Source: an uncultured Bryobacteraceae bacterium
GTDB taxonomy: Bacteria; Acidobacteriota; Terriglobia; Bryobacterales; Bryobacteraceae
Length of the DNA stretch: 64,000 nt
Assembly (NCBI GenBank): GCA_938003835.1
Contig: CALKXJ010000022.1
Location: forward strand, 62,001 to 126,000
Direction: 5' to 3'
In this document: positions 1 to 64,000 of the stretch, in pieces
Layout: every line of letters starts with the position of its first letter
How positions within the stretch are numbered: the first letter of the stretch is position 1
Program-made: the position numbers and the translations under genes
Notes under the pieces: generated by a model
What the model was told of the DNA's origin: nothing
Database searches by the model: none
What the model saw: the letters and a program-made list of their open reading frames with translations, nothing else

Positions 1-2
1 TC

Positions 3-2573
3 GATGCCAACTACTTCTTCAACAACCTCAACGGGCGCGAGCTGCCGCCTTACCGCCAGAACCAGTTCGGCGGCGCCGTCGGCGGGCCGATCGTCTCGAA
101 CAAACTGTTCTTCTTCGGCGGCTACGAGGGGCTGCGCGTGCGGCGATCCGCCTTCGATTTTCAGACCGTGCCGCCGCCGGAGCTGCGCAACGGAGATTTC
201 TCCACCTACCGGCCGCCGGCCGCCGGCGGCACTTTTGGGCCGACGCCGGTGATCTACGATCCCTCTGCCTACAATCCAGCCAACGGTTTGCGCGTCCCTT
301 TTCCCGGCAACCGGATACCGCAGAGCCGCTTTGACCCGGTGACCGGGAAGTTTCTCCAGGACTGGGTCGCCTTGCCGAATACCGTCATTGACGGCATTCC
401 GCGGCTCGCCGGGACCTTCCCCGCTCGGGTGGATCACGACCAGTACACCGGCCGCATCGACTGGGAGCGGAACGCCAACTCGCGTCTCTACGGCCGCTAT
501 TCGCTTGCCGACACGCCCTCGGTGAACACCAACTTGCAGTCGCTTCAGGGCATCTCCAACGATGGCCGCTCGCAGAATGCCGTCCTGCACTGGACCCAGA
601 TCTTGTCGCCGGCAGCGGTGAACGATCTGTTCCTAGGTTACTCGCGGCCCCGCTGGCTCTACGGCAAGCGCATCGATGTGCCGAACGTTTCCGCCCTGAT
701 CGGCCTCAAAAACACCTCGCCTGCCCCCGGCGGGCCGAACTTCGCCGGCACCGGCTTCAATCTCAACAACTCCAATGCCTTCATCCTCAACGGCATCGAG
801 AACGTTTTTCAGATCGGCAACGACCTCTCCTACATCCGCGGCCGTCACACCATGAAGTTTGGCGGGCAGTGGCTCGGCCGGCGCTTTTACTACGACCGGT
901 ACTCAAACGACAAAGGCTTCTTCAGCTTCGGTCCGAACTTCACGCGCGCTTGCCCGCGGGGCAACGCGGCCTGCGAGACGGCGCTGGGCGCCGGACAGAT
1001 GGGCGGAAACGCTTTTGCCGACTTCCTGCTTGGCGCGCCCGACCGCACGCTGCTCGAGCTGGCGACGGTGTACGTCGCCCACCGCAATTACTTCGGCGGC
1101 TACGCGCAGGACTCCTGGCGGCTCCACCCGCGCCTGACATTCAACTACGGGCTGCGCTACGAGTACTGGTCGCCGTGGCTGGTTCCCCGCAATATCACGG
1201 TGAGCTGGGACGAGACCACGGGCGAGATCCTCTACGCGCTTCAGAATCCGCTCGACTATCTCGATCCGGCCAAAGGCTACGGCCGTAAGGCCCCGCTGAG
1301 CGGGCGCATTCCGCGCGCCGGTTACTCGCTCAGCAAGCGGAACTTCGCGCCGCGCGTCGGCATGGCGGTGACGTTGGCCTCGCGCACGGTCTTCCGCAGC
1401 TCCTACGGCATCTTCTACGACGGCAACGTGAACGCCAACCAGTTCTCGAACATCCAGACGGGCATCGCGCCCTTCTTCCTGCGGCACGAAGAGCTGATCG
1501 CGGGCAACGAGCAACTGCCGCCGATCCGGGTGAGCGGCCAGTATCCGTTCGCCGGGCCGACGACGATCCCCTTCCCCAACGCCAACCCACCGTTTGCGTT
1601 TCGCTACGTGCGCTCGAAGCAGCGCGTCAGCATGGTGCAGCAGTGGTCTGCCAGCATCCAGCATCAGCTCTCCCCGGAGTGGGCGGCCGAGATCGCCTAC
1701 ACCGGCAGCCACCTCACCCACCAGATGCAGTTCATGGACTTCAACGCACCGGAGCTGCCGGTGGGGCCGTTCGCCAACCTGACGCTCCAGCAGCGGCGCC
1801 GCCATCCGCAGTGGGGCACGGTGCAGAGCTGGGCGCCGCTCGGCAGCGGCAAGTATAACGCCGGCTCCGTATCGCTCAAGAACACGCGCTGGCGCGGGCT
1901 CACCACGCTCACCAGCTTCACCTGGGCCAAGAACCTGGTCACCAGCCTCGCCGGCGTCAGCGACATCGGCAACACGCATTACAAGTACTTCGACATCTGG
2001 CGTGGCCCGGCCCAGATGACGCCCCGGCTGCGCTTCGTCAACGCCTACCACTACGAACTGCCCTTCGGCGCAGGCAAGGCGCTCGGCGGCGGCGTAACGG
2101 GCTTCGCCGACAAGCTGATCTCCGGCTGGTCGCTCTCGGGCAACCTGGACTTCACCACCGGCGTGCCCAACTGGGTGACCACCAACGACACGAGCGGCGT
2201 GGCGCTGGCAATCGCCATGCCCAACCGCATTTGCGACGCGCGCACGGTGCCGGGCGGGCGCAACCGCCTCCAGTGGTTCAACACCGGTTGCTTCGAGAAC
2301 CCGCCGTTCGGGACCTTCGGCAACTCGCACCTGGGCGTCTATGAAGACCCCGGCATCGCCAACTGGAACTTCGGCGTGGAGAAATCCACCCGGGTGGGGC
2401 CGGGCGAGCAGGGCCGCCTCGAGCTGCGCTTCGAGTTCTTCAATTTCCTCAACCACACGCAGTGGGGGCAGGCCGTCAACGCCACGCTGCAATCGGGCAA
2501 TATCAACAGCGGAAGGATCCTCTCGACGCGGGCTCCGCGGCAGGTGCAGATCGCGTTGCAGTACTACTTCTGA
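3..2573 (+). CDS. TonB-dependent receptor (Oar-like), 3' part
   Basis: The reading frame is open from the window edge, so the N-terminal signal, carboxypeptidase-regulatory domain and most of the plug lie outside. The visible part begins in the plug-to-barrel linker (NYFFNNLNG, then GGAVGGPIVSNKLFFFGGYEG), typical of Oar-like receptors of Acidobacteriota. Many amphipathic strands follow (for example FNYGLRYEYWSPW) and the protein ends in a phenylalanine (ALQYYF), the usual outer-membrane barrel signal. The family imports large substrates through the outer membrane using TonB energy; the substrate cannot be read from sequence. The gene is convergent with the oxidoreductase gene, with 4 bases between them. 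The first internal ATG (138) is not the true start. Confidence 0.9.
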   Translation, partial: DANYFFNNLNGRELPPYRQNQFGGAVGGPIVSNKLFFFGGYEGLRVRRSAFDFQTVPPPELRNGDFSTYRPPAAGGTFGPTPVIYDPSAYNPANGLRVPFPGNRIPQSRFDPVTGKFLQDWVALPNTVIDGIPRLAGTFPARVDHDQYTGRIDWERNANSRLYGRYSLADTPSVNTNLQSLQGISNDGRSQNAVLHWTQILSPAAVNDLFLGYSRPRWLYGKRIDVPNVSALIGLKNTSPAPGGPNFAGTGFNLNNSNAFILNGIENVFQIGNDLSYIRGRHTMKFGGQWLGRRFYYDRYSNDKGFFSFGPNFTRACPRGNAACETALGAGQMGGNAFADFLLGAPDRTLLELATVYVAHRNYFGGYAQDSWRLHPRLTFNYGLRYEYWSPWLVPRNITVSWDETTGEILYALQNPLDYLDPAKGYGRKAPLSGRIPRAGYSLSKRNFAPRVGMAVTLASRTVFRSSYGIFYDGNVNANQFSNIQTGIAPFFLRHEELIAGNEQLPPIRVSGQYPFAGPTTIPFPNANPPFAFRYVRSKQRVSMVQQWSASIQHQLSPEWAAEIAYTGSHLTHQMQFMDFNAPELPVGPFANLTLQQRRRHPQWGTVQSWAPLGSGKYNAGSVSLKNTRWRGLTTLTSFTWAKNLVTSLAGVSDIGNTHYKYFDIWRGPAQMTPRLRFVNAYHYELPFGAGKALGGGVTGFADKLISGWSLSGNLDFTTGVPNWVTTNDTSGVALAIAMPNRICDARTVPGGRNRLQWFNTGCFENPPFGTFGNSHLGVYEDPGIANWNFGVEKSTRVGPGEQGRLELRFEFFNFLNHTQWGQAVNATLQSGNINSGRILSTRAPRQVQIALQYYF

Positions 2574-2577
2574 GGCA

Positions 2578-3501
2578 TCAGGGTCGCTGGTGCGCCAGCT
2601 CGGCCAGCCGGTCGAGCCGGCGCATCAGCCGGACGGTTTCCTCCCAGCTCACGCCCGCCGGCTTGCCCTCACAGGCGGCAAGGAAAGCCTCGTCCTGCCG
2701 CTCGATGGCTGCCTCATAGGTTTCTTTCGCATCGAGCTCGAGCAGGATCTCGGCTTCATTGCGGCGCAGGTAGCTGAAGCCGTCGGTCTCGAGCGTCGCC
2801 GCCTCGCCTTCGATGAACACTTGCGATCGCGGCCGGCGGGAGGAATAACTGACAAAGACCGAGAGCGCGACCTGGCCTGATCCGCCGCCGCGCGCGAGGA
2901 ACAGGACCTCTTGCCGGGGTGGTTCCTCCGGGCGCGTGAGGGCCGCCACAGGCTCGAACTCGCCGAACCAGTCGAGGAACAGGTCGGCCGGGTGCGCCGT
3001 GTGGTGCAGCAGGGCATCGTCCTGCCAGCTCCGCGCGCGCAGCCGGAGGCAGCGGGTGTACTGGAGAGCGAAGATCGTCCCCAGGCGGCCGGAGGCGATC
3101 TCCTCGCGGACGCGCCGGTATGGCGCCAGGTATCGGCTGGTGTGCGCGCACTGGAGCACCGAGCCGCGCCGGGCGGCCTCTTCAGCCAGCCTCTCGGCTT
3201 CCGCCGCCGACAGGCAGGGCGGCAGCTCGACGAGCACCGCCCGGCCACGAGCGAGCGCTGCATGCGCCTGCTCGAAATGGCAGGCTGTGGGCGAGGCGAT
3301 GATGACCGCCTCGGAGACCTCCAGGAGCTCTTCGAGACCGTCGGTGGCGCGAGGGATTTCCAGGCGGCGGGCAAAGTCCTCGGCTTTCTCCCGATTCGGG
3401 CCGTAAACCGCGGCCAAGCGGGCAGCAGAATTCCGCCTGAGCCGCCGCGCGTGGACCTCCGCCACCGCGCCGTAGCCCGCCAGGCCGATCTCGATCGGCA
3501 T
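2578..3501 (-). CDS. Gfo/Idh/MocA family oxidoreductase, atypical active site
   Basis: A 307-aa protein with an N-terminal Rossmann fold (GLAGYGAVAEVHA, residues 6-18) and a C-terminal alpha/beta substrate domain, the family's normal size. Members oxidise or reduce sugars and cyclitols with NAD(P). The canonical E-K-P motif carrying the catalytic lysine reads E-L-P at residues 92-94, so this copy may have altered chemistry or be catalytically weak. The ATG follows directly on the stop codon of the upstream aldolase gene (TAGATG), so it is the last gene of a four-gene sugar-acid operon and probably translationally coupled. Substrate unknown. Confidence 0.88.
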   Translation of the reverse strand: MPIEIGLAGYGAVAEVHARRLRRNSAARLAAVYGPNREKAEDFARRLEIPRATDGLEELLEVSEAVIIASPTACHFEQAHAALARGRAVLVELPPCLSAAEAERLAEEAARRGSVLQCAHTSRYLAPYRRVREEIASGRLGTIFALQYTRCLRLRARSWQDDALLHHTAHPADLFLDWFGEFEPVAALTRPEEPPRQEVLFLARGGGSGQVALSVFVSYSSRRPRSQVFIEGEAATLETDGFSYLRRNEAEILLELDAKETYEAAIERQDEAFLAACEGKPAGVSWEETVRLMRRLDRLAELAHQRP

Positions 3502-4446
3502 CTAGCCCACGTCCTCCAGGACCCGGTCCGGCTCGATCCAGCCGGTCTGCTCCATGATGCGCCGCAGCGCTTCGGTCTGCTCGGCCTTCAGCGGCGGAAA
3601 CGGCCTCCGGGAGTAGCCGCCGCCGAGGCCCCAAATGTCCAGCATGGCGCGATAGATCGCCAGATCCGTGGCCGGTCCGAGCGACTGGTACGTGTACAGG
3701 TGCACCAGCGGGAGGATGCGCTTCCAGATCGCCAGCCCCTTGTGGCAGCTTCCTTCCATCACACAGACCTCATAAAGCCTCCGCGCGGCCTTGGGAATGA
3801 CGTTCAGGATGCCGCTGATCCAGCCGTGAGCGCCGGCGCACAGCGCCTCGAACGCGGCCAGGAACGAACCATAAAAGATCCGCATCTTATCGCCGGCGAG
3901 CAGGCTCAGGTCGTGCACCGGAATGACGCTCTCGTAGGTGGACTTCACCATGTGGAGGACGTCTTCCTCCACCAGTTGCGCCACCTCGCGGGGGTTGAGA
4001 TCCACGCAAGCCGTGTTGCCGGGATTGTTGTAGAGCATGAGCGGCAGATCGACGTGCGCGCGCACCTCGCGGTAATGGGCGATGACGGCGGGCTTGGGCG
4101 GGCGCTGGTAGTAGGGAAGAATGACAATGAGCGCCGAGGCGCCCTCCTGAGCGGCGATCTCGGAAAGCTCGATGGTGAGCCGCGTGGCGTAGTGGCCGCT
4201 GCCGAAGACCAGCGGCACCCGGCCGGCCGCCACCTGGCGCGCCAGCCGGAACAGCCGGATGCGCTCCTCGCGCTCGAGCGCGATGAACTCGCCGCTCGTG
4301 CCCGCGATCACCAGGCCGTCCACACCCTGGCGGATCAGCCAGTCCCAGTGCCGGGCGGTGGCCTCCTCGTCCAGGCGGCCTTCGGCGTCGAACATGGTCA
4401 GCGCGGCAGGGAAGATGCCGCAAAACGGTTTCAAGTCGTAGGGCAC
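3502..4446 (-). CDS. dihydrodipicolinate synthase/KDG aldolase family protein
   Basis: A 314-aa class I aldolase of the DapA/NanA/KdgA superfamily. Visible are the GTSGE loop (residues 49-53), the catalytic tyrosine (Y139 in MLYNNPGNT) and the Schiff-base lysine (K168 in HMVKSTYES). A GTG start at 4446 is preferred: GGAGG lies 7 bases upstream, and longer versions run into the MFS gene. Its position after a sugar-acid dehydratase and a transporter points to cleavage or dehydration of a 2-keto-3-deoxy sugar acid rather than lysine synthesis; that is inference from context. Confidence 0.88.
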   Translation of the reverse strand: MPYDLKPFCGIFPAALTMFDAEGRLDEEATARHWDWLIRQGVDGLVIAGTSGEFIALEREERIRLFRLARQVAAGRVPLVFGSGHYATRLTIELSEIAAQEGASALIVILPYYQRPPKPAVIAHYREVRAHVDLPLMLYNNPGNTACVDLNPREVAQLVEEDVLHMVKSTYESVIPVHDLSLLAGDKMRIFYGSFLAAFEALCAGAHGWISGILNVIPKAARRLYEVCVMEGSCHKGLAIWKRILPLVHLYTYQSLGPATDLAIYRAMLDIWGLGGGYSRRPFPPLKAEQTEALRRIMEQTGWIEPDRVLEDVG

Positions 4447-4468
4447 GACAACACCTCCATCCGCGCGG

Positions 4469-5743
4469 CTAGCGTTCCGGCCGGGCGCGGAGCACGCGCC
4501 GCAGTGCTGCATAAGCCAGCCAGGGCAGCAGCCCGGCCAGTACGAACACCGAGCGGCTGCGCCCGAGATCGGCCAGGCGGCCGATGTATGGACTCGCCAG
4601 GCCATAGGAGAGATTGCCGATTCCGCCGAGCAGGCCGGCCACGGCCCCGGTGTTCTCGGGATCGACATCCTGCACAAGCGTCAGATAGATGACAAGAAAC
4701 CCTGCCACGCCGACGGCCGTCATCGCCAGCAGCGCCACCGCCAAGGCGCCCGAAGCGACATAACCCGCCCCGGCCGCCGCCGTCATCAGCACGCAGGAGA
4801 CGAGCACCGCCCGGCGGCGCGCCACCGGCACGGGCATTCCGGCGCGCGCCAGCTTCCGCGTGAAGAAGCCGACTGCGAGGTTGCCCACGTCCAAGCCGGC
4901 GAAAACCACTACGGAAAGCAGATTGCCGACGGCGAAGCTGAAGCGGCGCTCCGTTTTGAGGTACAGCGGGATCCAGTCGGCCAGCAGGTAGCTGGCGCTG
5001 TTGACGATCACCGCCGAGACGCTCAGCAGCCAGAAGTTCGGCCGCTTCAGTATGCCGGCGAGGATCCCCAGCAGCGGCCGCCGCGGCGCCGGAGCGGCCA
5101 GCAAGCTGCGGCTCGGCCCCGCCACCCGGCGCCACAACAGCACCCAGAAGGCGCCGAGCGCTCCCGTCACCAGAAACGAAGCGCGCCAGCCATGGCGCAG
5201 CGTCAGGAAGGTGACCAGCACGGGAGAGATCAAGGCGCCGAAGGCGGAACCGCTGTTGAAGATCCCGTTGGCCAGCGCGCGGTCGCGCGGCTCGAGCAGC
5301 CGGCGCGTCACCTGGAGCGCGCAGGGCCAGTTGAAAGCTTCGCCCACACCGAGCAGGAAACGCCAGGCGGCGAGCTGAAAGCTCGAGCGCGCGAGCGCCG
5401 TCAGCAGACCCGCCAGCGACCAAAGTCCCACGGCCGCCGGGTAGATGATCCAGGGTCCGGCCAGATCGACCAGCCAGCCTCCGGCGATCTGGAAACCGGC
5501 ATAGGAGTAACGGAAGGCCGCCAAAATCCAGCCGAGCTGCTCGCGGTTCAGGCCGAATTCGCTCATGACGTGTTCGGCATTGAGCGACAGCACCTGCCGG
5601 TCGACGTAGTTGAGCACGGTAGCCAGAAACAGCACAATCGCGACGCGCCAGGCGCGGGGCAGGGTGCGCCGGGCTTCGGTGGCCGTCTCGGGTGCCGCCG
5701 GCTCGTTCACTGGTAGTTCACCGCCAGCCGGGACGAGGCTCAT
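4469..5743 (-). CDS. MFS transporter, hexuronate/sugar-acid (ACS) type
   Basis: About 424 aa with 12 predicted membrane segments. The first begins near AIVLFLATVLNYVDRQVLS, a signature of the anion:cation symporter family (ExuT/GudP-like). Loop motifs such as RFLLGVGEAFNWPC and GIFNSGSAFGALISP fit the same family. The ATG at 5743 has a weak GAGGG upstream and overlaps the dehydratase gene by 26 bases. A GTG at 5710, 8 bases past that gene's stop, is an equally possible start. It probably brings in the sugar acid that the neighbouring dehydratase and aldolase degrade. Confidence 0.88.
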   Translation of the reverse strand: MSLVPAGGELPVNEPAAPETATEARRTLPRAWRVAIVLFLATVLNYVDRQVLSLNAEHVMSEFGLNREQLGWILAAFRYSYAGFQIAGGWLVDLAGPWIIYPAAVGLWSLAGLLTALARSSFQLAAWRFLLGVGEAFNWPCALQVTRRLLEPRDRALANGIFNSGSAFGALISPVLVTFLTLRHGWRASFLVTGALGAFWVLLWRRVAGPSRSLLAAPAPRRPLLGILAGILKRPNFWLLSVSAVIVNSASYLLADWIPLYLKTERRFSFAVGNLLSVVVFAGLDVGNLAVGFFTRKLARAGMPVPVARRRAVLVSCVLMTAAAGAGYVASGALAVALLAMTAVGVAGFLVIYLTLVQDVDPENTGAVAGLLGGIGNLSYGLASPYIGRLADLGRSRSVFVLAGLLPWLAYAALRRVLRARPER

Positions 5744-6896
5744 AAGGCCGGCCCTCGAGCGCCGCCTCCCGGAGCGCGACGCCGTAACCGGGACCGCAGG
5801 GCACACTCAAACATCCGTCTTCGAGCCGCAGATCCTCGCCGAGCAGCTCCCGCCACAGCTCGCGATCGGAATCGGTGCCCACGGTCTCCAGGATCAAAAA
5901 GTTGGGGATGCTGGCGGCAAAGTGCAGATTCATCACCGTCGCCAGCGGCCCGTTCGGGTTGTGCGGCGCCAGGCTGACATAGTGCGCCTCGGCTAGGGCG
6001 GCGATCTTCTTGAGCGCGGTGAAGCCGCCGCAGTTGACCAGGTCGCACTGAAGTACGTCCACCGCCTGCTTTTCGAGGAACTCGCGGACGCCGTGGATCG
6101 TCGCCCACCGCTCGCCGGCCGCGATCGGCACCGGGGACTCGCGCCGCAGGATCGCTAGAACCTCTGCGTTTTCCGGCGGCACGGGCTCCTCAAGAAACAT
6201 CAGGTTCAGCCTCTCGACCCGGCGCGCGAGCCGTAAGGCGGCCTTGAGATTGAGCCGCCCGTGACAGTCGACCGCGATGCCGACCTTGGCTCCGGCGGCC
6301 TGGCGCGCGGCCTCCAAAAACTCGGCGATCCGGTCGATGACGTCCGGCTCCAGATACTCGGTCTCTTTCAAAGTGCGGGGCAGTGAGCCGTCGGTTCCCG
6401 AGTAGCTGGCCGGGCCGCCGTCGGAGACGCCATAGAAGAGCGGCAGGGTGGTCTTGATCGCGCGGTAACCCTGCCGGACGCAGTCGACGACCCGGGAGGC
6501 AAACTCCTCGGGCGAGCTTCCAGCGCGGCAGTGGCAGTAGACCGGCACCCGCTGGCGCGTCGGGCCACCGTGAAGCTTGTAGACCGGGACCTGGCAGGCC
6601 CGCGCCAGGATGTCCCAGAGCGCGCAGTCGATGGCGCTCAAGGCGGTGGCGTGGACGGCGCCGCCTACCCAGAAGGAGTCCCGGTAGATTTTCTCCCAGA
6701 TGTCCTCGATCTCCGTCGGGTCGCGGCCGATGAGCGTGCTCCCCAGACGCCGGATGGCCTGCTCGATGGCGAGCGTCCAGCGTTTCATGACGGTTTCGGC
6801 GATGCCGGCGAGGCCGGTGTCGGTGTCGATGCGGACGAGGACGGCGTTGCGGAAGCCGAGATTGACGACCCGGGTGGTGACTTGGGTGATTCGCAT
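5718..6896 (-). CDS. mandelate racemase/muconate lactonizing enzyme (sugar-acid dehydratase type)
   Basis: A 392-aa enolase-superfamily enzyme. Metal ligands appear as D210 (VDCHGR), E236/E237 (FLEEP) and E262 (AAGERW), with a catalytic histidine H312 in APHNP. The CHGR, GER and APH pattern resembles D-galactonate dehydratase (DgoD), also close to 380 aa, so dehydration of an aldonic or uronic acid to a 2-keto-3-deoxy acid is likely. The ATG at 6896 has GGGAAG 8 bases upstream. It is the first gene of the operon running on to the MFS, aldolase and oxidoreductase genes. The exact substrate is not determinable. Confidence 0.87.
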   Translation of the reverse strand: MRITQVTTRVVNLGFRNAVLVRIDTDTGLAGIAETVMKRWTLAIEQAIRRLGSTLIGRDPTEIEDIWEKIYRDSFWVGGAVHATALSAIDCALWDILARACQVPVYKLHGGPTRQRVPVYCHCRAGSSPEEFASRVVDCVRQGYRAIKTTLPLFYGVSDGGPASYSGTDGSLPRTLKETEYLEPDVIDRIAEFLEAARQAAGAKVGIAVDCHGRLNLKAALRLARRVERLNLMFLEEPVPPENAEVLAILRRESPVPIAAGERWATIHGVREFLEKQAVDVLQCDLVNCGGFTALKKIAALAEAHYVSLAPHNPNGPLATVMNLHFAASIPNFLILETVGTDSDRELWRELLGEDLRLEDGCLSVPCGPGYGVALREAALEGRPYEPRPGWR

Positions 6897-7017
6897 GGCT
6901 GGCGCTTCCCGGCGCCAACAGGTCAGCATAGCTCCGGCCGCCGAGCATGTCCAATGGCGGGGCGAGATGGGGAGCATCTCGGGGTTCGATGGTCACCGGG
7001 CCGAGCGGAATTCCATA

Positions 7018-7023
7018 AGTATA
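7018..7023 (-). promoter_or_regulatory. possible -10 element for the sugar-acid operon
   Basis: Reading the minus strand, TATACT sits in an AT-rich stretch about 120 bases upstream of the dehydratase start. The -35 region is poorly defined. This is the best candidate promoter for the operon but rests on one hexamer. Confidence 0.3.
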
Positions 7024-7056
7024 TGAAAGAAAGGGAAAAATTTTTTCACAGAGGAC

Positions 7057-7085
7057 TTGACAATAATATGCTAAAGTTTTATGAT
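7057..7085 (+). promoter_or_regulatory. sigma70-type promoter of the small heat-shock gene
   Basis: TTGACA at 7057-7062 and TATGAT at 7080-7085 are separated by exactly 17 bases, nearly perfect consensus in a GC-rich genome. The first is within an AT-rich island. A strong Shine-Dalgarno (AAAAGGAGGT, 7111-7120) and the ATG at 7131 follow. No CIRCE or HrcA element was seen. Confidence 0.8.
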
Positions 7086-7130
7086 AGAGGTGTAGATAGA
7101 GTTCAGCGAGAAAAGGAGGTACCCAACACC

Positions 7131-7568
7131 ATGTCGCTCATCCGTTACAACCCCTTCCGCGAAATGGAGGAGTTCGCTCGCTCCTGGAGCCTGTTGCCTG
7201 ACCTGTTCAGCCGGGTCTTCGAGGAGCCCATCGCCGTGCGCCCCTGGACCCCGAGCGTCGACATCGAAGAGCGCGACAACGAGATCGTCGTCAAGGCCGA
7301 CGTTCCCGGCGTCAGCGAGAAGGATCTCGACGTGCGCCTGGAGAACAACACCCTGACGATCAAGGGCGAGCGCAAGTTCGAGAAGGAGGACAAGCAGAAG
7401 GGCTATCACCGCATCGAGCGCGCCTACGGCTCCTTCGTGCGCTCCTTCGCCTTGCCCGCCGCCGTCGATGCCGACAAGGTCGAGGCGCACTACAAGGATG
7501 GCGTGCTCACCGTCACCCTGCCCAAGACGGAGGCCGCCAAGAGCCGCAAGGTGAAGATCTCGAGCTAA
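7131..7568 (+). CDS. hsp20: Hsp20/alpha-crystallin small heat-shock protein
   Basis: A 145-aa cytoplasmic chaperone that holds unfolding proteins. The alpha-crystallin domain spans about residues 40-140, from PSVDIEERDNEIVVKADVPG to the conserved GVLTVTLPK, followed by the short tail KVKISS. A classical start region (MSLIRYNPF) follows a consensus SD 10 bases upstream. The gene has its own strong promoter (7057-7085) and terminator (7582-7616), so it is monocistronic. The membrane protease gene htpX lies next, a common proteostasis grouping. Confidence 0.95.
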   Translation: MSLIRYNPFREMEEFARSWSLLPDLFSRVFEEPIAVRPWTPSVDIEERDNEIVVKADVPGVSEKDLDVRLENNTLTIKGERKFEKEDKQKGYHRIERAYGSFVRSFALPAAVDADKVEAHYKDGVLTVTLPKTEAAKSRKVKISS

Positions 7569-7581
7569 GGCTTTCGATTGG

Positions 7582-7616
7582 CGCATCCGGAGCGGCTCCG
7601 GATGCGTCATTTTTGT
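7582..7616 (+). terminator. Rho-independent terminator after hsp20
   Basis: A perfect 11-bp stem (7582-7592 with 7596-7606) around a CGG loop is followed by TCATTTTTGTTT. It closes the hsp20 transcript 14 bases after the stop codon. Confidence 0.85.
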
Positions 7617-7656
7617 TTGAACCCCTGTGCGAGAATTGTAATTAGGACCACGACCC

Positions 7657-8502
7657 ATGAACACCATCAAGACCGTTCTGCTTCTGGGACTCTTGAGCGG
7701 CCTTCTGCTGGCCGGCGGACAAGCTCTGGGAGGGCAAGACGGCCTGGTGCTCGGCTTGATCCTGGCCGTGGCCATGAACGCCGTGAGCTATTTCTTCTCC
7801 GACAAGCTGGCGCTGAAGATCTACCACGCCCAACCCGTCACGCCGAACGAGAACCGCGAAGTCTGGCGGCGCATCGGCCCCATGACGGAGAATCTGTGCC
7901 GGCGCATGGACCTCCCCATGCCCAAGTTGTGGCTGATTCCGGACGCATCGCCGAACGCCTTCGCCACCGGGCGCAACCCGAAAAACGGCTCTGTGGCCGT
8001 CACCGCGGGATTGCTGGAGATCCTCAACGACCAGGAGCTCGAGGGCGTCATCGCGCACGAGCTCGGCCATATCCGCAATCGGGATATTCTAGTGAGCTCG
8101 ATCGCCGCCACCATCGCCACGGCGATCACCTTTGTGGCGCGGATGGCGATCTTCTTTCCGGGCGGCCGCGACGAGGAGGGCCGCAGCCCTTGGGCCGGTC
8201 TGCTGATGCTGTTCCTGGCGCCGATCGCCGCCCTGCTCATCCAGATGGCGATCTCGCGCACGCGCGAGTTCGGCGCCGACGCCGCCGCGGCCAAGTATAC
8301 GGGCACGCCCTACGGCCTGATCTCGGCTCTGCGCAAGCTCGAGGCCTGGTCCAAGCGCGTTCCCATGAACGCCATGCCCGCGCACGAACACATGTTCATC
8401 GTCAAGCCGTTCAGCGGCGAGGGTCTGATGAAGCTGTTCTCGACGCACCCGCCCACGGCCGAGCGGATTGCGCGGCTCGAGCAGCTCCGCTTCGCCCTCT
8501 GA
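7657..8502 (+). CDS. htpX: membrane zinc metalloprotease HtpX (M48B)
   Basis: A 281-aa inner-membrane protease that degrades misfolded membrane proteins. Two N-terminal membrane segments (residues 6-50) are followed by the zinc site HELGH (134-138), two further segments (about 150-195) and the third ligand E204 in REFGAD. The C-terminus carries the family signature STHPPTAERI. Length matches the family (about 285-295 aa). A possible promoter (TTGAAC, 16 bases, TAATTA at 7617-7644) lies directly downstream of the hsp20 terminator, so it appears transcribed independently. Confidence 0.95.
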   Translation: MNTIKTVLLLGLLSGLLLAGGQALGGQDGLVLGLILAVAMNAVSYFFSDKLALKIYHAQPVTPNENREVWRRIGPMTENLCRRMDLPMPKLWLIPDASPNAFATGRNPKNGSVAVTAGLLEILNDQELEGVIAHELGHIRNRDILVSSIAATIATAITFVARMAIFFPGGRDEEGRSPWAGLLMLFLAPIAALLIQMAISRTREFGADAAAAKYTGTPYGLISALRKLEAWSKRVPMNAMPAHEHMFIVKPFSGEGLMKLFSTHPPTAERIARLEQLRFAL

Positions 8503-8521
8503 GACTCTGAAACGTAGCGAG

Positions 8522-9688
8522 ATGGCCGCCGTGCGAGTCTCCCGCCGCGCGGCCAGCAACCTGCGCGCCAATTATCCCTGGGTCTACTCGAGCGACGTCG
8601 TCGACCGCGGCGAGGCGCAGCCCGGCGACGCCGTCCAAGTCTTCGGTCCCGACGGCGCTTTGCTCGGCACGGCCCACTACAGCTCGACGTCAGAGATCAC
8701 CCTTCGGCTTCTCAGCCGCGCCGCGGAGCCCATCGACCGGGACTTTTTCCGCCGGCGGATCGCCGGGGCGATCGCCTGGCGCAATCGCGTGGTCTCGGGC
8801 TCGGAGGCTTACCGGCTGGTGCACGCCGAAGGCGACCGCCTGCCGGGGCTGATCGTCGACCGCTACGGGAACTATCTCTCCATCCAGACGCTCACCCAGG
8901 GCATGGAACGAGCCAAGGCCGACATCATCGCGGCCCTGGCGGAGCTCGTCGCGCCGCGCGGCATCGTCGAGCGCAACGACATCAAACGGCGCGAGAAAGA
9001 GGAGCTGCCGCTCACCGCCGGGGTGATTTTCGGCGAAGTCCCCGAGCGCGTCTGCTTTCGCATGAACGGCCTGCACCTTGAGGCCGACCTATTGCACGGC
9101 CAGAAAACTGGGGCCTTCCTCGACCAGCGGGAAAACTATCTGGCCGCGGCCCGCTGGGCGCACGGGCGCGCCCTGGACTGCTTCACCTCGACAGGAGGCT
9201 TCGCCCTGCATCTGGCCCCGCGGTGCGAGGCGGTGGAAGGCGTCGATAGTTCCCAGGCGGCGCTCGAGATTGCCGAGCGGAATCGCGCGCGCAACGGCCT
9301 CGCCAATGTGAGCTTCCGCCAGGCCGATGTCTTCGACCTGCTAGGCGGCTACGCCGCCACGGCAAGGCGTTTCGACACGGTGGTCCTCGATCCGCCCGCG
9401 CTCGCGAAAACCAAAGCCGCCTTGCGCCCGGCGCTCGAGGCCTACCGGCAGCTCAACTACCGTGCCCTTCAGTTGCTCGAACCCGGCGGGGTGCTGGTAA
9501 CCTGTTCCTGCTCCTACCACGTCACCGAAGAGGCCCTCGTGGATGTCGTGAAAGCCGCCGCCGCCGAGCTCGGCCGGAACCTGCGCCTCATCGAGCGACG
9601 CGGGCAGCCGCCGGATCACCCGGTCCTGCTCAGCGCTCCGGCGACGAACTATCTCAAGTGCCTGATTCTCGAGGTGGCGCCGGACTGA
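8522..9688 (+). CDS. rlmI: 23S rRNA m5C methyltransferase RlmI family
   Basis: A 388-aa class I SAM-dependent RNA methyltransferase. An N-terminal PUA domain (about residues 1-80) is followed by a linker and a Rossmann domain with DCFTSTGGFALHLA (SAM loop), EGVDSS, VVLDPPA and the catalytic cysteine loop TCSCSYHV. RlmI modifies C1962 of 23S rRNA; the E. coli enzyme is 396 aa. The ATG at 8522 fits the PUA start (AAVRVSRRAA); an in-frame upstream start at 8468 would overlap htpX. The stop overlaps the TPR gene start as TGATG. Confidence 0.9.
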   Translation: MAAVRVSRRAASNLRANYPWVYSSDVVDRGEAQPGDAVQVFGPDGALLGTAHYSSTSEITLRLLSRAAEPIDRDFFRRRIAGAIAWRNRVVSGSEAYRLVHAEGDRLPGLIVDRYGNYLSIQTLTQGMERAKADIIAALAELVAPRGIVERNDIKRREKEELPLTAGVIFGEVPERVCFRMNGLHLEADLLHGQKTGAFLDQRENYLAAARWAHGRALDCFTSTGGFALHLAPRCEAVEGVDSSQAALEIAERNRARNGLANVSFRQADVFDLLGGYAATARRFDTVVLDPPALAKTKAALRPALEAYRQLNYRALQLLEPGGVLVTCSCSYHVTEEALVDVVKAAAAELGRNLRLIERRGQPPDHPVLLSAPATNYLKCLILEVAPD

Positions 9689-11187
9689 TGTCGCCTGCTT
9701 TGCCCTGGCTCGTGCTTGCAGCGGCGGCGCTCGCCGGCCCATCCCCACAAAGCGACGAGCTGGTTGTTAAGTCCCAGCGCGCCAAGCAGGCCATGGCTGC
9801 CGGGCGTTTCGAAGAAGCCGAGGCCCTTTATCAGGAGCTGGTGCGCGCACTGCCCGGCAATGCCGGCATGGTCTTCAACCTGGGTCTGGCCCGCTACTCG
9901 GCCGGACGGCACCGGGAGGCCGCCGGGGATTTCGCTACGGCGGTCAAGCTCGATCCGAAACTCGGCCCCGCCTGGCTGTTGCTCGGCATGAGCCGGCTGA
10001 AGCTCGAAGACCCCGCCGGGGCCGTGGTCCCCCTCGAGCGGGCCGTGGCGCTCGAGCCCGCCAATCCCATCGCCCGCCTCGAGCTCGGCGACGCACTCCT
10101 CAAGCTCGACCGCCCGATGGAGGCCGCGCGCCACTTCGAGCGGCTCACCGAACTCACCCCACGCGATGCGCGCGCCTGGTACGGGCTCGGCGCGGCCTAT
10201 CTGGCGCTCTCCCGGGCCGCCTTCGAACGCCTGGAGGCTACGGCGCCGGAGTCGGCCTTCTGGTATGCCCTCCTGGCGCGATCGCGCGCCGAGCAGCAAC
10301 AGTTTCGCTCCGCGTTCTACTTCTATCGGCAGGCGCTTGCGCTCCGGCCCGATTTTCGCGGCCTCCACACAGCGCTGGCGGAGATCTACCGGCAGACAGG
10401 CCGGGAGGACTGGGCGGCCGTCGAGCTCGAGCGGGAGAAGGCGCTCGGCGCGCCGGACTGCTCGGCCGAGATCTTCGAGTGCGAGTTCGCCGCGGGCGAT
10501 TTCCGCGCCGTCTTGAACCTGGCGAGCCGGCGTGAGGATCCCGAGGCGCTCTACTGGCGTTCGCGCGCCGCCTCGGCGCTGGCGCTGAACGCGTTTGCGC
10601 GCCTGGAGGAGCTTGGCCCTTCCGCCTTCCGGCACCGCCTGGCGGCGGAGGCCTTCGCGCTCCAGGAACGCCATGCTGATGCGATCCGGGAATGGCGCGA
10701 GGCCTTGCGGCTTGCGCCCGCCGACGCCTCAATTCAGCTCGAACTGGCCCGATCGCTGATGGCCAATCAAGAGCACCAGGCGGCCCTCGAGGTCCTCGAC
10801 GAGCTCGTGCGGGTGAAACCGGGCTGGGCGGAGGTCCACCGGCTGCGCGGCGAGGCGTGGCTCAGCCTCCAGGAGCCGGCCAAAGCCGTCGCATCACTCG
10901 AGGAGGCGCTGCGCCGGGATCCGCGCTCGCTCGCCGCACGCGCGGCGCTCGGTCGCGCCTATCTTCAAATCGACCGGCCGAAGGATGCGATCCCGCATCT
11001 CGAAGCCGCCTCCAAAACCGACGAGGACGGCAATCTTCACTACCTGCTCGCCCAGGCCTGGCTGCGGACGGGCGAGCGTGAGAAGGCCGACACGGCACTC
11101 GAGCGCCGGCGCGAGCTCCGAGAGGCTGCCGAGCAGCGGGCGCGCGAGCGCGAGGAGAGGTACCAGATCAGGCCTCCGGCGCCCTGA
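9688..11187 (+). CDS. TPR-repeat protein, probably exported
   Basis: A 499-aa protein. A short hydrophobic N-terminus (SPALPWLVLAAAALAGPS) resembles a signal peptide. Repeated 34-residue TPR helices then run almost the whole length, for example AGRFEEAEALYQELVRALPG, HREAAGDFATAVKLDPKLGP and a later block ending in DRPKDAIPHLEAASK. The C-terminus is a charged helix rich in E and R. TPRs mediate protein contacts; no catalytic domain is visible. Translationally coupled to the methyltransferase gene by a 1-base overlap. Function unknown. Confidence 0.85.
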   Translation: MSPALPWLVLAAAALAGPSPQSDELVVKSQRAKQAMAAGRFEEAEALYQELVRALPGNAGMVFNLGLARYSAGRHREAAGDFATAVKLDPKLGPAWLLLGMSRLKLEDPAGAVVPLERAVALEPANPIARLELGDALLKLDRPMEAARHFERLTELTPRDARAWYGLGAAYLALSRAAFERLEATAPESAFWYALLARSRAEQQQFRSAFYFYRQALALRPDFRGLHTALAEIYRQTGREDWAAVELEREKALGAPDCSAEIFECEFAAGDFRAVLNLASRREDPEALYWRSRAASALALNAFARLEELGPSAFRHRLAAEAFALQERHADAIREWREALRLAPADASIQLELARSLMANQEHQAALEVLDELVRVKPGWAEVHRLRGEAWLSLQEPAKAVASLEEALRRDPRSLAARAALGRAYLQIDRPKDAIPHLEAASKTDEDGNLHYLLAQAWLRTGEREKADTALERRRELREAAEQRAREREERYQIRPPAP

Positions 11188-11250
11188 ACGGCCGCCTTCG
11201 CCGCCCGCGTTTAGAACCGGCTCAACGCCCGCAAGCGCCGCTTCCCAGGC

Positions 11251-14200
11251 TCACCACTGGAGCCGGAAGACGAGGATCCAGTGGAAGCGGCTGCCGATTT
11301 CGGCGAAGTTGCCCAACTCACCCGTGAAACGGCCGAACGCGCCGAGATTCCGCGTGTCGTAAACCGAGCCCGGGCGCGCAAACTGCGGCCGCTTGAAGAC
11401 GTTGCTGACGTCGGCGCGCAGCGTGAACCGCACGCGCTCCCAAACGCGCCACTGCTTGGCGAGCGAGGCCTGCGGCCAGTACAGCCATGGCCCGCGGAAC
11501 GTGTTGCGTCCCAGGTTGCCGGCCGTGAAGGCCGGCGGATAGGCAAAGGCCTCCGCTTTCAGGTAAGGGTTCTGGGCACTCGTCGGAAACCGGTGCGGGC
11601 CGATGGTCCAGTTGGGCACCACTGCCTGATCGAAAGGCACCAGGATGTTAGGCCGGGAGGCGCCGGGCAGGTAGCGGTACGGGCTGCCGGCAAAGGTCAC
11701 CGTGAAGGGCAAACCGCTTTGCGCCGTCTGCGTCCAGGTGAGCTCCCAGCCGCCGAACAACCGGTCGCGCCACCCTCTCGCATTCATGAAGCGGCGGCCC
11801 GCCCCGAAGGGCAGATCGTAGGTGAAGGTCGTCACCCAGCGGTGCGTCAGATCGAAGCCTGCGACGCCTTTCTCCAGCCGCCGGTTGTAGAACGTGATGC
11901 CGGTGACGCCGGCCTCGGTGTCGGTGTCGTTGAGCGCCTTCGAGTAGGTGTAGAAGGTGTTGAGCGTCATGCCGTGGCTGTAGCGCTTCTCCAGGCGGAT
12001 CGTTCCCCCGTGATAACTGCTATGGCCGTAGTTGCTGTAGTGACGGATTTCGCCGAACTGCGGATAGGGCCGGTAGAGCTGGACGGCGCGGGAGATGGCG
12101 TCCAGTACGGCCGGGTCACGAGAGATGTCCAGCGGAACCGAATTGTAGTTCCAGTAGTTCAGCAGGCCGACGCCGGAGCTACCCTGGTAGACCGCCTCGA
12201 GCAGCCAGTTGGAAGCAAACTCCCACTGCAAGCCGCCGGACCAGCTCGCGATGTACGGCATGCGCATCTCGGGATCGAACCAGCTCGCCCGCCGGGCGGC
12301 GTAGTTGACGCCGACGAAGGGAACCGTTCCGTCCGGATTCACCGTAAAGGCGATGCGCGGAGGACCCTGCGAGAGCCGGAAGGCTATGCGCGGATCGCCC
12401 GGCGCCTGCTCCACGTTCGCCGAGGCGAAATACTCCTCGAAGCAGATGTTGGTGGCAGGACTCAGCAGGTCGATGGTCATGATCCCGAAGCTGCCGCGAA
12501 AGACCATCGACGGCCGGAAGTTCCAGGCCAGCCCCAGGCGCGGTTGGAAGTTGTTCAGATCCCGGCGCGCCAGGAACTCCTTCGGGTGGAGGATGGCGCC
12601 CTGGCGGCCCGTGATCGGGTCGATCGCCCGCGGGTCGAATTGCGACTGCTGACCGTACTTCGTCTTGTACGGACTCTCGTAGGACCAGCGCAGGCCCAGA
12701 TTCAGCGTCAGGCCGGGCCGGGGCCGGAACTCATCCTGAATGTAGTAGCCGTGGGTCCACCACCGCGGCAGCCAGGTGGCCAGGTTCCGCGTGAATTGCG
12801 CGCTCTGGACGGCGCCTAGCAGGAAAGCCGCGAACCCGTTTCCGGTATTCGGGCGGAAAGGAAAGTCCGTGCCCCCCATGTTATAGACACCCGATGGGCG
12901 GTCCTCCTCGACATTGTTGAAGCGCGAGCGAACGATCTCGAAGCCCGTCTTCAGAGTGTGGCGGCCGATGACGCGCGTGAAGTTGTCGGCAATCGAAATC
13001 TCCTCGGCCACGGACTTCGCCAGCCCACCCGGGTTCACGGCAAAGCCGAGGTTGTTGAACTGGGGAAAGGTCTCCGGGGCGGTGTTGGGAATGCCGAGTC
13101 TTTGCGCCCAATTCTCACCGTAGCTGTCGGGGCGGCGGGTGTAGATGCGCCGCGTGGCGCCGAGGCGGAACTCGTTGATCGTCGTCGGCGTGAACGTCCA
13201 CGTGTCGGAGAACGCCAGGTTCCCCATGTCGGTGGGCGTCGGCACTGCTGCCGGGTTCAGCAATTCCCAGGCGTAAGCGATGTTGCCGCGGTTCGACCAG
13301 ACCCAGTGCCAGTTGTGGGAGTAGCGCACGAAGAACTTGTGCGCGGGACTCAACTGCTGGTCGAACTTGGTGTCGAGGCGGCTCCGGTAAGAGCGGTAGC
13401 GCGTCACGGCGACGAAGTTCTCGCGCGGGCCGCCGGCCTCCAGGTAACCCTCCTGGTTGGGCCGGTGCCAGGGATTCTGGGCCAGGAAGTTCCGCGCCAC
13501 CGGATCGAACATCGCGACCGGCACACGGTTGTTCGGGAAAGGATCGCGCACCCACGCCCCGTTGACCTGGCGCGTGCTGAAGGGATCGAAGATGGGATAG
13601 CCGAGGCCGCCGAAGCTGAAATCCCCGTTCAGCATCGCCTCCGAGGGCACGGCCGTGATTTCGGTCTCGGAGGCTTTCTCGTGGTGCCGCTGCCAGCCGA
13701 CCAGGAAGAAGCTCCGGTCGCGACCGTTATAGAGCCGAGGCAGCACGACCGGACCGCTCAAGGTCGCCGCCAGCTCGTGGTAACCCATCGGCGACTGCGG
13801 CAGCCGATCAAAGTACCTGCGATGCAGCAGGTGGCGGTTAATGTACCGATCCTCGGCCGAGCCGTGCAATTCGTTGGTGCCGCTCTTCATGACCGCGACG
13901 ATGGCGCCGCTGCCGATGCGTCCGAATTCCGCCGGAAGCCCGGTGGTCAGCACGCGGACCTCCTCGAGGGCATCCATGGTGGTCTGTATCGTCTCCGTGT
14001 GGTGGGTGGCGGCGCCGCGCACCGGCTCCTTGGCGCTGACGCCGTCGACGGAATAGCCCATGGAGCGGTTCCGCTGCCCTATGGCGTTGTAGGAATTGAA
14101 ACCTGTGGCGTTCACTCCAGGCAGGTAGGTCAGAATGTTGTAGGTCCGCACCTGCATCACCGGGATGCGCATGAAGACCTGGTTCTGCAAGGTGGCCATG

Positions 14201-14607
14201 GTCGTCACCGTCTCGGTCTGAAGCAGGGGGACGGCGCTGGAGACCGTAACCGACTCGGTGACCGCTCCGAGCTCGAGCTGGATGTCGATGCGCGGGAAAT
14301 CGCCCGCCCGAAGCTGGATGTCGGTCCGCACATGGCTGGCGAAGCCCGGCGCTTCGACGCGAAGCTCGTAGACGCCGGGCGCCAGATAGGGGATGAAATA
14401 TCGCCCGGTCTCGTTGGTGATGCCTTCTGAGGTGAATCTCGTGGCGGTGTTCGTCGCCGTGACCTTGGCGCCGGTGATAAGCGCCCCCGCCGGGTCAGTG
14501 ACGATGCCTGTGAGCGCGGCCGTGCGTGCGTCCTGCGCGACGAGGGAAGCCGATAAAACAAGGGAAGCGGATAAACGGATAATCAGGATTGAAACGCCTT
14601 TTATCAT
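11251..14607 (-). CDS. TonB-dependent receptor, Oar-like with carboxypeptidase-regulatory domain
   Basis: An 1118-aa outer-membrane protein. A signal peptide (about residues 1-24, LSASLVLSASLVAQ) is followed by a carboxypeptidase-regulatory beta-sandwich (AALTGIVTDPAGALITGAKV, about 27-110), a plug region (YSVDGVSAKEPV; AEFGRIGSGAIVAVMKSGTN) and a large barrel ending in tryptophan (LVFRLQW). The ATG at 14607 has GGTGG 7 bases upstream. It stands alone on the minus strand, convergent with the TPR gene. Likely imports large organic substrates; the ligand is unknown. Confidence 0.93.
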   Translation of the reverse strand: MIKGVSILIIRLSASLVLSASLVAQDARTAALTGIVTDPAGALITGAKVTATNTATRFTSEGITNETGRYFIPYLAPGVYELRVEAPGFASHVRTDIQLRAGDFPRIDIQLELGAVTESVTVSSAVPLLQTETVTTMATLQNQVFMRIPVMQVRTYNILTYLPGVNATGFNSYNAIGQRNRSMGYSVDGVSAKEPVRGAATHHTETIQTTMDALEEVRVLTTGLPAEFGRIGSGAIVAVMKSGTNELHGSAEDRYINRHLLHRRYFDRLPQSPMGYHELAATLSGPVVLPRLYNGRDRSFFLVGWQRHHEKASETEITAVPSEAMLNGDFSFGGLGYPIFDPFSTRQVNGAWVRDPFPNNRVPVAMFDPVARNFLAQNPWHRPNQEGYLEAGGPRENFVAVTRYRSYRSRLDTKFDQQLSPAHKFFVRYSHNWHWVWSNRGNIAYAWELLNPAAVPTPTDMGNLAFSDTWTFTPTTINEFRLGATRRIYTRRPDSYGENWAQRLGIPNTAPETFPQFNNLGFAVNPGGLAKSVAEEISIADNFTRVIGRHTLKTGFEIVRSRFNNVEEDRPSGVYNMGGTDFPFRPNTGNGFAAFLLGAVQSAQFTRNLATWLPRWWTHGYYIQDEFRPRPGLTLNLGLRWSYESPYKTKYGQQSQFDPRAIDPITGRQGAILHPKEFLARRDLNNFQPRLGLAWNFRPSMVFRGSFGIMTIDLLSPATNICFEEYFASANVEQAPGDPRIAFRLSQGPPRIAFTVNPDGTVPFVGVNYAARRASWFDPEMRMPYIASWSGGLQWEFASNWLLEAVYQGSSGVGLLNYWNYNSVPLDISRDPAVLDAISRAVQLYRPYPQFGEIRHYSNYGHSSYHGGTIRLEKRYSHGMTLNTFYTYSKALNDTDTEAGVTGITFYNRRLEKGVAGFDLTHRWVTTFTYDLPFGAGRRFMNARGWRDRLFGGWELTWTQTAQSGLPFTVTFAGSPYRYLPGASRPNILVPFDQAVVPNWTIGPHRFPTSAQNPYLKAEAFAYPPAFTAGNLGRNTFRGPWLYWPQASLAKQWRVWERVRFTLRADVSNVFKRPQFARPGSVYDTRNLGAFGRFTGELGNFAEIGSRFHWILVFRLQW

Positions 14608-14722
14608 TTCTATCCACCCCTAAGCGGTTCCGATTCTACCACACCGGCGGCGCAGGAGATCGTCCACTCCCGGCCAGAGCGGCCGGGGCCACCAGCTCAC
14701 GCCGCCCTGAACCGGAGGCCTC

Positions 14723-15018
14723 TCAGCCGCCCGCAATAGTGCCGACGATCACCCGCGGCTCGGCCCCCGCAACCACCGCCTCCGGCAAGGGCCCCTCGAG
14801 CCGCTGGGGCGATAGGTCTTCCCGGCAGGCAAAGAAGCGCAGGGGGGCCGGCGCCGTCCGGTCGCCGGGGTCGCGGAAGGTGCCCCGCAGGGCCGGGTGG
14901 CGCTGCTCCAGCGCATCGAGCAGGGAGGCCAGCGTCGCCGGCCCCTCCCCTCGATCTCAATCTCGCCGTCCACTCGCGCCAGCACACGCGGCTGGTATGG
15001 CAGAACGACGCGGATCAC
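14723..15018 (-). pseudogene. MoaD/ThiS-like ubiquitin-fold protein, single frameshift
   Basis: The gene starts with GTG at 15018 ([20 protein letters not shown]), then the frame is lost in two adjacent G4 runs (14941-14951 on the plus strand). It continues as ATLASLLDALEQRHPALRG and ends in VGTIAGG, the diglycine tail used for adenylation and thiocarboxylation. The span is 296 bases; restoring one base gives 98 codons, a normal MoaD length. GTGA overlaps the end of the BNR gene, so the two were translated together. It is either a pseudogene or a sequencing error in a homopolymer. No other molybdopterin genes are nearby, so a role other than Moco synthesis is likely. Confidence 0.75.
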
Positions 15019-15927
15019 GGCAGGGTCTGCGCCTCGACGGAGAGCACGGGCGGAAGCTCCCGGACGATTGCCCTCCAGTGATCGCCTGCATCGGCTGAGG
15101 CGTAGATTTGGCCGCCCGTGGTGCCGAAATAGACGCCCAGGGCTCGAGCGAGTCGAGCGCCATCGCCTCGCGCAGCACGTTCACGTAGCAATCGCGCTGA
15201 GGGAGGCCGCTTGTGAGCGGCTCCCAGTCGGGGCCTCCGGTCCGGCTGCGCCGGGCGCGCCGGGCGGCGCGCGATGCGGTGGACGCAGTGGCCGATCTCG
15301 GCCTCGGGATCGGGCAGGAAGTCGAAGCAAAGCCCGCGATTGATGGGGCGCCAGGTGGCTCCCGAGTCGTCGCTGCGGAACACACCGGCGGCGGAGACGG
15401 CGGCCCAGATGCGCCCCCGCGCGGCGGGTCGAGCAGGACAGCGTGCAAACAGAGACCTCCCGCCCCGGGTTGCCATCGGGAACTCGTGCCGTTGCGGCGC
15501 AGGCCGGCGAGCTCGCGCCAAGTGAGCCCCCGTCGGTCGACTGGAACAGGGCCGCATCCTCGATGCCGGCATAAAGCACGTCCGGATCGGACGGAGAGGG
15601 CGCCAGGTGCCAGAGGCGCTTGCACTCGAACGGGTGCGCCGTGCCGTCGTACCACTGGTGGGTCCCCGCCTCGCCCTCGTAGCAAAACTCGTTGCCCACC
15701 GCCCGCCAGCTCCGCCCGCCGTCGTCGGAGCGCTCAATGAGCTGGCCGAACCAGGCGCTCGACTGCGGGGCGTAGAGGCGGTTGGGATCCGCCGGTGATC
15801 CCCTGAAATGAAAGATCTCCCAGCCGCCGCACAGCGGGCCCTGGATCTCCCAGTGCCTGCGCCCGCCATCCGCCGTCAGCATGAACGCGCCCTTGCGCGT
15901 TCCCACAAGCAATCGCACTGTGCTCAT
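15015..15927 (-). pseudogene. BNR/sialidase-fold protein with several frameshifts and a deletion
   Basis: It starts with ATG at 15927 ([16 protein letters not shown]) and shows BNR Asp-box motifs ([33 protein letters not shown]), a beta-propeller of the VPS10/sialidase-like class. The frame shifts at 15527-15531 and 15414-15418 (C5 runs on the plus strand) and at 15140-15142. In each case one added base restores the frame. Around 15235-15262 about 50 expected residues, including one Asp-box repeat, appear to be missing. The end ([10 protein letters not shown]) is back in frame and overlaps the MoaD-like start as GTGA. Either decaying or poorly sequenced. Confidence 0.72.
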
Positions 15928-15967
15928 TCGACCCTCTCCGCTCCCGCCGGAAACTGCATCTCAAACG

Positions 15968-16340
15968 CTAGCATTTCCGCGCGATCCTTGAGCGCAGCAG
16001 GGCGTAGAGGCCGGCCAAGAGGACGGCAAAGCAGACGAAGTCGAGAAAGTGCTCGAAGACAGGGAAGGCGAGCAGACAAGCGATCGTCAAGCCTTCGGGT
16101 GCGGACCCGGGCCGCTGAGCCGGAGCCAGAGGATCCGCATCCCCAAGCATAGCCAGCTCCAGCAGCGCGACGGCGGCGAGGGCGGCCGGAACGCCAGTGA
16201 GCGGACAGGTGGCCATCTCGCGCAAACTGTGCGCCGGCCACCGCGGGTTCGAAAAGGCTTCCAAGCCAGGCCAGCTCGAGATGGTCAACACCGCCGACAG
16301 CGCCAGTCCAAGCCCGATCGTGCCGGCCGTCGTTGTCGTA
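15968..16340 (-). pseudogene. C-terminal remnant of a hydrophobic membrane protein
   Basis: A frame with several hydrophobic segments (IGLGLALSAVLTISSW; VPAALAAVALLELAML; LDFVCFAVLLAGLYALL) ends RSRIARKC and stop. It has no start of its own. At its 5' side it passes straight into the FG-GAP fragment in another frame near 16340, so it looks like the 3' remnant of a gene joined by deletion. Not assignable to a family from what remains. Confidence 0.45.
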
Positions 16341-16680
16341 ATCGGCCGCCGCGGCGCCAACCAAATATCCTTCGCAGGCCAGGCCTGCCTCCCCGGTTAC
16401 GTCCCGGAGCCGGAGCCCGCCCAGATTTCGGAAGGAGCGGTTGAAATGGCCCGGTGAGTCCTTCTCGAGCGTGGCGATCCGTGCGCCGTCGGCGACGAAG
16501 ATGTCGATAAGCCCGTCGCCGTCGTAGTCGAAGGAAGCCACGGCGCCAGACCAGGATGCGCCCCAGGCCGCCAGAGCGCGGGCCGCCCCATGTTTTCTCC
16601 CATCTCCCGCCGCCAGGCGGATCGAGCTGCGGAAACCCGGCAGCCACTTGCGCGACAGGCCCGGTCGAATTACACTCACT
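16335..16680 (-). pseudogene. FG-GAP/VCBS (ASPIC/UnbV-type) fragment
   Basis: The fragment contains VASFDYDGDGLIDIFVADGA and AAADYDNDG, the calcium-binding FG-GAP repeats of integrin-like beta-propellers common in secreted Acidobacteriota proteins. Full-length ASPIC/UnbV proteins are several hundred residues longer, so only the first one or two repeats are left. No convincing start codon or RBS was found. It breaks off at about 16340, where a different, hydrophobic frame begins. Confidence 0.6.
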
Positions 16681-16790
16681 AGGGAGATTCGGAGAAAAAC
16701 GGGTTCCAAATACCGATTCCAGACACCTGTCCGTCGCCGGTCCGGCCCGCTGAAGCGGACAGGCAATGGTCCCTGTGGTTGCCTTCCAGC

Positions 16791-18410
16791 ATGAACAAGC
16801 AAGACTTATTCACTCGATCCACAGCCGGACAAGCCCTGGCGGGAGTCCGCTTCTTCCTTCGGGTGCCATTCTTCCTTCGCCGGCCGGTCCCGCTTTCCGA
16901 AGCCCACACCACGCTGCGCCAGGGGCTGGCGCGCCGCGCCGACCGGCTGCTGGACCGCGTCCGGCGCGATGTCTTCGAGCGGCCGGGAAGCGTCTATCAC
17001 CGGCTGTTCCGCCATGCGGGCGTTGAACTTGGCGACATAGAGCGCCTGATCGGAGTTGACGGTCCGGAGGATGCGCTGCGGAAGCTTCTCCAAGCCGGCG
17101 TCTTCCTGAGCGTGGATGAGTTCAAAGGCCGGGTTCCGATTCGCCGGGGCTCGCTATGCCTGGAGGTCAAGCCCGAGGACCTGCGCTCGCCCCGTGCGGC
17201 CTACCATCTGCCGGCCTCGAGCGGCGGCAGCCGCAGCGCCGGAACGCCGGTGCTGATCGACCTGGCCTTCGTCCGGGCCTGTGCCGCCAACTGGCTGGTG
17301 TGCATGGACGTCTGGGGAGGCTTGGGCTGGCAGGTCGTCGACTGGGAAACGCCAGGCGCCGGGGCGCGTTTCCGCCTGCTGAAGTTCGCCTGCGCGGGCC
17401 GGATACCCGTGGCGTGGTTTTCGCCGGTCAATCCCGACGACCCTTCCCTGCCGCCGATCGTGCGCTGGAGCACCGACGTGCTTCGGGCTGCCGGAGGTCT
17501 GAGCGGGCGGCCCTTGCCCCCTCCCCACTTCGCACCCGCCTCGGACCCGCTGCCCGTGGCCCGTTTGCTCGCCGAGCAGCTCCGCCGTGGCGGCACGCCA
17601 ATGGTATTCGGCTTTCCCGGTCTGGTGGTGCGGCTGTCTCTCGCCGCGGCCGAACGCGGCGTGGACATCGCCGGAGCACGCTTCCTGCTCGCCGGTGAAC
17701 CGATCACGGCCGCCCGCCGGGCCACCATTGAGCGGCAGGGCGGCGCCATCATCCCGCGTTTCGGCACCGTCGAATGCGGCGCCATCGGTTACGGCTGCCC
17801 CCACGGGGATGCCCCGGATGAGGTTCACCTGCTCAAGAACATGCACGCGATCGTTGCGGCAGGGGACAATGATGCCGGTCTTCCTCCCGAGGCGCTGCTC
17901 ATCACGAACCTCCACCCGCAATCGCCGTTCCTGATGCTCAACGTCTCCATGGGTGACCAGGCGCGACTGCGGCGCCGGGACTGCGGCTGCCCGTGGTCAC
18001 GACTGGGGCTCGACACCACGCTCGCCGAGATCCGCAGCTTTGAAAAGCTCACCGGCGCGGGGGTCACCTTTCTCGGCACCGACGTGGTGCGCATCCTCGA
18101 AGAGACGCTACCGGCGCGCTTTGGCGGCGCGCCCACCGACTATCAGTTGATCGAAGAGGAAGGCCCCGCCGGAGAGCCCCTCCTTTGGCTGGTGGTTCAC
18201 CCGGAGGTGGGGCCGCTCGAAGAACAGCAAGTGATCGAGTTTTTCCTCGGCGAGCTGGCGCGACTGGCGCCCCATGCCGGCATGATGGCCCAACGCTGGC
18301 GCGACGCCCAGGTGGTGCGCCTCCAGCGCCGCTCGCCGGCCGTCTCACGCGCCGGCAAGATCCTGCACCTGCACACCATGCGGCGGCCGGAGCCGACGAC
18401 CCGCCATTGA
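16791..18410 (+). CDS. PaaK/LuxE-like AMP-dependent acyl-activating enzyme
   Basis: A 539-aa protein of the ANL adenylating family, closest in style to phenylacetate-CoA ligase and acyl-protein synthetase. Recognisable parts are the N-terminal helical region (FRHAGVELGDIERLIG), the serine/glycine phosphate loop LPASSGGSRSAGTPV (residues about 142-156), the core GFPGLVVRLS, ARFLLAGEPIT and RFGTVECGAIGYGC, and DQARLRRRDCGCPW near the hinge. It probably activates a carboxylate with ATP; the substrate is unknown. The ATG at 16791 has no strong RBS. It is a single gene convergent with lpxA. Confidence 0.75.
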   Translation: MNKQDLFTRSTAGQALAGVRFFLRVPFFLRRPVPLSEAHTTLRQGLARRADRLLDRVRRDVFERPGSVYHRLFRHAGVELGDIERLIGVDGPEDALRKLLQAGVFLSVDEFKGRVPIRRGSLCLEVKPEDLRSPRAAYHLPASSGGSRSAGTPVLIDLAFVRACAANWLVCMDVWGGLGWQVVDWETPGAGARFRLLKFACAGRIPVAWFSPVNPDDPSLPPIVRWSTDVLRAAGGLSGRPLPPPHFAPASDPLPVARLLAEQLRRGGTPMVFGFPGLVVRLSLAAAERGVDIAGARFLLAGEPITAARRATIERQGGAIIPRFGTVECGAIGYGCPHGDAPDEVHLLKNMHAIVAAGDNDAGLPPEALLITNLHPQSPFLMLNVSMGDQARLRRRDCGCPWSRLGLDTTLAEIRSFEKLTGAGVTFLGTDVVRILEETLPARFGGAPTDYQLIEEEGPAGEPLLWLVVHPEVGPLEEQQVIEFFLGELARLAPHAGMMAQRWRDAQVVRLQRRSPAVSRAGKILHLHTMRRPEPTTRH

Positions 18411-18418
18411 AAGGGGAC

Positions 18419-19204
18419 TCAGCCGCGGCGCCCGGGCGAGGGGCGCGCAATCCCGCGCCGGCTGGAACGGATGAACCGCACCAGGTGGAGGGTGTGCTCG
18501 GTGGGGAGCTCCGTCTCGATGCGCCGCAGCGCCTCCTCGAGCTTGAGTCCCGATTTATAGAGCAGCCGAAAAGCGGTCTTGAGCGGAGCGATTTCCGCCT
18601 CGGTGAAGCCGGCGCGCTTGAGCCCCACCAGATTCAGCCCTACCGGCTCGATATGAAACTCCGAGTAGAGAAAATACGGCGGCACATCGGCGTTGACGCG
18701 GGTGTTGCCGCCGATCATCGCCAGGCGGCCGATCTTGGAAAACTGGTGGATAACCACGCCGCCGGAGATGAAGGCGCGGTCCTCGATCTCGACGTAGCCG
18801 GCGACCAGGGCGCAACTGGCGATGACGTTGTCGTTGCCCACGCGGCAGTTATGGGCGATGTGGCCGCTCGTCATGATGTAGTTGTTGTCGCCGATGACGG
18901 TCTCCGATTCCGGCTCCGTGCCCCGCGAGATCGTGTAGTGCTCCCGGATCTTGTTGCCGTTGCCGATCCGCAGGTAGCTGCGCTCACCGGTGAAGGCCTT
19001 ATCCAACGGGTCGGTGCCGAGCACCGTGCCGGCCGAAATTTCGTTCCGGTCGCCGAGGCTTGTCCACCGCTTTACATAGACGTAGGGCTCGAGCAGGCAG
19101 TCAGCGCCGATCGTGACGTCGCTCTCGATCACACAGAATTCCCCAATCCGCGTCCGCGGACCGATCCGGGCGTCCGGGTGGACGCGCGCCGTCGGAGCGA
19201 TCAT
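18419..19204 (-). CDS. lpxA: acyl-ACP--UDP-N-acetylglucosamine O-acyltransferase
   Basis: A 261-aa cytoplasmic trimer, the first enzyme of lipid A synthesis, which transfers a hydroxyacyl chain to UDP-GlcNAc. A left-handed beta-helix of hexapeptide repeats fills residues 1-185. The catalytic histidine is H118 in SGHIAHNC, and GGNTRVNADVPPY and the C-terminal helical domain follow. E. coli LpxA is 262 aa. The ATG at 19204 gives the usual start (IAPTARVHPDA); an ATG at 19225 is possible. It is divergent from lpxD rather than co-directional, and fabZ and lpxB are absent here. Confidence 0.95.
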   Translation of the reverse strand: MIAPTARVHPDARIGPRTRIGEFCVIESDVTIGADCLLEPYVYVKRWTSLGDRNEISAGTVLGTDPLDKAFTGERSYLRIGNGNKIREHYTISRGTEPESETVIGDNNYIMTSGHIAHNCRVGNDNVIASCALVAGYVEIEDRAFISGGVVIHQFSKIGRLAMIGGNTRVNADVPPYFLYSEFHIEPVGLNLVGLKRAGFTEAEIAPLKTAFRLLYKSGLKLEEALRRIETELPTEHTLHLVRFIRSSRRGIARPSPGRRG

Positions 19205-19232
19205 GGCCGAAGGGTCGGCCGGCATAACTTTG

Positions 19233-19238
19233 TATGAT
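19233..19238 (+). promoter_or_regulatory. candidate -10 (TATGAT) in the lpxA/lpxD divergent region
   Basis: The 57-base gap between the divergent lpx genes contains one AT-rich patch with TATGAT. It is well placed for lpxD; the complementary strand also offers TATCAT for lpxA. No good -35 was found. Confidence 0.35.
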
Positions 19239-19261
19239 ACAAGCAGCGCAAGGAGAGGCCA

Positions 19262-20290
19262 TTGCGGGCGCGAGAACTGGCGGAGCGGCTTCAGGCGACT
19301 CTCGAAGGTGATCCGGAGGTCGAGCTCGAGGGCGTGGCGCCGATCGAGGCGGCCGGCCCCCAGGAGCTGGCCTTCGCCGCGGGACGCAAGGCGGCGGAGC
19401 TGGCACGGGGCTCGCGAGCCGGCTGCCTGCTGCTGGCGCCCGGCGTCCCCGGCCCGGCAAGCCGCTGCATCATCCGCGTCGCCGACCCCCGGGCAGCGTT
19501 CGCCCGCGCGGTCCGCTGGTTCCACCCGGAGCCGGAGGTGGAGCCCGGCATCCATCCGTCGGCGACCATCGCTCCGGACGCCCGGCTCGGCGAGCGGACG
19601 AGCATCGGCCCGCGGGTGGTGATTTCCGAAGGGGTGTCGATCGGAAGCGGCACCCGGCTCGGCGCCGGCTGCTTTGTGGGCGCCCGGAGTTCGATCGGCG
19701 AAGGCTGCACGCTTCACCCCAACGTCACCATTTATCACGAGGTTCGGATCGGTAACCGCGTGACGATCCACTCCGGTGCGGTCCTCGGCGCCGACGGCTT
19801 CGGGTTCGTGCTTCAGGAGGGCCGTTACGAGAAGTTCCCGCAGATTGGCCGGGTCGAGATCGGCGACGACGTCGAGATCGGCGCCAACTGCACGATCGAC
19901 CGCGCCGCTCTGGGCGTCACGTCGATCGGCGAAGGCACCAAGCTCGACAATCTGGTCCATGTGGCGCACAACTGCCGCATCGGCCGGCATGTGGTGGTCG
20001 CCGCGCAGACTGGCTTCTCCGGCGGCGTCGTCGTCGGAGACTACGCCGTCATCGGCGGGCAGGTGGGCATCGGCGACAAGGCGAAGATCGAATCGGGCGC
20101 GGTGCTCGGCTCCGGTTGCGGCGTGCTCACCTCGAAGGTGATCCGCTCCGGGCAAGTGGTCTGGGGCACGCCGGCTCGGCCCCTCAAGGAGTATCTGGAA
20201 ATGCTGGCCCATCTCGGCCGCCTGCCCGAGCTGCGCGAGCAGGTGGCCGAGCTCAGGCGGCGCCTGGAGGCGCTCGAAGCCGCGAAATGA
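19262..20290 (+). CDS. lpxD: UDP-3-O-acylglucosamine N-acyltransferase
   Basis: A 342-aa enzyme, the third step of lipid A synthesis. The N-terminal uridine-binding domain (residues 1-95) is followed by hexapeptide repeats (about 98-320) with the catalytic H236 in [10 protein letters not shown], and a C-terminal helix ([15 protein letters not shown]). E. coli LpxD is 341 aa. The start is a TTG at 19262 with AAGGAG 6 bases upstream. Its stop overlaps the next gene as ATGA, coupling it to a P-loop NTPase gene. Confidence 0.95.
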
Positions 20291-20907
20291 TCCTCTTTGT
20301 GGGGGGACACGGCCGCAAGACCGGTAAGACCTCGCTGGTGTGCGGCCTGATCCGGGCGCTGCCCGAGGCAGGCTGGACGGCCGTCAAAGTGAGCCGCCAC
20401 GGCCACCATGGGAGGGGCGGCTACGGAATCTTCGAGCAGGCGCGCATCGACGCCACCGACAGCGGCCGCTATCTTGCCGCCGGGGCTGTTCGCTCCTACT
20501 GGGTCGCGGCGGGAGGCGACGCGATAGGGAGCCTCGCCGACGAGCTGCGGCGTTTGCTGGCGGGCGCAGGGAACGCGATCGTGGAGTCGACCAGCCTGAC
20601 CGCGTGGATCAAACCCGATCTGTTTCTGCTCGTGATCGACCCGGCAACTCCCGAATGGAAGCCTTCCGCCGATGTCTCGCTGGGGCTCGCCGACGCCTTC
20701 GTTGTCGTCGGTCGAGGGCCGGATGCGCTCTCGCGCCCTTTGCCTGGAGACCGGCCGCGGTTCTGCGTTCAGCCTCCGGAGTTCGTCTCCGAGGAGCTGA
20801 TCAGCTTCGTCTCCTCCCGGCTGGCCGCTCAGGCGGCGCGGGGGAACGACGCCACAAGCGAGAGTGGAAACTCCTCGGAGGCCCTGAATCCGAGCCGGCC
20901 GCCGTGA
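20287..20907 (+). CDS. P-loop NTPase, MobB-like
   Basis: A 206-aa protein with an N-terminal Walker [11 protein letters not shown] (residues 6-15), and a central [20 protein letters not shown] strand that fits a SIMIBI-class fold resembling MobB or dethiobiotin synthase. [14 protein letters not shown] helix precedes it. The ATG at 20287 overlaps the lpxD stop by 4 bases. No other molybdenum or biotin genes are adjacent, so the specific role is unknown. The last 79 bases overlap the histidine kinase gene on the other strand. Confidence 0.75.
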
Positions 20908-21524
20908 GCTTCCGCGATACGCCGCGCGCTCGCCAGCGACAGGCCGGAGCCGGCCGGGGCGTGCGCGCTGAACGGCTCGAACATCGCCTCGAGATTCTCC
21001 ACGCTCGGGCGCTCCCGGCGGGCGCGAACCTCCAGGTGCACCTCGGCCGCGGCCACTCGCGTTTCGAGGCCCACAGACGGCTGCGGCTCCGAAAGGCGCC
21101 GGAACACGACGAGCAGGTTGCGCACCAGGTGACGAGCCTGCTCGATGTCCAGGCGCACGATCGCCGCCTCGGGCGCCAGCCGCAGCTCGATCCAGTCCGT
21201 GCGCCCGGCGCCGAGCTCGGCCACCTGGACCGAGACGAGTTCGTTGAGGTCCACCAGTTGCGGGCACGGCGCCGCAATCTGGAGAAAGTGCACGGCGTCG
21301 GAGAGAATCCAGTTGGTCTCGAGGACGCTCTCGCGCAGCTTCTCCAGGTGATGGCCGAGCTTGGAGTCGGGACGGCCGAGCACCAGTTGGAGGTAATAGG
21401 CGAGCGATTCGATGGTGCTCAGGGGCTGGCGCAGCTCGTGGACGAGATGCCCGACGACAGTGCTCGCATCGTACTCCATCGGGCCGCGAGCGGCGCCGGC
21501 GGTCGAGGCGAGCGTCTCGCACAT
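20829..21524 (-). CDS. short sensor histidine kinase, ATP lid incomplete
   Basis: A 231-aa cytoplasmic protein. The HisKA H-box is VGHLVHELRQPLSTIES, with the phospho-acceptor at about residue 29. An N-box follows (RHLVRNLLVVFRRL), then the F-box and G2 region ([29 protein letters not shown]). The D-x-G-x-G (G1) motif expected between them is missing, and no input domain or response regulator is present. It may be a degenerate kinase or phosphotransfer partner. The 3' end overlaps the convergent NTPase gene by 79 bases. Confidence 0.75.
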   Translation of the reverse strand: MCETLASTAGAARGPMEYDASTVVGHLVHELRQPLSTIESLAYYLQLVLGRPDSKLGHHLEKLRESVLETNWILSDAVHFLQIAAPCPQLVDLNELVSVQVAELGAGRTDWIELRLAPEAAIVRLDIEQARHLVRNLLVVFRRLSEPQPSVGLETRVAAAEVHLEVRARRERPSVENLEAMFEPFSAHAPAGSGLSLASARRIAEAHGGRLGFRASEEFPLSLVASFPRAA

Positions 21525-21554
21525 CGGAGCGACGTCCCGCCCGATTATATCGCC

Positions 21555-22502
21555 TCAAGGCTCGCCCGGAAAATGTTTCTCGCGATGTACCTCGGCGTGG
21601 TCTTCGACCGCCTCCAGATGGGTGACGACCTCGACGGGAGCGCCCAGCAGCTCCCGCAGTGTCTGCTCGATCTCGGTCGCCAGCCGGTGCGCTTCTCCGA
21701 GCGGAGTCTGGTAGGGAAACAGCAGGTGAACATGCACGATCAGCCGGTAGCCGGTGTGGCGGATCCGCACGCCGTGGTAGCGGACCTCGAGCGGGCGCGC
21801 GATGCGTTCTAACTGCGCCTCCACTTCGCGCAGCACGCCGGGGTCGGAGTAGTCCATTAGGCCGCTGACTGAGCGCCAGGCGAGCCGGCCCCCGGTCCAG
21901 AGGATGTTCAGCGCCACGCCGAAGGCGCACAGCGGATCGAACGGCTTCCAACCGGTGAGCATCACGAGGGCCAGGCCGCCCACCACGCCCAGGCTGGTCC
22001 AGCAATCGGTGAGCACATGTTTGCCGTTGGCCTCGAGGATCAAGGAATGGGTGCGCCGTCCGATGCGGATCAGATGAAGTCCCAGCGCCAGATTGACGAG
22101 CGCGGCGCCCGCCACCAGCAAGGTGCCCGCGCCGAGATTCTCGAGCGTGAGACCCGCCAGCCATTTGCGCGCCGCCGCCCAGATGATGGCGACGGCCGCC
22201 ATCATGATCAGCGCTCCTTCAAAGCCCGCCGAGAAGAAGGCCACGCGCTCGTATCCGAAAGGAAACTTGTCATTGGCGGGGCGGCCGCTCAACCAGAGGC
22301 TGAAGGCCGCAAAGCCGACGCCGGCCATGTGGACGACCGACTCGGCCGCGTCGGAGAGGATGGCCGCCGAGCCGGTGAGCCACCAGGCGGAGGTCTTGCC
22401 GGCCAGCATCAGCAGACCCACGGCGAGCGACAGGCTCATGGCCGAGCGCATCTGACGCCCGGCCTCCTGACCGGGTCGCAAAGGGTGCACCACAGTCGCC
22501 AT
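21555..22502 (-). CDS. cation diffusion facilitator family transporter
   Basis: A 315-aa inner-membrane protein with six predicted membrane segments and a cytoplasmic C-terminal ferredoxin-like domain (about residues 220-315, HTGYRLIVHVHLLFP). Metal-site signatures are ILSDAAESVVHMAG in TM2 and NGKHVLTDCWTSLG in TM5. The family exports Zn2+, Mn2+, Fe2+ or Co2+ in exchange for protons; the metal is unknown. The ATG at 22502 is chosen; an upstream ATG (22544) would overlap the divergent antiporter gene. Confidence 0.9.
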   Translation of the reverse strand: MATVVHPLRPGQEAGRQMRSAMSLSLAVGLLMLAGKTSAWWLTGSAAILSDAAESVVHMAGVGFAAFSLWLSGRPANDKFPFGYERVAFFSAGFEGALIMMAAVAIIWAAARKWLAGLTLENLGAGTLLVAGAALVNLALGLHLIRIGRRTHSLILEANGKHVLTDCWTSLGVVGGLALVMLTGWKPFDPLCAFGVALNILWTGGRLAWRSVSGLMDYSDPGVLREVEAQLERIARPLEVRYHGVRIRHTGYRLIVHVHLLFPYQTPLGEAHRLATEIEQTLRELLGAPVEVVTHLEAVEDHAEVHREKHFPGEP

Positions 22503-22531
22503 TCTAGACTCTTGCACGGGCGTCACTGATA

Positions 22532-23914
22532 ATGGTCTCTTCATCCATGATCTGGCATCGTAATCGGACACTGTTGCCTCGATTGCTGTGGCTGCCTGCG
22601 CTTCTCCTTGTCGGCGCCGCCGTCGCCGCGGCCACCGAACCTATGGCAGAAGAGGCTGCCGAGCGGATCTTTCTTTACGAGATCCTGGAGCTCGCCGCCG
22701 TGATCGTTCTGGCGAAGCTGGGCGCCGAGGTGTTCGAGCGCATGCGCCAGCCGGGCGTGCTGGGCGAACTGGTGATCGGCATGGCGCTGAGCGCGCTGGC
22801 GCTCGCCGGCATCCCCTCCATCGCGGGCTGGCGGAGCGCCGAGGTTCTCCATATGGCCGCGGAGATCGGGGTGATGCTCCTGTTGTTCGAGGTGGGCCTC
22901 GAATCCCACCTCGAGGAGCTGCTCGAAGTCGGCTGGTCCGCCCTACTGGCCGCCACTCTCGGCGTCGTGACGCCGATGGCCTTGGGCTACGGCGTCACAG
23001 TCCTGTTCTTCCCGAACGAGCCCTGGTACGTCGCCCTGTTCGTCGGCGGCACGCTTACGGCCACGAGCGTCGGCATCACCGCCCGGGTCCTGCGCGACTT
23101 GAAGAAGCTGGACACCAAGGAGGCGCGCATCATCCTCGGGGCAGCGGTGGTCGACGATGTGCTCGGGCTCATCGTGCTGGCGGTGATCTCGGGGCTGGTC
23201 ACCTCGGTGGCGCGCGGCAGCGGCGACGGCGTGGGCGCCGCGGTGGTGCTGGGCATCATCCTCAAGGCGGTGCTGTTTCTCGTGGCGGCGATCTTCGCCG
23301 GCCGCTTCATCCATTTCAACGCCGTCCGCTTCGGCACGCGGTTCCGCGTCTCGGGTGTCCCGCTGGTGATCGCCTTGAGCTTCTGTTTCACGCTGTCTGC
23401 CCTGGCGGGCCTGCTCGGCCTGGCGCCGATCGTCGGCGCCTTCGCCGCGGGCCTGGTTCTGGAACCGAGCGACTACCGCGTCTATCAGGAGAAGGGCGAG
23501 CAGCCGATCGAGCTGCTGATCCGGCCGCTCACGACGTTCCTCACCCCCGTCTTCTTCGTCGTGATGGGCCTCAAGGCCGACCTCCGCTCCTTCTTCTCTA
23601 CGAGCGTGCTCGCCTTTGCCGTCGTCGTAAGCATCGCGGCGATTGTCGGCAAGCAGGCCTGCTCGCTCGGCGTGCTCGAGCGCGGCGCCAGCCGGCTGGT
23701 GGTGGGCGTCGGCATGATTCCCCGGGGCGAAGTGGGCCTGATCTTCACCAGCATCGGCGCCAGCCTCGCTGTGGCGGGCCGCGCCGTCTTTTCGGCCGAT
23801 CTGGTTTCCGCCATGATCTTCATGGTGATGGTCACCACGCTGGTGACGCCGCCGGTGCTCAAGTGGCTGCTGAGCAGAACCCAGGAAGCGCCCGTTACGG
23901 GCCCCGCAGCCTGA
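22532..23914 (+). CDS. cation:proton antiporter, CPA2 (Kef/NapA-like)
   Basis: A 460-aa protein with about 12-13 membrane segments preceded by a signal-like hydrophobic stretch (LLWLPALLLVGAAVAAATEP). The Na_H_Exchanger core carries LFEVGLESHLEEL, GGTLTATSVGITARVL and the ion-binding AAVVDDVLGLIVLAV with two adjacent aspartates, typical of electrogenic CPA2 antiporters. The end MIPRGEVGLIF is also conserved. There is no C-terminal TrkA domain. ATG at 22532, with ATG at 22547 as the alternative. It is divergent from the CDF transporter, so ion homeostasis genes are grouped here. Confidence 0.9.
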   Translation: MVSSSMIWHRNRTLLPRLLWLPALLLVGAAVAAATEPMAEEAAERIFLYEILELAAVIVLAKLGAEVFERMRQPGVLGELVIGMALSALALAGIPSIAGWRSAEVLHMAAEIGVMLLLFEVGLESHLEELLEVGWSALLAATLGVVTPMALGYGVTVLFFPNEPWYVALFVGGTLTATSVGITARVLRDLKKLDTKEARIILGAAVVDDVLGLIVLAVISGLVTSVARGSGDGVGAAVVLGIILKAVLFLVAAIFAGRFIHFNAVRFGTRFRVSGVPLVIALSFCFTLSALAGLLGLAPIVGAFAAGLVLEPSDYRVYQEKGEQPIELLIRPLTTFLTPVFFVVMGLKADLRSFFSTSVLAFAVVVSIAAIVGKQACSLGVLERGASRLVVGVGMIPRGEVGLIFTSIGASLAVAGRAVFSADLVSAMIFMVMVTTLVTPPVLKWLLSRTQEAPVTGPAA

Positions 23915-23947
23915 GCCGGCCTGTCCGGCCGATCGCCGCCCGCGCCT

Positions 23948-25327
23948 TCAGCGCACGCGCTCCGGACGGACGGCCTCCGCCTTCATCACCGGCGGCAACC
24001 GGAACACATCGCCGTCGCGGGTGGCGAAGTACAGACGGGAGTCCGAGGGTTTGAGGGTGTCCCCATCGGCCCATAGCCAGTAGAAATCCGGCTGCGCCCC
24101 CACGGGCTTGCGGGCGTAAGTGTGGTTGTACCGGGCCGCCCGCGTCAGCCTCCGCAGACGCGACCAACTTCGGCCTTGATCCCGGCTCGACCACAGGACC
24201 ATGTCCCCGCCGGTGCTGTAGGGCTGAGGCCCGGGATCGGTGGGCGCGACGATGCGCCACTCGCCGCCGGGCTCGATCGACAGCGTCCCGAAGTCGTAAT
24301 TGTGGTCCGAGGTGGTGAACGGCCGAATCTCCCATCGGGAGCCGTCCCAGCGCGCGGTCCACCATTGTCTCGGCCCATGCCGCGGGCCGGGCTCCCAGCC
24401 CTTGGTCGTCAGGTAGAGAATGACCGGGCGCCCCTGGGCGTCGAAGTCTATATTCTTGAGAAACACCAGCAGCCCGTCGGCGCGCGAGTTGTAGACCAGC
24501 GCCGGGTTGTCTGCCGAAGTGACAGGAACATCGAAGGCCTGCCCGGCCGCCGTCGTCCAGCTCCGTCCCAGGTCAGCCGTCTCCAGATAGTAGAGATTCG
24601 CGCGGTAGTTCAGCCCTGCGGGATCGGGGTGGTAGTTGAACGCGGTGGCGACGCGCGAGCCGTGCTGTGCGGTGATCTGATAATGTCCCAGCTCCACGCG
24701 TGCCAGAAGACGCGGCTCGCCCCAGCGGGCGCCGTCCGGACTCGTCATCCAGTACAGGCTCCGTCCCTTGTTCTCGTAGCGCGTGTGCAGGAAGAAAAAG
24801 CCTCCCTCAGACAGCCAGCGTGCGTGGCCGTAAGAAAAGTTCCCCTCCCAGACCTTCTCGAATTCGTCGATCGAGTACGGCTCGCGGCTGCGGAAGATGG
24901 GCGAGGGGCGCGGCGTGCCGTGCGAATTGCCGAAGATCCAGATGTGCCCGCGCCCGTCGATCGCCATGACGGGATTGTCGTGCGCATCGTCGGTGCCTTT
25001 CCGCATCAGGATGCGCGGCCGGGGAACGGTGCGCGTGGCGTGGTCGTAATAAGAAACCATGTAGAGGAGATCCTGCTTGCCCGTCGGCGCGCCGCCGTAG
25101 CAGAAGAAGGTGCGGTGGACGGCCTTGGCATAGACGGCGACCGGCGACTGCTGTTGCGGGTAGGTGGCCATGCCGCCGCTGTACTTGTAGGCGAACTCGT
25201 CGCCGGTGGGCTGGTTCGAATACCAGATCCCGTTGTAGCCCTCGGCGGTGGGGAGCCCCCCGGCGCCGGCTGTACCCGCAGCGCCGATTGTCACCGCCAG
25301 AATCCAGAGTGCAGGACCCATCTTCAT
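23948..25327 (-). CDS. secreted BNR-repeat beta-propeller protein (BNR_4 type)
   Basis: A 459-aa protein with a signal peptide (PALWILAVTIGAAGTAGAGG). The mature part has GYNGIWYSNQPTGDEFAYKY and propeller repeats (ETADLGRSW, SRDQGRSWSRL), matching BNR_4 proteins often linked to polysaccharide lyases and glycosidases. The ATG at 25327 precedes the signal peptide; longer in-frame starts run antisense-like through the NO reductase region. It lies 20 bases downstream of the NO reductase stop on the same strand, so it may be co-transcribed although functionally unrelated. Confidence 0.85.
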   Translation of the reverse strand: MKMGPALWILAVTIGAAGTAGAGGLPTAEGYNGIWYSNQPTGDEFAYKYSGGMATYPQQQSPVAVYAKAVHRTFFCYGGAPTGKQDLLYMVSYYDHATRTVPRPRILMRKGTDDAHDNPVMAIDGRGHIWIFGNSHGTPRPSPIFRSREPYSIDEFEKVWEGNFSYGHARWLSEGGFFFLHTRYENKGRSLYWMTSPDGARWGEPRLLARVELGHYQITAQHGSRVATAFNYHPDPAGLNYRANLYYLETADLGRSWTTAAGQAFDVPVTSADNPALVYNSRADGLLVFLKNIDFDAQGRPVILYLTTKGWEPGPRHGPRQWWTARWDGSRWEIRPFTTSDHNYDFGTLSIEPGGEWRIVAPTDPGPQPYSTGGDMVLWSSRDQGRSWSRLRRLTRAARYNHTYARKPVGAQPDFYWLWADGDTLKPSDSRLYFATRDGDVFRLPPVMKAEAVRPERVR

Positions 25328-25347
25328 CGGCCCTGCGGCTGAGAATA

Positions 25348-27564
25348 TCAGGCGCCGGCCTGGCGGCGCCGGTGGCTCGTGAAGACGAACCACACCAGCA
25401 CGAGCGCGCCCAGCGCGAAGACGGTATCGCCCGGAACCCGCATCCACCGGAGCGTCTCGATCAACGGCGTACCGAGAAACTCGGCGCTGCGCGCATACCA
25501 GTAGCCTTTGTCCACCGAGGCCCAGGTCTGGAGCAACCCGACGGGCAGCAGGCTGAGCATGCACATGCCGAACAGCCCGATGTTCATCGCCCAGAAGGCG
25601 AACTTCAGCCGCCCCTCCCGCCATTCGCTTTCCGGTTCGAGCGCGCGCAGGCACACCAACATCAGGCCGATGCCGAGCATGCCGTAGACGCCGAACAGGG
25701 CGGCGTGGCCGTGCACCGGCGTCGTGTTCAGCCCTTGCATGAAGTAGAGCGCGATCGGCGGATTGATCATGAAGCCGAACAGCCCCGCGCCCACCATGTT
25801 CCAGAACGCCACGGCGACGAAGAAGTAAATGGGCCACTTATAACGCTGCGCCCAAGCCGTGAGTTTGCCGCGGCGCAGGTCATCGAGCGCCGAGAAGGCC
25901 ACCATGGTGAGCGGTACGACCTCGAGCGCGCTGAAGACGGCGCCCCAAGCCAGCGCCGCCGTCGGCGTGCCGGAGAAATAGAGATGGTGACAGGTGCCGA
26001 TGATCCCGCCGGCAAGATAAATGGCCGCTGAAAGCAGCGCCGCCTTCGCCGCCAGTTGCGGGCGGATCAGGCCGAGGCGGGCGAAGAAGAAGGCGATCAC
26101 GGTGGTGGCGAAGACCTCGAAGAAGCCTTCCACCCACAGGTGCACCACCCACCAGCGCCAGTATTCGACCATCGAAAGATGCGTGTGCTGGCCCCAGTTC
26201 AGCCCCGCACCATACAGAAGGCCGATGGCGCCGGCGGAAATCAGAAACAGCCAGATCAAAGAACGGTGCTCCGGGTGGCCTTTCAGGGCCGGCCTCACAG
26301 CTCGGAACACCAGGAAGTACCAGATGAGCAGCCCGGCAAAGAGCAGGATCTGCCAGACGCGGCCGAGATCGATGTACTCGTAGCCCTGGTGGCCCCAAAG
26401 GAAAGCGGTCCGGTCGGAGAGCTTGTTTTGAACGCTCAGCCACTGGCCAGCGAGCGATCCCGCAACGACGACCAACAGCGCCGCCAGCAGCGCGATCACC
26501 CCCAGCCTCTGTCCCCTGGGTTCCGTGCCGCTGATCAGCGGCGCGATAAAGAGTCCAGCGCCCAGCCAGGAGGTGGCGATCCAGAACAGCCCGGTCTGGA
26601 TGTGCCAGGTCCGTGTGACGCTGTAGGGCAGCCATTGGGCGAGGGGAATTCCATAGAATCCGTGCCCTTCCACGCCGTAGTGCGCGGTGATGACGCCGGC
26701 CAAAATCTGCACTAGGATGAGCGCTGCGACGACATAGAAATAGGCCAGCGTGGCCGCCTGCGAGGGCGTAGCCCGCCAGTTCTTCAGCGGGTCCGACGCA
26801 GGCAGCGCGGGCAGTTCCTCTTTTTCCACCCGCGAGGCGTACCACCAGACCATGGCGCAGATGCCCGCCAGCAGCATGAGGATGCTCACGCCGGTCCACA
26901 TCACGCTTTCGCCGGTGGGCCGGTTGCCGACAAGCTCGTCATGGGGCCAATTGTGTGTGTAGGAGATCGTCTGACCGGGGCGGTTCGCCGCCGCCGCCCA
27001 GGCGGTCCAGAAGATGAACGCCGCCAGCTCCCTCATCCGCTGCGCGTCACGGATGGCCCCCGGCGGGATCGAGTATCTCTCGTTGCCGTGCATGAACACA
27101 TCGGAGTAGTGTTCGAGACAGACTTCGAAGGCCCGTGCGCGCACTGGATCGATGCGCAGCTCCCTGCTCGAGGGGTCATAGGTGTTGGTGCGATACATCC
27201 GCACGAGGCGACCGCGCAGGCCGGCCTGCTGCTCGGTGGTGAGGTCGTCAAACGATTTCTCGTGCTCCTCGCGCGCCCAGAACTCGAGCACCGCCACAGC
27301 TTCGCGGTGCAGCCAGTCGGCGGTCCAGTCCGGCGCCACGTAGCTGCCGTGCCCCCAGATGGAGCCGACTTCCATGCCACCCATGGTTTGCCAGACGTTC
27401 TGCCCCCGCGTGATCTCGCCGGGACCGATGAGGAGGCGGCCGTCGGTGACCGTCACCCGGTCGGGAATCGGCGGCATTTCCTGATAGATGCGCGTCCCGA
27501 TCCAGCCGAGGATGGCAAAGGAAACGACGACAATGACTGCCGCGGCAATCCACAGCTTCCTCAT
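25348..27564 (-). CDS. norB: quinol-dependent nitric oxide reductase (qNOR)
   Basis: A 738-aa single-subunit heme-copper-family enzyme that reduces NO to N2O with quinol electrons. The long N-terminal periplasmic extension (residues 30-215) that replaces NorC is present, followed by 12 further membrane helices. Likely heme and FeB ligands are H321 (TWHIQTG), H475 with E479 (VVHLWVEGFFE), the pair H526/H527 (GTCHHLYF), and H618/H620 (PVHGHAA). The ATG at 27564 has AAGGAG 9 bases upstream. No nir or nos genes are in the window, so detoxification rather than full denitrification is likely. Confidence 0.95.
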   Translation of the reverse strand: MRKLWIAAAVIVVVSFAILGWIGTRIYQEMPPIPDRVTVTDGRLLIGPGEITRGQNVWQTMGGMEVGSIWGHGSYVAPDWTADWLHREAVAVLEFWAREEHEKSFDDLTTEQQAGLRGRLVRMYRTNTYDPSSRELRIDPVRARAFEVCLEHYSDVFMHGNERYSIPPGAIRDAQRMRELAAFIFWTAWAAAANRPGQTISYTHNWPHDELVGNRPTGESVMWTGVSILMLLAGICAMVWWYASRVEKEELPALPASDPLKNWRATPSQAATLAYFYVVAALILVQILAGVITAHYGVEGHGFYGIPLAQWLPYSVTRTWHIQTGLFWIATSWLGAGLFIAPLISGTEPRGQRLGVIALLAALLVVVAGSLAGQWLSVQNKLSDRTAFLWGHQGYEYIDLGRVWQILLFAGLLIWYFLVFRAVRPALKGHPEHRSLIWLFLISAGAIGLLYGAGLNWGQHTHLSMVEYWRWWVVHLWVEGFFEVFATTVIAFFFARLGLIRPQLAAKAALLSAAIYLAGGIIGTCHHLYFSGTPTAALAWGAVFSALEVVPLTMVAFSALDDLRRGKLTAWAQRYKWPIYFFVAVAFWNMVGAGLFGFMINPPIALYFMQGLNTTPVHGHAALFGVYGMLGIGLMLVCLRALEPESEWREGRLKFAFWAMNIGLFGMCMLSLLPVGLLQTWASVDKGYWYARSAEFLGTPLIETLRWMRVPGDTVFALGALVLVWFVFTSHRRRQAGA

Positions 27565-27632
27565 GTGAGAAATTCTCCTTCCGCCGCCAGAGCTTTACGG
27601 TCCAGTGTGCGGCGCGGGCGGTGGGGCGAGAA

Positions 27633-27646
27633 ATGACCTTAGTCAC
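27633..27646 (-). promoter_or_regulatory. possible Crp/Fnr-family operator upstream of qNOR
   Basis: The palindrome TGAC-N4-GTCA lies at 27634-27645, centred about 75 bases before the qNOR start. It resembles the FixK/NNR/DNR class of half-sites. On the minus strand CACACT lies about 30 bases downstream, where the -10 of a promoter activated from -41.5 would be expected. The arms are only 4 bases, so this is tentative. Confidence 0.4.
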
Positions 27647-27730
27647 AGCGGGGCGGCTTCAAGGTCCAAGGGTCGCTGCTTCCGGGACTCGACTCCGCCT
27701 GCCCCGGATGGAAAGGCGGCGAAGCCGACC

Positions 27731-29371
27731 TCAATCGGCGGGCTGGATGCCGACGGCGTGCTCCCGCTGCCACCGCAGGCGTCCCTGATGTTCCTCGTAA
27801 AGCGTAGTCAGGCCCGCCCAGTAGTAACCGCCGACAAACAGCAGAAGGAAGGGAATCGCAAAGAAATTCTGGGTGCTGATGCAGAATCCGACCATCGTCA
27901 CGAAGTAAGTTCCGGCAGCGAGCTCCAGATACGGCAGCCAGCCGCTCCGGCGCCGGTACTTGGCCCGCTCGACGGCCGGAGCCCTGCTGCCGGCGATCGC
28001 GTACTTCGCCGTGCGCACGAAGCTCGAGGGAATCTTGAGCAGGGCCTCCAGCACCGCCCGCGAGTTGATCAGCGTCAGCGAGATGCCTGCGCCGATCAGG
28101 GCCGGCATCAAGGCGATGGTGCGCTTCCAGCCGCGGGGATCGAGCTCGCGCTGGGCGATGAGGTAGAAGGCCAGAATCGAAACGAAGGTGGCCCAGATGA
28201 TCGGAAAATCGATCACCAGCAACTGGAACCAGCCCATGTAGAAGCGCACAATCATCACCGGCAGCATCAGCACGGAAACCAGGATCATCGCCGGGTAGGA
28301 AAGGTTCGGCGCCAAGTGGAAGACGGCCTCGGTCTTCTCGCGCAGCGGGATAGGGGCGCGCAGGATCGAGGGCAGCAGCTTGAGCGCCACCTGGGTCAGC
28401 CCTTTGGCCCAACGCGACTGTTGCACCTGGAAGGCGTAGGTTTCCACCGGCAGCTCCGACGGGCACTCGACATCGGGCAGATAGATGAACTTCCACCCTT
28501 TGAGCTGCGCCCGGTAGCTCAAGTCTGAATCTTCGGTGAGCGTGTCATGCTGCCAGCCGCCGGCCTCTTCGATCATGGCGCGCCGCATGATGCCGCCCGT
28601 GCCGTTGAAGTTGAAGAACAGCCCGGTGGCGGCCCGCGCCGGGTGCTCGAGCACGAAGTGACCGTCGAGCAGGATCGCCTGCACCTCCGTGAGCACGTTG
28701 TAATGCCGGTTGAGATACGTCCAGCGGGTCTGGACCAGGCCGACCTGGGGATCGGTAAAGTAGTGCACCGTGCGGCGCAGGAAGTCCTTCGGAGGCACGA
28801 AGTCGGCGTCGAAGATCGCGATGAGCTCGCCCGTGGCGCTTTTCAGGCCGGCATCCAAAGCCCCGGCCTTGAAGCCCGTGCGATGCGTCCGGTGGTGGTA
28901 CTCGATCGGCACGCCGCGGGCGCGGTATTCGCCCACCAGCCGTTCGGCCAGCGCATGCGTTTCGTCGGTCGAATCATCGAGAACCTGGATCTGGAGCCGG
29001 TCGCGCGGGTAGTCGATCGCGCTCACCGCCTCGAGCAGCCGCTCGACGACGAAGTGCTCGTTGTACAGGGGCAGTTGGATGGTGACCCGCGGCAGCTCTT
29101 CGAACTCCCGCAACGGCGCCGGCTTCAGCTTCCTGCCGTAGCGCCAGTACCGCCACAGGGTGACGTAGCGGTGTAGCCCGAACAATCCGAGCAGCGCCAC
29201 GAGCGTGAAGTAGGGAATCAACAGGGCCAGGTCGAACCACTCGAGCTGGTGGATCCCGGCGAAGGGGTTGTCGGCAAAGGAGCGCCCCATGCGCTCGAAC
29301 AAGGTTCCACTCGACAGGAAAGCCAGCGGGAAATCGGACGTACCCATGGCGCGCGAAATCATCATGAGCAT
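27731..29371 (-). CDS. processive family 2 glycosyltransferase (CelA/CcsA-like)
   Basis: A 546-aa inner-membrane beta-glycosyltransferase. One membrane helix (about residues 46-66) is followed by the GT-A domain with QVLDDSTDET, IFDADFVPP, LTEDSDLSYR and the processivity motif QQSRWAKG. Four C-terminal helices then form the translocation channel. The layout resembles glucomannan/cellulose synthase-like enzymes of about 500 aa, so a beta-linked polysaccharide is likely; sugar unknown. The start is uncertain among closely spaced ATGs (29371, 29365, 29362, 29347), none with a good RBS. Confidence 0.9.
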   Translation of the reverse strand: MLMMISRAMGTSDFPLAFLSSGTLFERMGRSFADNPFAGIHQLEWFDLALLIPYFTLVALLGLFGLHRYVTLWRYWRYGRKLKPAPLREFEELPRVTIQLPLYNEHFVVERLLEAVSAIDYPRDRLQIQVLDDSTDETHALAERLVGEYRARGVPIEYHHRTHRTGFKAGALDAGLKSATGELIAIFDADFVPPKDFLRRTVHYFTDPQVGLVQTRWTYLNRHYNVLTEVQAILLDGHFVLEHPARAATGLFFNFNGTGGIMRRAMIEEAGGWQHDTLTEDSDLSYRAQLKGWKFIYLPDVECPSELPVETYAFQVQQSRWAKGLTQVALKLLPSILRAPIPLREKTEAVFHLAPNLSYPAMILVSVLMLPVMIVRFYMGWFQLLVIDFPIIWATFVSILAFYLIAQRELDPRGWKRTIALMPALIGAGISLTLINSRAVLEALLKIPSSFVRTAKYAIAGSRAPAVERAKYRRRSGWLPYLELAAGTYFVTMVGFCISTQNFFAIPFLLLFVGGYYWAGLTTLYEEHQGRLRWQREHAVGIQPAD

Positions 29372-29683
29372 ATGGGGAACGGCTTTAACGCGTCTAGTTC
29401 ACCCTTTCCTGGCCGGCTCCCGGCGACCCTTTCGGCCCCGAGGATCGTGCCCTTCCTCCACGCGTTGGAACACCTGCCCTTGGCGTGATGATAACGCCAG
29501 GTGATGGCAGGCGCTTCTATTCTACATCGTTTCGCACATCGGCCGCCGACGAAACACCGCGAATTCGCCGAGGTTGGAACCTTCGGGCGCATGACTGCCC
29601 CTCGTCCGGCGCCTGGCGGGCCGCCCGGCTCTCGCGGAGAGTTCCGGCCTGCTCAACCCACTGAGATCTAAGGACGGCGGTCG
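29372..29683 (+). other. 312-base divergent intergenic region
   Basis: No credible ORF or RNA gene was seen between the glycosyltransferase and amidase genes. The only structure is the hairpin listed at 29471-29503. Promoters for both directions must lie here, but no consensus-like pair stands out. Confidence 0.5.
29471..29503. repeat. imperfect inverted repeat (hairpin or operator)
   Basis: Outer arms CACC/GGTG and inner arms TGGCGT/ACGCCA surround a 7-base GATGATA loop, with a 6-base bulge (TGCCCT) on one side. It could be an operator for the divergent genes or an RNA hairpin. There is no U-tract, so it is not a terminator. Confidence 0.4.
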
Positions 29684-30820
29684 ATGGGGGCGATTGGCAG
29701 GGCGCGGGAAAAGCTCCGGGCAGGCCGGCTCGAGCTCCGTGCAGCGCGCTTGAAAGACCCGGTGGCGAAGCTTCGCTACCTCCGTGCGGCCCATTCCTCG
29801 AGCGGCCGCTCGGGCGCACCCTGGCCTCTCTGGAAGGCAGCGCTGGTGGCGGCCGCGATGCTGCTCATCGCTGCCGTGCCCACGGACTCCGACGCATGGC
29901 CGGCTCCGCCCGCCGAGACGCCGCAGCCAGCCGGGCAACCGCCAGCCGACGTCTGGCTGGTCGAAGAGAGGGACGGCGTGGAATACTTCAGCAACGGCCT
30001 CCGGATAGACAACCGCAGCGCCGTCGAGGGCATCCCGCGGCGCTACCCAGTCTATGACGCCGAAACCCTGGAACTCCGCGAGTGGCGTACCGTCCCGGCC
30101 GGCATCGTCTACCACACCACGGAGAGCCACATCGCCCCGTTCCGGCCGGAGCAGAACGGGCGGCTGATGCGCGCCGGGCAGTGGATGCTCGATTACGTGC
30201 GCCGGAACCGCTCCTACCATTTCGTCGTCGATCGCTTCGGGCGCGTCCACCGGATCGTGATCGAGGCCCACGGCGCGGCTCACGCCGGAGCTTCCATCTG
30301 GGCGAGCGGAGGAGAGCTGTTTGTCAATCTCAACTCGAGCTTCCTCGGGGTCGCCTTCGAGACCGAAACGCGCGAGCCGGCCCGCGGCGCTGAGCTGACC
30401 CCTGCGCAGATGCTCGCCGGGCGGGTCTTGACCGAGATGCTGCGCGCCCGTTACCGGATCGCCGAGGCCAACTGCGTCACGCACGCCCAGGTGTCGGTGG
30501 CTCCCTCGGTGATGGTGGTGGGCAACCACCTGGACTGGTCGGCGAACTTCCCGTTCGAGGCGCTCGGGCTGGCCGACAATTACGCCGCTCCGATCGCCGC
30601 CGTCGCCCTCTTCGGCTTCCGGTTTGACCGGGAGTTTCAGAGGGCGACGCACTCGGCGCTGGGCCGGGGCTTGGCCCTGGGGGAAGAGCTCTTCCGCCGT
30701 CGCGCCCAGGCGCTGGGACGGAGCGAGTCCCAGCACCGCGCCGCCGTCGAGCGGCGCTACCGCGAGATGATCCAGGCGCTGCGCCGCGAGGCCGGCACCA
30801 AGGAGGACCATTCATCATGA
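29684..30820 (+). CDS. membrane-anchored N-acetylmuramoyl-L-alanine amidase-like protein
   Basis: A 378-aa protein. A basic cytoplasmic N-terminus (RAREKLRAGRLELRAARLK) is followed by one membrane helix (about residues 49-66) and a proline-rich linker. An amidase_2/PGRP-type domain then carries putative zinc ligands H144 (VYHTTESH), H267 (CVTHAQVS) and D284 (NHLDW), with YHFVVDRFGRVHRI (177-190) as a core strand. The C-terminus is a long charged helix. It would cleave the peptide stem from glycan strands in the periplasm. The 3' end overlaps the actin-like gene as ATGA. Confidence 0.78.
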   Translation: MGAIGRAREKLRAGRLELRAARLKDPVAKLRYLRAAHSSSGRSGAPWPLWKAALVAAAMLLIAAVPTDSDAWPAPPAETPQPAGQPPADVWLVEERDGVEYFSNGLRIDNRSAVEGIPRRYPVYDAETLELREWRTVPAGIVYHTTESHIAPFRPEQNGRLMRAGQWMLDYVRRNRSYHFVVDRFGRVHRIVIEAHGAAHAGASIWASGGELFVNLNSSFLGVAFETETREPARGAELTPAQMLAGRVLTEMLRARYRIAEANCVTHAQVSVAPSVMVVGNHLDWSANFPFEALGLADNYAAPIAAVALFGFRFDREFQRATHSALGRGLALGEELFRRRAQALGRSESQHRAAVERRYREMIQALRREAGTKEDHSS

Positions 30821-31824
30821 GTGCAACTCAAGCAACCCGGAGTCCGGCCATCGGACTCGATATCGGCACCAGTCGCATCGTGCTGGCCCGGCCCAACGGC
30901 CAGGAGCCCGAGTTCCGGAGCCAGCTGAACGCCTTCGTCTCCATCCCCTACTCGGCCATGACCGAAAAGGCGCTGGCGCGCGAGGGGATCCCCTACGCCC
31001 GAAAAGAGTCCGTGATTGTCGTTCACGGCGATGAGTCCGAACGTTTCGCGGACCTGCTTGGCGTCGAGATCCGCCGCCCGATGACCGCCGGCATGCTCAA
31101 TCCGGCGGAGGCCGACGGCACTGAGGTCATCCTGCGCATCGTCGATTCACTGCTCGGCGAGCCGGCGGGCAAAGGAACGCGCCTGGTCTTCAGCGTGCCC
31201 GCCCCGCCGCTCGAAGACGCGGCCAACCTCACCTATCACGCGGCCACTTTACGCGATCTGCTGGCCCAGCGCGGCTATCAGGTCGATACGCTCAACGAAG
31301 GTCTCGCCGTCGTCTATGCCGAACTCGAGAGCACCAACTACAGCGGCATCGGCATCAGCTTTGGCGGCGGGCTGTGCAACGTCTGCCTGGCCCATCTGGC
31401 CCACCCCGTGGCGAGCTTCAGCATCCCAAAGGCAGGCGACTACATCGACGCCAGCGCGGCTGCGGTCACCGGCGAGCGTATCACGCTCGTGCGCCTGGAG
31501 AAGGAGAACGGCTTCCGCTTCAATGGCGCCTTTTCGACCAAGATCCACCAGGCGATCGGGGTCTACTACGACAACATGATCCAGTCACTGGTGGAGGCGA
31601 TGCAAGAATGCTTCGGCAGCAGTCGCCAGCTCGGCAAGTTCCGCAGACCTGTGCCCGTCGTCCTGAGCGGCGGCACCGCGCTGCCGGAGGGTTTCGCCGC
31701 CCGCTTCGAACAGGCGCTCTCAGCCGCTTCGCTTCCGATACCGATTTCCGAGGTCCGGCTGGCAACCCAGCCGCTTTATTCGACCGCCAGGGGCGCCCTG
31801 ATGGCGGCACTGGCTGAGGCCTGA
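30817..31824 (+). CDS. actin-like ATPase (MreB/ParM/Hsp70 superfamily)
   Basis: A 335-aa protein with the actin-fold nucleotide site: phosphate-1 GLDIGTSRIV (residues 13-22), phosphate-2 GIGISFGGGLCNV and the adenosine motif PVVLSGGTALPEGF. It is close in length to MreB (about 345 aa) but diverges strongly from MreB and FtsA, and it lacks an obvious amphipathic membrane helix. Coupled by a 4-base overlap to the membrane-bound amidase gene, it could position or regulate cell-wall cleavage from the cytoplasm. That link is inference from gene arrangement. Confidence 0.8.
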   Translation: MSATQATRSPAIGLDIGTSRIVLARPNGQEPEFRSQLNAFVSIPYSAMTEKALAREGIPYARKESVIVVHGDESERFADLLGVEIRRPMTAGMLNPAEADGTEVILRIVDSLLGEPAGKGTRLVFSVPAPPLEDAANLTYHAATLRDLLAQRGYQVDTLNEGLAVVYAELESTNYSGIGISFGGGLCNVCLAHLAHPVASFSIPKAGDYIDASAAAVTGERITLVRLEKENGFRFNGAFSTKIHQAIGVYYDNMIQSLVEAMQECFGSSRQLGKFRRPVPVVLSGGTALPEGFAARFEQALSAASLPIPISEVRLATQPLYSTARGALMAALAEA

Positions 31825-31829
31825 CGCCG

Positions 31830-32645
31830 TTAGACCGCCTGCCAGGGGCCGCCGGCCTCCGCCGCGTCGCCGAGCGCCTCGCGGATCTCGCGCAATTCGG
31901 CGAGCAGCGTCTTGCGAAACAGATGCAGGTCCGCCGAATGAAGCACGAGGTTGGCGCCGAGCCTCGCCCACGCGATCTGTTGCTCGATGCTGTCCCAGAA
32001 GGCGTGAACCCCCACGCCCACGCCGTGCCCCCGCGACGTTTCGATAATCGTGCGGATCGCCTCCTCGAAGCGCGGGTGATGGTACTGTTCCGGGATCCCG
32101 AGGCTGCACGTGAGATCATGCGGTCCGACGACGACGGCGTCCACGCCGCCCACCGCCAGAATTTCCTCCAGGCGCTCGATGGCCGGAACGCTCTCGATGT
32201 TGATCATCAGCACGGTCGAGGCATTGCGCTCCGCCAAGTACGCCTCGAGTTCCGCCTCGAGCCCGGCCTGTCCGGCCAGGGCCGCTTCGAGCCGCTCTCC
32301 CTTGAGAGGACGGAACCTGGCGGCGCCCTTGAGCCGCCGGACCTGATCCGGACTTTCGATGTAGGGCGCCAGGACACCGGCGGCGCCACCATCGAGCACC
32401 ATGGTGGCCTGGTAGGGATCGGGCGCCGGAATGCGGACCACCGGAGCGAGGTCCAATGCCTTGTAGGCGCGGCACATCCAGGCTAGATCGGCCCGGCTCA
32501 GCGCGATATGCTCGGTGTCGAGAAAGACAAAGTCAAGCCCGCAGGCGCGAACCGTCTCCGGCCAGTGGGGAGAGGTGGAGACCACACAGGTGCCATAAAC
32601 GCGCCGCCCCGCGCGCAGGGCTTCGCCAAGGCGTTTGCCGTCCAT
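31830..32645 (-). CDS. HpcH/HpaI class II aldolase
   Basis: A 271-aa TIM-barrel metal-dependent pyruvate aldolase. The catalytic base H46 is in LDTEHIALS, R71 in VVRIPAP, and the metal ligands are E151 (NIESVPAIE) and D177 (VVGPHDLTCSLG), all in family register with HpaI (about 265 aa). It cleaves or forms 2-keto-3-deoxy acids, for example in rhamnonate or hydroxyphenylacetate breakdown. It is convergent with the actin-like gene (5 bases apart) and has no pathway neighbours. Confidence 0.92.
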   Translation of the reverse strand: MDGKRLGEALRAGRRVYGTCVVSTSPHWPETVRACGLDFVFLDTEHIALSRADLAWMCRAYKALDLAPVVRIPAPDPYQATMVLDGGAAGVLAPYIESPDQVRRLKGAARFRPLKGERLEAALAGQAGLEAELEAYLAERNASTVLMINIESVPAIERLEEILAVGGVDAVVVGPHDLTCSLGIPEQYHHPRFEEAIRTIIETSRGHGVGVGVHAFWDSIEQQIAWARLGANLVLHSADLHLFRKTLLAELREIREALGDAAEAGGPWQAV

Positions 32646-32769
32646 AAGCGCATCACTATAGCACGATCGAAAGGATTGGCAACCCGGTTGCTATACGTTT
32701 CAGTGGCGAAGAGCTTCGCGTAGCAGTTGCTCCGCCGTGAGGGGGGATATACCCCAAGGTGCGGGCCAA

Positions 32770-33261
32770 ATGGCGCTATCGAATATCCTAGCCGCGCACG
32801 CTTTCACCCAAGGCATGCCGCCGGGGCTGGTCAAGAAGTTGCTCGAACTCGCCCGGGAGGTCTCGCTCGAGCCCGACGCCATCGTCTTCCGTGCCGGCGA
32901 GGAATCCAGGGATTTCTATCTGGTGGTCTCCGGCAGCCTCAGCGTCGAACTGAGCACGCCCGTTTATGCGATCAACATCCAGACTCTTACGGCCGGCGAT
33001 GCCTTCGGCTGGTCAGCCCTGTTAAGAGACTCCACGCACTTCCAGGTGCGGGCCCGGGAGAAGTCTCTCGTGCTCTGTCTAGATGGTGAGCGCCTGCTCG
33101 AAGCCTGCCGGCAAGACCCCCGGCTGGGAGCCGAAATCTATCGCCGCCTGGCCGAGGTGGTCGCCACTCGCCTGCGGGCGACGGAGATTCGCCTGCTGGA
33201 GTTCTGCGGTGCGGCCAATCATCACTCCTCGCGCCGCGGCTTGCGGCCCACCGCGCACTGA
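32770..33261 (+). CDS. cyclic-nucleotide-binding domain protein without HTH
   Basis: A 163-aa protein consisting almost only of a Crp/Fnr-type cNMP-binding beta-barrel (LEPDAIVFRAGEESRDFYLVV to GDAFGWSALL) and a helix that would be the dimerisation helix (EIYRRLAEVVATRLRATEIRLLEF). It stops before any helix-turn-helix. Cognate proteins in soil bacteria often sense redox or a nucleotide, but the ligand is unknown. The ATG at 32770 has AAGGTG 8 bases upstream; an in-frame GTG at 32737 is possible. Confidence 0.82.
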   Translation: MALSNILAAHAFTQGMPPGLVKKLLELAREVSLEPDAIVFRAGEESRDFYLVVSGSLSVELSTPVYAINIQTLTAGDAFGWSALLRDSTHFQVRAREKSLVLCLDGERLLEACRQDPRLGAEIYRRLAEVVATRLRATEIRLLEFCGAANHHSSRRGLRPTAH

Positions 33262-33306
33262 CCGGGCCTCGTACCCTTTCGTGTCAGAATAAACTCCTTG
33301 ACTGGA

Positions 33307-35424
33307 ATGCGCTCCCGCCTCGGCACAGTGATCGGGCTCTGGCTGCTCGCCGGTTGCTCGGGCTCTTCGCCGCGAGCCGTCCCGCCGCAGGGCTATCGCG
33401 GCTGGACCATCTACGGGGGCGGCCACGACCAGATCCGCTACTCGGCGCTGGCCCAGATCAACCGCAGCAATGTTCACCGGCTCCAGGTGGCCTGGAGCTA
33501 CGACACGGGTGACGCTTTCGCCGGCTCGGAGATGCAGTGCAACCCGATCGTTGTTGACGGGCTGCTCTACGCCACCACGCCCCGGCTGCGCGTCATCGCC
33601 CTCGATGCCGCCACGGGGGAGCTGCGCTGGAGCTTCGATCCTTACTACGGCAAGCCCGCCCCGGGCAAGCGGCGCAACCGGGGCCTGATGTACTGGCGGG
33701 ATGGCGACGACCGCCGCGTCTACTTCGCCGCCGACCATCTGTTCTACGCGCTCGACGCCCACACGGGCCGCCCGGTGGCGGGCTTCGGCGACGGCGGCAA
33801 GATCGACTTGCGAGGGGGCTTCCACCGCGACTTGAGCGGCGCCCCCATCTCCGTGACGACACCGGGCGTCGTCTACAAGGATCTGCTGATACTGGGCTCG
33901 ATCACCAGCGAAGACCTGCCCGCGGCACCTGGCGACATTCGAGCCTTCGACGCGCGCACGGGCAAACTCCGCTGGAGCTTCCACACGATTCCGCATCCGG
34001 GGGAGTTCGGCTACGACACTTGGCCAAGGGACGCCTGGACCTATATCGGCGGCGCCAACAGTTGGGCGGGGATGGCTCTGGATGAGAAGCGCGGCCTCGT
34101 GTTCGCGCCCACCGGCTCGGCGGCCTTCGATTTCTACGGCGCCAATCGCGCCGGTGATAATCTCTTCGCCAATACGCTCCTGGCGCTCCGGGCCGATACG
34201 GGCGAGCGCGTCTGGCACTTCCAGGCCGTCCGGCACGACGTCTGGGACCGCGACTTCCCCGCCCCGCCGAGCCTGGTGACGATCCGCAGCGGGGGCCGAT
34301 GGGTGGACGCCGTTGTTCAGGCCACCAAGTCCGGTCACCTGTTCGTCTTCGAGCGCGCCACCGGGCGGCCCCTGTTCCCGATCGAGTACGTCCGCACGCC
34401 TGCCTCCGACATCGAAGGCGAAGCGCTCGCCGAGAGCCAGCCGCTGCCGGTCAAACCCGCGCCCTTTGCGCGCCAGCAGTTGACCGAGGAGATGCTCACC
34501 CGGCGCACGCCGGAGGCCCATCGCGTCGTGCTCGAACGCTTCCGCCTGCTGCGCAGCGGACCGCAGTTCACTCCGCCCAGCCGCGAAGGCACCGTGATCT
34601 TCCCCGGCTTCGACGGCGGCGCCGAGTGGGGCGGCCAGGCCTTCGATCCGGAGACGGGCATCTACTACGTCAACTCGAACGAGATGCCTTGGATCCTGCG
34701 CCTGATCGAGCGGCCTGCCGCGGGGCCCACCGCGGTGCGGCAGTACGTTCGCTATTGCGCGAGCTGTCACAAGGAGGACCTGAGCGGCAGCCCGCCGGAA
34801 TTTCCGGCGCTTACCCGTCTGGACCGGCGCTACTCGGCAGCCGAACTGGCTCGCCTGGTGCGCAACGGCAAAGGCCGCATGCCGGGCTTCGCTCACCTCG
34901 GCGAGCCCACCATCAAGGTCGTCGTCGAATACCTGTTGACCGGAAGGGACGCGGCCGCCGCACGGGGCGCCACCGCTACGGCCCGCGAACTCCGGTACAC
35001 CCACGACGGCTATAACAAATTCCTCGACCCGGACGGCTATCCGGCGGTGGAGCCTCCCTGGGGCACGCTCAATGCGATCAACCTGGACACCGGCGAGTAT
35101 GTCTGGCGAGTACCCCTGGGCGAATTCCCGGAACTGGCAGCGCAGGGGCTCCGAGACACAGGCACGGAGAATTATGGCGGCCCAGTCGTGACGGCCGGTG
35201 GACTCGTCTTCATCGGCGCCACCAACCACGACAAGAAATTCCGCGCCTTCGACAAGCTCACCGGCGAGCTGCTCTGGGAGACGACGCTACCGGCTGCGGG
35301 CAACGCCACGCCCGCCGTCTACGAGGTGGGCGGCCGCCAGTTTGTCGTCATCGGCGCGGGGGGCGGCAAAAGCGGCGCGCCCTCGGGCGGCTCCTACGTC
35401 GCCTTCGCCCTGCCCGAGCGCTGA
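33307..35424 (+). CDS. PQQ-dependent dehydrogenase with embedded cytochrome c domain
   Basis: A 705-aa exported quinoprotein. The N-terminus has a lipobox (LWLLAGCSG), so it is probably a lipoprotein. The eight-bladed propeller begins [17 protein letters not shown] and carries the repeats [12 protein letters not shown] and [12 protein letters not shown]. After blade six, a cytochrome c domain (about residues 475-570) with C484-x-x-C487-H488 is embedded, and the propeller then resumes ([20 protein letters not shown]). Electrons would pass internally from PQQ to heme. The ATG at 33307 is chosen over TTG at 33298. The 3' end overlaps the convergent membrane gene by 138 bases. Confidence 0.9.
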
Positions 35425-36921
35425 GCCGCTTTCCGGGCAGCCGGCGGGGCGCAGGACTGCCCATTCGCCGCGCGCAAACACCACCTGGAGACAATCGCCG
35501 AGAGAGTGCACCAACTCCTCGAAGCGCGGGTCGGCAGCGCGAGCGCCGCTCCCGGCGCCGGCTCGCCTTACGAGCAATTGCGGCGCCTGGAGCCGGCGGG
35601 TCAACAGCGCGAACTGAAACTCCGGCTCGTGTGTGAGCACCAGACGATCGAGGCGACGCATGCGGGCGAGCACCGGCCCCGACTCGCCTTCGTCGGTCCA
35701 GGTGGGTCGACCGGAGGATTCCAACCACCGCGCCACTTCCGCCGCGACCTCGAGCTCCGCCGGGCGATGCCCCCAGCGGAGCGCCGCTTGCCAGCGCGCC
35801 GGCCCCGGGGAGGGATGAAACGACATCATGGCGAGGGCCCCGGCCCAGCCGAGCATGACCAGCGCTCCCGCCGCCCGCGGCGAAGCATTCGGCCTCGCCT
35901 GGCTCAAGGCGACCACGGCAAGCGCCGCCGGCAGGCCGATCCACTCGAGGGGATGGCTTACAAAGAATGTGGCGTTCGCCGCCGTCGCGGCCGTCGCCGC
36001 CGCGAGCGCCAGAGTGAGGGCCGCCGGGCGGGGGCGAAGGCGGAAAATCAGGAGCGCCGCCGGCGCCACCAGCAAAAGAGCGACCAGAACCAGCAACGCG
36101 TTGCCCGCGCCTGGCCCGCCGTATTGCACGGCCCAGGATTGAAGCGGCGAGCCCGCCAGCGCCCCGCGAAAGGCCGAGAGGGGATGCCGGAAAAAGTACC
36201 AGGGGTCCCCGGCGTAGAGCCAGTTCAGGTAGGCCCACGCCGCTAGGTGAATGACGGTGGGCATCATCGCCACCCCGACGAGCGCCCAAGCCTCCCCCCG
36301 ATACGGGCTCCACCGCGCCGCCGCGATGAGCGAAATCAGGAGGAAGCCCGCCACCCAAAGGGCGCGCTCGTCGACGAACCAGCTCAGCGCGGCGGCGATC
36401 GAGAAGGCGAAGACGGCGCGCAGGTTCCGGGCCTCGAACATTTTGCACGCGCTCAGGAAAACCACGACCAGCACGGCGAACAGCAGCCCGTCGCGGCCGC
36501 CGCTGGTCGCCATCCAGAGCGAGCCGGGCGACAGCGCCAGGCCGCCCCAGACGGCCAGCCGCTCCCAGCGGCGCCAATCCTCAGGCAGGCGCCGGTACAG
36601 CCAGGCAAAGACCGCCGCAAGGATCGCCGCGCTCACCAGCGTCGCCGGGCCGAGGGGCCAACGAGCAAACGAAGCGACCGTGAACGGCAACAAGACCAGA
36701 TAGCTGCCGTGCGGGTAGAGCCAGCCGAGATACTCAAGGCGCCATTCTGCCGCGGCGACGCGCGTCCGCAGCCAGCGATATTCCGCCTCCGGGTCGGTGA
36801 AGCCCCGCATCGCCAGCCAAAGTCCGGCCGCGACGTAGAACGCCACAGGGGCGGCGAGCATCAGCGCCGGCCAGGCCCGCCGCCCCAGCTCAGCGAAGCG
36901 ATTTCCCCAGTCGCGCCACAT
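35287..36921 (-). CDS. multi-pass membrane protein of the polysaccharide operon
   Basis: A 544-aa protein with about 10-12 hydrophobic helices (residues 18-390) and a soluble C-terminal part ([19 protein letters not shown]). The early [26 protein letters not shown] resembles the GT-C/PMT-like architecture of membrane glycosyltransferases, but no catalytic motif is certain. The ATG at 36921 overlaps the upstream glycosyltransferase gene by 32 bases, so it belongs to that operon. The last 46 codons lie antisense within the PQQ dehydrogenase gene and are low in complexity. Confidence 0.78.
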
Positions 36922-38809
36922 CGCACTGAAAACTGCTCAGGCCGTGCTCGGTCTTCTCCCAGTGATGGGGTCGCCGGATCAAATCAAATAGCGCTTTCCA
37001 GGCCGCCGCCGACATGAGCGCATAGTAGGCCGGAAGGGTCAGGGCCCAGAGAGCCAGCGATCCCCGCGCGCGGTCCAAGCCGGCCAGCATGTGGAAATGC
37101 ATCAGGTAGCCGTTGCCGAGCAGCAGGCTCACCAGGCTCAGATAAAGCACCAGAGGAGGAAACAGCGGGTCGAACAGGTGCGTTCCGCTGATGAGCCAGA
37201 TCGCGTAGATGGCCGCCAGAATCGGCACCAGCAGCGGGCTTAGAAACGAGCCGCCGATGAAAAACTGAAATCCCCAGAAACCGGCCGGGCCGATCCTCCG
37301 GTAGAAGGCGATCGGATGGCGCATGTGCACCAGATAGGTCTGCATGTAGCCCTTGATCCAGCGAGACCGCTGCCGGATCCAGTTCCAGACGCGCGTGTTC
37401 GCCTCCTCGAAGGTGGTCGAGTTGAGGACGCCGACGCGCAGCCCCCGCTGCGAGAAGCGCACGCCAAGATCGGCGTCTTCGGTTACGTTGAACGGATCCC
37501 AGGCGCGCACCTCTCGAAGCAGCCGGGTGGGGAAGTGATTGGAGGTGCCGCCGAGGGGGATCGGGATGCCCAGCGCCTCCAGCCCGGGCAGATACCAGTC
37601 AAACCAGAGCGAGTACTCCAGCGTAAACAGGCGCGTCAGCCAGTTCTCGCCAAAATTGAAGTAGTTCAGGCGCGCCTGGATGCAGGCCGTCGACGCCGGC
37701 GCCTTGCGGAAGGCGATCACTGCCTTTTTGAGCTGGTCGGGTTCCGGTAGATCCTCGGCGTCGTAAATCGTCACCAGCTCGCCCCGGGCGAAGTTCAGCG
37801 CGTAGTTGCACGCCTTCGGTTTGGTGCGCGGCAGTGAAGCCGGCACGCGGATCAGCTCCACGTTGGCCTCGAGTCCCGCGGCCTTGGCCGCGGCAATCGT
37901 CTCCTCGTCGTCTTCTTCGAGAATCAGCTTGATGTCGAGCTTCTGGCGCGGGTAGTCCAGACGCCGGAGCGCGGCCGCCAGCGCCGGCACGACCCGCGGC
38001 TCGCGATAGAGCGGCACCAGCAGCGTGTAGACGGGCAAGGAACACTCATCGAGCGCCGCGACCTCTTCGGCCGTGACCTTCTGCTGGAGCCGGGCCGCGC
38101 TTCCCTTCCACAGCATCAGCCATCGCAGCGCGAAAGAGGCGGTGAGGAAGACGGCCGCCGCGCCGTTCAAGGCCACGAGGGTGGCGCGCGGCCAGAGAGC
38201 AAGCCCGAGCAGCGTCAGCGTAACCGCCGCGTAGAGAGCCGCCACTTGGCGCCTGGTGACGACCGCCCGGGCGGAGGACTCCGGCGAGCGCTCCCACAGC
38301 GCCAGGATCGAGTCGGCTAGAAGCGGCGCGCGCGCCAGCCGGTCCAGCGACCACAGCAGGTCGAACCGCGAGGTCACCACGAGCTCGATCCCCTCGCCGT
38401 AGTCGGCGGTCAGCCGGGCGAAGGTCTCCTCGCAGGGATCCGAAGTCGCCAGCCACAGCCGGCCCCGGCGAAACCTCCAGGGCAGATACTGCCATTCCAC
38501 ATACTCCTGCCGGCGTGTCGCGTCGAACAGCTCGGGATCCGGGGGTTCTACCAGCAGGTTGACAAATGGGAGGCCGAGTTGTTCGGCCAGCAGCGGGTAC
38601 AGATCGAGCGGGCGCACCCAGCCATGCGCCAGCACGATCTCGCCGAGGCGGCCGCCTCCGGAACGCTGCTCGGCGAGCGCGGCCTCGAGCTGCTCCTCGG
38701 TCAGCAAACCCCGCTCGAGAAGCTGCCGGCCGAGCGGTGCGGCAAGCGCCGCGCGAGACCGCTCCCCGAGGCGCAGCCTGCTAGAGTCGTCCTCTAGAAA
38801 CTCTGCCAT
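36890..38809 (-). CDS. MshEN-domain/family 2 glycosyltransferase (NfrB/XagB-like)
   Basis: A 639-aa inner-membrane protein. An N-terminal GspE/MshEN domain (about residues 26-155, LGRQLLERGLLTEEQLEAAL), a domain that in MshE binds cyclic-di-GMP, precedes two membrane helices (190-232). The GT2 domain carries TIYDAEDLP, NVTEDADLG and QRSRWIKG, and C-terminal helices follow. The pairing is known from NfrB and from Xanthomonas XagB, involved in surface polysaccharide and biofilm. Allosteric control by c-di-GMP is a plausible inference. It overlaps the upstream gene by 16 bases and the downstream one by 32. Confidence 0.88.
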   Translation of the reverse strand: MAEFLEDDSSRLRLGERSRAALAAPLGRQLLERGLLTEEQLEAALAEQRSGGGRLGEIVLAHGWVRPLDLYPLLAEQLGLPFVNLLVEPPDPELFDATRRQEYVEWQYLPWRFRRGRLWLATSDPCEETFARLTADYGEGIELVVTSRFDLLWSLDRLARAPLLADSILALWERSPESSARAVVTRRQVAALYAAVTLTLLGLALWPRATLVALNGAAAVFLTASFALRWLMLWKGSAARLQQKVTAEEVAALDECSLPVYTLLVPLYREPRVVPALAAALRRLDYPRQKLDIKLILEEDDEETIAAAKAAGLEANVELIRVPASLPRTKPKACNYALNFARGELVTIYDAEDLPEPDQLKKAVIAFRKAPASTACIQARLNYFNFGENWLTRLFTLEYSLWFDWYLPGLEALGIPIPLGGTSNHFPTRLLREVRAWDPFNVTEDADLGVRFSQRGLRVGVLNSTTFEEANTRVWNWIRQRSRWIKGYMQTYLVHMRHPIAFYRRIGPAGFWGFQFFIGGSFLSPLLVPILAAIYAIWLISGTHLFDPLFPPLVLYLSLVSLLLGNGYLMHFHMLAGLDRARGSLALWALTLPAYYALMSAAAWKALFDLIRRPHHWEKTEHGLSSFQCDVARLGKSLR

Positions 38810-40545
38810 AACGCGATCAGCCAGCCCTGGCCGCGGGCGATGTTGCGCCCTGCCAGGTCCGGCGCCCAGCCGGCCTGTACCCGCAGGCTCCGCGTCAGCC
38901 GGTAGACCGCCGAAAGCTGCAACTTGTAGAGGTCGAAACGGGGCTCGACCGTCGGATTGAAAAGATCGCCGGAGCCGCCCGCCGCTCCTACACCGCGAAT
39001 CCCGTAGCCTTGCGCCATCAGCGTCCAGCGCGTGCCGGCGTGCCAACCGAAGGTGGCTTCCGCGCGAAGCTGATCGGCCGGCGCGCCCCAGCGCCTGCGG
39101 TAGCCGCCGCCCAGGGATACGTAAGCGTAGCGGCTCCCGAGCGGAAAGCTCCGCCCCAGAAGCAACAGCCACTCGGCGTCGGCCTGACCGTTGCCCGGCC
39201 TGGGCCGCCTCGCCGCGTTGTAGGCGGGAAACTTCGCCAGTGTCTGGAGCGAAACCACCCAGGCGCTCTCGCCGCCGCTGAGGCGCCAGCGCAAACCCGT
39301 GCTCATGTCGCCGGCGCCGAAGCTGCTTTGCCTGCTCGCCCAATCCTGGTAGCGGGCTCGCGGAAAGGAGGCCACGGCAATCCAGGTGAGACGATCCGTC
39401 AAACCGGTCTCGGCCCAGAGTTGAAGCTCGGCCTTGTCGAAGCGCCCGTCGCCGGCCAGGGGCGCCAGGCGCCCGCCGGCATCCCAGGCCTGCTCGGTTT
39501 CGTAAGTGTAGATTTGCCAGATCAGAAGGCCCTGGCCGCCCGGTTGCGTCCAGGCGCCGGCCGCAAGCGGCCACGGAGCAACCAGCGCAATCAGCCAAAC
39601 CAGGTTGGGCGCGGCGCGCCAGGCTCGCCAGGCGGCGAGGGAGATTCCGAGCCACAGCAGGCCAAGCCAGAGCCACCGCCAGGCGACGACGCCCTCCCAC
39701 CACTCCGGCGGCGCGGCGCCGGCCCTCGCCGAAGCCTGCTGCGAGCGCGTCGCGGCGAACAAAATCTCGCCCCCGCGCACGACGGCGCACCCGGCGGAGC
39801 TCAGCGTCAGCGTCTCCGGCTGAGGCCACGGCTGGCCGGGACTCCAGTCAAGCCAAATGCCCGGCTGCCCGTCCCACCAAGCCACCTGCGCCACCACGGC
39901 GTCCGGCGGCGGCGCGTGCATGCCGTCCGGCATCCACAGGATGAGCCGGTCACGCCGGGCCGTGACGGGGGATCGAAGCCTTGCCGGGCGGCGACCGACA
40001 ACCAGAAACGGCCTTGCCGGCCGCACGGAGCCGTCCGGATCGTAGGCGACGACTTCGAGCGGGGCTGCCACCGCCGGGCTCAGCGCGCGCCGAAGCCAGC
40101 CTGCCCAGTCGTTCTTCGAGGACGCCAGATCTTCGTCGAGGAAAAGCTGCGGGGCCGCGCCCCAGGCCGTGGCGGCCAGCGCCAGCGTAGCCGGGCGCTC
40201 CTTCAGCGGCGCCGACAGCAGTTGCACCCGGATGGGCGCGCCTGCCGGGCTGAACAGCTCGAGCCGGTTCCAACGCCGCACCGGCGCTGATGCGAGCGAA
40301 ATCGTCGCTCTGCCGATGCCGCCCCCGAGGACGCGCACGCCGGCCAGCGCGCCGTTCCAAACGAGTTCCACCGTCGTGCGCGGCGCGTCACGGTCCCATT
40401 CCAGCTCAACCGCGTTCCAGGCGTGGCCGGGTGGTAGCTCGAAAGCGACAGCCGTTGCAACGTAGACAGGGCGCCGCTGCTCGGGAGCGGCGGGCAGGCC
40501 GGCCCACAAAGCAAGAGGGAGAACTGCTCCGACGAGTTGCCTCAT
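38794..40545 (-). CDS. exported fusion: periplasmic/inner-membrane part plus outer-membrane barrel
   Basis: A 583-aa protein with an N-terminal signal (LVGAVLPLALWAGLPAAP). Residues about 25-280 form a beta-rich periplasmic region. A membrane helix (287-306) and a second signal-like hydrophobic stretch (313-331, NLVWLIALVAPWPLAAG) follow, then a beta-barrel region (about 340-583) with ETGLTDRLTWIAVASF and an aromatic end (WLIALWQSF). It looks like two proteins joined, with the barrel similar in character to XagA-type exporters. First gene of the operon with the MshEN-glycosyltransferase. Likely exports the polysaccharide; this is inference. Confidence 0.75.
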   Translation of the reverse strand: MRQLVGAVLPLALWAGLPAAPEQRRPVYVATAVAFELPPGHAWNAVELEWDRDAPRTTVELVWNGALAGVRVLGGGIGRATISLASAPVRRWNRLELFSPAGAPIRVQLLSAPLKERPATLALAATAWGAAPQLFLDEDLASSKNDWAGWLRRALSPAVAAPLEVVAYDPDGSVRPARPFLVVGRRPARLRSPVTARRDRLILWMPDGMHAPPPDAVVAQVAWWDGQPGIWLDWSPGQPWPQPETLTLSSAGCAVVRGGEILFAATRSQQASARAGAAPPEWWEGVVAWRWLWLGLLWLGISLAAWRAWRAAPNLVWLIALVAPWPLAAGAWTQPGGQGLLIWQIYTYETEQAWDAGGRLAPLAGDGRFDKAELQLWAETGLTDRLTWIAVASFPRARYQDWASRQSSFGAGDMSTGLRWRLSGGESAWVVSLQTLAKFPAYNAARRPRPGNGQADAEWLLLLGRSFPLGSRYAYVSLGGGYRRRWGAPADQLRAEATFGWHAGTRWTLMAQGYGIRGVGAAGGSGDLFNPTVEPRFDLYKLQLSAVYRLTRSLRVQAGWAPDLAGRNIARGQGWLIALWQSF

Positions 40546-40643
40546 CCCTACGGCAACTATCGGAGTCCCGTGATCAGAGCTTTAGAACGGTCGACCCGCG
40601 CCAGGGAGGAGCGCTTCAGGCGGGCAGAATGGAACCGAGCCGG

Positions 40644-41120
40644 CTATCCGAGCGCCGCAAGTACCTCGGCGGCGTGGCCGTCCACCTTCACCTTCGGGAA
40701 GATGCGCGCAATCCTGCCCTGCTCGTCGATGATGAAGGTGGTGCGCTCGATGCCCATGGTCTTCTTGCCGTACATGTTCTTCTCTTTCCAGACCCCATAG
40801 GCTTCGGCCACCTTGTGCTCGGTGTCGCTCAGAAGGGTGAACGGAAGCTGGTACTTCTGCTTGAATTTGGCTTGGGCGGCGGGCTTGTCCGGTGAGACGC
40901 CCAGCACGACGGTTCCCTTCTTGTCGATTCGCGGGAACTGGTCGCGGAACTCGCAGGCTTCACGCGTGCACCCGGGCGTGTCGGCGCGGGGGTAGAAGTA
41001 CAGCACCACCTTCTTGCCCGCCAGGCTGGACAGCCGCAGCGGCTCGCCGCTATCGGTAAGCAGTTCGAAATCGGGCGCCGGATCGCCCGGCTGAAGCGCA
41101 GAAGTCTTTTTTGCGGTCAA
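40644..41120 (-). CDS. bcp: thioredoxin-dependent peroxiredoxin Bcp/PrxQ
   Basis: A 158-aa cytoplasmic peroxidase that reduces H2O2 and alkyl hydroperoxides. The peroxidatic C51 and resolving C56 lie in DTPGCTREACEF, the classic PrxQ spacing; RADTPG, LLSDTEHKVAEAYGV and ERTTFIIDEQG are also conserved. The start is a TTG at 41120 with GGAG 6 bases upstream. E. coli Bcp is 156 aa. It is a likely single gene or the distal gene of the ArsA-like cluster on the same strand, 47 bases downstream. Confidence 0.95.
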   Translation of the reverse strand: MTAKKTSALQPGDPAPDFELLTDSGEPLRLSSLAGKKVVLYFYPRADTPGCTREACEFRDQFPRIDKKGTVVLGVSPDKPAAQAKFKQKYQLPFTLLSDTEHKVAEAYGVWKEKNMYGKKTMGIERTTFIIDEQGRIARIFPKVKVDGHAAEVLAALG

Positions 41121-41167
41121 GCTACACTCCTCGCCGACGCGCCTAACGCGGTCCCACTTCCGTCAGA

Positions 41168-41410
41168 TTACTCGACGGCCACCTTGGTTCCTTTTTTCTC
41201 CTCGAACGAGGAGAGCTCCTGGATCCTCTGGTCGATGAGCTCGCGAAAGCCCTTGAGCAACTCGATGCGCGCATTGCGGAAGTGGCGCATCGCCGACTCG
41301 GGGCCGAATTTTTTGAAAAGGGCGAACAGCTCGGGCCCGGCGCCGAGGCAGAAGCACCGCACCTTCGGCTCGCCGCCGCCCGCGCCGCTCTGGCCGGCGT
41401 TCTCGGACAT
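41168..41410 (-). CDS. 80-aa hypothetical protein coupled to ArsA-like ATPase
   Basis: A small soluble protein with a glycine-rich N-terminus, then VRCFCLGAGPELFALFKKFG and an amphipathic helical C-terminal half (AMRHFRNARIELLKGFRELIDQ). The ATG comes 2 bases after the ATPase stop, so it is almost certainly translated with it. The CFCLG pair of cysteines could be a metal or redox site. I do not recognise the family. A role as a partner or adaptor of the ATPase is a guess from position. Confidence 0.7.
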   Translation of the reverse strand: MSENAGQSGAGGGEPKVRCFCLGAGPELFALFKKFGPESAMRHFRNARIELLKGFRELIDQRIQELSSFEEKKGTKVAVE

Positions 41411-41412
41411 AC

Positions 41413-42603
41413 TCAGACGACCTCCCTCATTTCGACCGTCAACAGACTATTCTCCAGCCGCGCCCGCGTCGGCGTCAGCGCGGCCATCGAGGTCGGCAGC
41501 CCGATATGACGCCTCAGGGCGCCGATCTCGACCACCAGTTCATCCCCTTTCTTAAAGAGCCCGATTTCGCCTTTCGAGGCAAACGGCAACCGGAGGCGGA
41601 CCTCGTAACGGCCGTCCACTTTCTGGAACGAGTAAGGGCGCTCGAGGCTGGCCGGTTCGGCGGGATCCTCGCCCGGGGCGTAGAGCGCCTCGGCCAGCGC
41701 CTGGAGCCGGCGCCGTCCCAGCACCTCCTGGTCGAACAGCCGCACGCGCTTCACCTTGACGGGCGCAAAGTAGGACTCCATCTCCTCGAGGGCCTCCCGC
41801 TGGCTACGCCGCCATTGGGTGAAGTAAGCGTCATTGACCTCCTCGGGCAATACCCGGTTGGCGATGACCCAGTCGACCGTGAGCCCGTGTAGCGAAAAAT
41901 AGACGAAAGCCCGCTGCGTCTCGCGCAGCACCATCTTCTCCGGGTTGGTCACCAGCCGGACGCTGGTCGCCCGAGGATTCTCGAGCAGCTCGCCAACGCC
42001 CTCCAGCCGGTCGAACAGGTCCTTGACGTTGGCAAAGTAGCTGTCGGTGGGCAGCTCGACCGGCGAGACGCGGTTGGCGATCGGGCGGACCGCTTTAATG
42101 AGCGTGCGCTGGAACGGGAAGACGTGCTTCATGTACCAGTCCAGCGTCGTCGGCATGGAGACGAACCGCATCGACTCGGCCGTGGGCGCGCAGTCGAGGA
42201 TGACGACATCGAAGCGCTCTTCGCGGCGGTACTGGTTCACGTACATCATCGCGCTCAGCTCTTCCATGCCTGGCAGGATGGCCAGCTCTTCGGCCTCGAC
42301 GTCGCTCAGGCCCGTCGTGCGGAGTACGGAGACCACATAGGAGGAGATCGCCTGCCAGTGGCGGCGAATCTCTTTCTGGATGTTGACCTCTTGGATCCAG
42401 AGCCTTTCGGCGACCGGGTAGGGGTCGGCCGTCTGTCCCTGGAACAGATCTGGGCCGAGGTCGAAGGAATCGCTGAGGCTGTGCGCCGGATCGACGCTCA
42501 TGACCAGCACGCGCCGGCCCATCTCGGCCAAGCGGACTCCCGTCGCCGCAGCGACGCTCGTCTTGCCGACGCCGCCTTTGCCGCTAAACAGGAGAACCCT
42601 CAT
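41413..42603 (-). CDS. ArsA/Get3-like ATPase with C-terminal Hsp20-like domain
   Basis: A 396-aa SIMIBI ATPase. The deviant Walker A FSGKGGVGKTS (residues 6-16), SVDPAHSLSDSF (switch I) and DCAPTAESMRFVSMP (switch II) are typical of TRC40/Get3/ArsA. The tail (about 320-396, YSFQKVDGRYEVRLRLPF to SLLTVEMREVV) fits the alpha-crystallin-like domain found on bacterial ArsA relatives. No arsB, arsC or arsR is present, so arsenite export is doubtful; a Get3-like chaperone role is possible. ATG 42603 is chosen; ATG 42612 is 3 codons longer. Confidence 0.88.
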   Translation of the reverse strand: MRVLLFSGKGGVGKTSVAAATGVRLAEMGRRVLVMSVDPAHSLSDSFDLGPDLFQGQTADPYPVAERLWIQEVNIQKEIRRHWQAISSYVVSVLRTTGLSDVEAEELAILPGMEELSAMMYVNQYRREERFDVVILDCAPTAESMRFVSMPTTLDWYMKHVFPFQRTLIKAVRPIANRVSPVELPTDSYFANVKDLFDRLEGVGELLENPRATSVRLVTNPEKMVLRETQRAFVYFSLHGLTVDWVIANRVLPEEVNDAYFTQWRRSQREALEEMESYFAPVKVKRVRLFDQEVLGRRRLQALAEALYAPGEDPAEPASLERPYSFQKVDGRYEVRLRLPFASKGEIGLFKKGDELVVEIGALRRHIGLPTSMAALTPTRARLENSLLTVEMREVV

Positions 42604-42758
42604 CTCTTCCATTCTACCGGTACGGCGCCGCTGGCCGGCCGCGCCAGGCCGTTGAAACTTCGCCGTCGCCATGAACATCTCTCTAACTGTCGATTGGTGC
42701 CGCGAAACCGGCTTTTTGTAGACTAGTAGTTTAATTCCACAGAGGAGGTTGCCCGTTC

Positions 42759-43085
42759 TTGATCCGCTCACGCCTGATACGATTCGCGCTTGGGGCGGCG
42801 CTCTTAGGTGCTCTGCCCTCCGCGCACGCCGCCGATGCGGCCAAGGGCAAGGAGCTGTTCGATGAGCAGTGCAGCGTCTGCCACGAAACCGCCAGCACGG
42901 AGAAAAAAATGGGGCCTGGGCTCAAAGGTCTTTTTAAGCGCGAGAAGATGACCAACGGCAAGAAGCCCACGGTGGAGAACGTCACCAAGGTCATCCGGGA
43001 AGGCGGCAACGGCATGCCGGCCTACGCCGAAATCTTGAGCCAGGAGGAGCTGGAGCACCTTCTCGCCTACCTGAAGACGCTGTGA
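42759..43085 (+). CDS. periplasmic c-type cytochrome, class I
   Basis: A 108-aa protein with a signal peptide (residues 1-24, ending LPSAHA). The heme site is C38-x-x-C41-H42 (QCSVCHE), and GPGLKGLF and NGMPAYAEILSQEELEHLLAYL supply the usual core and the axial methionine region. It is a small soluble electron carrier of about 85 mature residues. The TTG start at 42759 is supported by a perfect AGGAGGTT 8 bases upstream. Divergent from the ArsA-like gene and followed by tRNA-Glu. Confidence 0.92.
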   Translation: MIRSRLIRFALGAALLGALPSAHAADAAKGKELFDEQCSVCHETASTEKKMGPGLKGLFKREKMTNGKKPTVENVTKVIREGGNGMPAYAEILSQEELEHLLAYLKTL

Positions 43086-43139
43086 GTTGACTGCGAGCGC
43101 CCCGGCGGCTACAGTGGAATAAGACGTTCTTCAGCCGAC

Positions 43140-43217
43140 GTCCCCATCGTCTAGCCAGGCCTAGGACACCGCCCTTTCACGGCGGCAACGGGGGTTCGAA
43201 TCCCCCTGGGGACGCCA
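43140..43217 (+). tRNA. tRNA-Glu (TTC anticodon), CCA encoded
   Basis: The acceptor stem GTCCCCA pairs with TGGGGAC, followed by discriminator G and an encoded CCA at 43215-43217. The anticodon stem CCGCC/GGCGG encloses CTTTCAC, giving anticodon TTC. The T-arm shows GGGGGTTCGAATCCCCC. All arms close normally. Confidence 0.97.
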
Positions 43218-43260
43218 CCCCTGCCGCCCGAGCACGGCTTGAAAATTTACCTGCCGGAGA

Positions 43261-43289
43261 TTGACACGTCTCGCCGGATCTGTTAAACG
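43261..43289 (+). promoter_or_regulatory. candidate promoter of the third receptor gene
   Basis: A perfect TTGACA at 43261-43266 is followed after 17 bases by TAAACG, a weak -10. The receptor ATG lies 46 bases downstream. Confidence 0.4.
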
Positions 43290-43334
43290 ATTATTGTTTC
43301 GAAACCGGGCCCTCCCGGTAGGTGGAGGTTGTCG

Positions 43335-46300
43335 ATGCGAACGTTACGCTGCTCATTTTTTGTTTGGCTCATCGCCTTCGTCCTGGGCTGCGGGCTGCCG
43401 GCAGCGGGCCAGAACCTTACCAGCGTCAGCGGGTTGGTCACCGATCCCACGGGCGCCTCGATCCCCAATGCGGTCGTCGAGCTGGAGAATACGGCCACCG
43501 GCTTGAAACGCACCGCGCAAACCGACTCGTTGGGAGCCTACGTCTTCACGCAGGTGCTGCCCGGCGAGTACACGCTCACGGTGAAGGCTGAGGGCTTTTC
43601 CACCCGGGTGGTGCAGAATCTGCGGCTGCTCGTCAACAACCCCGCGACGGTGAACGTGCAACTGGAGGTCGGCGCGGTGACCGAAACCGTAGCCGTCACC
43701 GCCGAGGCGGTCCAGCTCAACACCACCGACGCCTCAATCGGTAACGCCATCTCGACGCGGCCGATTCTCCAGATGCCGCTGAATGCCCGCAACATCGTCA
43801 GCCTGCTGGCGCTTCAGCCGGGTGTTGTCTTCACGCGCGAGGATTCGACCAACTACCGAAACGGCGCGGTCAACGGCGGCAAAAGCGATCAGGCCAACGT
43901 GACGTTGGACGGCGTCGACGTCAACGATCAGATGGATCGCAACGCCTTCACCAGCGTGCTGCGCATGACGCCGGACTCGGTGCAGGAGTTTCGCGTCACC
44001 ACGCTCAATGCCACCTCCGATCAGGGGCGCAGCTCGGGCGCCCAGGTGGCGTTGGTGACCAAGAGCGGCACCAATGAATTGCATGGTTCGCTCTACCACT
44101 ACCACCGCAATACGGCCACCACGGCCAACAACTTCTTCAACAACGCCGCCGTGCCGGCCATCGAGCGGCCAAAGCTGATCCGCAACATCTTCGGCGCCTC
44201 GGCCGGCGGTCCGCTCAAGAAGAACCGGCTGTTTCTGTTCGGCAACTTCGAGGGCCGTCGCGATGCCAAGGATGAGACGGCGGTGCGGGCCGTCCCCTCG
44301 ATGGAGCTGCGCCAGGGGATCCTCCAGTATCAGCGCAACGACGGCGCCATCGTGCGCGTGGGCCCGGCCGAAATCGCTTCGCGCATTCACGCCCGGGGCG
44401 TCAACCAGGCTGCGTTGCGCGTCATGCAGGGCTACCCGCAGCCCAACGACGAAACGCAGGGCGACAACCTCAATGTCAAGGGCTTTCGGTTCAAAGCTCC
44501 AACCCCGCTCAAGTGGAACACCTACGTGGCGAAGCTGGACTGGCTGGTCGACTCGGCGAACAAGCACAGTGTCTTCCTGCGGGGCAACCTGATGAACGAT
44601 CGGGAAGAGCGGCTACCGCAGTTCCCCGGCATGCCGCCGAACAGCGTCTTCCTGCGCAACAACAAGGGCATCGCCACGGGCCTTACCAGCGTCTTTCGGC
44701 CTAACCTCATCAGCACCTTTCGCTACGGCCTGACGCGACAAGGCTTCGAGAACACGGGCCTCGCCAAGTTCTCCTCGGTAAGCCTGCGCGGCCTGGACGA
44801 TCCGGTGGGCTTCACGCGGGGCTTCGCCGCCAAGATCCCGGTGCACACCCTCGCCGAAGACGTCAGTTGGATCAGGGGCTCCCACACGATCCAGTTCGGA
44901 GGCGTCGTCCGCATCATCCGCAACGAGCGGCTCACCGACCAGAACTCCTGGTCCACCGCCGTGGCCAACGCCTCTTGGCTGGTCAACTCCGGCGCGGGGC
45001 TGAACCGTCCGTTCCCGGACATGGCAGCGGCCTCGATCCTTTATTTCCGCTACACCGCCGCCGACGTCATGGGCCTGGTCACGCAAGGTACTGCACGCTA
45101 CAACTACCTGGTGGACGGCACCGTGCTCAAAGAGGGCGAGCCGGTGCTGCGCAACTTCGCGGCCGAAGAGTACGAGCTGTACCTCCAGGACACCTGGCGC
45201 GTCACGCGCGCGCTGACGCTATCGGCGGGTGTGCGCTGGTCGCTGCTGCCGCCACTCTACGAAAAGAACGGCCAGCAGGTCTCCCCCAACATCCCGATCG
45301 GCCAGTGGTTCGATCTGCGCGGCGGTCTGGCCCAGCAGGGCCGCTCCCAGATGGAGGCCGGGCGTATCTCGTTCGTACCGCGCGACCAAGGCGGCCGCCC
45401 GCTTTATCCCTTCCATAAGAAAAACTTCGCCCCGCGGCTGGCTCTGGTCTACTCGCCTCAGGGCGACAGCGGCCTCAGCCGCGTCTTCTTCGGCGGCCCG
45501 GGCAAGACGGCCATCCGTGTCGGCTGGGGCATGTACTACGACCTGTTCGGCAGCGGCCTGATGCGCTCCTATGACTCGACCGCCTTCGGGCTGTCGAACT
45601 CGCTGGTCAATCCGGCCGCGCAGCTCGACATCGGCGACGCACCGGCTTATGCCGGCTTCGACCAGCTTCCGCGCACGCTGCTGTTGCCGGCGCCGCCGGC
45701 GAAGTTCCCGGCCACCTACCCGGACGCCTTCGCCATCACCAACGGACTGGACGACACCATCCGGCCGCCCTACAACATGAGCGCGAACTTTACCGTGGCG
45801 CGGGAGTTCGGCGGCGGGTTCTTCGTGCAGGCCTCCTATCTGGGCCGCTTCTCGCGCCGGTCCCTGACGCGCCGCGACGCGGCCATGCCGACCGATCTCA
45901 AGGACCCGAAGTCCGGGATGACCTACTTCCAGGCGGCAACGATCCTGGCCCGGCTGGCCGTGGCCGAGACGCCGGTGGCCAACGTCGAGAAGGTGCCTTT
46001 CTGGGAGAACTTCTACAGCAAGGCGGCCACGCCGACGCTCACCGCCACCCAGGTCGTCTACCAGCGGTTCCTGGCAAATCTCTGGGACTGGACCTATGCG
46101 CTGTATCAGCTCGACACGCCGCGCGGGCAGGGCAACTGTGATGGAAGGAACCGGTGCAGCGATCTCGGCCCCTGGACCTTCTTCCACCCGCAGTACTCTT
46201 ACCTGTCGGTCTTCAGCTCGATTGGCGGCGGCAACTACCACGGCGGTCAGCTCACCGTGCGCAAGCGTTTCGGCAACAACGGCCAGATGGAAGCCAACTA

Positions 46301-47000
46301 CACCTTCTCGAAGTCGATCGACCTGCGCTCGAACGTGGAGCGGGAGGGCTACTCCACCGGCGTCATCTGGAACCCGTGGCAACCGTGGCTGCACAAGGGG
46401 GTCTCCGACTACGACACCACGCACCTGTTCAACATGTACGGGCTTTACGCGCTGCCCTTCGGCAAGGGCAAGCGCTTCGGCTCCGGCGCCAGTGGTCTGC
46501 TGAACGCGCTCATCGGCGGCTGGGAGATCTCCGGAATTTGGCGCTGGTCGAGCGGCTTCCCGATCAGCGTCTTCAGCACCGGCGTCTGGCCCACCAACTG
46601 GAACAACAACAACTGGGCGCTGTGGAACGGCAAGGCCTTCCGCACCGCCACCACCAAAAACGCCCCGGCCATCGCCGGCCGCAGCGGGCCCAACCTGTTC
46701 CCCGATCCCCAGGAGGCGCTGGCCGCTTTCGATCCGGAGTATCCCGGCGGCATCGGCACGCGCAATCCAATCCGCGGCGACGGCGTCTTCAACATCGACT
46801 CCAGCGTCTCCAAGCGCTTCGCGATTCGCGAGGGCCACTCGCTGCGCTTTGTCTGGGACGCCTTCAATCTGACCAATACGGCGAAGTTCGATGTCTACGA
46901 TGCCTCGCTCAACATCAATGCCGCGGGCACGTTCGGCAAGTACAGCACCACGCTCAATGAGGCGCGGGTGATGCAGTTCGCCCTGCGGTACGAATTCTAG
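43335..47000 (+). CDS. TonB-dependent receptor, Oar-like with carboxypeptidase-regulatory domain
   Basis: A 1221-aa outer-membrane protein. A signal peptide (about residues 1-26, LIAFVLGCGLPAAGQ) is followed by the regulatory beta-sandwich (SVSGLVTDPTGASIPNAVVE, about 29-110), a plug with VTLDGVDVNDQM and AQVALVTKSGTNELHGSLY, and a long barrel ending in phenylalanine (FALRYEF). ATG 43335 is preferred over TTG 43329 because GGAGG lies 6 bases upstream. Its last 4 bases overlap the convergent RsbRD-like gene. Substrate unknown, probably a large plant or microbial compound. Confidence 0.94.
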   Translation: MRTLRCSFFVWLIAFVLGCGLPAAGQNLTSVSGLVTDPTGASIPNAVVELENTATGLKRTAQTDSLGAYVFTQVLPGEYTLTVKAEGFSTRVVQNLRLLVNNPATVNVQLEVGAVTETVAVTAEAVQLNTTDASIGNAISTRPILQMPLNARNIVSLLALQPGVVFTREDSTNYRNGAVNGGKSDQANVTLDGVDVNDQMDRNAFTSVLRMTPDSVQEFRVTTLNATSDQGRSSGAQVALVTKSGTNELHGSLYHYHRNTATTANNFFNNAAVPAIERPKLIRNIFGASAGGPLKKNRLFLFGNFEGRRDAKDETAVRAVPSMELRQGILQYQRNDGAIVRVGPAEIASRIHARGVNQAALRVMQGYPQPNDETQGDNLNVKGFRFKAPTPLKWNTYVAKLDWLVDSANKHSVFLRGNLMNDREERLPQFPGMPPNSVFLRNNKGIATGLTSVFRPNLISTFRYGLTRQGFENTGLAKFSSVSLRGLDDPVGFTRGFAAKIPVHTLAEDVSWIRGSHTIQFGGVVRIIRNERLTDQNSWSTAVANASWLVNSGAGLNRPFPDMAAASILYFRYTAADVMGLVTQGTARYNYLVDGTVLKEGEPVLRNFAAEEYELYLQDTWRVTRALTLSAGVRWSLLPPLYEKNGQQVSPNIPIGQWFDLRGGLAQQGRSQMEAGRISFVPRDQGGRPLYPFHKKNFAPRLALVYSPQGDSGLSRVFFGGPGKTAIRVGWGMYYDLFGSGLMRSYDSTAFGLSNSLVNPAAQLDIGDAPAYAGFDQLPRTLLLPAPPAKFPATYPDAFAITNGLDDTIRPPYNMSANFTVAREFGGGFFVQASYLGRFSRRSLTRRDAAMPTDLKDPKSGMTYFQAATILARLAVAETPVANVEKVPFWENFYSKAATPTLTATQVVYQRFLANLWDWTYALYQLDTPRGQGNCDGRNRCSDLGPWTFFHPQYSYLSVFSSIGGGNYHGGQLTVRKRFGNNGQMEANYTFSKSIDLRSNVEREGYSTGVIWNPWQPWLHKGVSDYDTTHLFNMYGLYALPFGKGKRFGSGASGLLNALIGGWEISGIWRWSSGFPISVFSTGVWPTNWNNNNWALWNGKAFRTATTKNAPAIAGRSGPNLFPDPQEALAAFDPEYPGGIGTRNPIRGDGVFNIDSSVSKRFAIREGHSLRFVWDAFNLTNTAKFDVYDASLNINAAGTFGKYSTTLNEARVMQFALRYEF

Positions 47001-47470
47001 GCGGAGGGGGCGCCCGGAGAGGCTGCGGGGGTCTCACCCGCCCGCAGCGCCGCTTCGTAGCCCCGCACCAGGTGATAGATGGCGCTGTCGAAGAAGCGCC
47101 CCACCGCATGTTCGAGCTCTTCCGCCGCGTAGACCTCCACCGTGGTGTGGGGAAAGCCCTGGTTGCGGACGAAATCGAGCATCCGGCTCTTGAGAAGCAA
47201 AAAGAGATAGACGACTTCGTGGAGAGGAACGCCCTCGGCGGCGCGGATCCGGCCGCGCTCCTCATAATAGCGTTCGATCTCCTTCTCGGAGGCGGCCGTC
47301 AGCCAATGGCCGAGATTCCGCAGGATCCGGTGGCAGATCTCGCGCAGCTCCGCCTCCGGCAGCGCGGCGATGTGGCGGCGGCGCTCGTCGCGCCGCAGCT
47401 CGCCGAGCACCTGGCCGGCAATCTCCTCGGCATGAGACTCAATCAACTGAACGAATTTGGCGGATACCAT
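46997..47470 (-). CDS. RsbRD-like N-terminal (globin-fold) domain protein
   Basis: A 157-aa all-helical protein. IESHAEEIAGQVLGELRRDE, the central REICHRILRNLGHWL and EGVPLHEVVYLFLLLKSRM match the RsbRD N-terminal domain, the sensor half of stressosome proteins. No STAS domain follows, so it stands alone as a sensor or antagonist. It is 25 bases downstream of pnp on the same strand and probably read from the same transcript. The stop overlaps the receptor gene's end by 4 bases. Signal unknown. Confidence 0.72.
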   Translation of the reverse strand: MVSAKFVQLIESHAEEIAGQVLGELRRDERRRHIAALPEAELREICHRILRNLGHWLTAASEKEIERYYEERGRIRAAEGVPLHEVVYLFLLLKSRMLDFVRNQGFPHTTVEVYAAEELEHAVGRFFDSAIYHLVRGYEAALRAGETPAASPGAPSA

Positions 47471-47495
47471 CTCCGGCCTGCTTCCCCGGCGCGCC

Positions 47496-49598
<2,103 letters not shown>

Positions 49599-49735
49599 GG
49601 AAATCCCCTTGTCTTGGCCCTGGTTCCCCTCCCCGGGCGCGACTCGAAGCCGCCCCCGGGATTTTAGTCCCAGTTGACCGACGGTAGTGATTCAGGAGAG
49701 TCTCTTGAGAAGCCGGGCCGATCGAGGAGGGCGAA

Positions 49736-49771
49736 GCGGACAAACGGGGGTGAGTCCGCCCTTCCGGGCGG
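49736..49771 (-). promoter_or_regulatory. overlapping hairpins in the rpsO-pnp spacer
   Basis: Two stems compete for one segment: GCGGAC (49736-49741) with GTCCGC (49754-49759), and CCGCCC (49756-49761) with GGGCGG (49766-49771). On the minus strand the second closes a GGAA tetraloop. They cannot form together. There is no U-tract. It is likely an RNA processing or autoregulation site of pnp, as in other bacteria. Confidence 0.45.
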
Positions 49772-49877
49772 TTGCTGCCAAGCGGGTCTCGCAACTTCCT
49801 GACGTCCAATTCTCAGGCGCCGGTAGGACGACGGACCACAGTGGAGAGCTCACCCGCCTGTGCCGCAAGAGCTCGCG

Positions 49878-50147
49878 TTACCGGCGAATGCCCAAGCGCT
49901 GAATGAGGGTCTGATACCGCGCTGGGTCCTTTCGCTTGAGGTAGTCCAGCAGGCGCCGCCGCTTGGCCACCATCATCAACAAGCCCCTGCGGGAGTGGTG
50001 ATCCTTGCGGTGCGTCTTGAAGTGCTCGGTGAGCAGCCGGATCCTGTGGCTCAGGATGGCGACCTGCACTTCCGGGGACCCGCTGTCGTTCTTGTGCAAC
50101 TTGTATGCGGATATCAGCTTGGCCTTCTCTTCCGCCGCCAGAGGCAT
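49878..50147 (-). CDS. rpsO: 30S ribosomal protein S15
   Basis: An 89-aa protein that binds 16S rRNA early in assembly. Family landmarks are [20 protein letters not shown] (16S-contact region), [18 protein letters not shown] and [13 protein letters not shown], and the length is exactly typical (89 aa). Located directly upstream of pnp on the same strand. GAGGAG lies 13 bases before the ATG, a rather long spacing. Confidence 0.98.
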
Positions 50148-50280
50148 TCGGGTATCGAAACTCCTCGTCTTACCTTATCTCAATTCGATTCTTCTTCAGT
50201 CGTAGCATACCATATCTGCCGGTCGGCCGGCGCCGGCAACCGCCGACGAACGAGCCAGGCGGGACTGGTAGGATGAACCC

Positions 50281-51108
50281 ATGAGCGATCTGACGGCCTT
50301 CAGCCGGCGAGCCCTCCTTGCCTGCGCCTTCGCCAGAGGCCGCCCCGCCTGGGCCCGCACCCGGCTCCGGGCGCTGATCCTGAGCGGGCGCAACAACCAC
50401 GACTGGCGCACGACGACGCCCTTCCTCCAAAAAATTCTCGAAGCGACCGGCCGCTTTGAAGTCGCCGTCGAGCTCGATCCGTCGCGACTCACCGCGCCGG
50501 ACCTCAAGGCGGTGGACGTGCTCGTGCTCGATTACAACGGTCCGCGCTGGGGGGCGGCGGCCGAGGAGGCCGTGGCCGGCTTTGTGCGCCGCGGCAAGGG
50601 CCTGGTTGTCGTCCACGGCGCCAGTTACGCCTTCGGCGAGATGGAGATCCTCACCGACAATCACCAGCGCACGGGAAAGTTCGAGCCGCCGTGGCCGGAC
50701 TACGCCCGGATGACCGGCGTCAGGTGGACGAACGGCCCGCCGCGCTCGGGCCACGGCAAGCGGCACCGGTTTCGGGTGGAGATCGTCGACCGGAGTCATC
50801 CGGTGACGCGGGGCCTCGAGCCCTCCTTCGAGATCGACGACGAGCTCTACCACCGCCTGGTCTTTGAGCCCAACGTTCACGTGCTGGCGCGCGCCTTCGA
50901 CGCGCCTGAGATCGGCGGCACGGGCCAGTTCGAGCCCGTGCTCTGGACGGTGCGCTTCGGCAAGGGCCGGGTCTTCCACACCACGCTGGGCCATGATCTG
51001 AAGGCGATGCAGGCGCCCGGCTTCCGCATCACTTTCGCGCGGGGCGCCGAGTGGGCGGCGACGGGCAAGGTGACGCTTCCGGCCGAGCCGCCCGAGGTCG
51101 CGCCCTGA
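50281..51108 (+). CDS. ThuA-domain protein, possibly secreted
   Basis: A 275-aa protein. RALILSGRNNHDWRTTTPFLQ starts a flavodoxin/GATase-like ThuA fold; LVLDYNGPRW, GKGLVVVHGASYAF and GKGRVFHTTLGHD are the later core elements, matching the trehalose-utilisation family (about 240-280 aa). The N-terminus (SRRALLACAFARG) resembles a short Tat-type signal. ThuA is linked to disaccharide metabolism, but its reaction is uncertain. It stands alone between rpsO and the LysR gene. Confidence 0.85.
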   Translation: MSDLTAFSRRALLACAFARGRPAWARTRLRALILSGRNNHDWRTTTPFLQKILEATGRFEVAVELDPSRLTAPDLKAVDVLVLDYNGPRWGAAAEEAVAGFVRRGKGLVVVHGASYAFGEMEILTDNHQRTGKFEPPWPDYARMTGVRWTNGPPRSGHGKRHRFRVEIVDRSHPVTRGLEPSFEIDDELYHRLVFEPNVHVLARAFDAPEIGGTGQFEPVLWTVRFGKGRVFHTTLGHDLKAMQAPGFRITFARGAEWAATGKVTLPAEPPEVAP

Positions 51109-51126
51109 AGGTCGCTGCCCGCCGCC

Positions 51127-52023
51127 TCAGCCCTGGGCCGCGGGCGCGGGCGCCTGGACCAGATCGAGGAAGGCCCGCATCGGCAGCGTGAACGGCTTCC
51201 TCCGGCGGTAGATGATTCCCAGGGGCCGCCTCAGACCTGGCTCCTCCAGCGGGATCGTGACCAGCCGTCCGAGACGGACCTCCTCCTGAAGAGCCGGCGC
51301 CGGCAGGATGCTGATCCCGGAGCCCAGGGCGACCGCCTCCTTGATGGCGAGCACGTTGTCGAAGTGCATCACCAGCCTGACCGTGATGCCGTGGTCGCGA
51401 AAAAGCCGGTCCAGTTCGCGCGCGATGGGCAGATCCTCGTCAAAGCCGACGAACTCCTGCCCGTCGAGCTCTTTGAAAGAGACCACGGTGCGGCCGGCCA
51501 GCGGGTGCGAGGGCGCGGCGGCCACTACCATCTCTTCGTCGCGCCAGGGGATCACGGCGACTTCGCGGCCCGACTCCGGGTAGCTGATGAGGCCGAAATC
51601 GGCCCGGTCGGCGCGGATTTGTTCGTAGACCCTCTCCGGACGCAGGTATTCCACCACGAGTTCCGCATGCGGGTAGCGCCGGCGGAATTCCTCTTCAAGC
51701 CGCGCCATCTGCGAGAGGCCGACCGAGTAGATGGAGGCGACCCGGACGGTTCCCTCGATGCGATTGCGCAGGCGCTCGAGCGCCGCCTCGAGTTCCTCGC
51801 GCCGGCGCAGCGCGTCGCGGCAGAAGCCGGCAAAGAGTGAGCCGGCCTCGGTGAGCCGCAGCGGGCGGCGGGAGCGGTCCACTAGGCTGAGGGAGAGGCG
51901 GCGCTCAAGTTCCGCCAGCCGCTGGCTGACCGCCGACTGGCTCACGCCGTTCATTTTAGCTGCCCGACTGATGCTCCTGGTGCGCGCAAGATCGCGAAAA
52001 ATCTCGAGATCGACGAAATCCAC
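51127..52023 (-). CDS. LysR-family regulator divergent from gltBD
   Basis: A 298-aa protein. The HTH is at residues 1-60 (DLARTRSISRAAKMNGVSQS), followed by a linker helix and a periplasmic-binding-like effector domain (GTVRVASIYSVGLSQM to SGISILPAPAL). GTG start at 52023 with no Shine-Dalgarno but TTAAAAT 8 bases upstream, suggesting a leaderless message. Its divergent position opposite glutamate synthase matches GltC of Bacillus, so it probably controls gltBD; that is inference. It is convergent with the ThuA gene. Confidence 0.85.
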   Translation of the reverse strand: MDFVDLEIFRDLARTRSISRAAKMNGVSQSAVSQRLAELERRLSLSLVDRSRRPLRLTEAGSLFAGFCRDALRRREELEAALERLRNRIEGTVRVASIYSVGLSQMARLEEEFRRRYPHAELVVEYLRPERVYEQIRADRADFGLISYPESGREVAVIPWRDEEMVVAAAPSHPLAGRTVVSFKELDGQEFVGFDEDLPIARELDRLFRDHGITVRLVMHFDNVLAIKEAVALGSGISILPAPALQEEVRLGRLVTIPLEEPGLRRPLGIIYRRRKPFTLPMRAFLDLVQAPAPAAQG

Positions 52024-52074
52024 AGGCTTATTTTAACATAAGAAAAAGCGATAAAGGCGAATTGAAAATTCTTG

Positions 52075-52102
52075 TTGACTTATACAGGGGTCGTGGTATA
52101 CT
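52075..52102 (+). promoter_or_regulatory. gltB promoter
   Basis: TTGACT (52075-52080), 16 bases, then TATACT (52097-52102). It is in the AT-rich LysR/gltB spacer and puts the start of transcription near 52109, overlapping the tandem repeat. Confidence 0.65.
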
Positions 52103-52110
52103 GTCGATTC

Positions 52111-52128
52111 TATATCGAGTATATCGAG
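52111..52128. repeat. tandem 9-base repeat at the gltB transcription start
   Basis: TATATCGAG occurs twice without a gap (52111-52119, 52120-52128), just after the -10 element. It is a possible binding site for the divergent LysR protein or another regulator. Confidence 0.45.
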
Positions 52129-52174
52129 CCGCGCCAGCGGACTCCCGCCTCCGGCCTGGCTCTCGGATGCCCTG

Positions 52175-56756
<4,582 letters not shown>

Positions 56757-56764
<8 letters not shown>

Positions 56765-58193
56765 GCCGACCGGTTTCCTCGAATACGAGCGCGAGACGGC
56801 CGGCCGGCGACCGGTGGCCGAACGCGTCAACGATTTCTTTGAAATCTACGTGCCGCTTCCGCCGGAGAAGGTCGCCCGGCAGGGGGCGCGCTGCATGGAT
56901 TGCGGGGTGCCGTTCTGCCACTCCGGCTGCCCCCTCAACAACCTCATTCCGGACTGGAACGACCTGGTCTACCGCGGTCGCTGGCGCGAGGCCATCCGCG
57001 CGCTTCACGCCACCAACAACTTTCCCGAGTTTACCGGCCGGGTGTGCCCGGCGCCCTGCGAGACCTCCTGCGTGCTAGGCATCAACGAGCCGCCGGTCAC
57101 GATCAAACAGATCGAACGGGCCATCATCGACCATGCCTTCGAGCAGGGCTGGATCCGGCCGCAGCCGGCGCCGCGCAAGACGGGCAAGCGGGTGGCGATC
57201 ATCGGCTCGGGACCGGCGGGGCTGGCCGCGGCCCAGCAACTGGCCCGGGCCGGCCATGATGTGACGGTGTTCGAGAAGGCGGACCGGATCGGCGGGTTGC
57301 TCCGCTACGGCATCCCGGACTTCAAGATGGAGAAGCACCTGATCGACCGCCGCCTCGAACAGATGATGGCCGAAGGGGTGACCTTCCTGACCCGGGCTTT
57401 CGTCGGTCGCAACGTTCCGGTGGAGGATCTCCGGCGGGATTTCGACGCGCTGCTATTGGCCGGCGGAGCCGAGCAGCCACGGGATTTGCGCGTCCCCGGA
57501 CGCGAGCTCCAGGGAATCCACTTCGCTATGGACTTCCTGGCTCAGCAGAACAAGCGCGTGGCCGGCGACACCGACCTCGCGGCCGACCCGACACGCAGCG
57601 CGGAGCCGATCTTGGCTACCGGCAAGCGCGTGGTGATCATCGGCGGCGGCGACACGGGAGCGGACTGCCTGGGCACCTGCCACCGGCAAAAGGCGTCGGC
57701 GGTCTGGCAGTTCGAGATTCTGCCCAGGCCGCCCGAGGAACGATCGCCCGCCACGCCGTGGCCGCTCTGGCCGCTCCAGTTGCGCCAGGAGTCCTCTCAC
57801 GAAGAGGGCGGCATCCGCGACTGGAGCGTGGCCACTACGCGCTTCTCGGGCGACGAGTACGGCCGGCTGCGCAAGCTGCACGCGGTAAGGGTGGGGCCGC
57901 CGCCCCACTTCGAGCCGATCTCCGGAACCGAGTTCGAGATGGAGGTCGACCTGGTCCTGCTGGCGATGGGCTTCACCGGGCCGGTGCGCGGCGGCCTCCT
58001 CGACGAGCTCGGCGTCGCGCTCGACGAGCGAGGCAACGTCGCCACGCGCGACTATATGAGCTCGATTGCCGGCATCTTCGCCGCCGGCGACATGCGCCGT
58101 GGCCAGTCGCTTGTGGTGCACGCCATCGCCGAGGGCCGGCGGGCCGCCCGGGCCATCGACCGCTGGCTCATGGGCGAGAGCTCGCTACCGTGA
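56757..58193 (+). CDS. gltD: glutamate synthase, small (beta) subunit
   Basis: A 478-aa FAD/NADPH-binding electron-input subunit. N-terminal 4Fe-4S cysteines C46, C49, C54 and C58 ([13 protein letters not shown]) with C97, C101 and C105 are followed by the FAD site [17 protein letters not shown] and the NADPH site [35 protein letters not shown] near the end closes the FAD site. The usual length is 450-490 aa. ATG 56757 lies inside the gltB end, so the two are translationally coupled. Confidence 0.97.
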
Positions 58194-58281
58194 GTTCCCG
58201 GAGAAGATTTTCGAAGCCTCGCCGGACGATTTTTGCCCATTTCAACCCTCTTCCTGCTAGACTGAGGGAAGCAGTTACAGT

Positions 58282-58311
58282 TTGACCAGCCGAACTTGGC
58301 CGACCTAGTAG
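58282..58311 (+). promoter_or_regulatory. weak candidate promoter for the RRM gene
   Basis: TTGACC and TAGTAG separated by 18 bases lie in the 158-base gap after gltD; AAGGAG and the GTG start follow. The fit is poor, and read-through from gltD is also possible. Confidence 0.25.
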
Positions 58312-58351
58312 TGAGCCTCGGGGGGCGTTGTCAACGTAAGGAGAAAGAGTA

Positions 58352-58681
58352 GTGAAGAATATTTTTGTAGGGAATCTGGATTACGGCGCCACCGAGGACG
58401 CCATCCGAGACCTGTTCGAGCAGTACGGCGCCGTCGAGCGCGTCAGCCTGATTCGCGATCGTGACACCGGCGCGCCGCGGGGATTCGCCTTCGTCGAGAT
58501 GTCCGATGCGGCCGAGGCGGATCGTGCCATCGCCGGCCTGAACGGAACCATCCTGGGGAACCGGGCGATCAACGTCAACGAGGCGCGTCCCCGCGCCGAC
58601 AGCGGCCGCCCTTCCGGCGGGGGTGGTTTCCGCCGACAGGGAGGCGGCCCTCCGCGCCGGCGGCGCGAGCCGCGCTGGTAA
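58352..58681 (+). CDS. RRM-domain RNA-binding protein
   Basis: A 109-aa single RNA-recognition motif. RNP2 is IFVGNL (residues 4-9), RNP1 is RGFAFVEM (43-50), and the tail is glycine/arginine-rich (GGGGFRRQGGGPPRRRR). This matches bacterial Rbp-type proteins, often cold-induced. The start is a GTG at 58352 with AAGGAG 8 bases upstream. Likely an RNA chaperone. It sits alone downstream of gltD. Confidence 0.93.
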   Translation: MKNIFVGNLDYGATEDAIRDLFEQYGAVERVSLIRDRDTGAPRGFAFVEMSDAAEADRAIAGLNGTILGNRAINVNEARPRADSGRPSGGGGFRRQGGGPPRRRREPRW

Positions 58682-58759
58682 AAGGTCCGGCCTCCATCAA
58701 GCGCGCCGCTTCCGCCGCCTTGCGCGCGGAAGCAGCCCCCGTTTAGCCTGAAAGCAGCC

Positions 58760-59503
58760 ATGCGCAGCCTCGGGCTACCGGAAGTTCTCATCATTTTGGG
58801 ACTACTGGTGCTGCTGTTCGGGGGCGCGCGCCTGCCCGCCTTCTTCGCGGGCTTGGGACGCCGGCTCGGCGCCTGGGTGAACCAGTGGCGCTGGGTCTGG
58901 CGTTCGATGGCGGGAACCGAAGAGGAAGAGATCCGCGCCGAGGAGGCGGTCGGCAAGGAGCAAGCGTCCCGCTTCCTGGAATACATGCCGCCCGTAACCG
59001 ACTCGGAGCTCATCCGCCAGGTGCGCTCGGTCGGAGAAAAACTGGCGCGCACCGCCCCGGCCAGCCGGCGCACGTTTCGTTTTCACGTCGTCGAGGCGCC
59101 CGTCGCCAACGCCTTCGCTCTGCCCGGCGGATACGTCTTCGTCACGCGCCGCCTGGCCGAGATGTGCGAAGACTCCTCCGAGACCGCCTTTCTCCTCGCT
59201 CACGAGATGGCGCACGTCATTTCACGCCATTTCGTCGAAAACAGAGTGATGGAGACGCTGCTCGGGGCCGTCAAAGCCGGGCAGCTCCTGGCGGAGCTTG
59301 TCGGCAAGGGCTACTCGCGGGAACAGGAGCTCGAGGCGGACCGGAAAGCCATCGAGCTGATGCGCGAGGCTGGATTCGCCGAGGAGGGCGCGCGCCGGAT
59401 CCTGGCCAAGCTTCACCGCCTCTCAGGTGAGACGCCCGAGCTGCTCCAGTACCTCTCCACGCACCCCCGCTTCGAAGAGCGCCTCGAGACGTTACGCGCT
59501 TGA
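58760..59503 (+). CDS. TatA-like membrane segment fused to M48 metalloprotease
   Basis: A 247-aa protein. Residues 5-42 (LPEVLIILGLLVLLFGGARL, then PAFFAGLGRRLGAWV) have the look of a TatA/TatB N-terminus: a short membrane helix, an F-G hinge and an amphipathic helix. A short acidic linker leads to a compact M48 peptidase with zinc ligands H148, H152 (HEMAH) and E192 (LEADRK); E149 is catalytic. The end STHPRFEERLETL is like M48C proteases. It may be a membrane-bound quality-control protease. The TatA resemblance is seen directly; a link to Tat export is speculative. Confidence 0.8.
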   Translation: MRSLGLPEVLIILGLLVLLFGGARLPAFFAGLGRRLGAWVNQWRWVWRSMAGTEEEEIRAEEAVGKEQASRFLEYMPPVTDSELIRQVRSVGEKLARTAPASRRTFRFHVVEAPVANAFALPGGYVFVTRRLAEMCEDSSETAFLLAHEMAHVISRHFVENRVMETLLGAVKAGQLLAELVGKGYSREQELEADRKAIELMREAGFAEEGARRILAKLHRLSGETPELLQYLSTHPRFEERLETLRA

Positions 59504-59516
59504 GTAGCGGCGCGGC

Positions 59517-60047
59517 TTATCGCTTCACGCTCCGGACCAGAGCTTCAAACTGCGGCTGCGCTTGGGCGACGGTCCTGGCCGGCCCGGTGAACTTGAAGAA
59601 AACGTTTCCGCCCGGCGCTTCGACGATCGCCCCGAGCAGCCTGAAGCCGGGTTTCCTCACCGCGCCGCGCGGCGCCATGGGGCCGGCCGAGGCCAGGTAG
59701 GTACCGGAGACGTCGATGCGCGTCACGGGAAGGCCGTTGACAGTCTCCTTGCCGATCTTGGCCGCCTTGTCCGCCGGCTTGCCGCCTTCGAGTTCGAACT
59801 GCGCGATCCAGCGCTTGATGTTGGAGTCCACGTCGCCACCCTGACCGGCGCCGAAGAAGAAGACCGCGCACTCGCCGTCTTCGGCATCCCCGGCTGCCCT
59901 CGGTACCCGGTAGGTGGCGGCGCGCATCGGCCGCTCCGGTTGCGCCTGCCAGCCGGCGGGCGGCGCCCAGCGAATCCCTCCCGCCGATTGCGCCCAGAGC
60001 CCAAACACCGCTCCCAGGCATCCCAGTCCCAACAGTCGTCGCGTCAT
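59517..60047 (-). CDS. secreted hypothetical protein
   Basis: A 176-aa protein with a signal peptide (LLGLGCLGAVFGLWAQSAGG). The mature part is a single alpha/beta domain with RWAPPAGWQAQP, FFFGAGQGGDVDSNIKRWIA, VNGLPVTRIDVSGTYL and a C-terminal FALVRSVK-type end, a pattern I associate with uncharacterised secreted proteins of soil bacteria. It is convergent with the TatA-M48 gene, 13 bases apart. No enzyme motif is seen. Confidence 0.75.
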   Translation of the reverse strand: MTRRLLGLGCLGAVFGLWAQSAGGIRWAPPAGWQAQPERPMRAATYRVPRAAGDAEDGECAVFFFGAGQGGDVDSNIKRWIAQFELEGGKPADKAAKIGKETVNGLPVTRIDVSGTYLASAGPMAPRGAVRKPGFRLLGAIVEAPGGNVFFKFTGPARTVAQAQPQFEALVRSVKR

Positions 60048-60075
60048 AACTCCAGCATACCGGCAGGCGCACGCC

Positions 60076-61332
60076 TCAGCCGGTGGTCTTCAAGCGCACC
60101 GGCTCGACTCTGCCGGCGAGCGTCGAGCCGACCAGAAACGCTACCGGCATCGCCAGGCCAATGCCGATGAAGACCGGCACATAGCTGTGGGTGAGGTCGA
60201 GCACCTGGCCTACCACCCAGGTGCTGATCACCGAACCCATCGTGGAGCCGGTGCCGCCGAAACCATGAACGGAGGCGACGGCGCGCGGCGGGAAAAAGTC
60301 TGCGGGCAGCGTGTGCACCGTCACCGACCAGATGATGTAGAAAAAGATCGCCGTCGAGATCAAGGCCATGGTCCAGAACAAGGACTGTGCGAAGACCGCG
60401 GCAATGCCGATGGGCGAGCCGAGCGTCGCCACCAGCATCAGCGTCTTGCGCGTGCGGTGCACGCTCCAGCCACGCCGCTGGAGCCGGAGCGCGACATAAC
60501 CGGCGGTGAAGTTGCCCACGTCGGCCACCAGGAAGGGGATCCAGGCCACGGCGCCGATGCCCGCCAGGCTCAGGCCGCGTTCGCGGGCGAGAAACTCCGG
60601 AATCCAGAAAGCGTAGAAATACCACAGCGGGTCGGCAAAGAAACGGCAGAAGAAGACGGCCCAGGTTTGTCGATAGCCGAGCAGCGATATCCAGGGAAGC
60701 TTCGGCACGGAGGAATCGGCGGTGGCCTGGCCCCGGTCGGTGGCGCGCATCTGGGGATGGAGATAGCGGAAGAGCTGAAACGCGGCCACCCAGAGGAAGC
60801 CGAGCGCGCCGGTCACCAGAAATGCGCCCCGCCAGCCGTAGCGGTAAGTCAGAAAGACGACGAGCGGCGGGGCAATCATCGCGCCGAGGCTGGAGCCGCT
60901 GTTGCAGATGCCGACAGCGAGGCTGCGGGCCTGAACCGGCACCCAGAGCGCCACCGCCTTGATGAAACCGGGCCAGGCGCCGCCTTCGCCCACGGCGAGC
61001 AAAGCGCGAAAGAAAGCCAGGCTCCGCGGCCCGCGCGCCAGCGCGGTGAGCATGCCTGCGGCGGACCACCACGTGACGGCGAGCGTCAGGCCCCGGCCCA
61101 CGCCCAGGCGGTCGATCACCCAGCCGGCCAGCGAGTAGGAAACCATGTATGTGATCAGGAAGGCGTTGATGATCGCCGCATATTGGGCGTTCGTCAGGCC
61201 GAACTCATCCCGGATGGTCGGAGCGAGCACGCTCAGCACCTGCCGGTCGATCCAGTTGATCGTCGTCTGGCCGAGCAACAGGGCGATCAGGACGACGAGC
61301 GAGCGCTGGGAGAAGACCCGTGCGGCTTCCAT
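60076..61332 (-). CDS. MFS transporter, sugar-acid (ACS) type
   Basis: A 418-aa protein with 12 predicted membrane segments. INWIDRQVLSVLAPTIRDEF, ALLAVGEGGAWPGFIKAVA and GICNSGSSLGAMIAPP are the ACS family motifs, and it resembles the transporter at 4469-5743. ATG 61332 is preferred over an upstream ATG at 61359. It overlaps the preceding 58-aa gene as TGATG. Last gene of a transport/glycoside hydrolase cluster; likely imports an organic acid or sugar acid. Confidence 0.88.
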   Translation of the reverse strand: MEAARVFSQRSLVVLIALLLGQTTINWIDRQVLSVLAPTIRDEFGLTNAQYAAIINAFLITYMVSYSLAGWVIDRLGVGRGLTLAVTWWSAAGMLTALARGPRSLAFFRALLAVGEGGAWPGFIKAVALWVPVQARSLAVGICNSGSSLGAMIAPPLVVFLTYRYGWRGAFLVTGALGFLWVAAFQLFRYLHPQMRATDRGQATADSSVPKLPWISLLGYRQTWAVFFCRFFADPLWYFYAFWIPEFLARERGLSLAGIGAVAWIPFLVADVGNFTAGYVALRLQRRGWSVHRTRKTLMLVATLGSPIGIAAVFAQSLFWTMALISTAIFFYIIWSVTVHTLPADFFPPRAVASVHGFGGTGSTMGSVISTWVVGQVLDLTHSYVPVFIGIGLAMPVAFLVGSTLAGRVEPVRLKTTG

Positions 61333-61508
61333 CACGACTTGCGGCCGGCGGCAAACCAAGTCGCAAAGACGAACCAGGCGAGAGAGGCAGCAGCGAACCA
61401 GGTTCGAAATGCGCCCTCGGCTAGCCCACCCTGCCAGTAGGCCACGGGCGTCACGAGGCAGGCGAGCAGGCTGAGGGCAGCCAGCAGGCCGACGAGCGGT
61501 TTAGGCAC
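61332..61508 (-). CDS. 58-aa two-helix membrane protein
   Basis: The GTG start at 61508 has AGGAGG 7 bases upstream. The product has two hydrophobic helices (KPLVGLLAALSLLACLVTPV and WFAAASLAWFVFATWFA) joined by a short loop and ends AAGRKS. It overlaps the permease gene by 8 bases and the MFS gene by 1 (TGATG), so its translation is coupled on both sides. I do not recognise it; its position between two transporters suggests a small transporter subunit, as in small-subunit symporters. Confidence 0.72.
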   Translation of the reverse strand: MPKPLVGLLAALSLLACLVTPVAYWQGGLAEGAFRTWFAAASLAWFVFATWFAAGRKS

Positions 61509-62874
61509 GGGATGCCTCCTTTCGCGCAGGCAAATTCAACAGCGTGTAGGCCGCAATCGCGAGAAAGTAACCCGGCAGCCAGCGGAAGAACAGGTGCACG
61601 GGCAGGAGGAAACACACCGCCAGCGTGCCCACCCAGACCGCGAGCGCGCGCCAGTTCATCAACCAGCCGTAGCGCGCGGCGCGGTGCTGCTCGATGCCCA
61701 CGAGCGGGAAGATCCAGTGCTCGGCAAAGACGATCGCCCCGACGGGCATGAGCACCAGGCCGTAAATGGCGACATAGTCGAGAAGCCGGACGAAAAAGAC
61801 CGGAAAGCAGGCCAGCACGGCCGTGGCGAGCCCCGCCACCAGCGTGATCTTCCAGCGCGGCCAGTTGGTGACGGCCTGAAGGGCCAGACCCGCGCGGTAG
61901 AGCGTCGGGTTGGCCGTGGTCCAGCCCGCCACCATGACGCCGAAGACGCCGGCGATGCCCACCGCTTCGTAGGCCATCAGGCCGGGATTCATCTCGCGGT
62001 TCACCGCCGCCACCATGATGCCGGAGCAGATCCAGGCGAGCATATGGCCGGGGTACATGCCGAAGGCGGAGTACAGGCCGTAGGTCCAGCTTCGGGCGTA
62101 GCGGAACAGCGCCATGTCGGAGAGGCCGACGTGCATGGCGAGATTGGCAAACCAGGCGAAGAAGACGATGTGGCCGATGTGGAACCTCTCCTGCCCTTCG
62201 GTGGGCACACCGTTCCAGACGCGCGTCGCGGCGATCTCCCAGAAATTCGAGAGGTCCGGCGCCACGCCGAGGCGCGGCAGCATGGCGACAGCCCCGGCCA
62301 GGAAGACGACGAAGATCCACGGAGAGCAGACCTGCGCGAAGCGACTGAGTTTTTCGAAGCCCAGAATGGCCAGGATGGTGAAGGCGACGCCGAGCGAAAG
62401 CGTGACGGCGACCCAGGCGGCGCTGGTGGGCAGGATGTCGGTGAGCTGCGGCGTGGGGATCCTGAAGCCCAGGCCGATCGCGGTGGCCGAGACCGAGATC
62501 ATGGCGCCCGCCAGGATGCAGTACAAGAAGGCGTTGGCGATGTTGTAGGCCAGCGTCAGGCCGGGCCCCGCAATCTGGCGCAGGTACCAGTAGAGCGTCA
62601 GGCGGGTGCGGACGGCGATCGGCGCGCAGATGAACGTCCAGGAGAGCACGGCCAGAAGGTTCCCCAGGGCAAGGCCGAGCAGCAGGTCCCGCGCCGTCAC
62701 GCCGTGCAGGACGAAGAACGCACCGATGACAAATTCGGTGGCGGCGACATGCTCGCCGGCAAACAGGCCCGCGAAGCGCCGGCCGGACTGGAGCTTGTCC
62801 GGGGAGACGGGTTCGCGGTCGAACTCGTAGAGCCTGTCCATGCGGGCCGCGAGGCCGGCGAGCTTCGAAGACAT
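61501..62874 (-). CDS. NCS1/cytosine-permease-like transporter
   Basis: A 457-aa protein with about 12 membrane segments. The start (MDRLYEFDREPVSPDKLQSG) and core (EFVIGAFFVLHGVTARDLLL; TRLTLYWYLRQIAGP; VMVAGWTTANPTLYRAGL) fit the purine-cytosine permease family (NCS1/CodB-like). Substrates are nucleobases, hydantoins or related compounds. ATG 62874 is 9 bases from the upstream gene's stop. It is followed by the 58-aa gene and the MFS gene. Confidence 0.82.
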   Translation of the reverse strand: MSSKLAGLAARMDRLYEFDREPVSPDKLQSGRRFAGLFAGEHVAATEFVIGAFFVLHGVTARDLLLGLALGNLLAVLSWTFICAPIAVRTRLTLYWYLRQIAGPGLTLAYNIANAFLYCILAGAMISVSATAIGLGFRIPTPQLTDILPTSAAWVAVTLSLGVAFTILAILGFEKLSRFAQVCSPWIFVVFLAGAVAMLPRLGVAPDLSNFWEIAATRVWNGVPTEGQERFHIGHIVFFAWFANLAMHVGLSDMALFRYARSWTYGLYSAFGMYPGHMLAWICSGIMVAAVNREMNPGLMAYEAVGIAGVFGVMVAGWTTANPTLYRAGLALQAVTNWPRWKITLVAGLATAVLACFPVFFVRLLDYVAIYGLVLMPVGAIVFAEHWIFPLVGIEQHRAARYGWLMNWRALAVWVGTLAVCFLLPVHLFFRWLPGYFLAIAAYTLLNLPARKEASRA

Positions 62875-62882
62875 GATCTCGT

Positions 62883-64000
62883 TTATTTTACTGACAGGTA
62901 GAGGACCGCGCTTCCCGGCATGGGGGGCGAGAGCTCGCGCCAGGCGCCGCCCGCCACGAAACCCGCCGGATGCCTGAGGCCGTTTACCGGATCGAACCAC
63001 TCGAGGCGGAGTTGGCCGCTGGCGGCGGTCAGGTCCACGGTGACCGTACCGCCGCCGGGCACGAAGACGAGATAGTCCCGGCCGGGATCGGCCAGGCAAT
63101 AGCGCGAAGAGGCCAGCTCGCCGGCGGGCTTCATTCGCGCCAGGTTTACCCGCCGGGCGTACTGGCGTGTGTAGCCCAGGTTGCGCCGCACCGGCTCGAA
63201 CTCGGCCTCGAAAGGCTTGCCCAGCACGCGCGCGTCGTAGGGGTCCATGAAGAGCGGGTACATGCCGCGGAGGAACGTCTTCCAGACCCAGTCGGCATTG
63301 CCGCCAATGCCCCACAGGTGATCGGTGTCGTTGAGAATGACCTTGGCGCCGTCGTTCGGAGGCGGCTCGTCGCGGAAGCCGCCCTCGGGATTGGGCGAGA
63401 TCCACTCGGCGGGGCTATCGAACAGCGCTTGGTTCGTGCCGCCCTTGTATTGAAAGGTCATCCCGACAGGGTGCTGTTTCGGCCTGGTTTTCTCGTAGGC
63501 CTGGATGAAGCGGATCATGTGGTACTGCCAGTCGGTCGAGCCGGGATGGTTTTCGTTGGAGATCTCGTAGAGCACGTTGTCAAAGCGGTTCACCGTGTCC
63601 ACGACCTTGCGCACGTAGGCCTCCTGAAGCGCAGTCACCGTGGGATCGGCCAGCGTGTAAACGGCCAGCCCCTTGCCGTCGATGCCGTTGATGTTGTTAT
63701 CCGGGTGGTAGGGGTGGGCCTCCCAACCGCCGGGTGAGAACTGGAGTCCCCAGCCTTCAAACAGCATCACCGAGACATAGAAGCCGCGCCGCTGGGCCGC
63801 GCGCACGCGCTGCTCCAGGCGGCGGAAGTACTCCTTGTCGTAGCGCGCGAGATCGAACTTCGGCTTGCCGTCGAGCGCCGTGCCCGGACCGGTTCGGGCA
63901 TACGGGAGCGGGCGGACGTGGTGCCTCACCTGACGGTATCCGCGAGGCTCCCAGTTCGTCAGATCCCAGGTCCAAAGCCGGATGAAGTTGTGGCCGTAAG
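62883..64000 (-). CDS. glycoside hydrolase (GH5-like/DUF4038-type), 3' part
   Basis: The frame is open to the window edge, so the start lies outside. The visible 372 or so residues begin YGHNFIRLWTWDLTNWEPRG, then a TIM-barrel region with RRGFYVSVMLFEGWG, the putative acid/base glutamate in YEISNENHPG and ILNDTDHLWGIGG, and a C-terminal beta-sandwich (VFVPGGGTVTVDLTAASGQL). Probably a secreted or periplasmic beta-glycosidase. It heads the cluster with the permease and MFS genes, suggesting uptake of its products. Confidence 0.82.
   Translation of the reverse strand, partial: YGHNFIRLWTWDLTNWEPRGYRQVRHHVRPLPYARTGPGTALDGKPKFDLARYDKEYFRRLEQRVRAAQRRGFYVSVMLFEGWGLQFSPGGWEAHPYHPDNNINGIDGKGLAVYTLADPTVTALQEAYVRKVVDTVNRFDNVLYEISNENHPGSTDWQYHMIRFIQAYEKTRPKQHPVGMTFQYKGGTNQALFDSPAEWISPNPEGGFRDEPPPNDGAKVILNDTDHLWGIGGNADWVWKTFLRGMYPLFMDPYDARVLGKPFEAEFEPVRRNLGYTRQYARRVNLARMKPAGELASSRYCLADPGRDYLVFVPGGGTVTVDLTAASGQLRLEWFDPVNGLRHPAGFVAGGAWRELSPPMPGSAVLYLSVK

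Follow-up and report, generated by a model that had tools for sequence, protein, structure and literature searches.

The N-terminus of the membrane-embedded Tat subunit TatA has been joined to a complete M48 metalloprotease in a 247-residue protein encoded near one end of the window (the whole 64,000-nucleotide stretch of DNA analysed here, from an uncultured Bryobacteraceae bacterium). The fusion is real, and it is probably old. The M48 protease is of a known kind, while the TatA-M48 architecture is new as far as the open-access literature shows, no TatA-M48 protein having been found in the part of that literature that was searched. On sequence grounds, the TatA-derived anchor probably keeps the protease tethered to the cytoplasmic surface of the membrane. 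The parts of the gene, numbered within the window, are as follows.

58760..59503 (+): TatA-M48 fusion gene, ATG start, 247 aa, with orthologues found
58760..58870 (+): TatA-derived segment, residues 1-37 (PF02416 over residues 4-37; identity to the genome's own TatA; profile and shuffles)
58775..58819 (+): predicted transmembrane (TM) helix, residues 6-20 (AlphaFold2 model; scripted 15-residue hydrophobic run)
58820..58828 (+): hinge, residues 21-23, the break between the helices (AlphaFold2; G21 in 20 of 24 fusions)
58829..58912 (+): amphipathic Arg/Trp-rich helix, residues 24-51 (AlphaFold2; alignment with relatives)
58928..59500 (+): M48 peptidase domain, residues 57-247, BepA-like fold (PF01435; BepA 6ait)
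59201..59215 (+): HEMAH zinc-binding/catalytic motif, residues 148-152 (H148, E149 and H152 invariant in 51 rows)
59327..59341 (+): ExxxD motif, residues 190-194, with E190 as the likely third zinc ligand (E190 and D194 invariant in 51 rows)
59462..59464 (+): H235 of the THP motif (invariant in 51 rows; aligned with the THP motif of BepA)

Composition of the fusion protein

The protease portion matches PF01435 over residues 86-246 (E 4.7e-30) and combines HExxH, the downstream ExxxD ligand and the M48 fold; the complete M48 protease described in an initial annotation of this DNA is thus confirmed, as a domain spanning residues 57-247 with invariant motifs. Positions invariant in a 51-row M48 alignment include H148, E149, H152, E190, D194, H235 and P236. 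Since both E190 and D194 of the ExxxD motif are invariant, E190 is most likely the third zinc ligand, in agreement with the same annotation, which had named the HEMAH motif together with a third ligand. The closest solved sequence is 3c37 (E 4.4e-23), followed by BepA (YfgC), an M48 protease of the Escherichia coli periplasm; the model of the M48 domain aligns with BepA 6ait over 185 residues (Z 21.9, rmsd 2.4). BepA shares the M48 fold, HExxH, ExxxD and THP motifs with the fusion protein, which differs from it in consisting of 247 residues with M48 and TatA domains alone, and in being predicted to face the cytoplasm, whereas BepA is periplasmic. H235 is likely, by analogy, the counterpart of the ‘His switch’ of BepA, His-246, which is described as holding that enzyme inactive by binding zinc (PMC8423444). 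The fusion scores well below the curated cut-offs of the HtpX (at most 21.2 bits vs. 245-422) and BepA (82.3 vs. 570 bits) equivalog models, and no Pfam domain besides M48 and TatA reaches the E-value floor of note in the 247-aa protein.

In an AlphaFold2 model based on 51 sequences (mean pLDDT 86.9; 71-82 in the first five ten-residue blocks), a helix over residues 6-20, a break at 21-23 and a second helix over 24-51 precede the M48 domain. The N-terminus is accordingly predicted to adopt the helix-hinge-helix shape of TatA, as the initial annotation, which had proposed such a model as a check, anticipated. Residues 1-37 contain the features typical of the TatA/TatE family (PF02416, TIGR01411): an N-tail with E8, a short TM helix, the F20-G21 hinge and the start of an amphipathic helix with G33. 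The rest of that helix (about residues 38-51) does not match TatA, resembling instead the helix of M48 relatives that have no TM segment. The TatA pattern placed earlier at residues 5-42 is therefore present, with a corrected extent: homology covers residues 1 to approximately 37.

TatA ancestry of the N-terminus

Residues 1-33 align from the start methionine with the genome's own TatA, encoded on another contig (C31), with 22 of 33 positions identical (67%; BLASTP E 1e-12, the value for a single comparison). The full-length protein scores 18.7 bits against PF02416, below the cut-off of 21; trimmed to residues 1-60, it reaches 24.3 bits (E 1.8e-5). Nine fusion N-termini were scanned by themselves: the printed scores of seven are at or above the cut-off, with one exactly at it (24.3 for the window's protein, then 26.9, 31, 24.2, 21, 25.1 and 30.9), and those of the other two fall below it (13.4 and 15.3); a search of the Pfam library returned no TatA match for one piece of a TM-less relative and one outgroup piece. 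The TatA/E subfamily model TIGR01411 gives 19.9 bits for the protein and 23.1 bits for its first 60 residues, vs. a cut-off of 53.9.

A TatA profile was built from 31 stand-alone TatA/TatB sequences of the window's and related genomes, with fusions excluded. The window's N-terminus scores 39.8 bits on this profile; the best of 4800 shuffled sequences, of which 4776 scored, reaches 16.8 (200 shuffles for each of 24 fusion N-termini, with composition kept separately for tail, helix, hinge region and remainder). Of the 24 acidobacterial fusions, 22 exceed all of their own 200 shuffles and 14 exceed the overall shuffle maximum, while L006 (2/200 shuffles as high) and L047 (1/200) are inseparable from theirs. 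The TatA identification is thus significant, and the segment, whose conservation the initial annotation had set as a test, is recognisable in most homologues. Scores do not exceed 0.3 bits in 13 TM-less relatives, or 7.7 bits in outgroup M48 pieces (13 of 15 scored). Most of the outgroup pieces start inside the protein, and as only some include a TM helix, this control is a weak one.

A PF02416 search of 36 whole genomes returned strong matches (49.7-75.9 bits) and 11 others under 49 bits (18.7-31.0 bits). Every one of these weak matches is the fusion gene, nine of them above the curated cut-off; none occurs in the 12 fusion-free genomes, and the search missed 13 of the 24 fusion genes. The TatA chains 9e07, 2l16 and 7b7o, found by sequence, are absent from the 50 listed rows of either fold search, as those rows are filled by the M48 domain. 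All seven early-branching fusions resemble FGG-type TatA (19 sequences) more closely than they do the FGP type (12 sequences), with margins of 1-10 residues in 32; we infer that the FGP type is TatB, although in family f34 this type may include TatA. By these sequence comparisons, the fused N-terminus descends from TatA. A recent copy of the host's own tatA is not supported as the source: DNA identity to that gene is 58/99 bases, and, over 5 genomes, any greater closeness of the fusion to the host's own TatA than to other TatAs stays within chance (an equal or higher value in 2622 of 20000 permutations).

Distribution, relatives and genomic context

Genomes were searched with a six-sequence profile, scoring the best 6-11 candidates per genome (8 in the class sample); full-length matches lie far above other M48 genes. 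The fusion is present in 17 of 237 genomes of the window's family (E <= 6.5e-75 and reaching the N-terminus), in the same 17 among 257 genomes in an order-wide search (E <= 1e-47), and in 4 of 299 genomes of a class sample, all from the window's family. Nine of 396 genomes in a phylum sample gave matches: the genome of the window itself, seven that belong to a single genus in another family (f34), and one with a TM-less protein (G465). The search across Acidobacteriota suggested earlier thus places this architecture in 24 genomes of two families (17 and 7). Its patchy occurrence (17/237 family genomes) implies that its role is dispensable at the family level. Two other M48 genes matching up to the N-terminus (G234:C20 and G026:C14) have, by eye, ordinary-looking signal or anchor starts lacking the F-G hinge.

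The best 80 GTDB matches include M48 proteins of Planctomycetota, Verrucomicrobiota and Calditrichota with 31-40% identity. Those forming a sister clade, mostly from Planctomycetota and joined by the protein of the acidobacterium G465, resemble the fusions in carrying a similar Arg/Trp-rich helix before the protease; they start shortly before that helix, and differ from the fusions in that neither a TatA helix nor any other TM helix or signal peptide is seen, by eye, in the 13 proteins inspected (L068-L074, L076, L077, L079-L081 and L155). They are possibly a cytoplasmic group of Planctomycetota and others. A tree calculated from only the M48 columns unites fusions and TM-less proteins in one clade (support 99/96), within which the TM-less ones form a subclade (98/97); L098 and L145 are long branches. 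Four fusions with strong TatA signatures, that of the window included, fall outside the remaining members of the clade, a placement of moderate support (94/73). It puts the TM-less proteins among the fusions and so suggests a single old fusion and a later loss. Monophyly of the fusions is not rejected by the AU test (p 0.47), and a single event, whether gain or loss, suffices to account for both forms.

At least one stand-alone TatA/TatB-family match above the cut-off is found in 36/36 genomes, all 24 fusion genomes among them, and at least two in 35/36; G016 (62% complete) has a single match, of the FGP type. The loss of stand-alone tatA that the initial annotation predicted is therefore not seen, and replacement of TatA by the fusion is not supported. 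In these draft assemblies, the TatA-family match nearest to the fusion gene lies on another contig in 23 of 24 genomes and ∼261 kb away in G178. TatC matches were found in seven of eight fusion genomes tested, the exception being 62% complete. In the window's genome, tatA and tatC are on contigs other than that of the fusion, and an FGP-type gene lies ∼0.7 kb from tatC on the tatC contig.

HtpX matches (E <= 1e-30) occur in 19 of 24 fusion genomes (weakly in G345) and in 11 of 12 others, with only 6 of the 36 genomes passing the model's curated cut-off; replacement of HtpX by the fusion is not a general rule. The window itself encodes a separate HtpX-type M48 protease (7657-8502 (+), 339.6 bits; G000:C22:69657-70490). 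The end of the ORF just upstream of it (6531-7568) reads, by eye, as an Hsp20-type small heat-shock protein.

Neighbours of the fusion gene include gltB and gltD homologues (named from their Pfam domains), an RRM protein and an MFS transporter. The gene for the small RRM RNA-binding protein (58352-58681 (+); PF00076, E 1.9e-24) follows the gltB/gltD homologues and immediately precedes the fusion, and a comparable frame is present near one further fusion gene, that of G102. A 176-aa protein encoded convergently with the fusion gene (59517-60047 (-)) has no Pfam match at E <= 0.01. Across 25 neighbourhoods (∼4-16 kb, some on short contigs), two of the listed families are common beyond close kin, one in 5/25, which we take to be a short-chain dehydrogenase, and one in 3/25; several other ‘families’ are shadow frames of the fusion gene. 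As the neighbourhoods, where seen, are unconserved beyond close kin, context gives no function.

Topology and possible roles

In 23 of 24 fusions, the flank following the TM helix carries more positive charge than the flank preceding it, and in the remaining one the two are equal. Because positively charged flanks stay on the cytoplasmic side (the positive-inside rule), the protease is predicted to reside in the cytoplasm, like TatA's own C-terminus. The TM-less sister proteins, as judged by eye, fit with a cytoplasmic protease, and the inner-leaflet location suggested in the initial annotation thus gains support from both observations. Against it stands BepA, the nearest of the solved homologues whose role has been studied; its periplasmic location would make a periplasmic site the usual one.

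On balance, the fusion is probably a cytoplasm-facing, membrane-tethered quality-control metalloprotease with a TatA-derived anchor, usually found beside HtpX. HtpX is an inner-membrane M48 protease with several TM helices, a cytoplasmic active site and a role in quality control; the fusion protein resembles it as a predicted membrane-bound M48 enzyme, and differs from it in having one TatA-type helix. With an N-out, C-in topology as in TatA, the tethered protease would present a latent active site at the inner leaflet, where its most likely substrates would be membrane and membrane-associated proteins that are damaged, orphaned or dislocated, and the conserved histidine of the THP motif may keep the enzyme in check, as in BepA.

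The anchor has kept part of the TatA signature (residues numbered by the genome's own TatA). G33 is present in 24/24 fusions, P26 in 21/24, and F20 and G21 in 20/24 each, all four being found in 31/31 stand-alone sequences. In contrast, E8 is found in 8/24 fusions vs. 31/31 stand-alone sequences, and the FK motif in 0/24, while F39 and K/R40 occur in 31/31. The N-tails are approximate, because several fusion start codons were picked by eye; the starts of L008, L148 and L153 are uncertain (GTG, TTG or none well placed), some with extra residues before the TatA part. In a 2026 review, the substitution F39A is described as making E. coli TatA assemblies irregular and inactive, and a hydrophobic stretch of only 12 residues as important for membrane weakening by TatA (PMC13186574). 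With F20, G21 and G33 mostly kept and FK gone, the fused segment thus has the in-membrane parts without the part said to order TatA assemblies.

A protease directed at the Tat system, whose TatA-derived helix joins TatA clusters or docks on TatC and which would clear away signal peptides, excess Tat subunits, or substrates that have stalled or misfolded, is unlikely. It would account for an anchor nearest FGG-type TatA, for the retention of R2, G5 and E8 in 7/7 early-branching fusions (F20 and G21 in 6/7 each), and for the TatC matches in most fusion genomes tested; E8 of TatB touches TatC in a core structure published in 2026 (PMC13323110). It is difficult to reconcile with the absence of FK from all fusions, given the reported inactivity of F39A assemblies, with the scarcity of E8, with a sister clade lacking any such helix, and with tatA and tatC lying on contigs other than that of the fusion. 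We regard as quite doubtful its more specific form, a built-in Tat-pathway protease that gains access to clusters of TatA or to the TatA/TatB site of TatC and, working on the cytoplasmic side, breaks down Tat subunits or Tat substrates that have stalled, misfolded or leaked. Loss of FK would in that case bar the segment from a transport-competent ring, with the translocon still reached. Proteases acting on TatA exist in another form, the rhomboid AarA of Providencia being reported to cut TatA (PMC12067869). The earlier proposal that the protein polices the Tat translocon gains no direct support from the distribution of FK (absent in 24/24), of E8 (8/24) and of TatA-family matches (on another contig in 23/24).

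Rather unlikely, too, is a mere anchor, a short membrane anchor captured from tatA for a protease whose substrates lie outside membrane quality control and are perhaps soluble proteins near the membrane. E8 was not found in 16/24 fusions, the 17 rows of the derived clade score only 5.6-24.8 bits on the TatA profile, and the TM-less sister clade keeps the protease, all as such a reading would have it. In nine close pairs, none including an early-branching fusion, dN/dS is 0.10-0.63 for the TM helix and hinge (25 codons each) and 0.10-0.42 for the M48 domain; these estimates indicate that the TM and hinge codons are constrained, if less so than the protease in 7/9 pairs. Conservation of the hinge region (G33, P26, F20 and G21) goes, however, beyond what a plain anchor would seem to need.

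Convergence, in which a generic TM anchor and amphipathic helix merely resemble TatA, is highly improbable and in our judgement refuted for the window's protein: the TatA segment is short, and the derived fusions L006 and L047 score no better than their shuffles, but the identity that starts at residue 1, the scores on curated Pfam models, 0/4800 shuffles near the window's score and the low scores of outgroup M48 pieces (a weak control, with a TM helix in only some) oppose it.

Known as a subunit of the export machinery, TatA has here lent its membrane half to an enzyme as an anchor, which two acidobacterial families have retained. The fusion family provides natural experiments, comprising members with a full TatA signature, members with a worn-down one, and a sister clade without any. 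If the anchor still meets the translocon, the way in which cells clear stalled Tat substrates would become directly testable; if it does not, the family shows which features of TatA are useful merely for short membrane anchoring.
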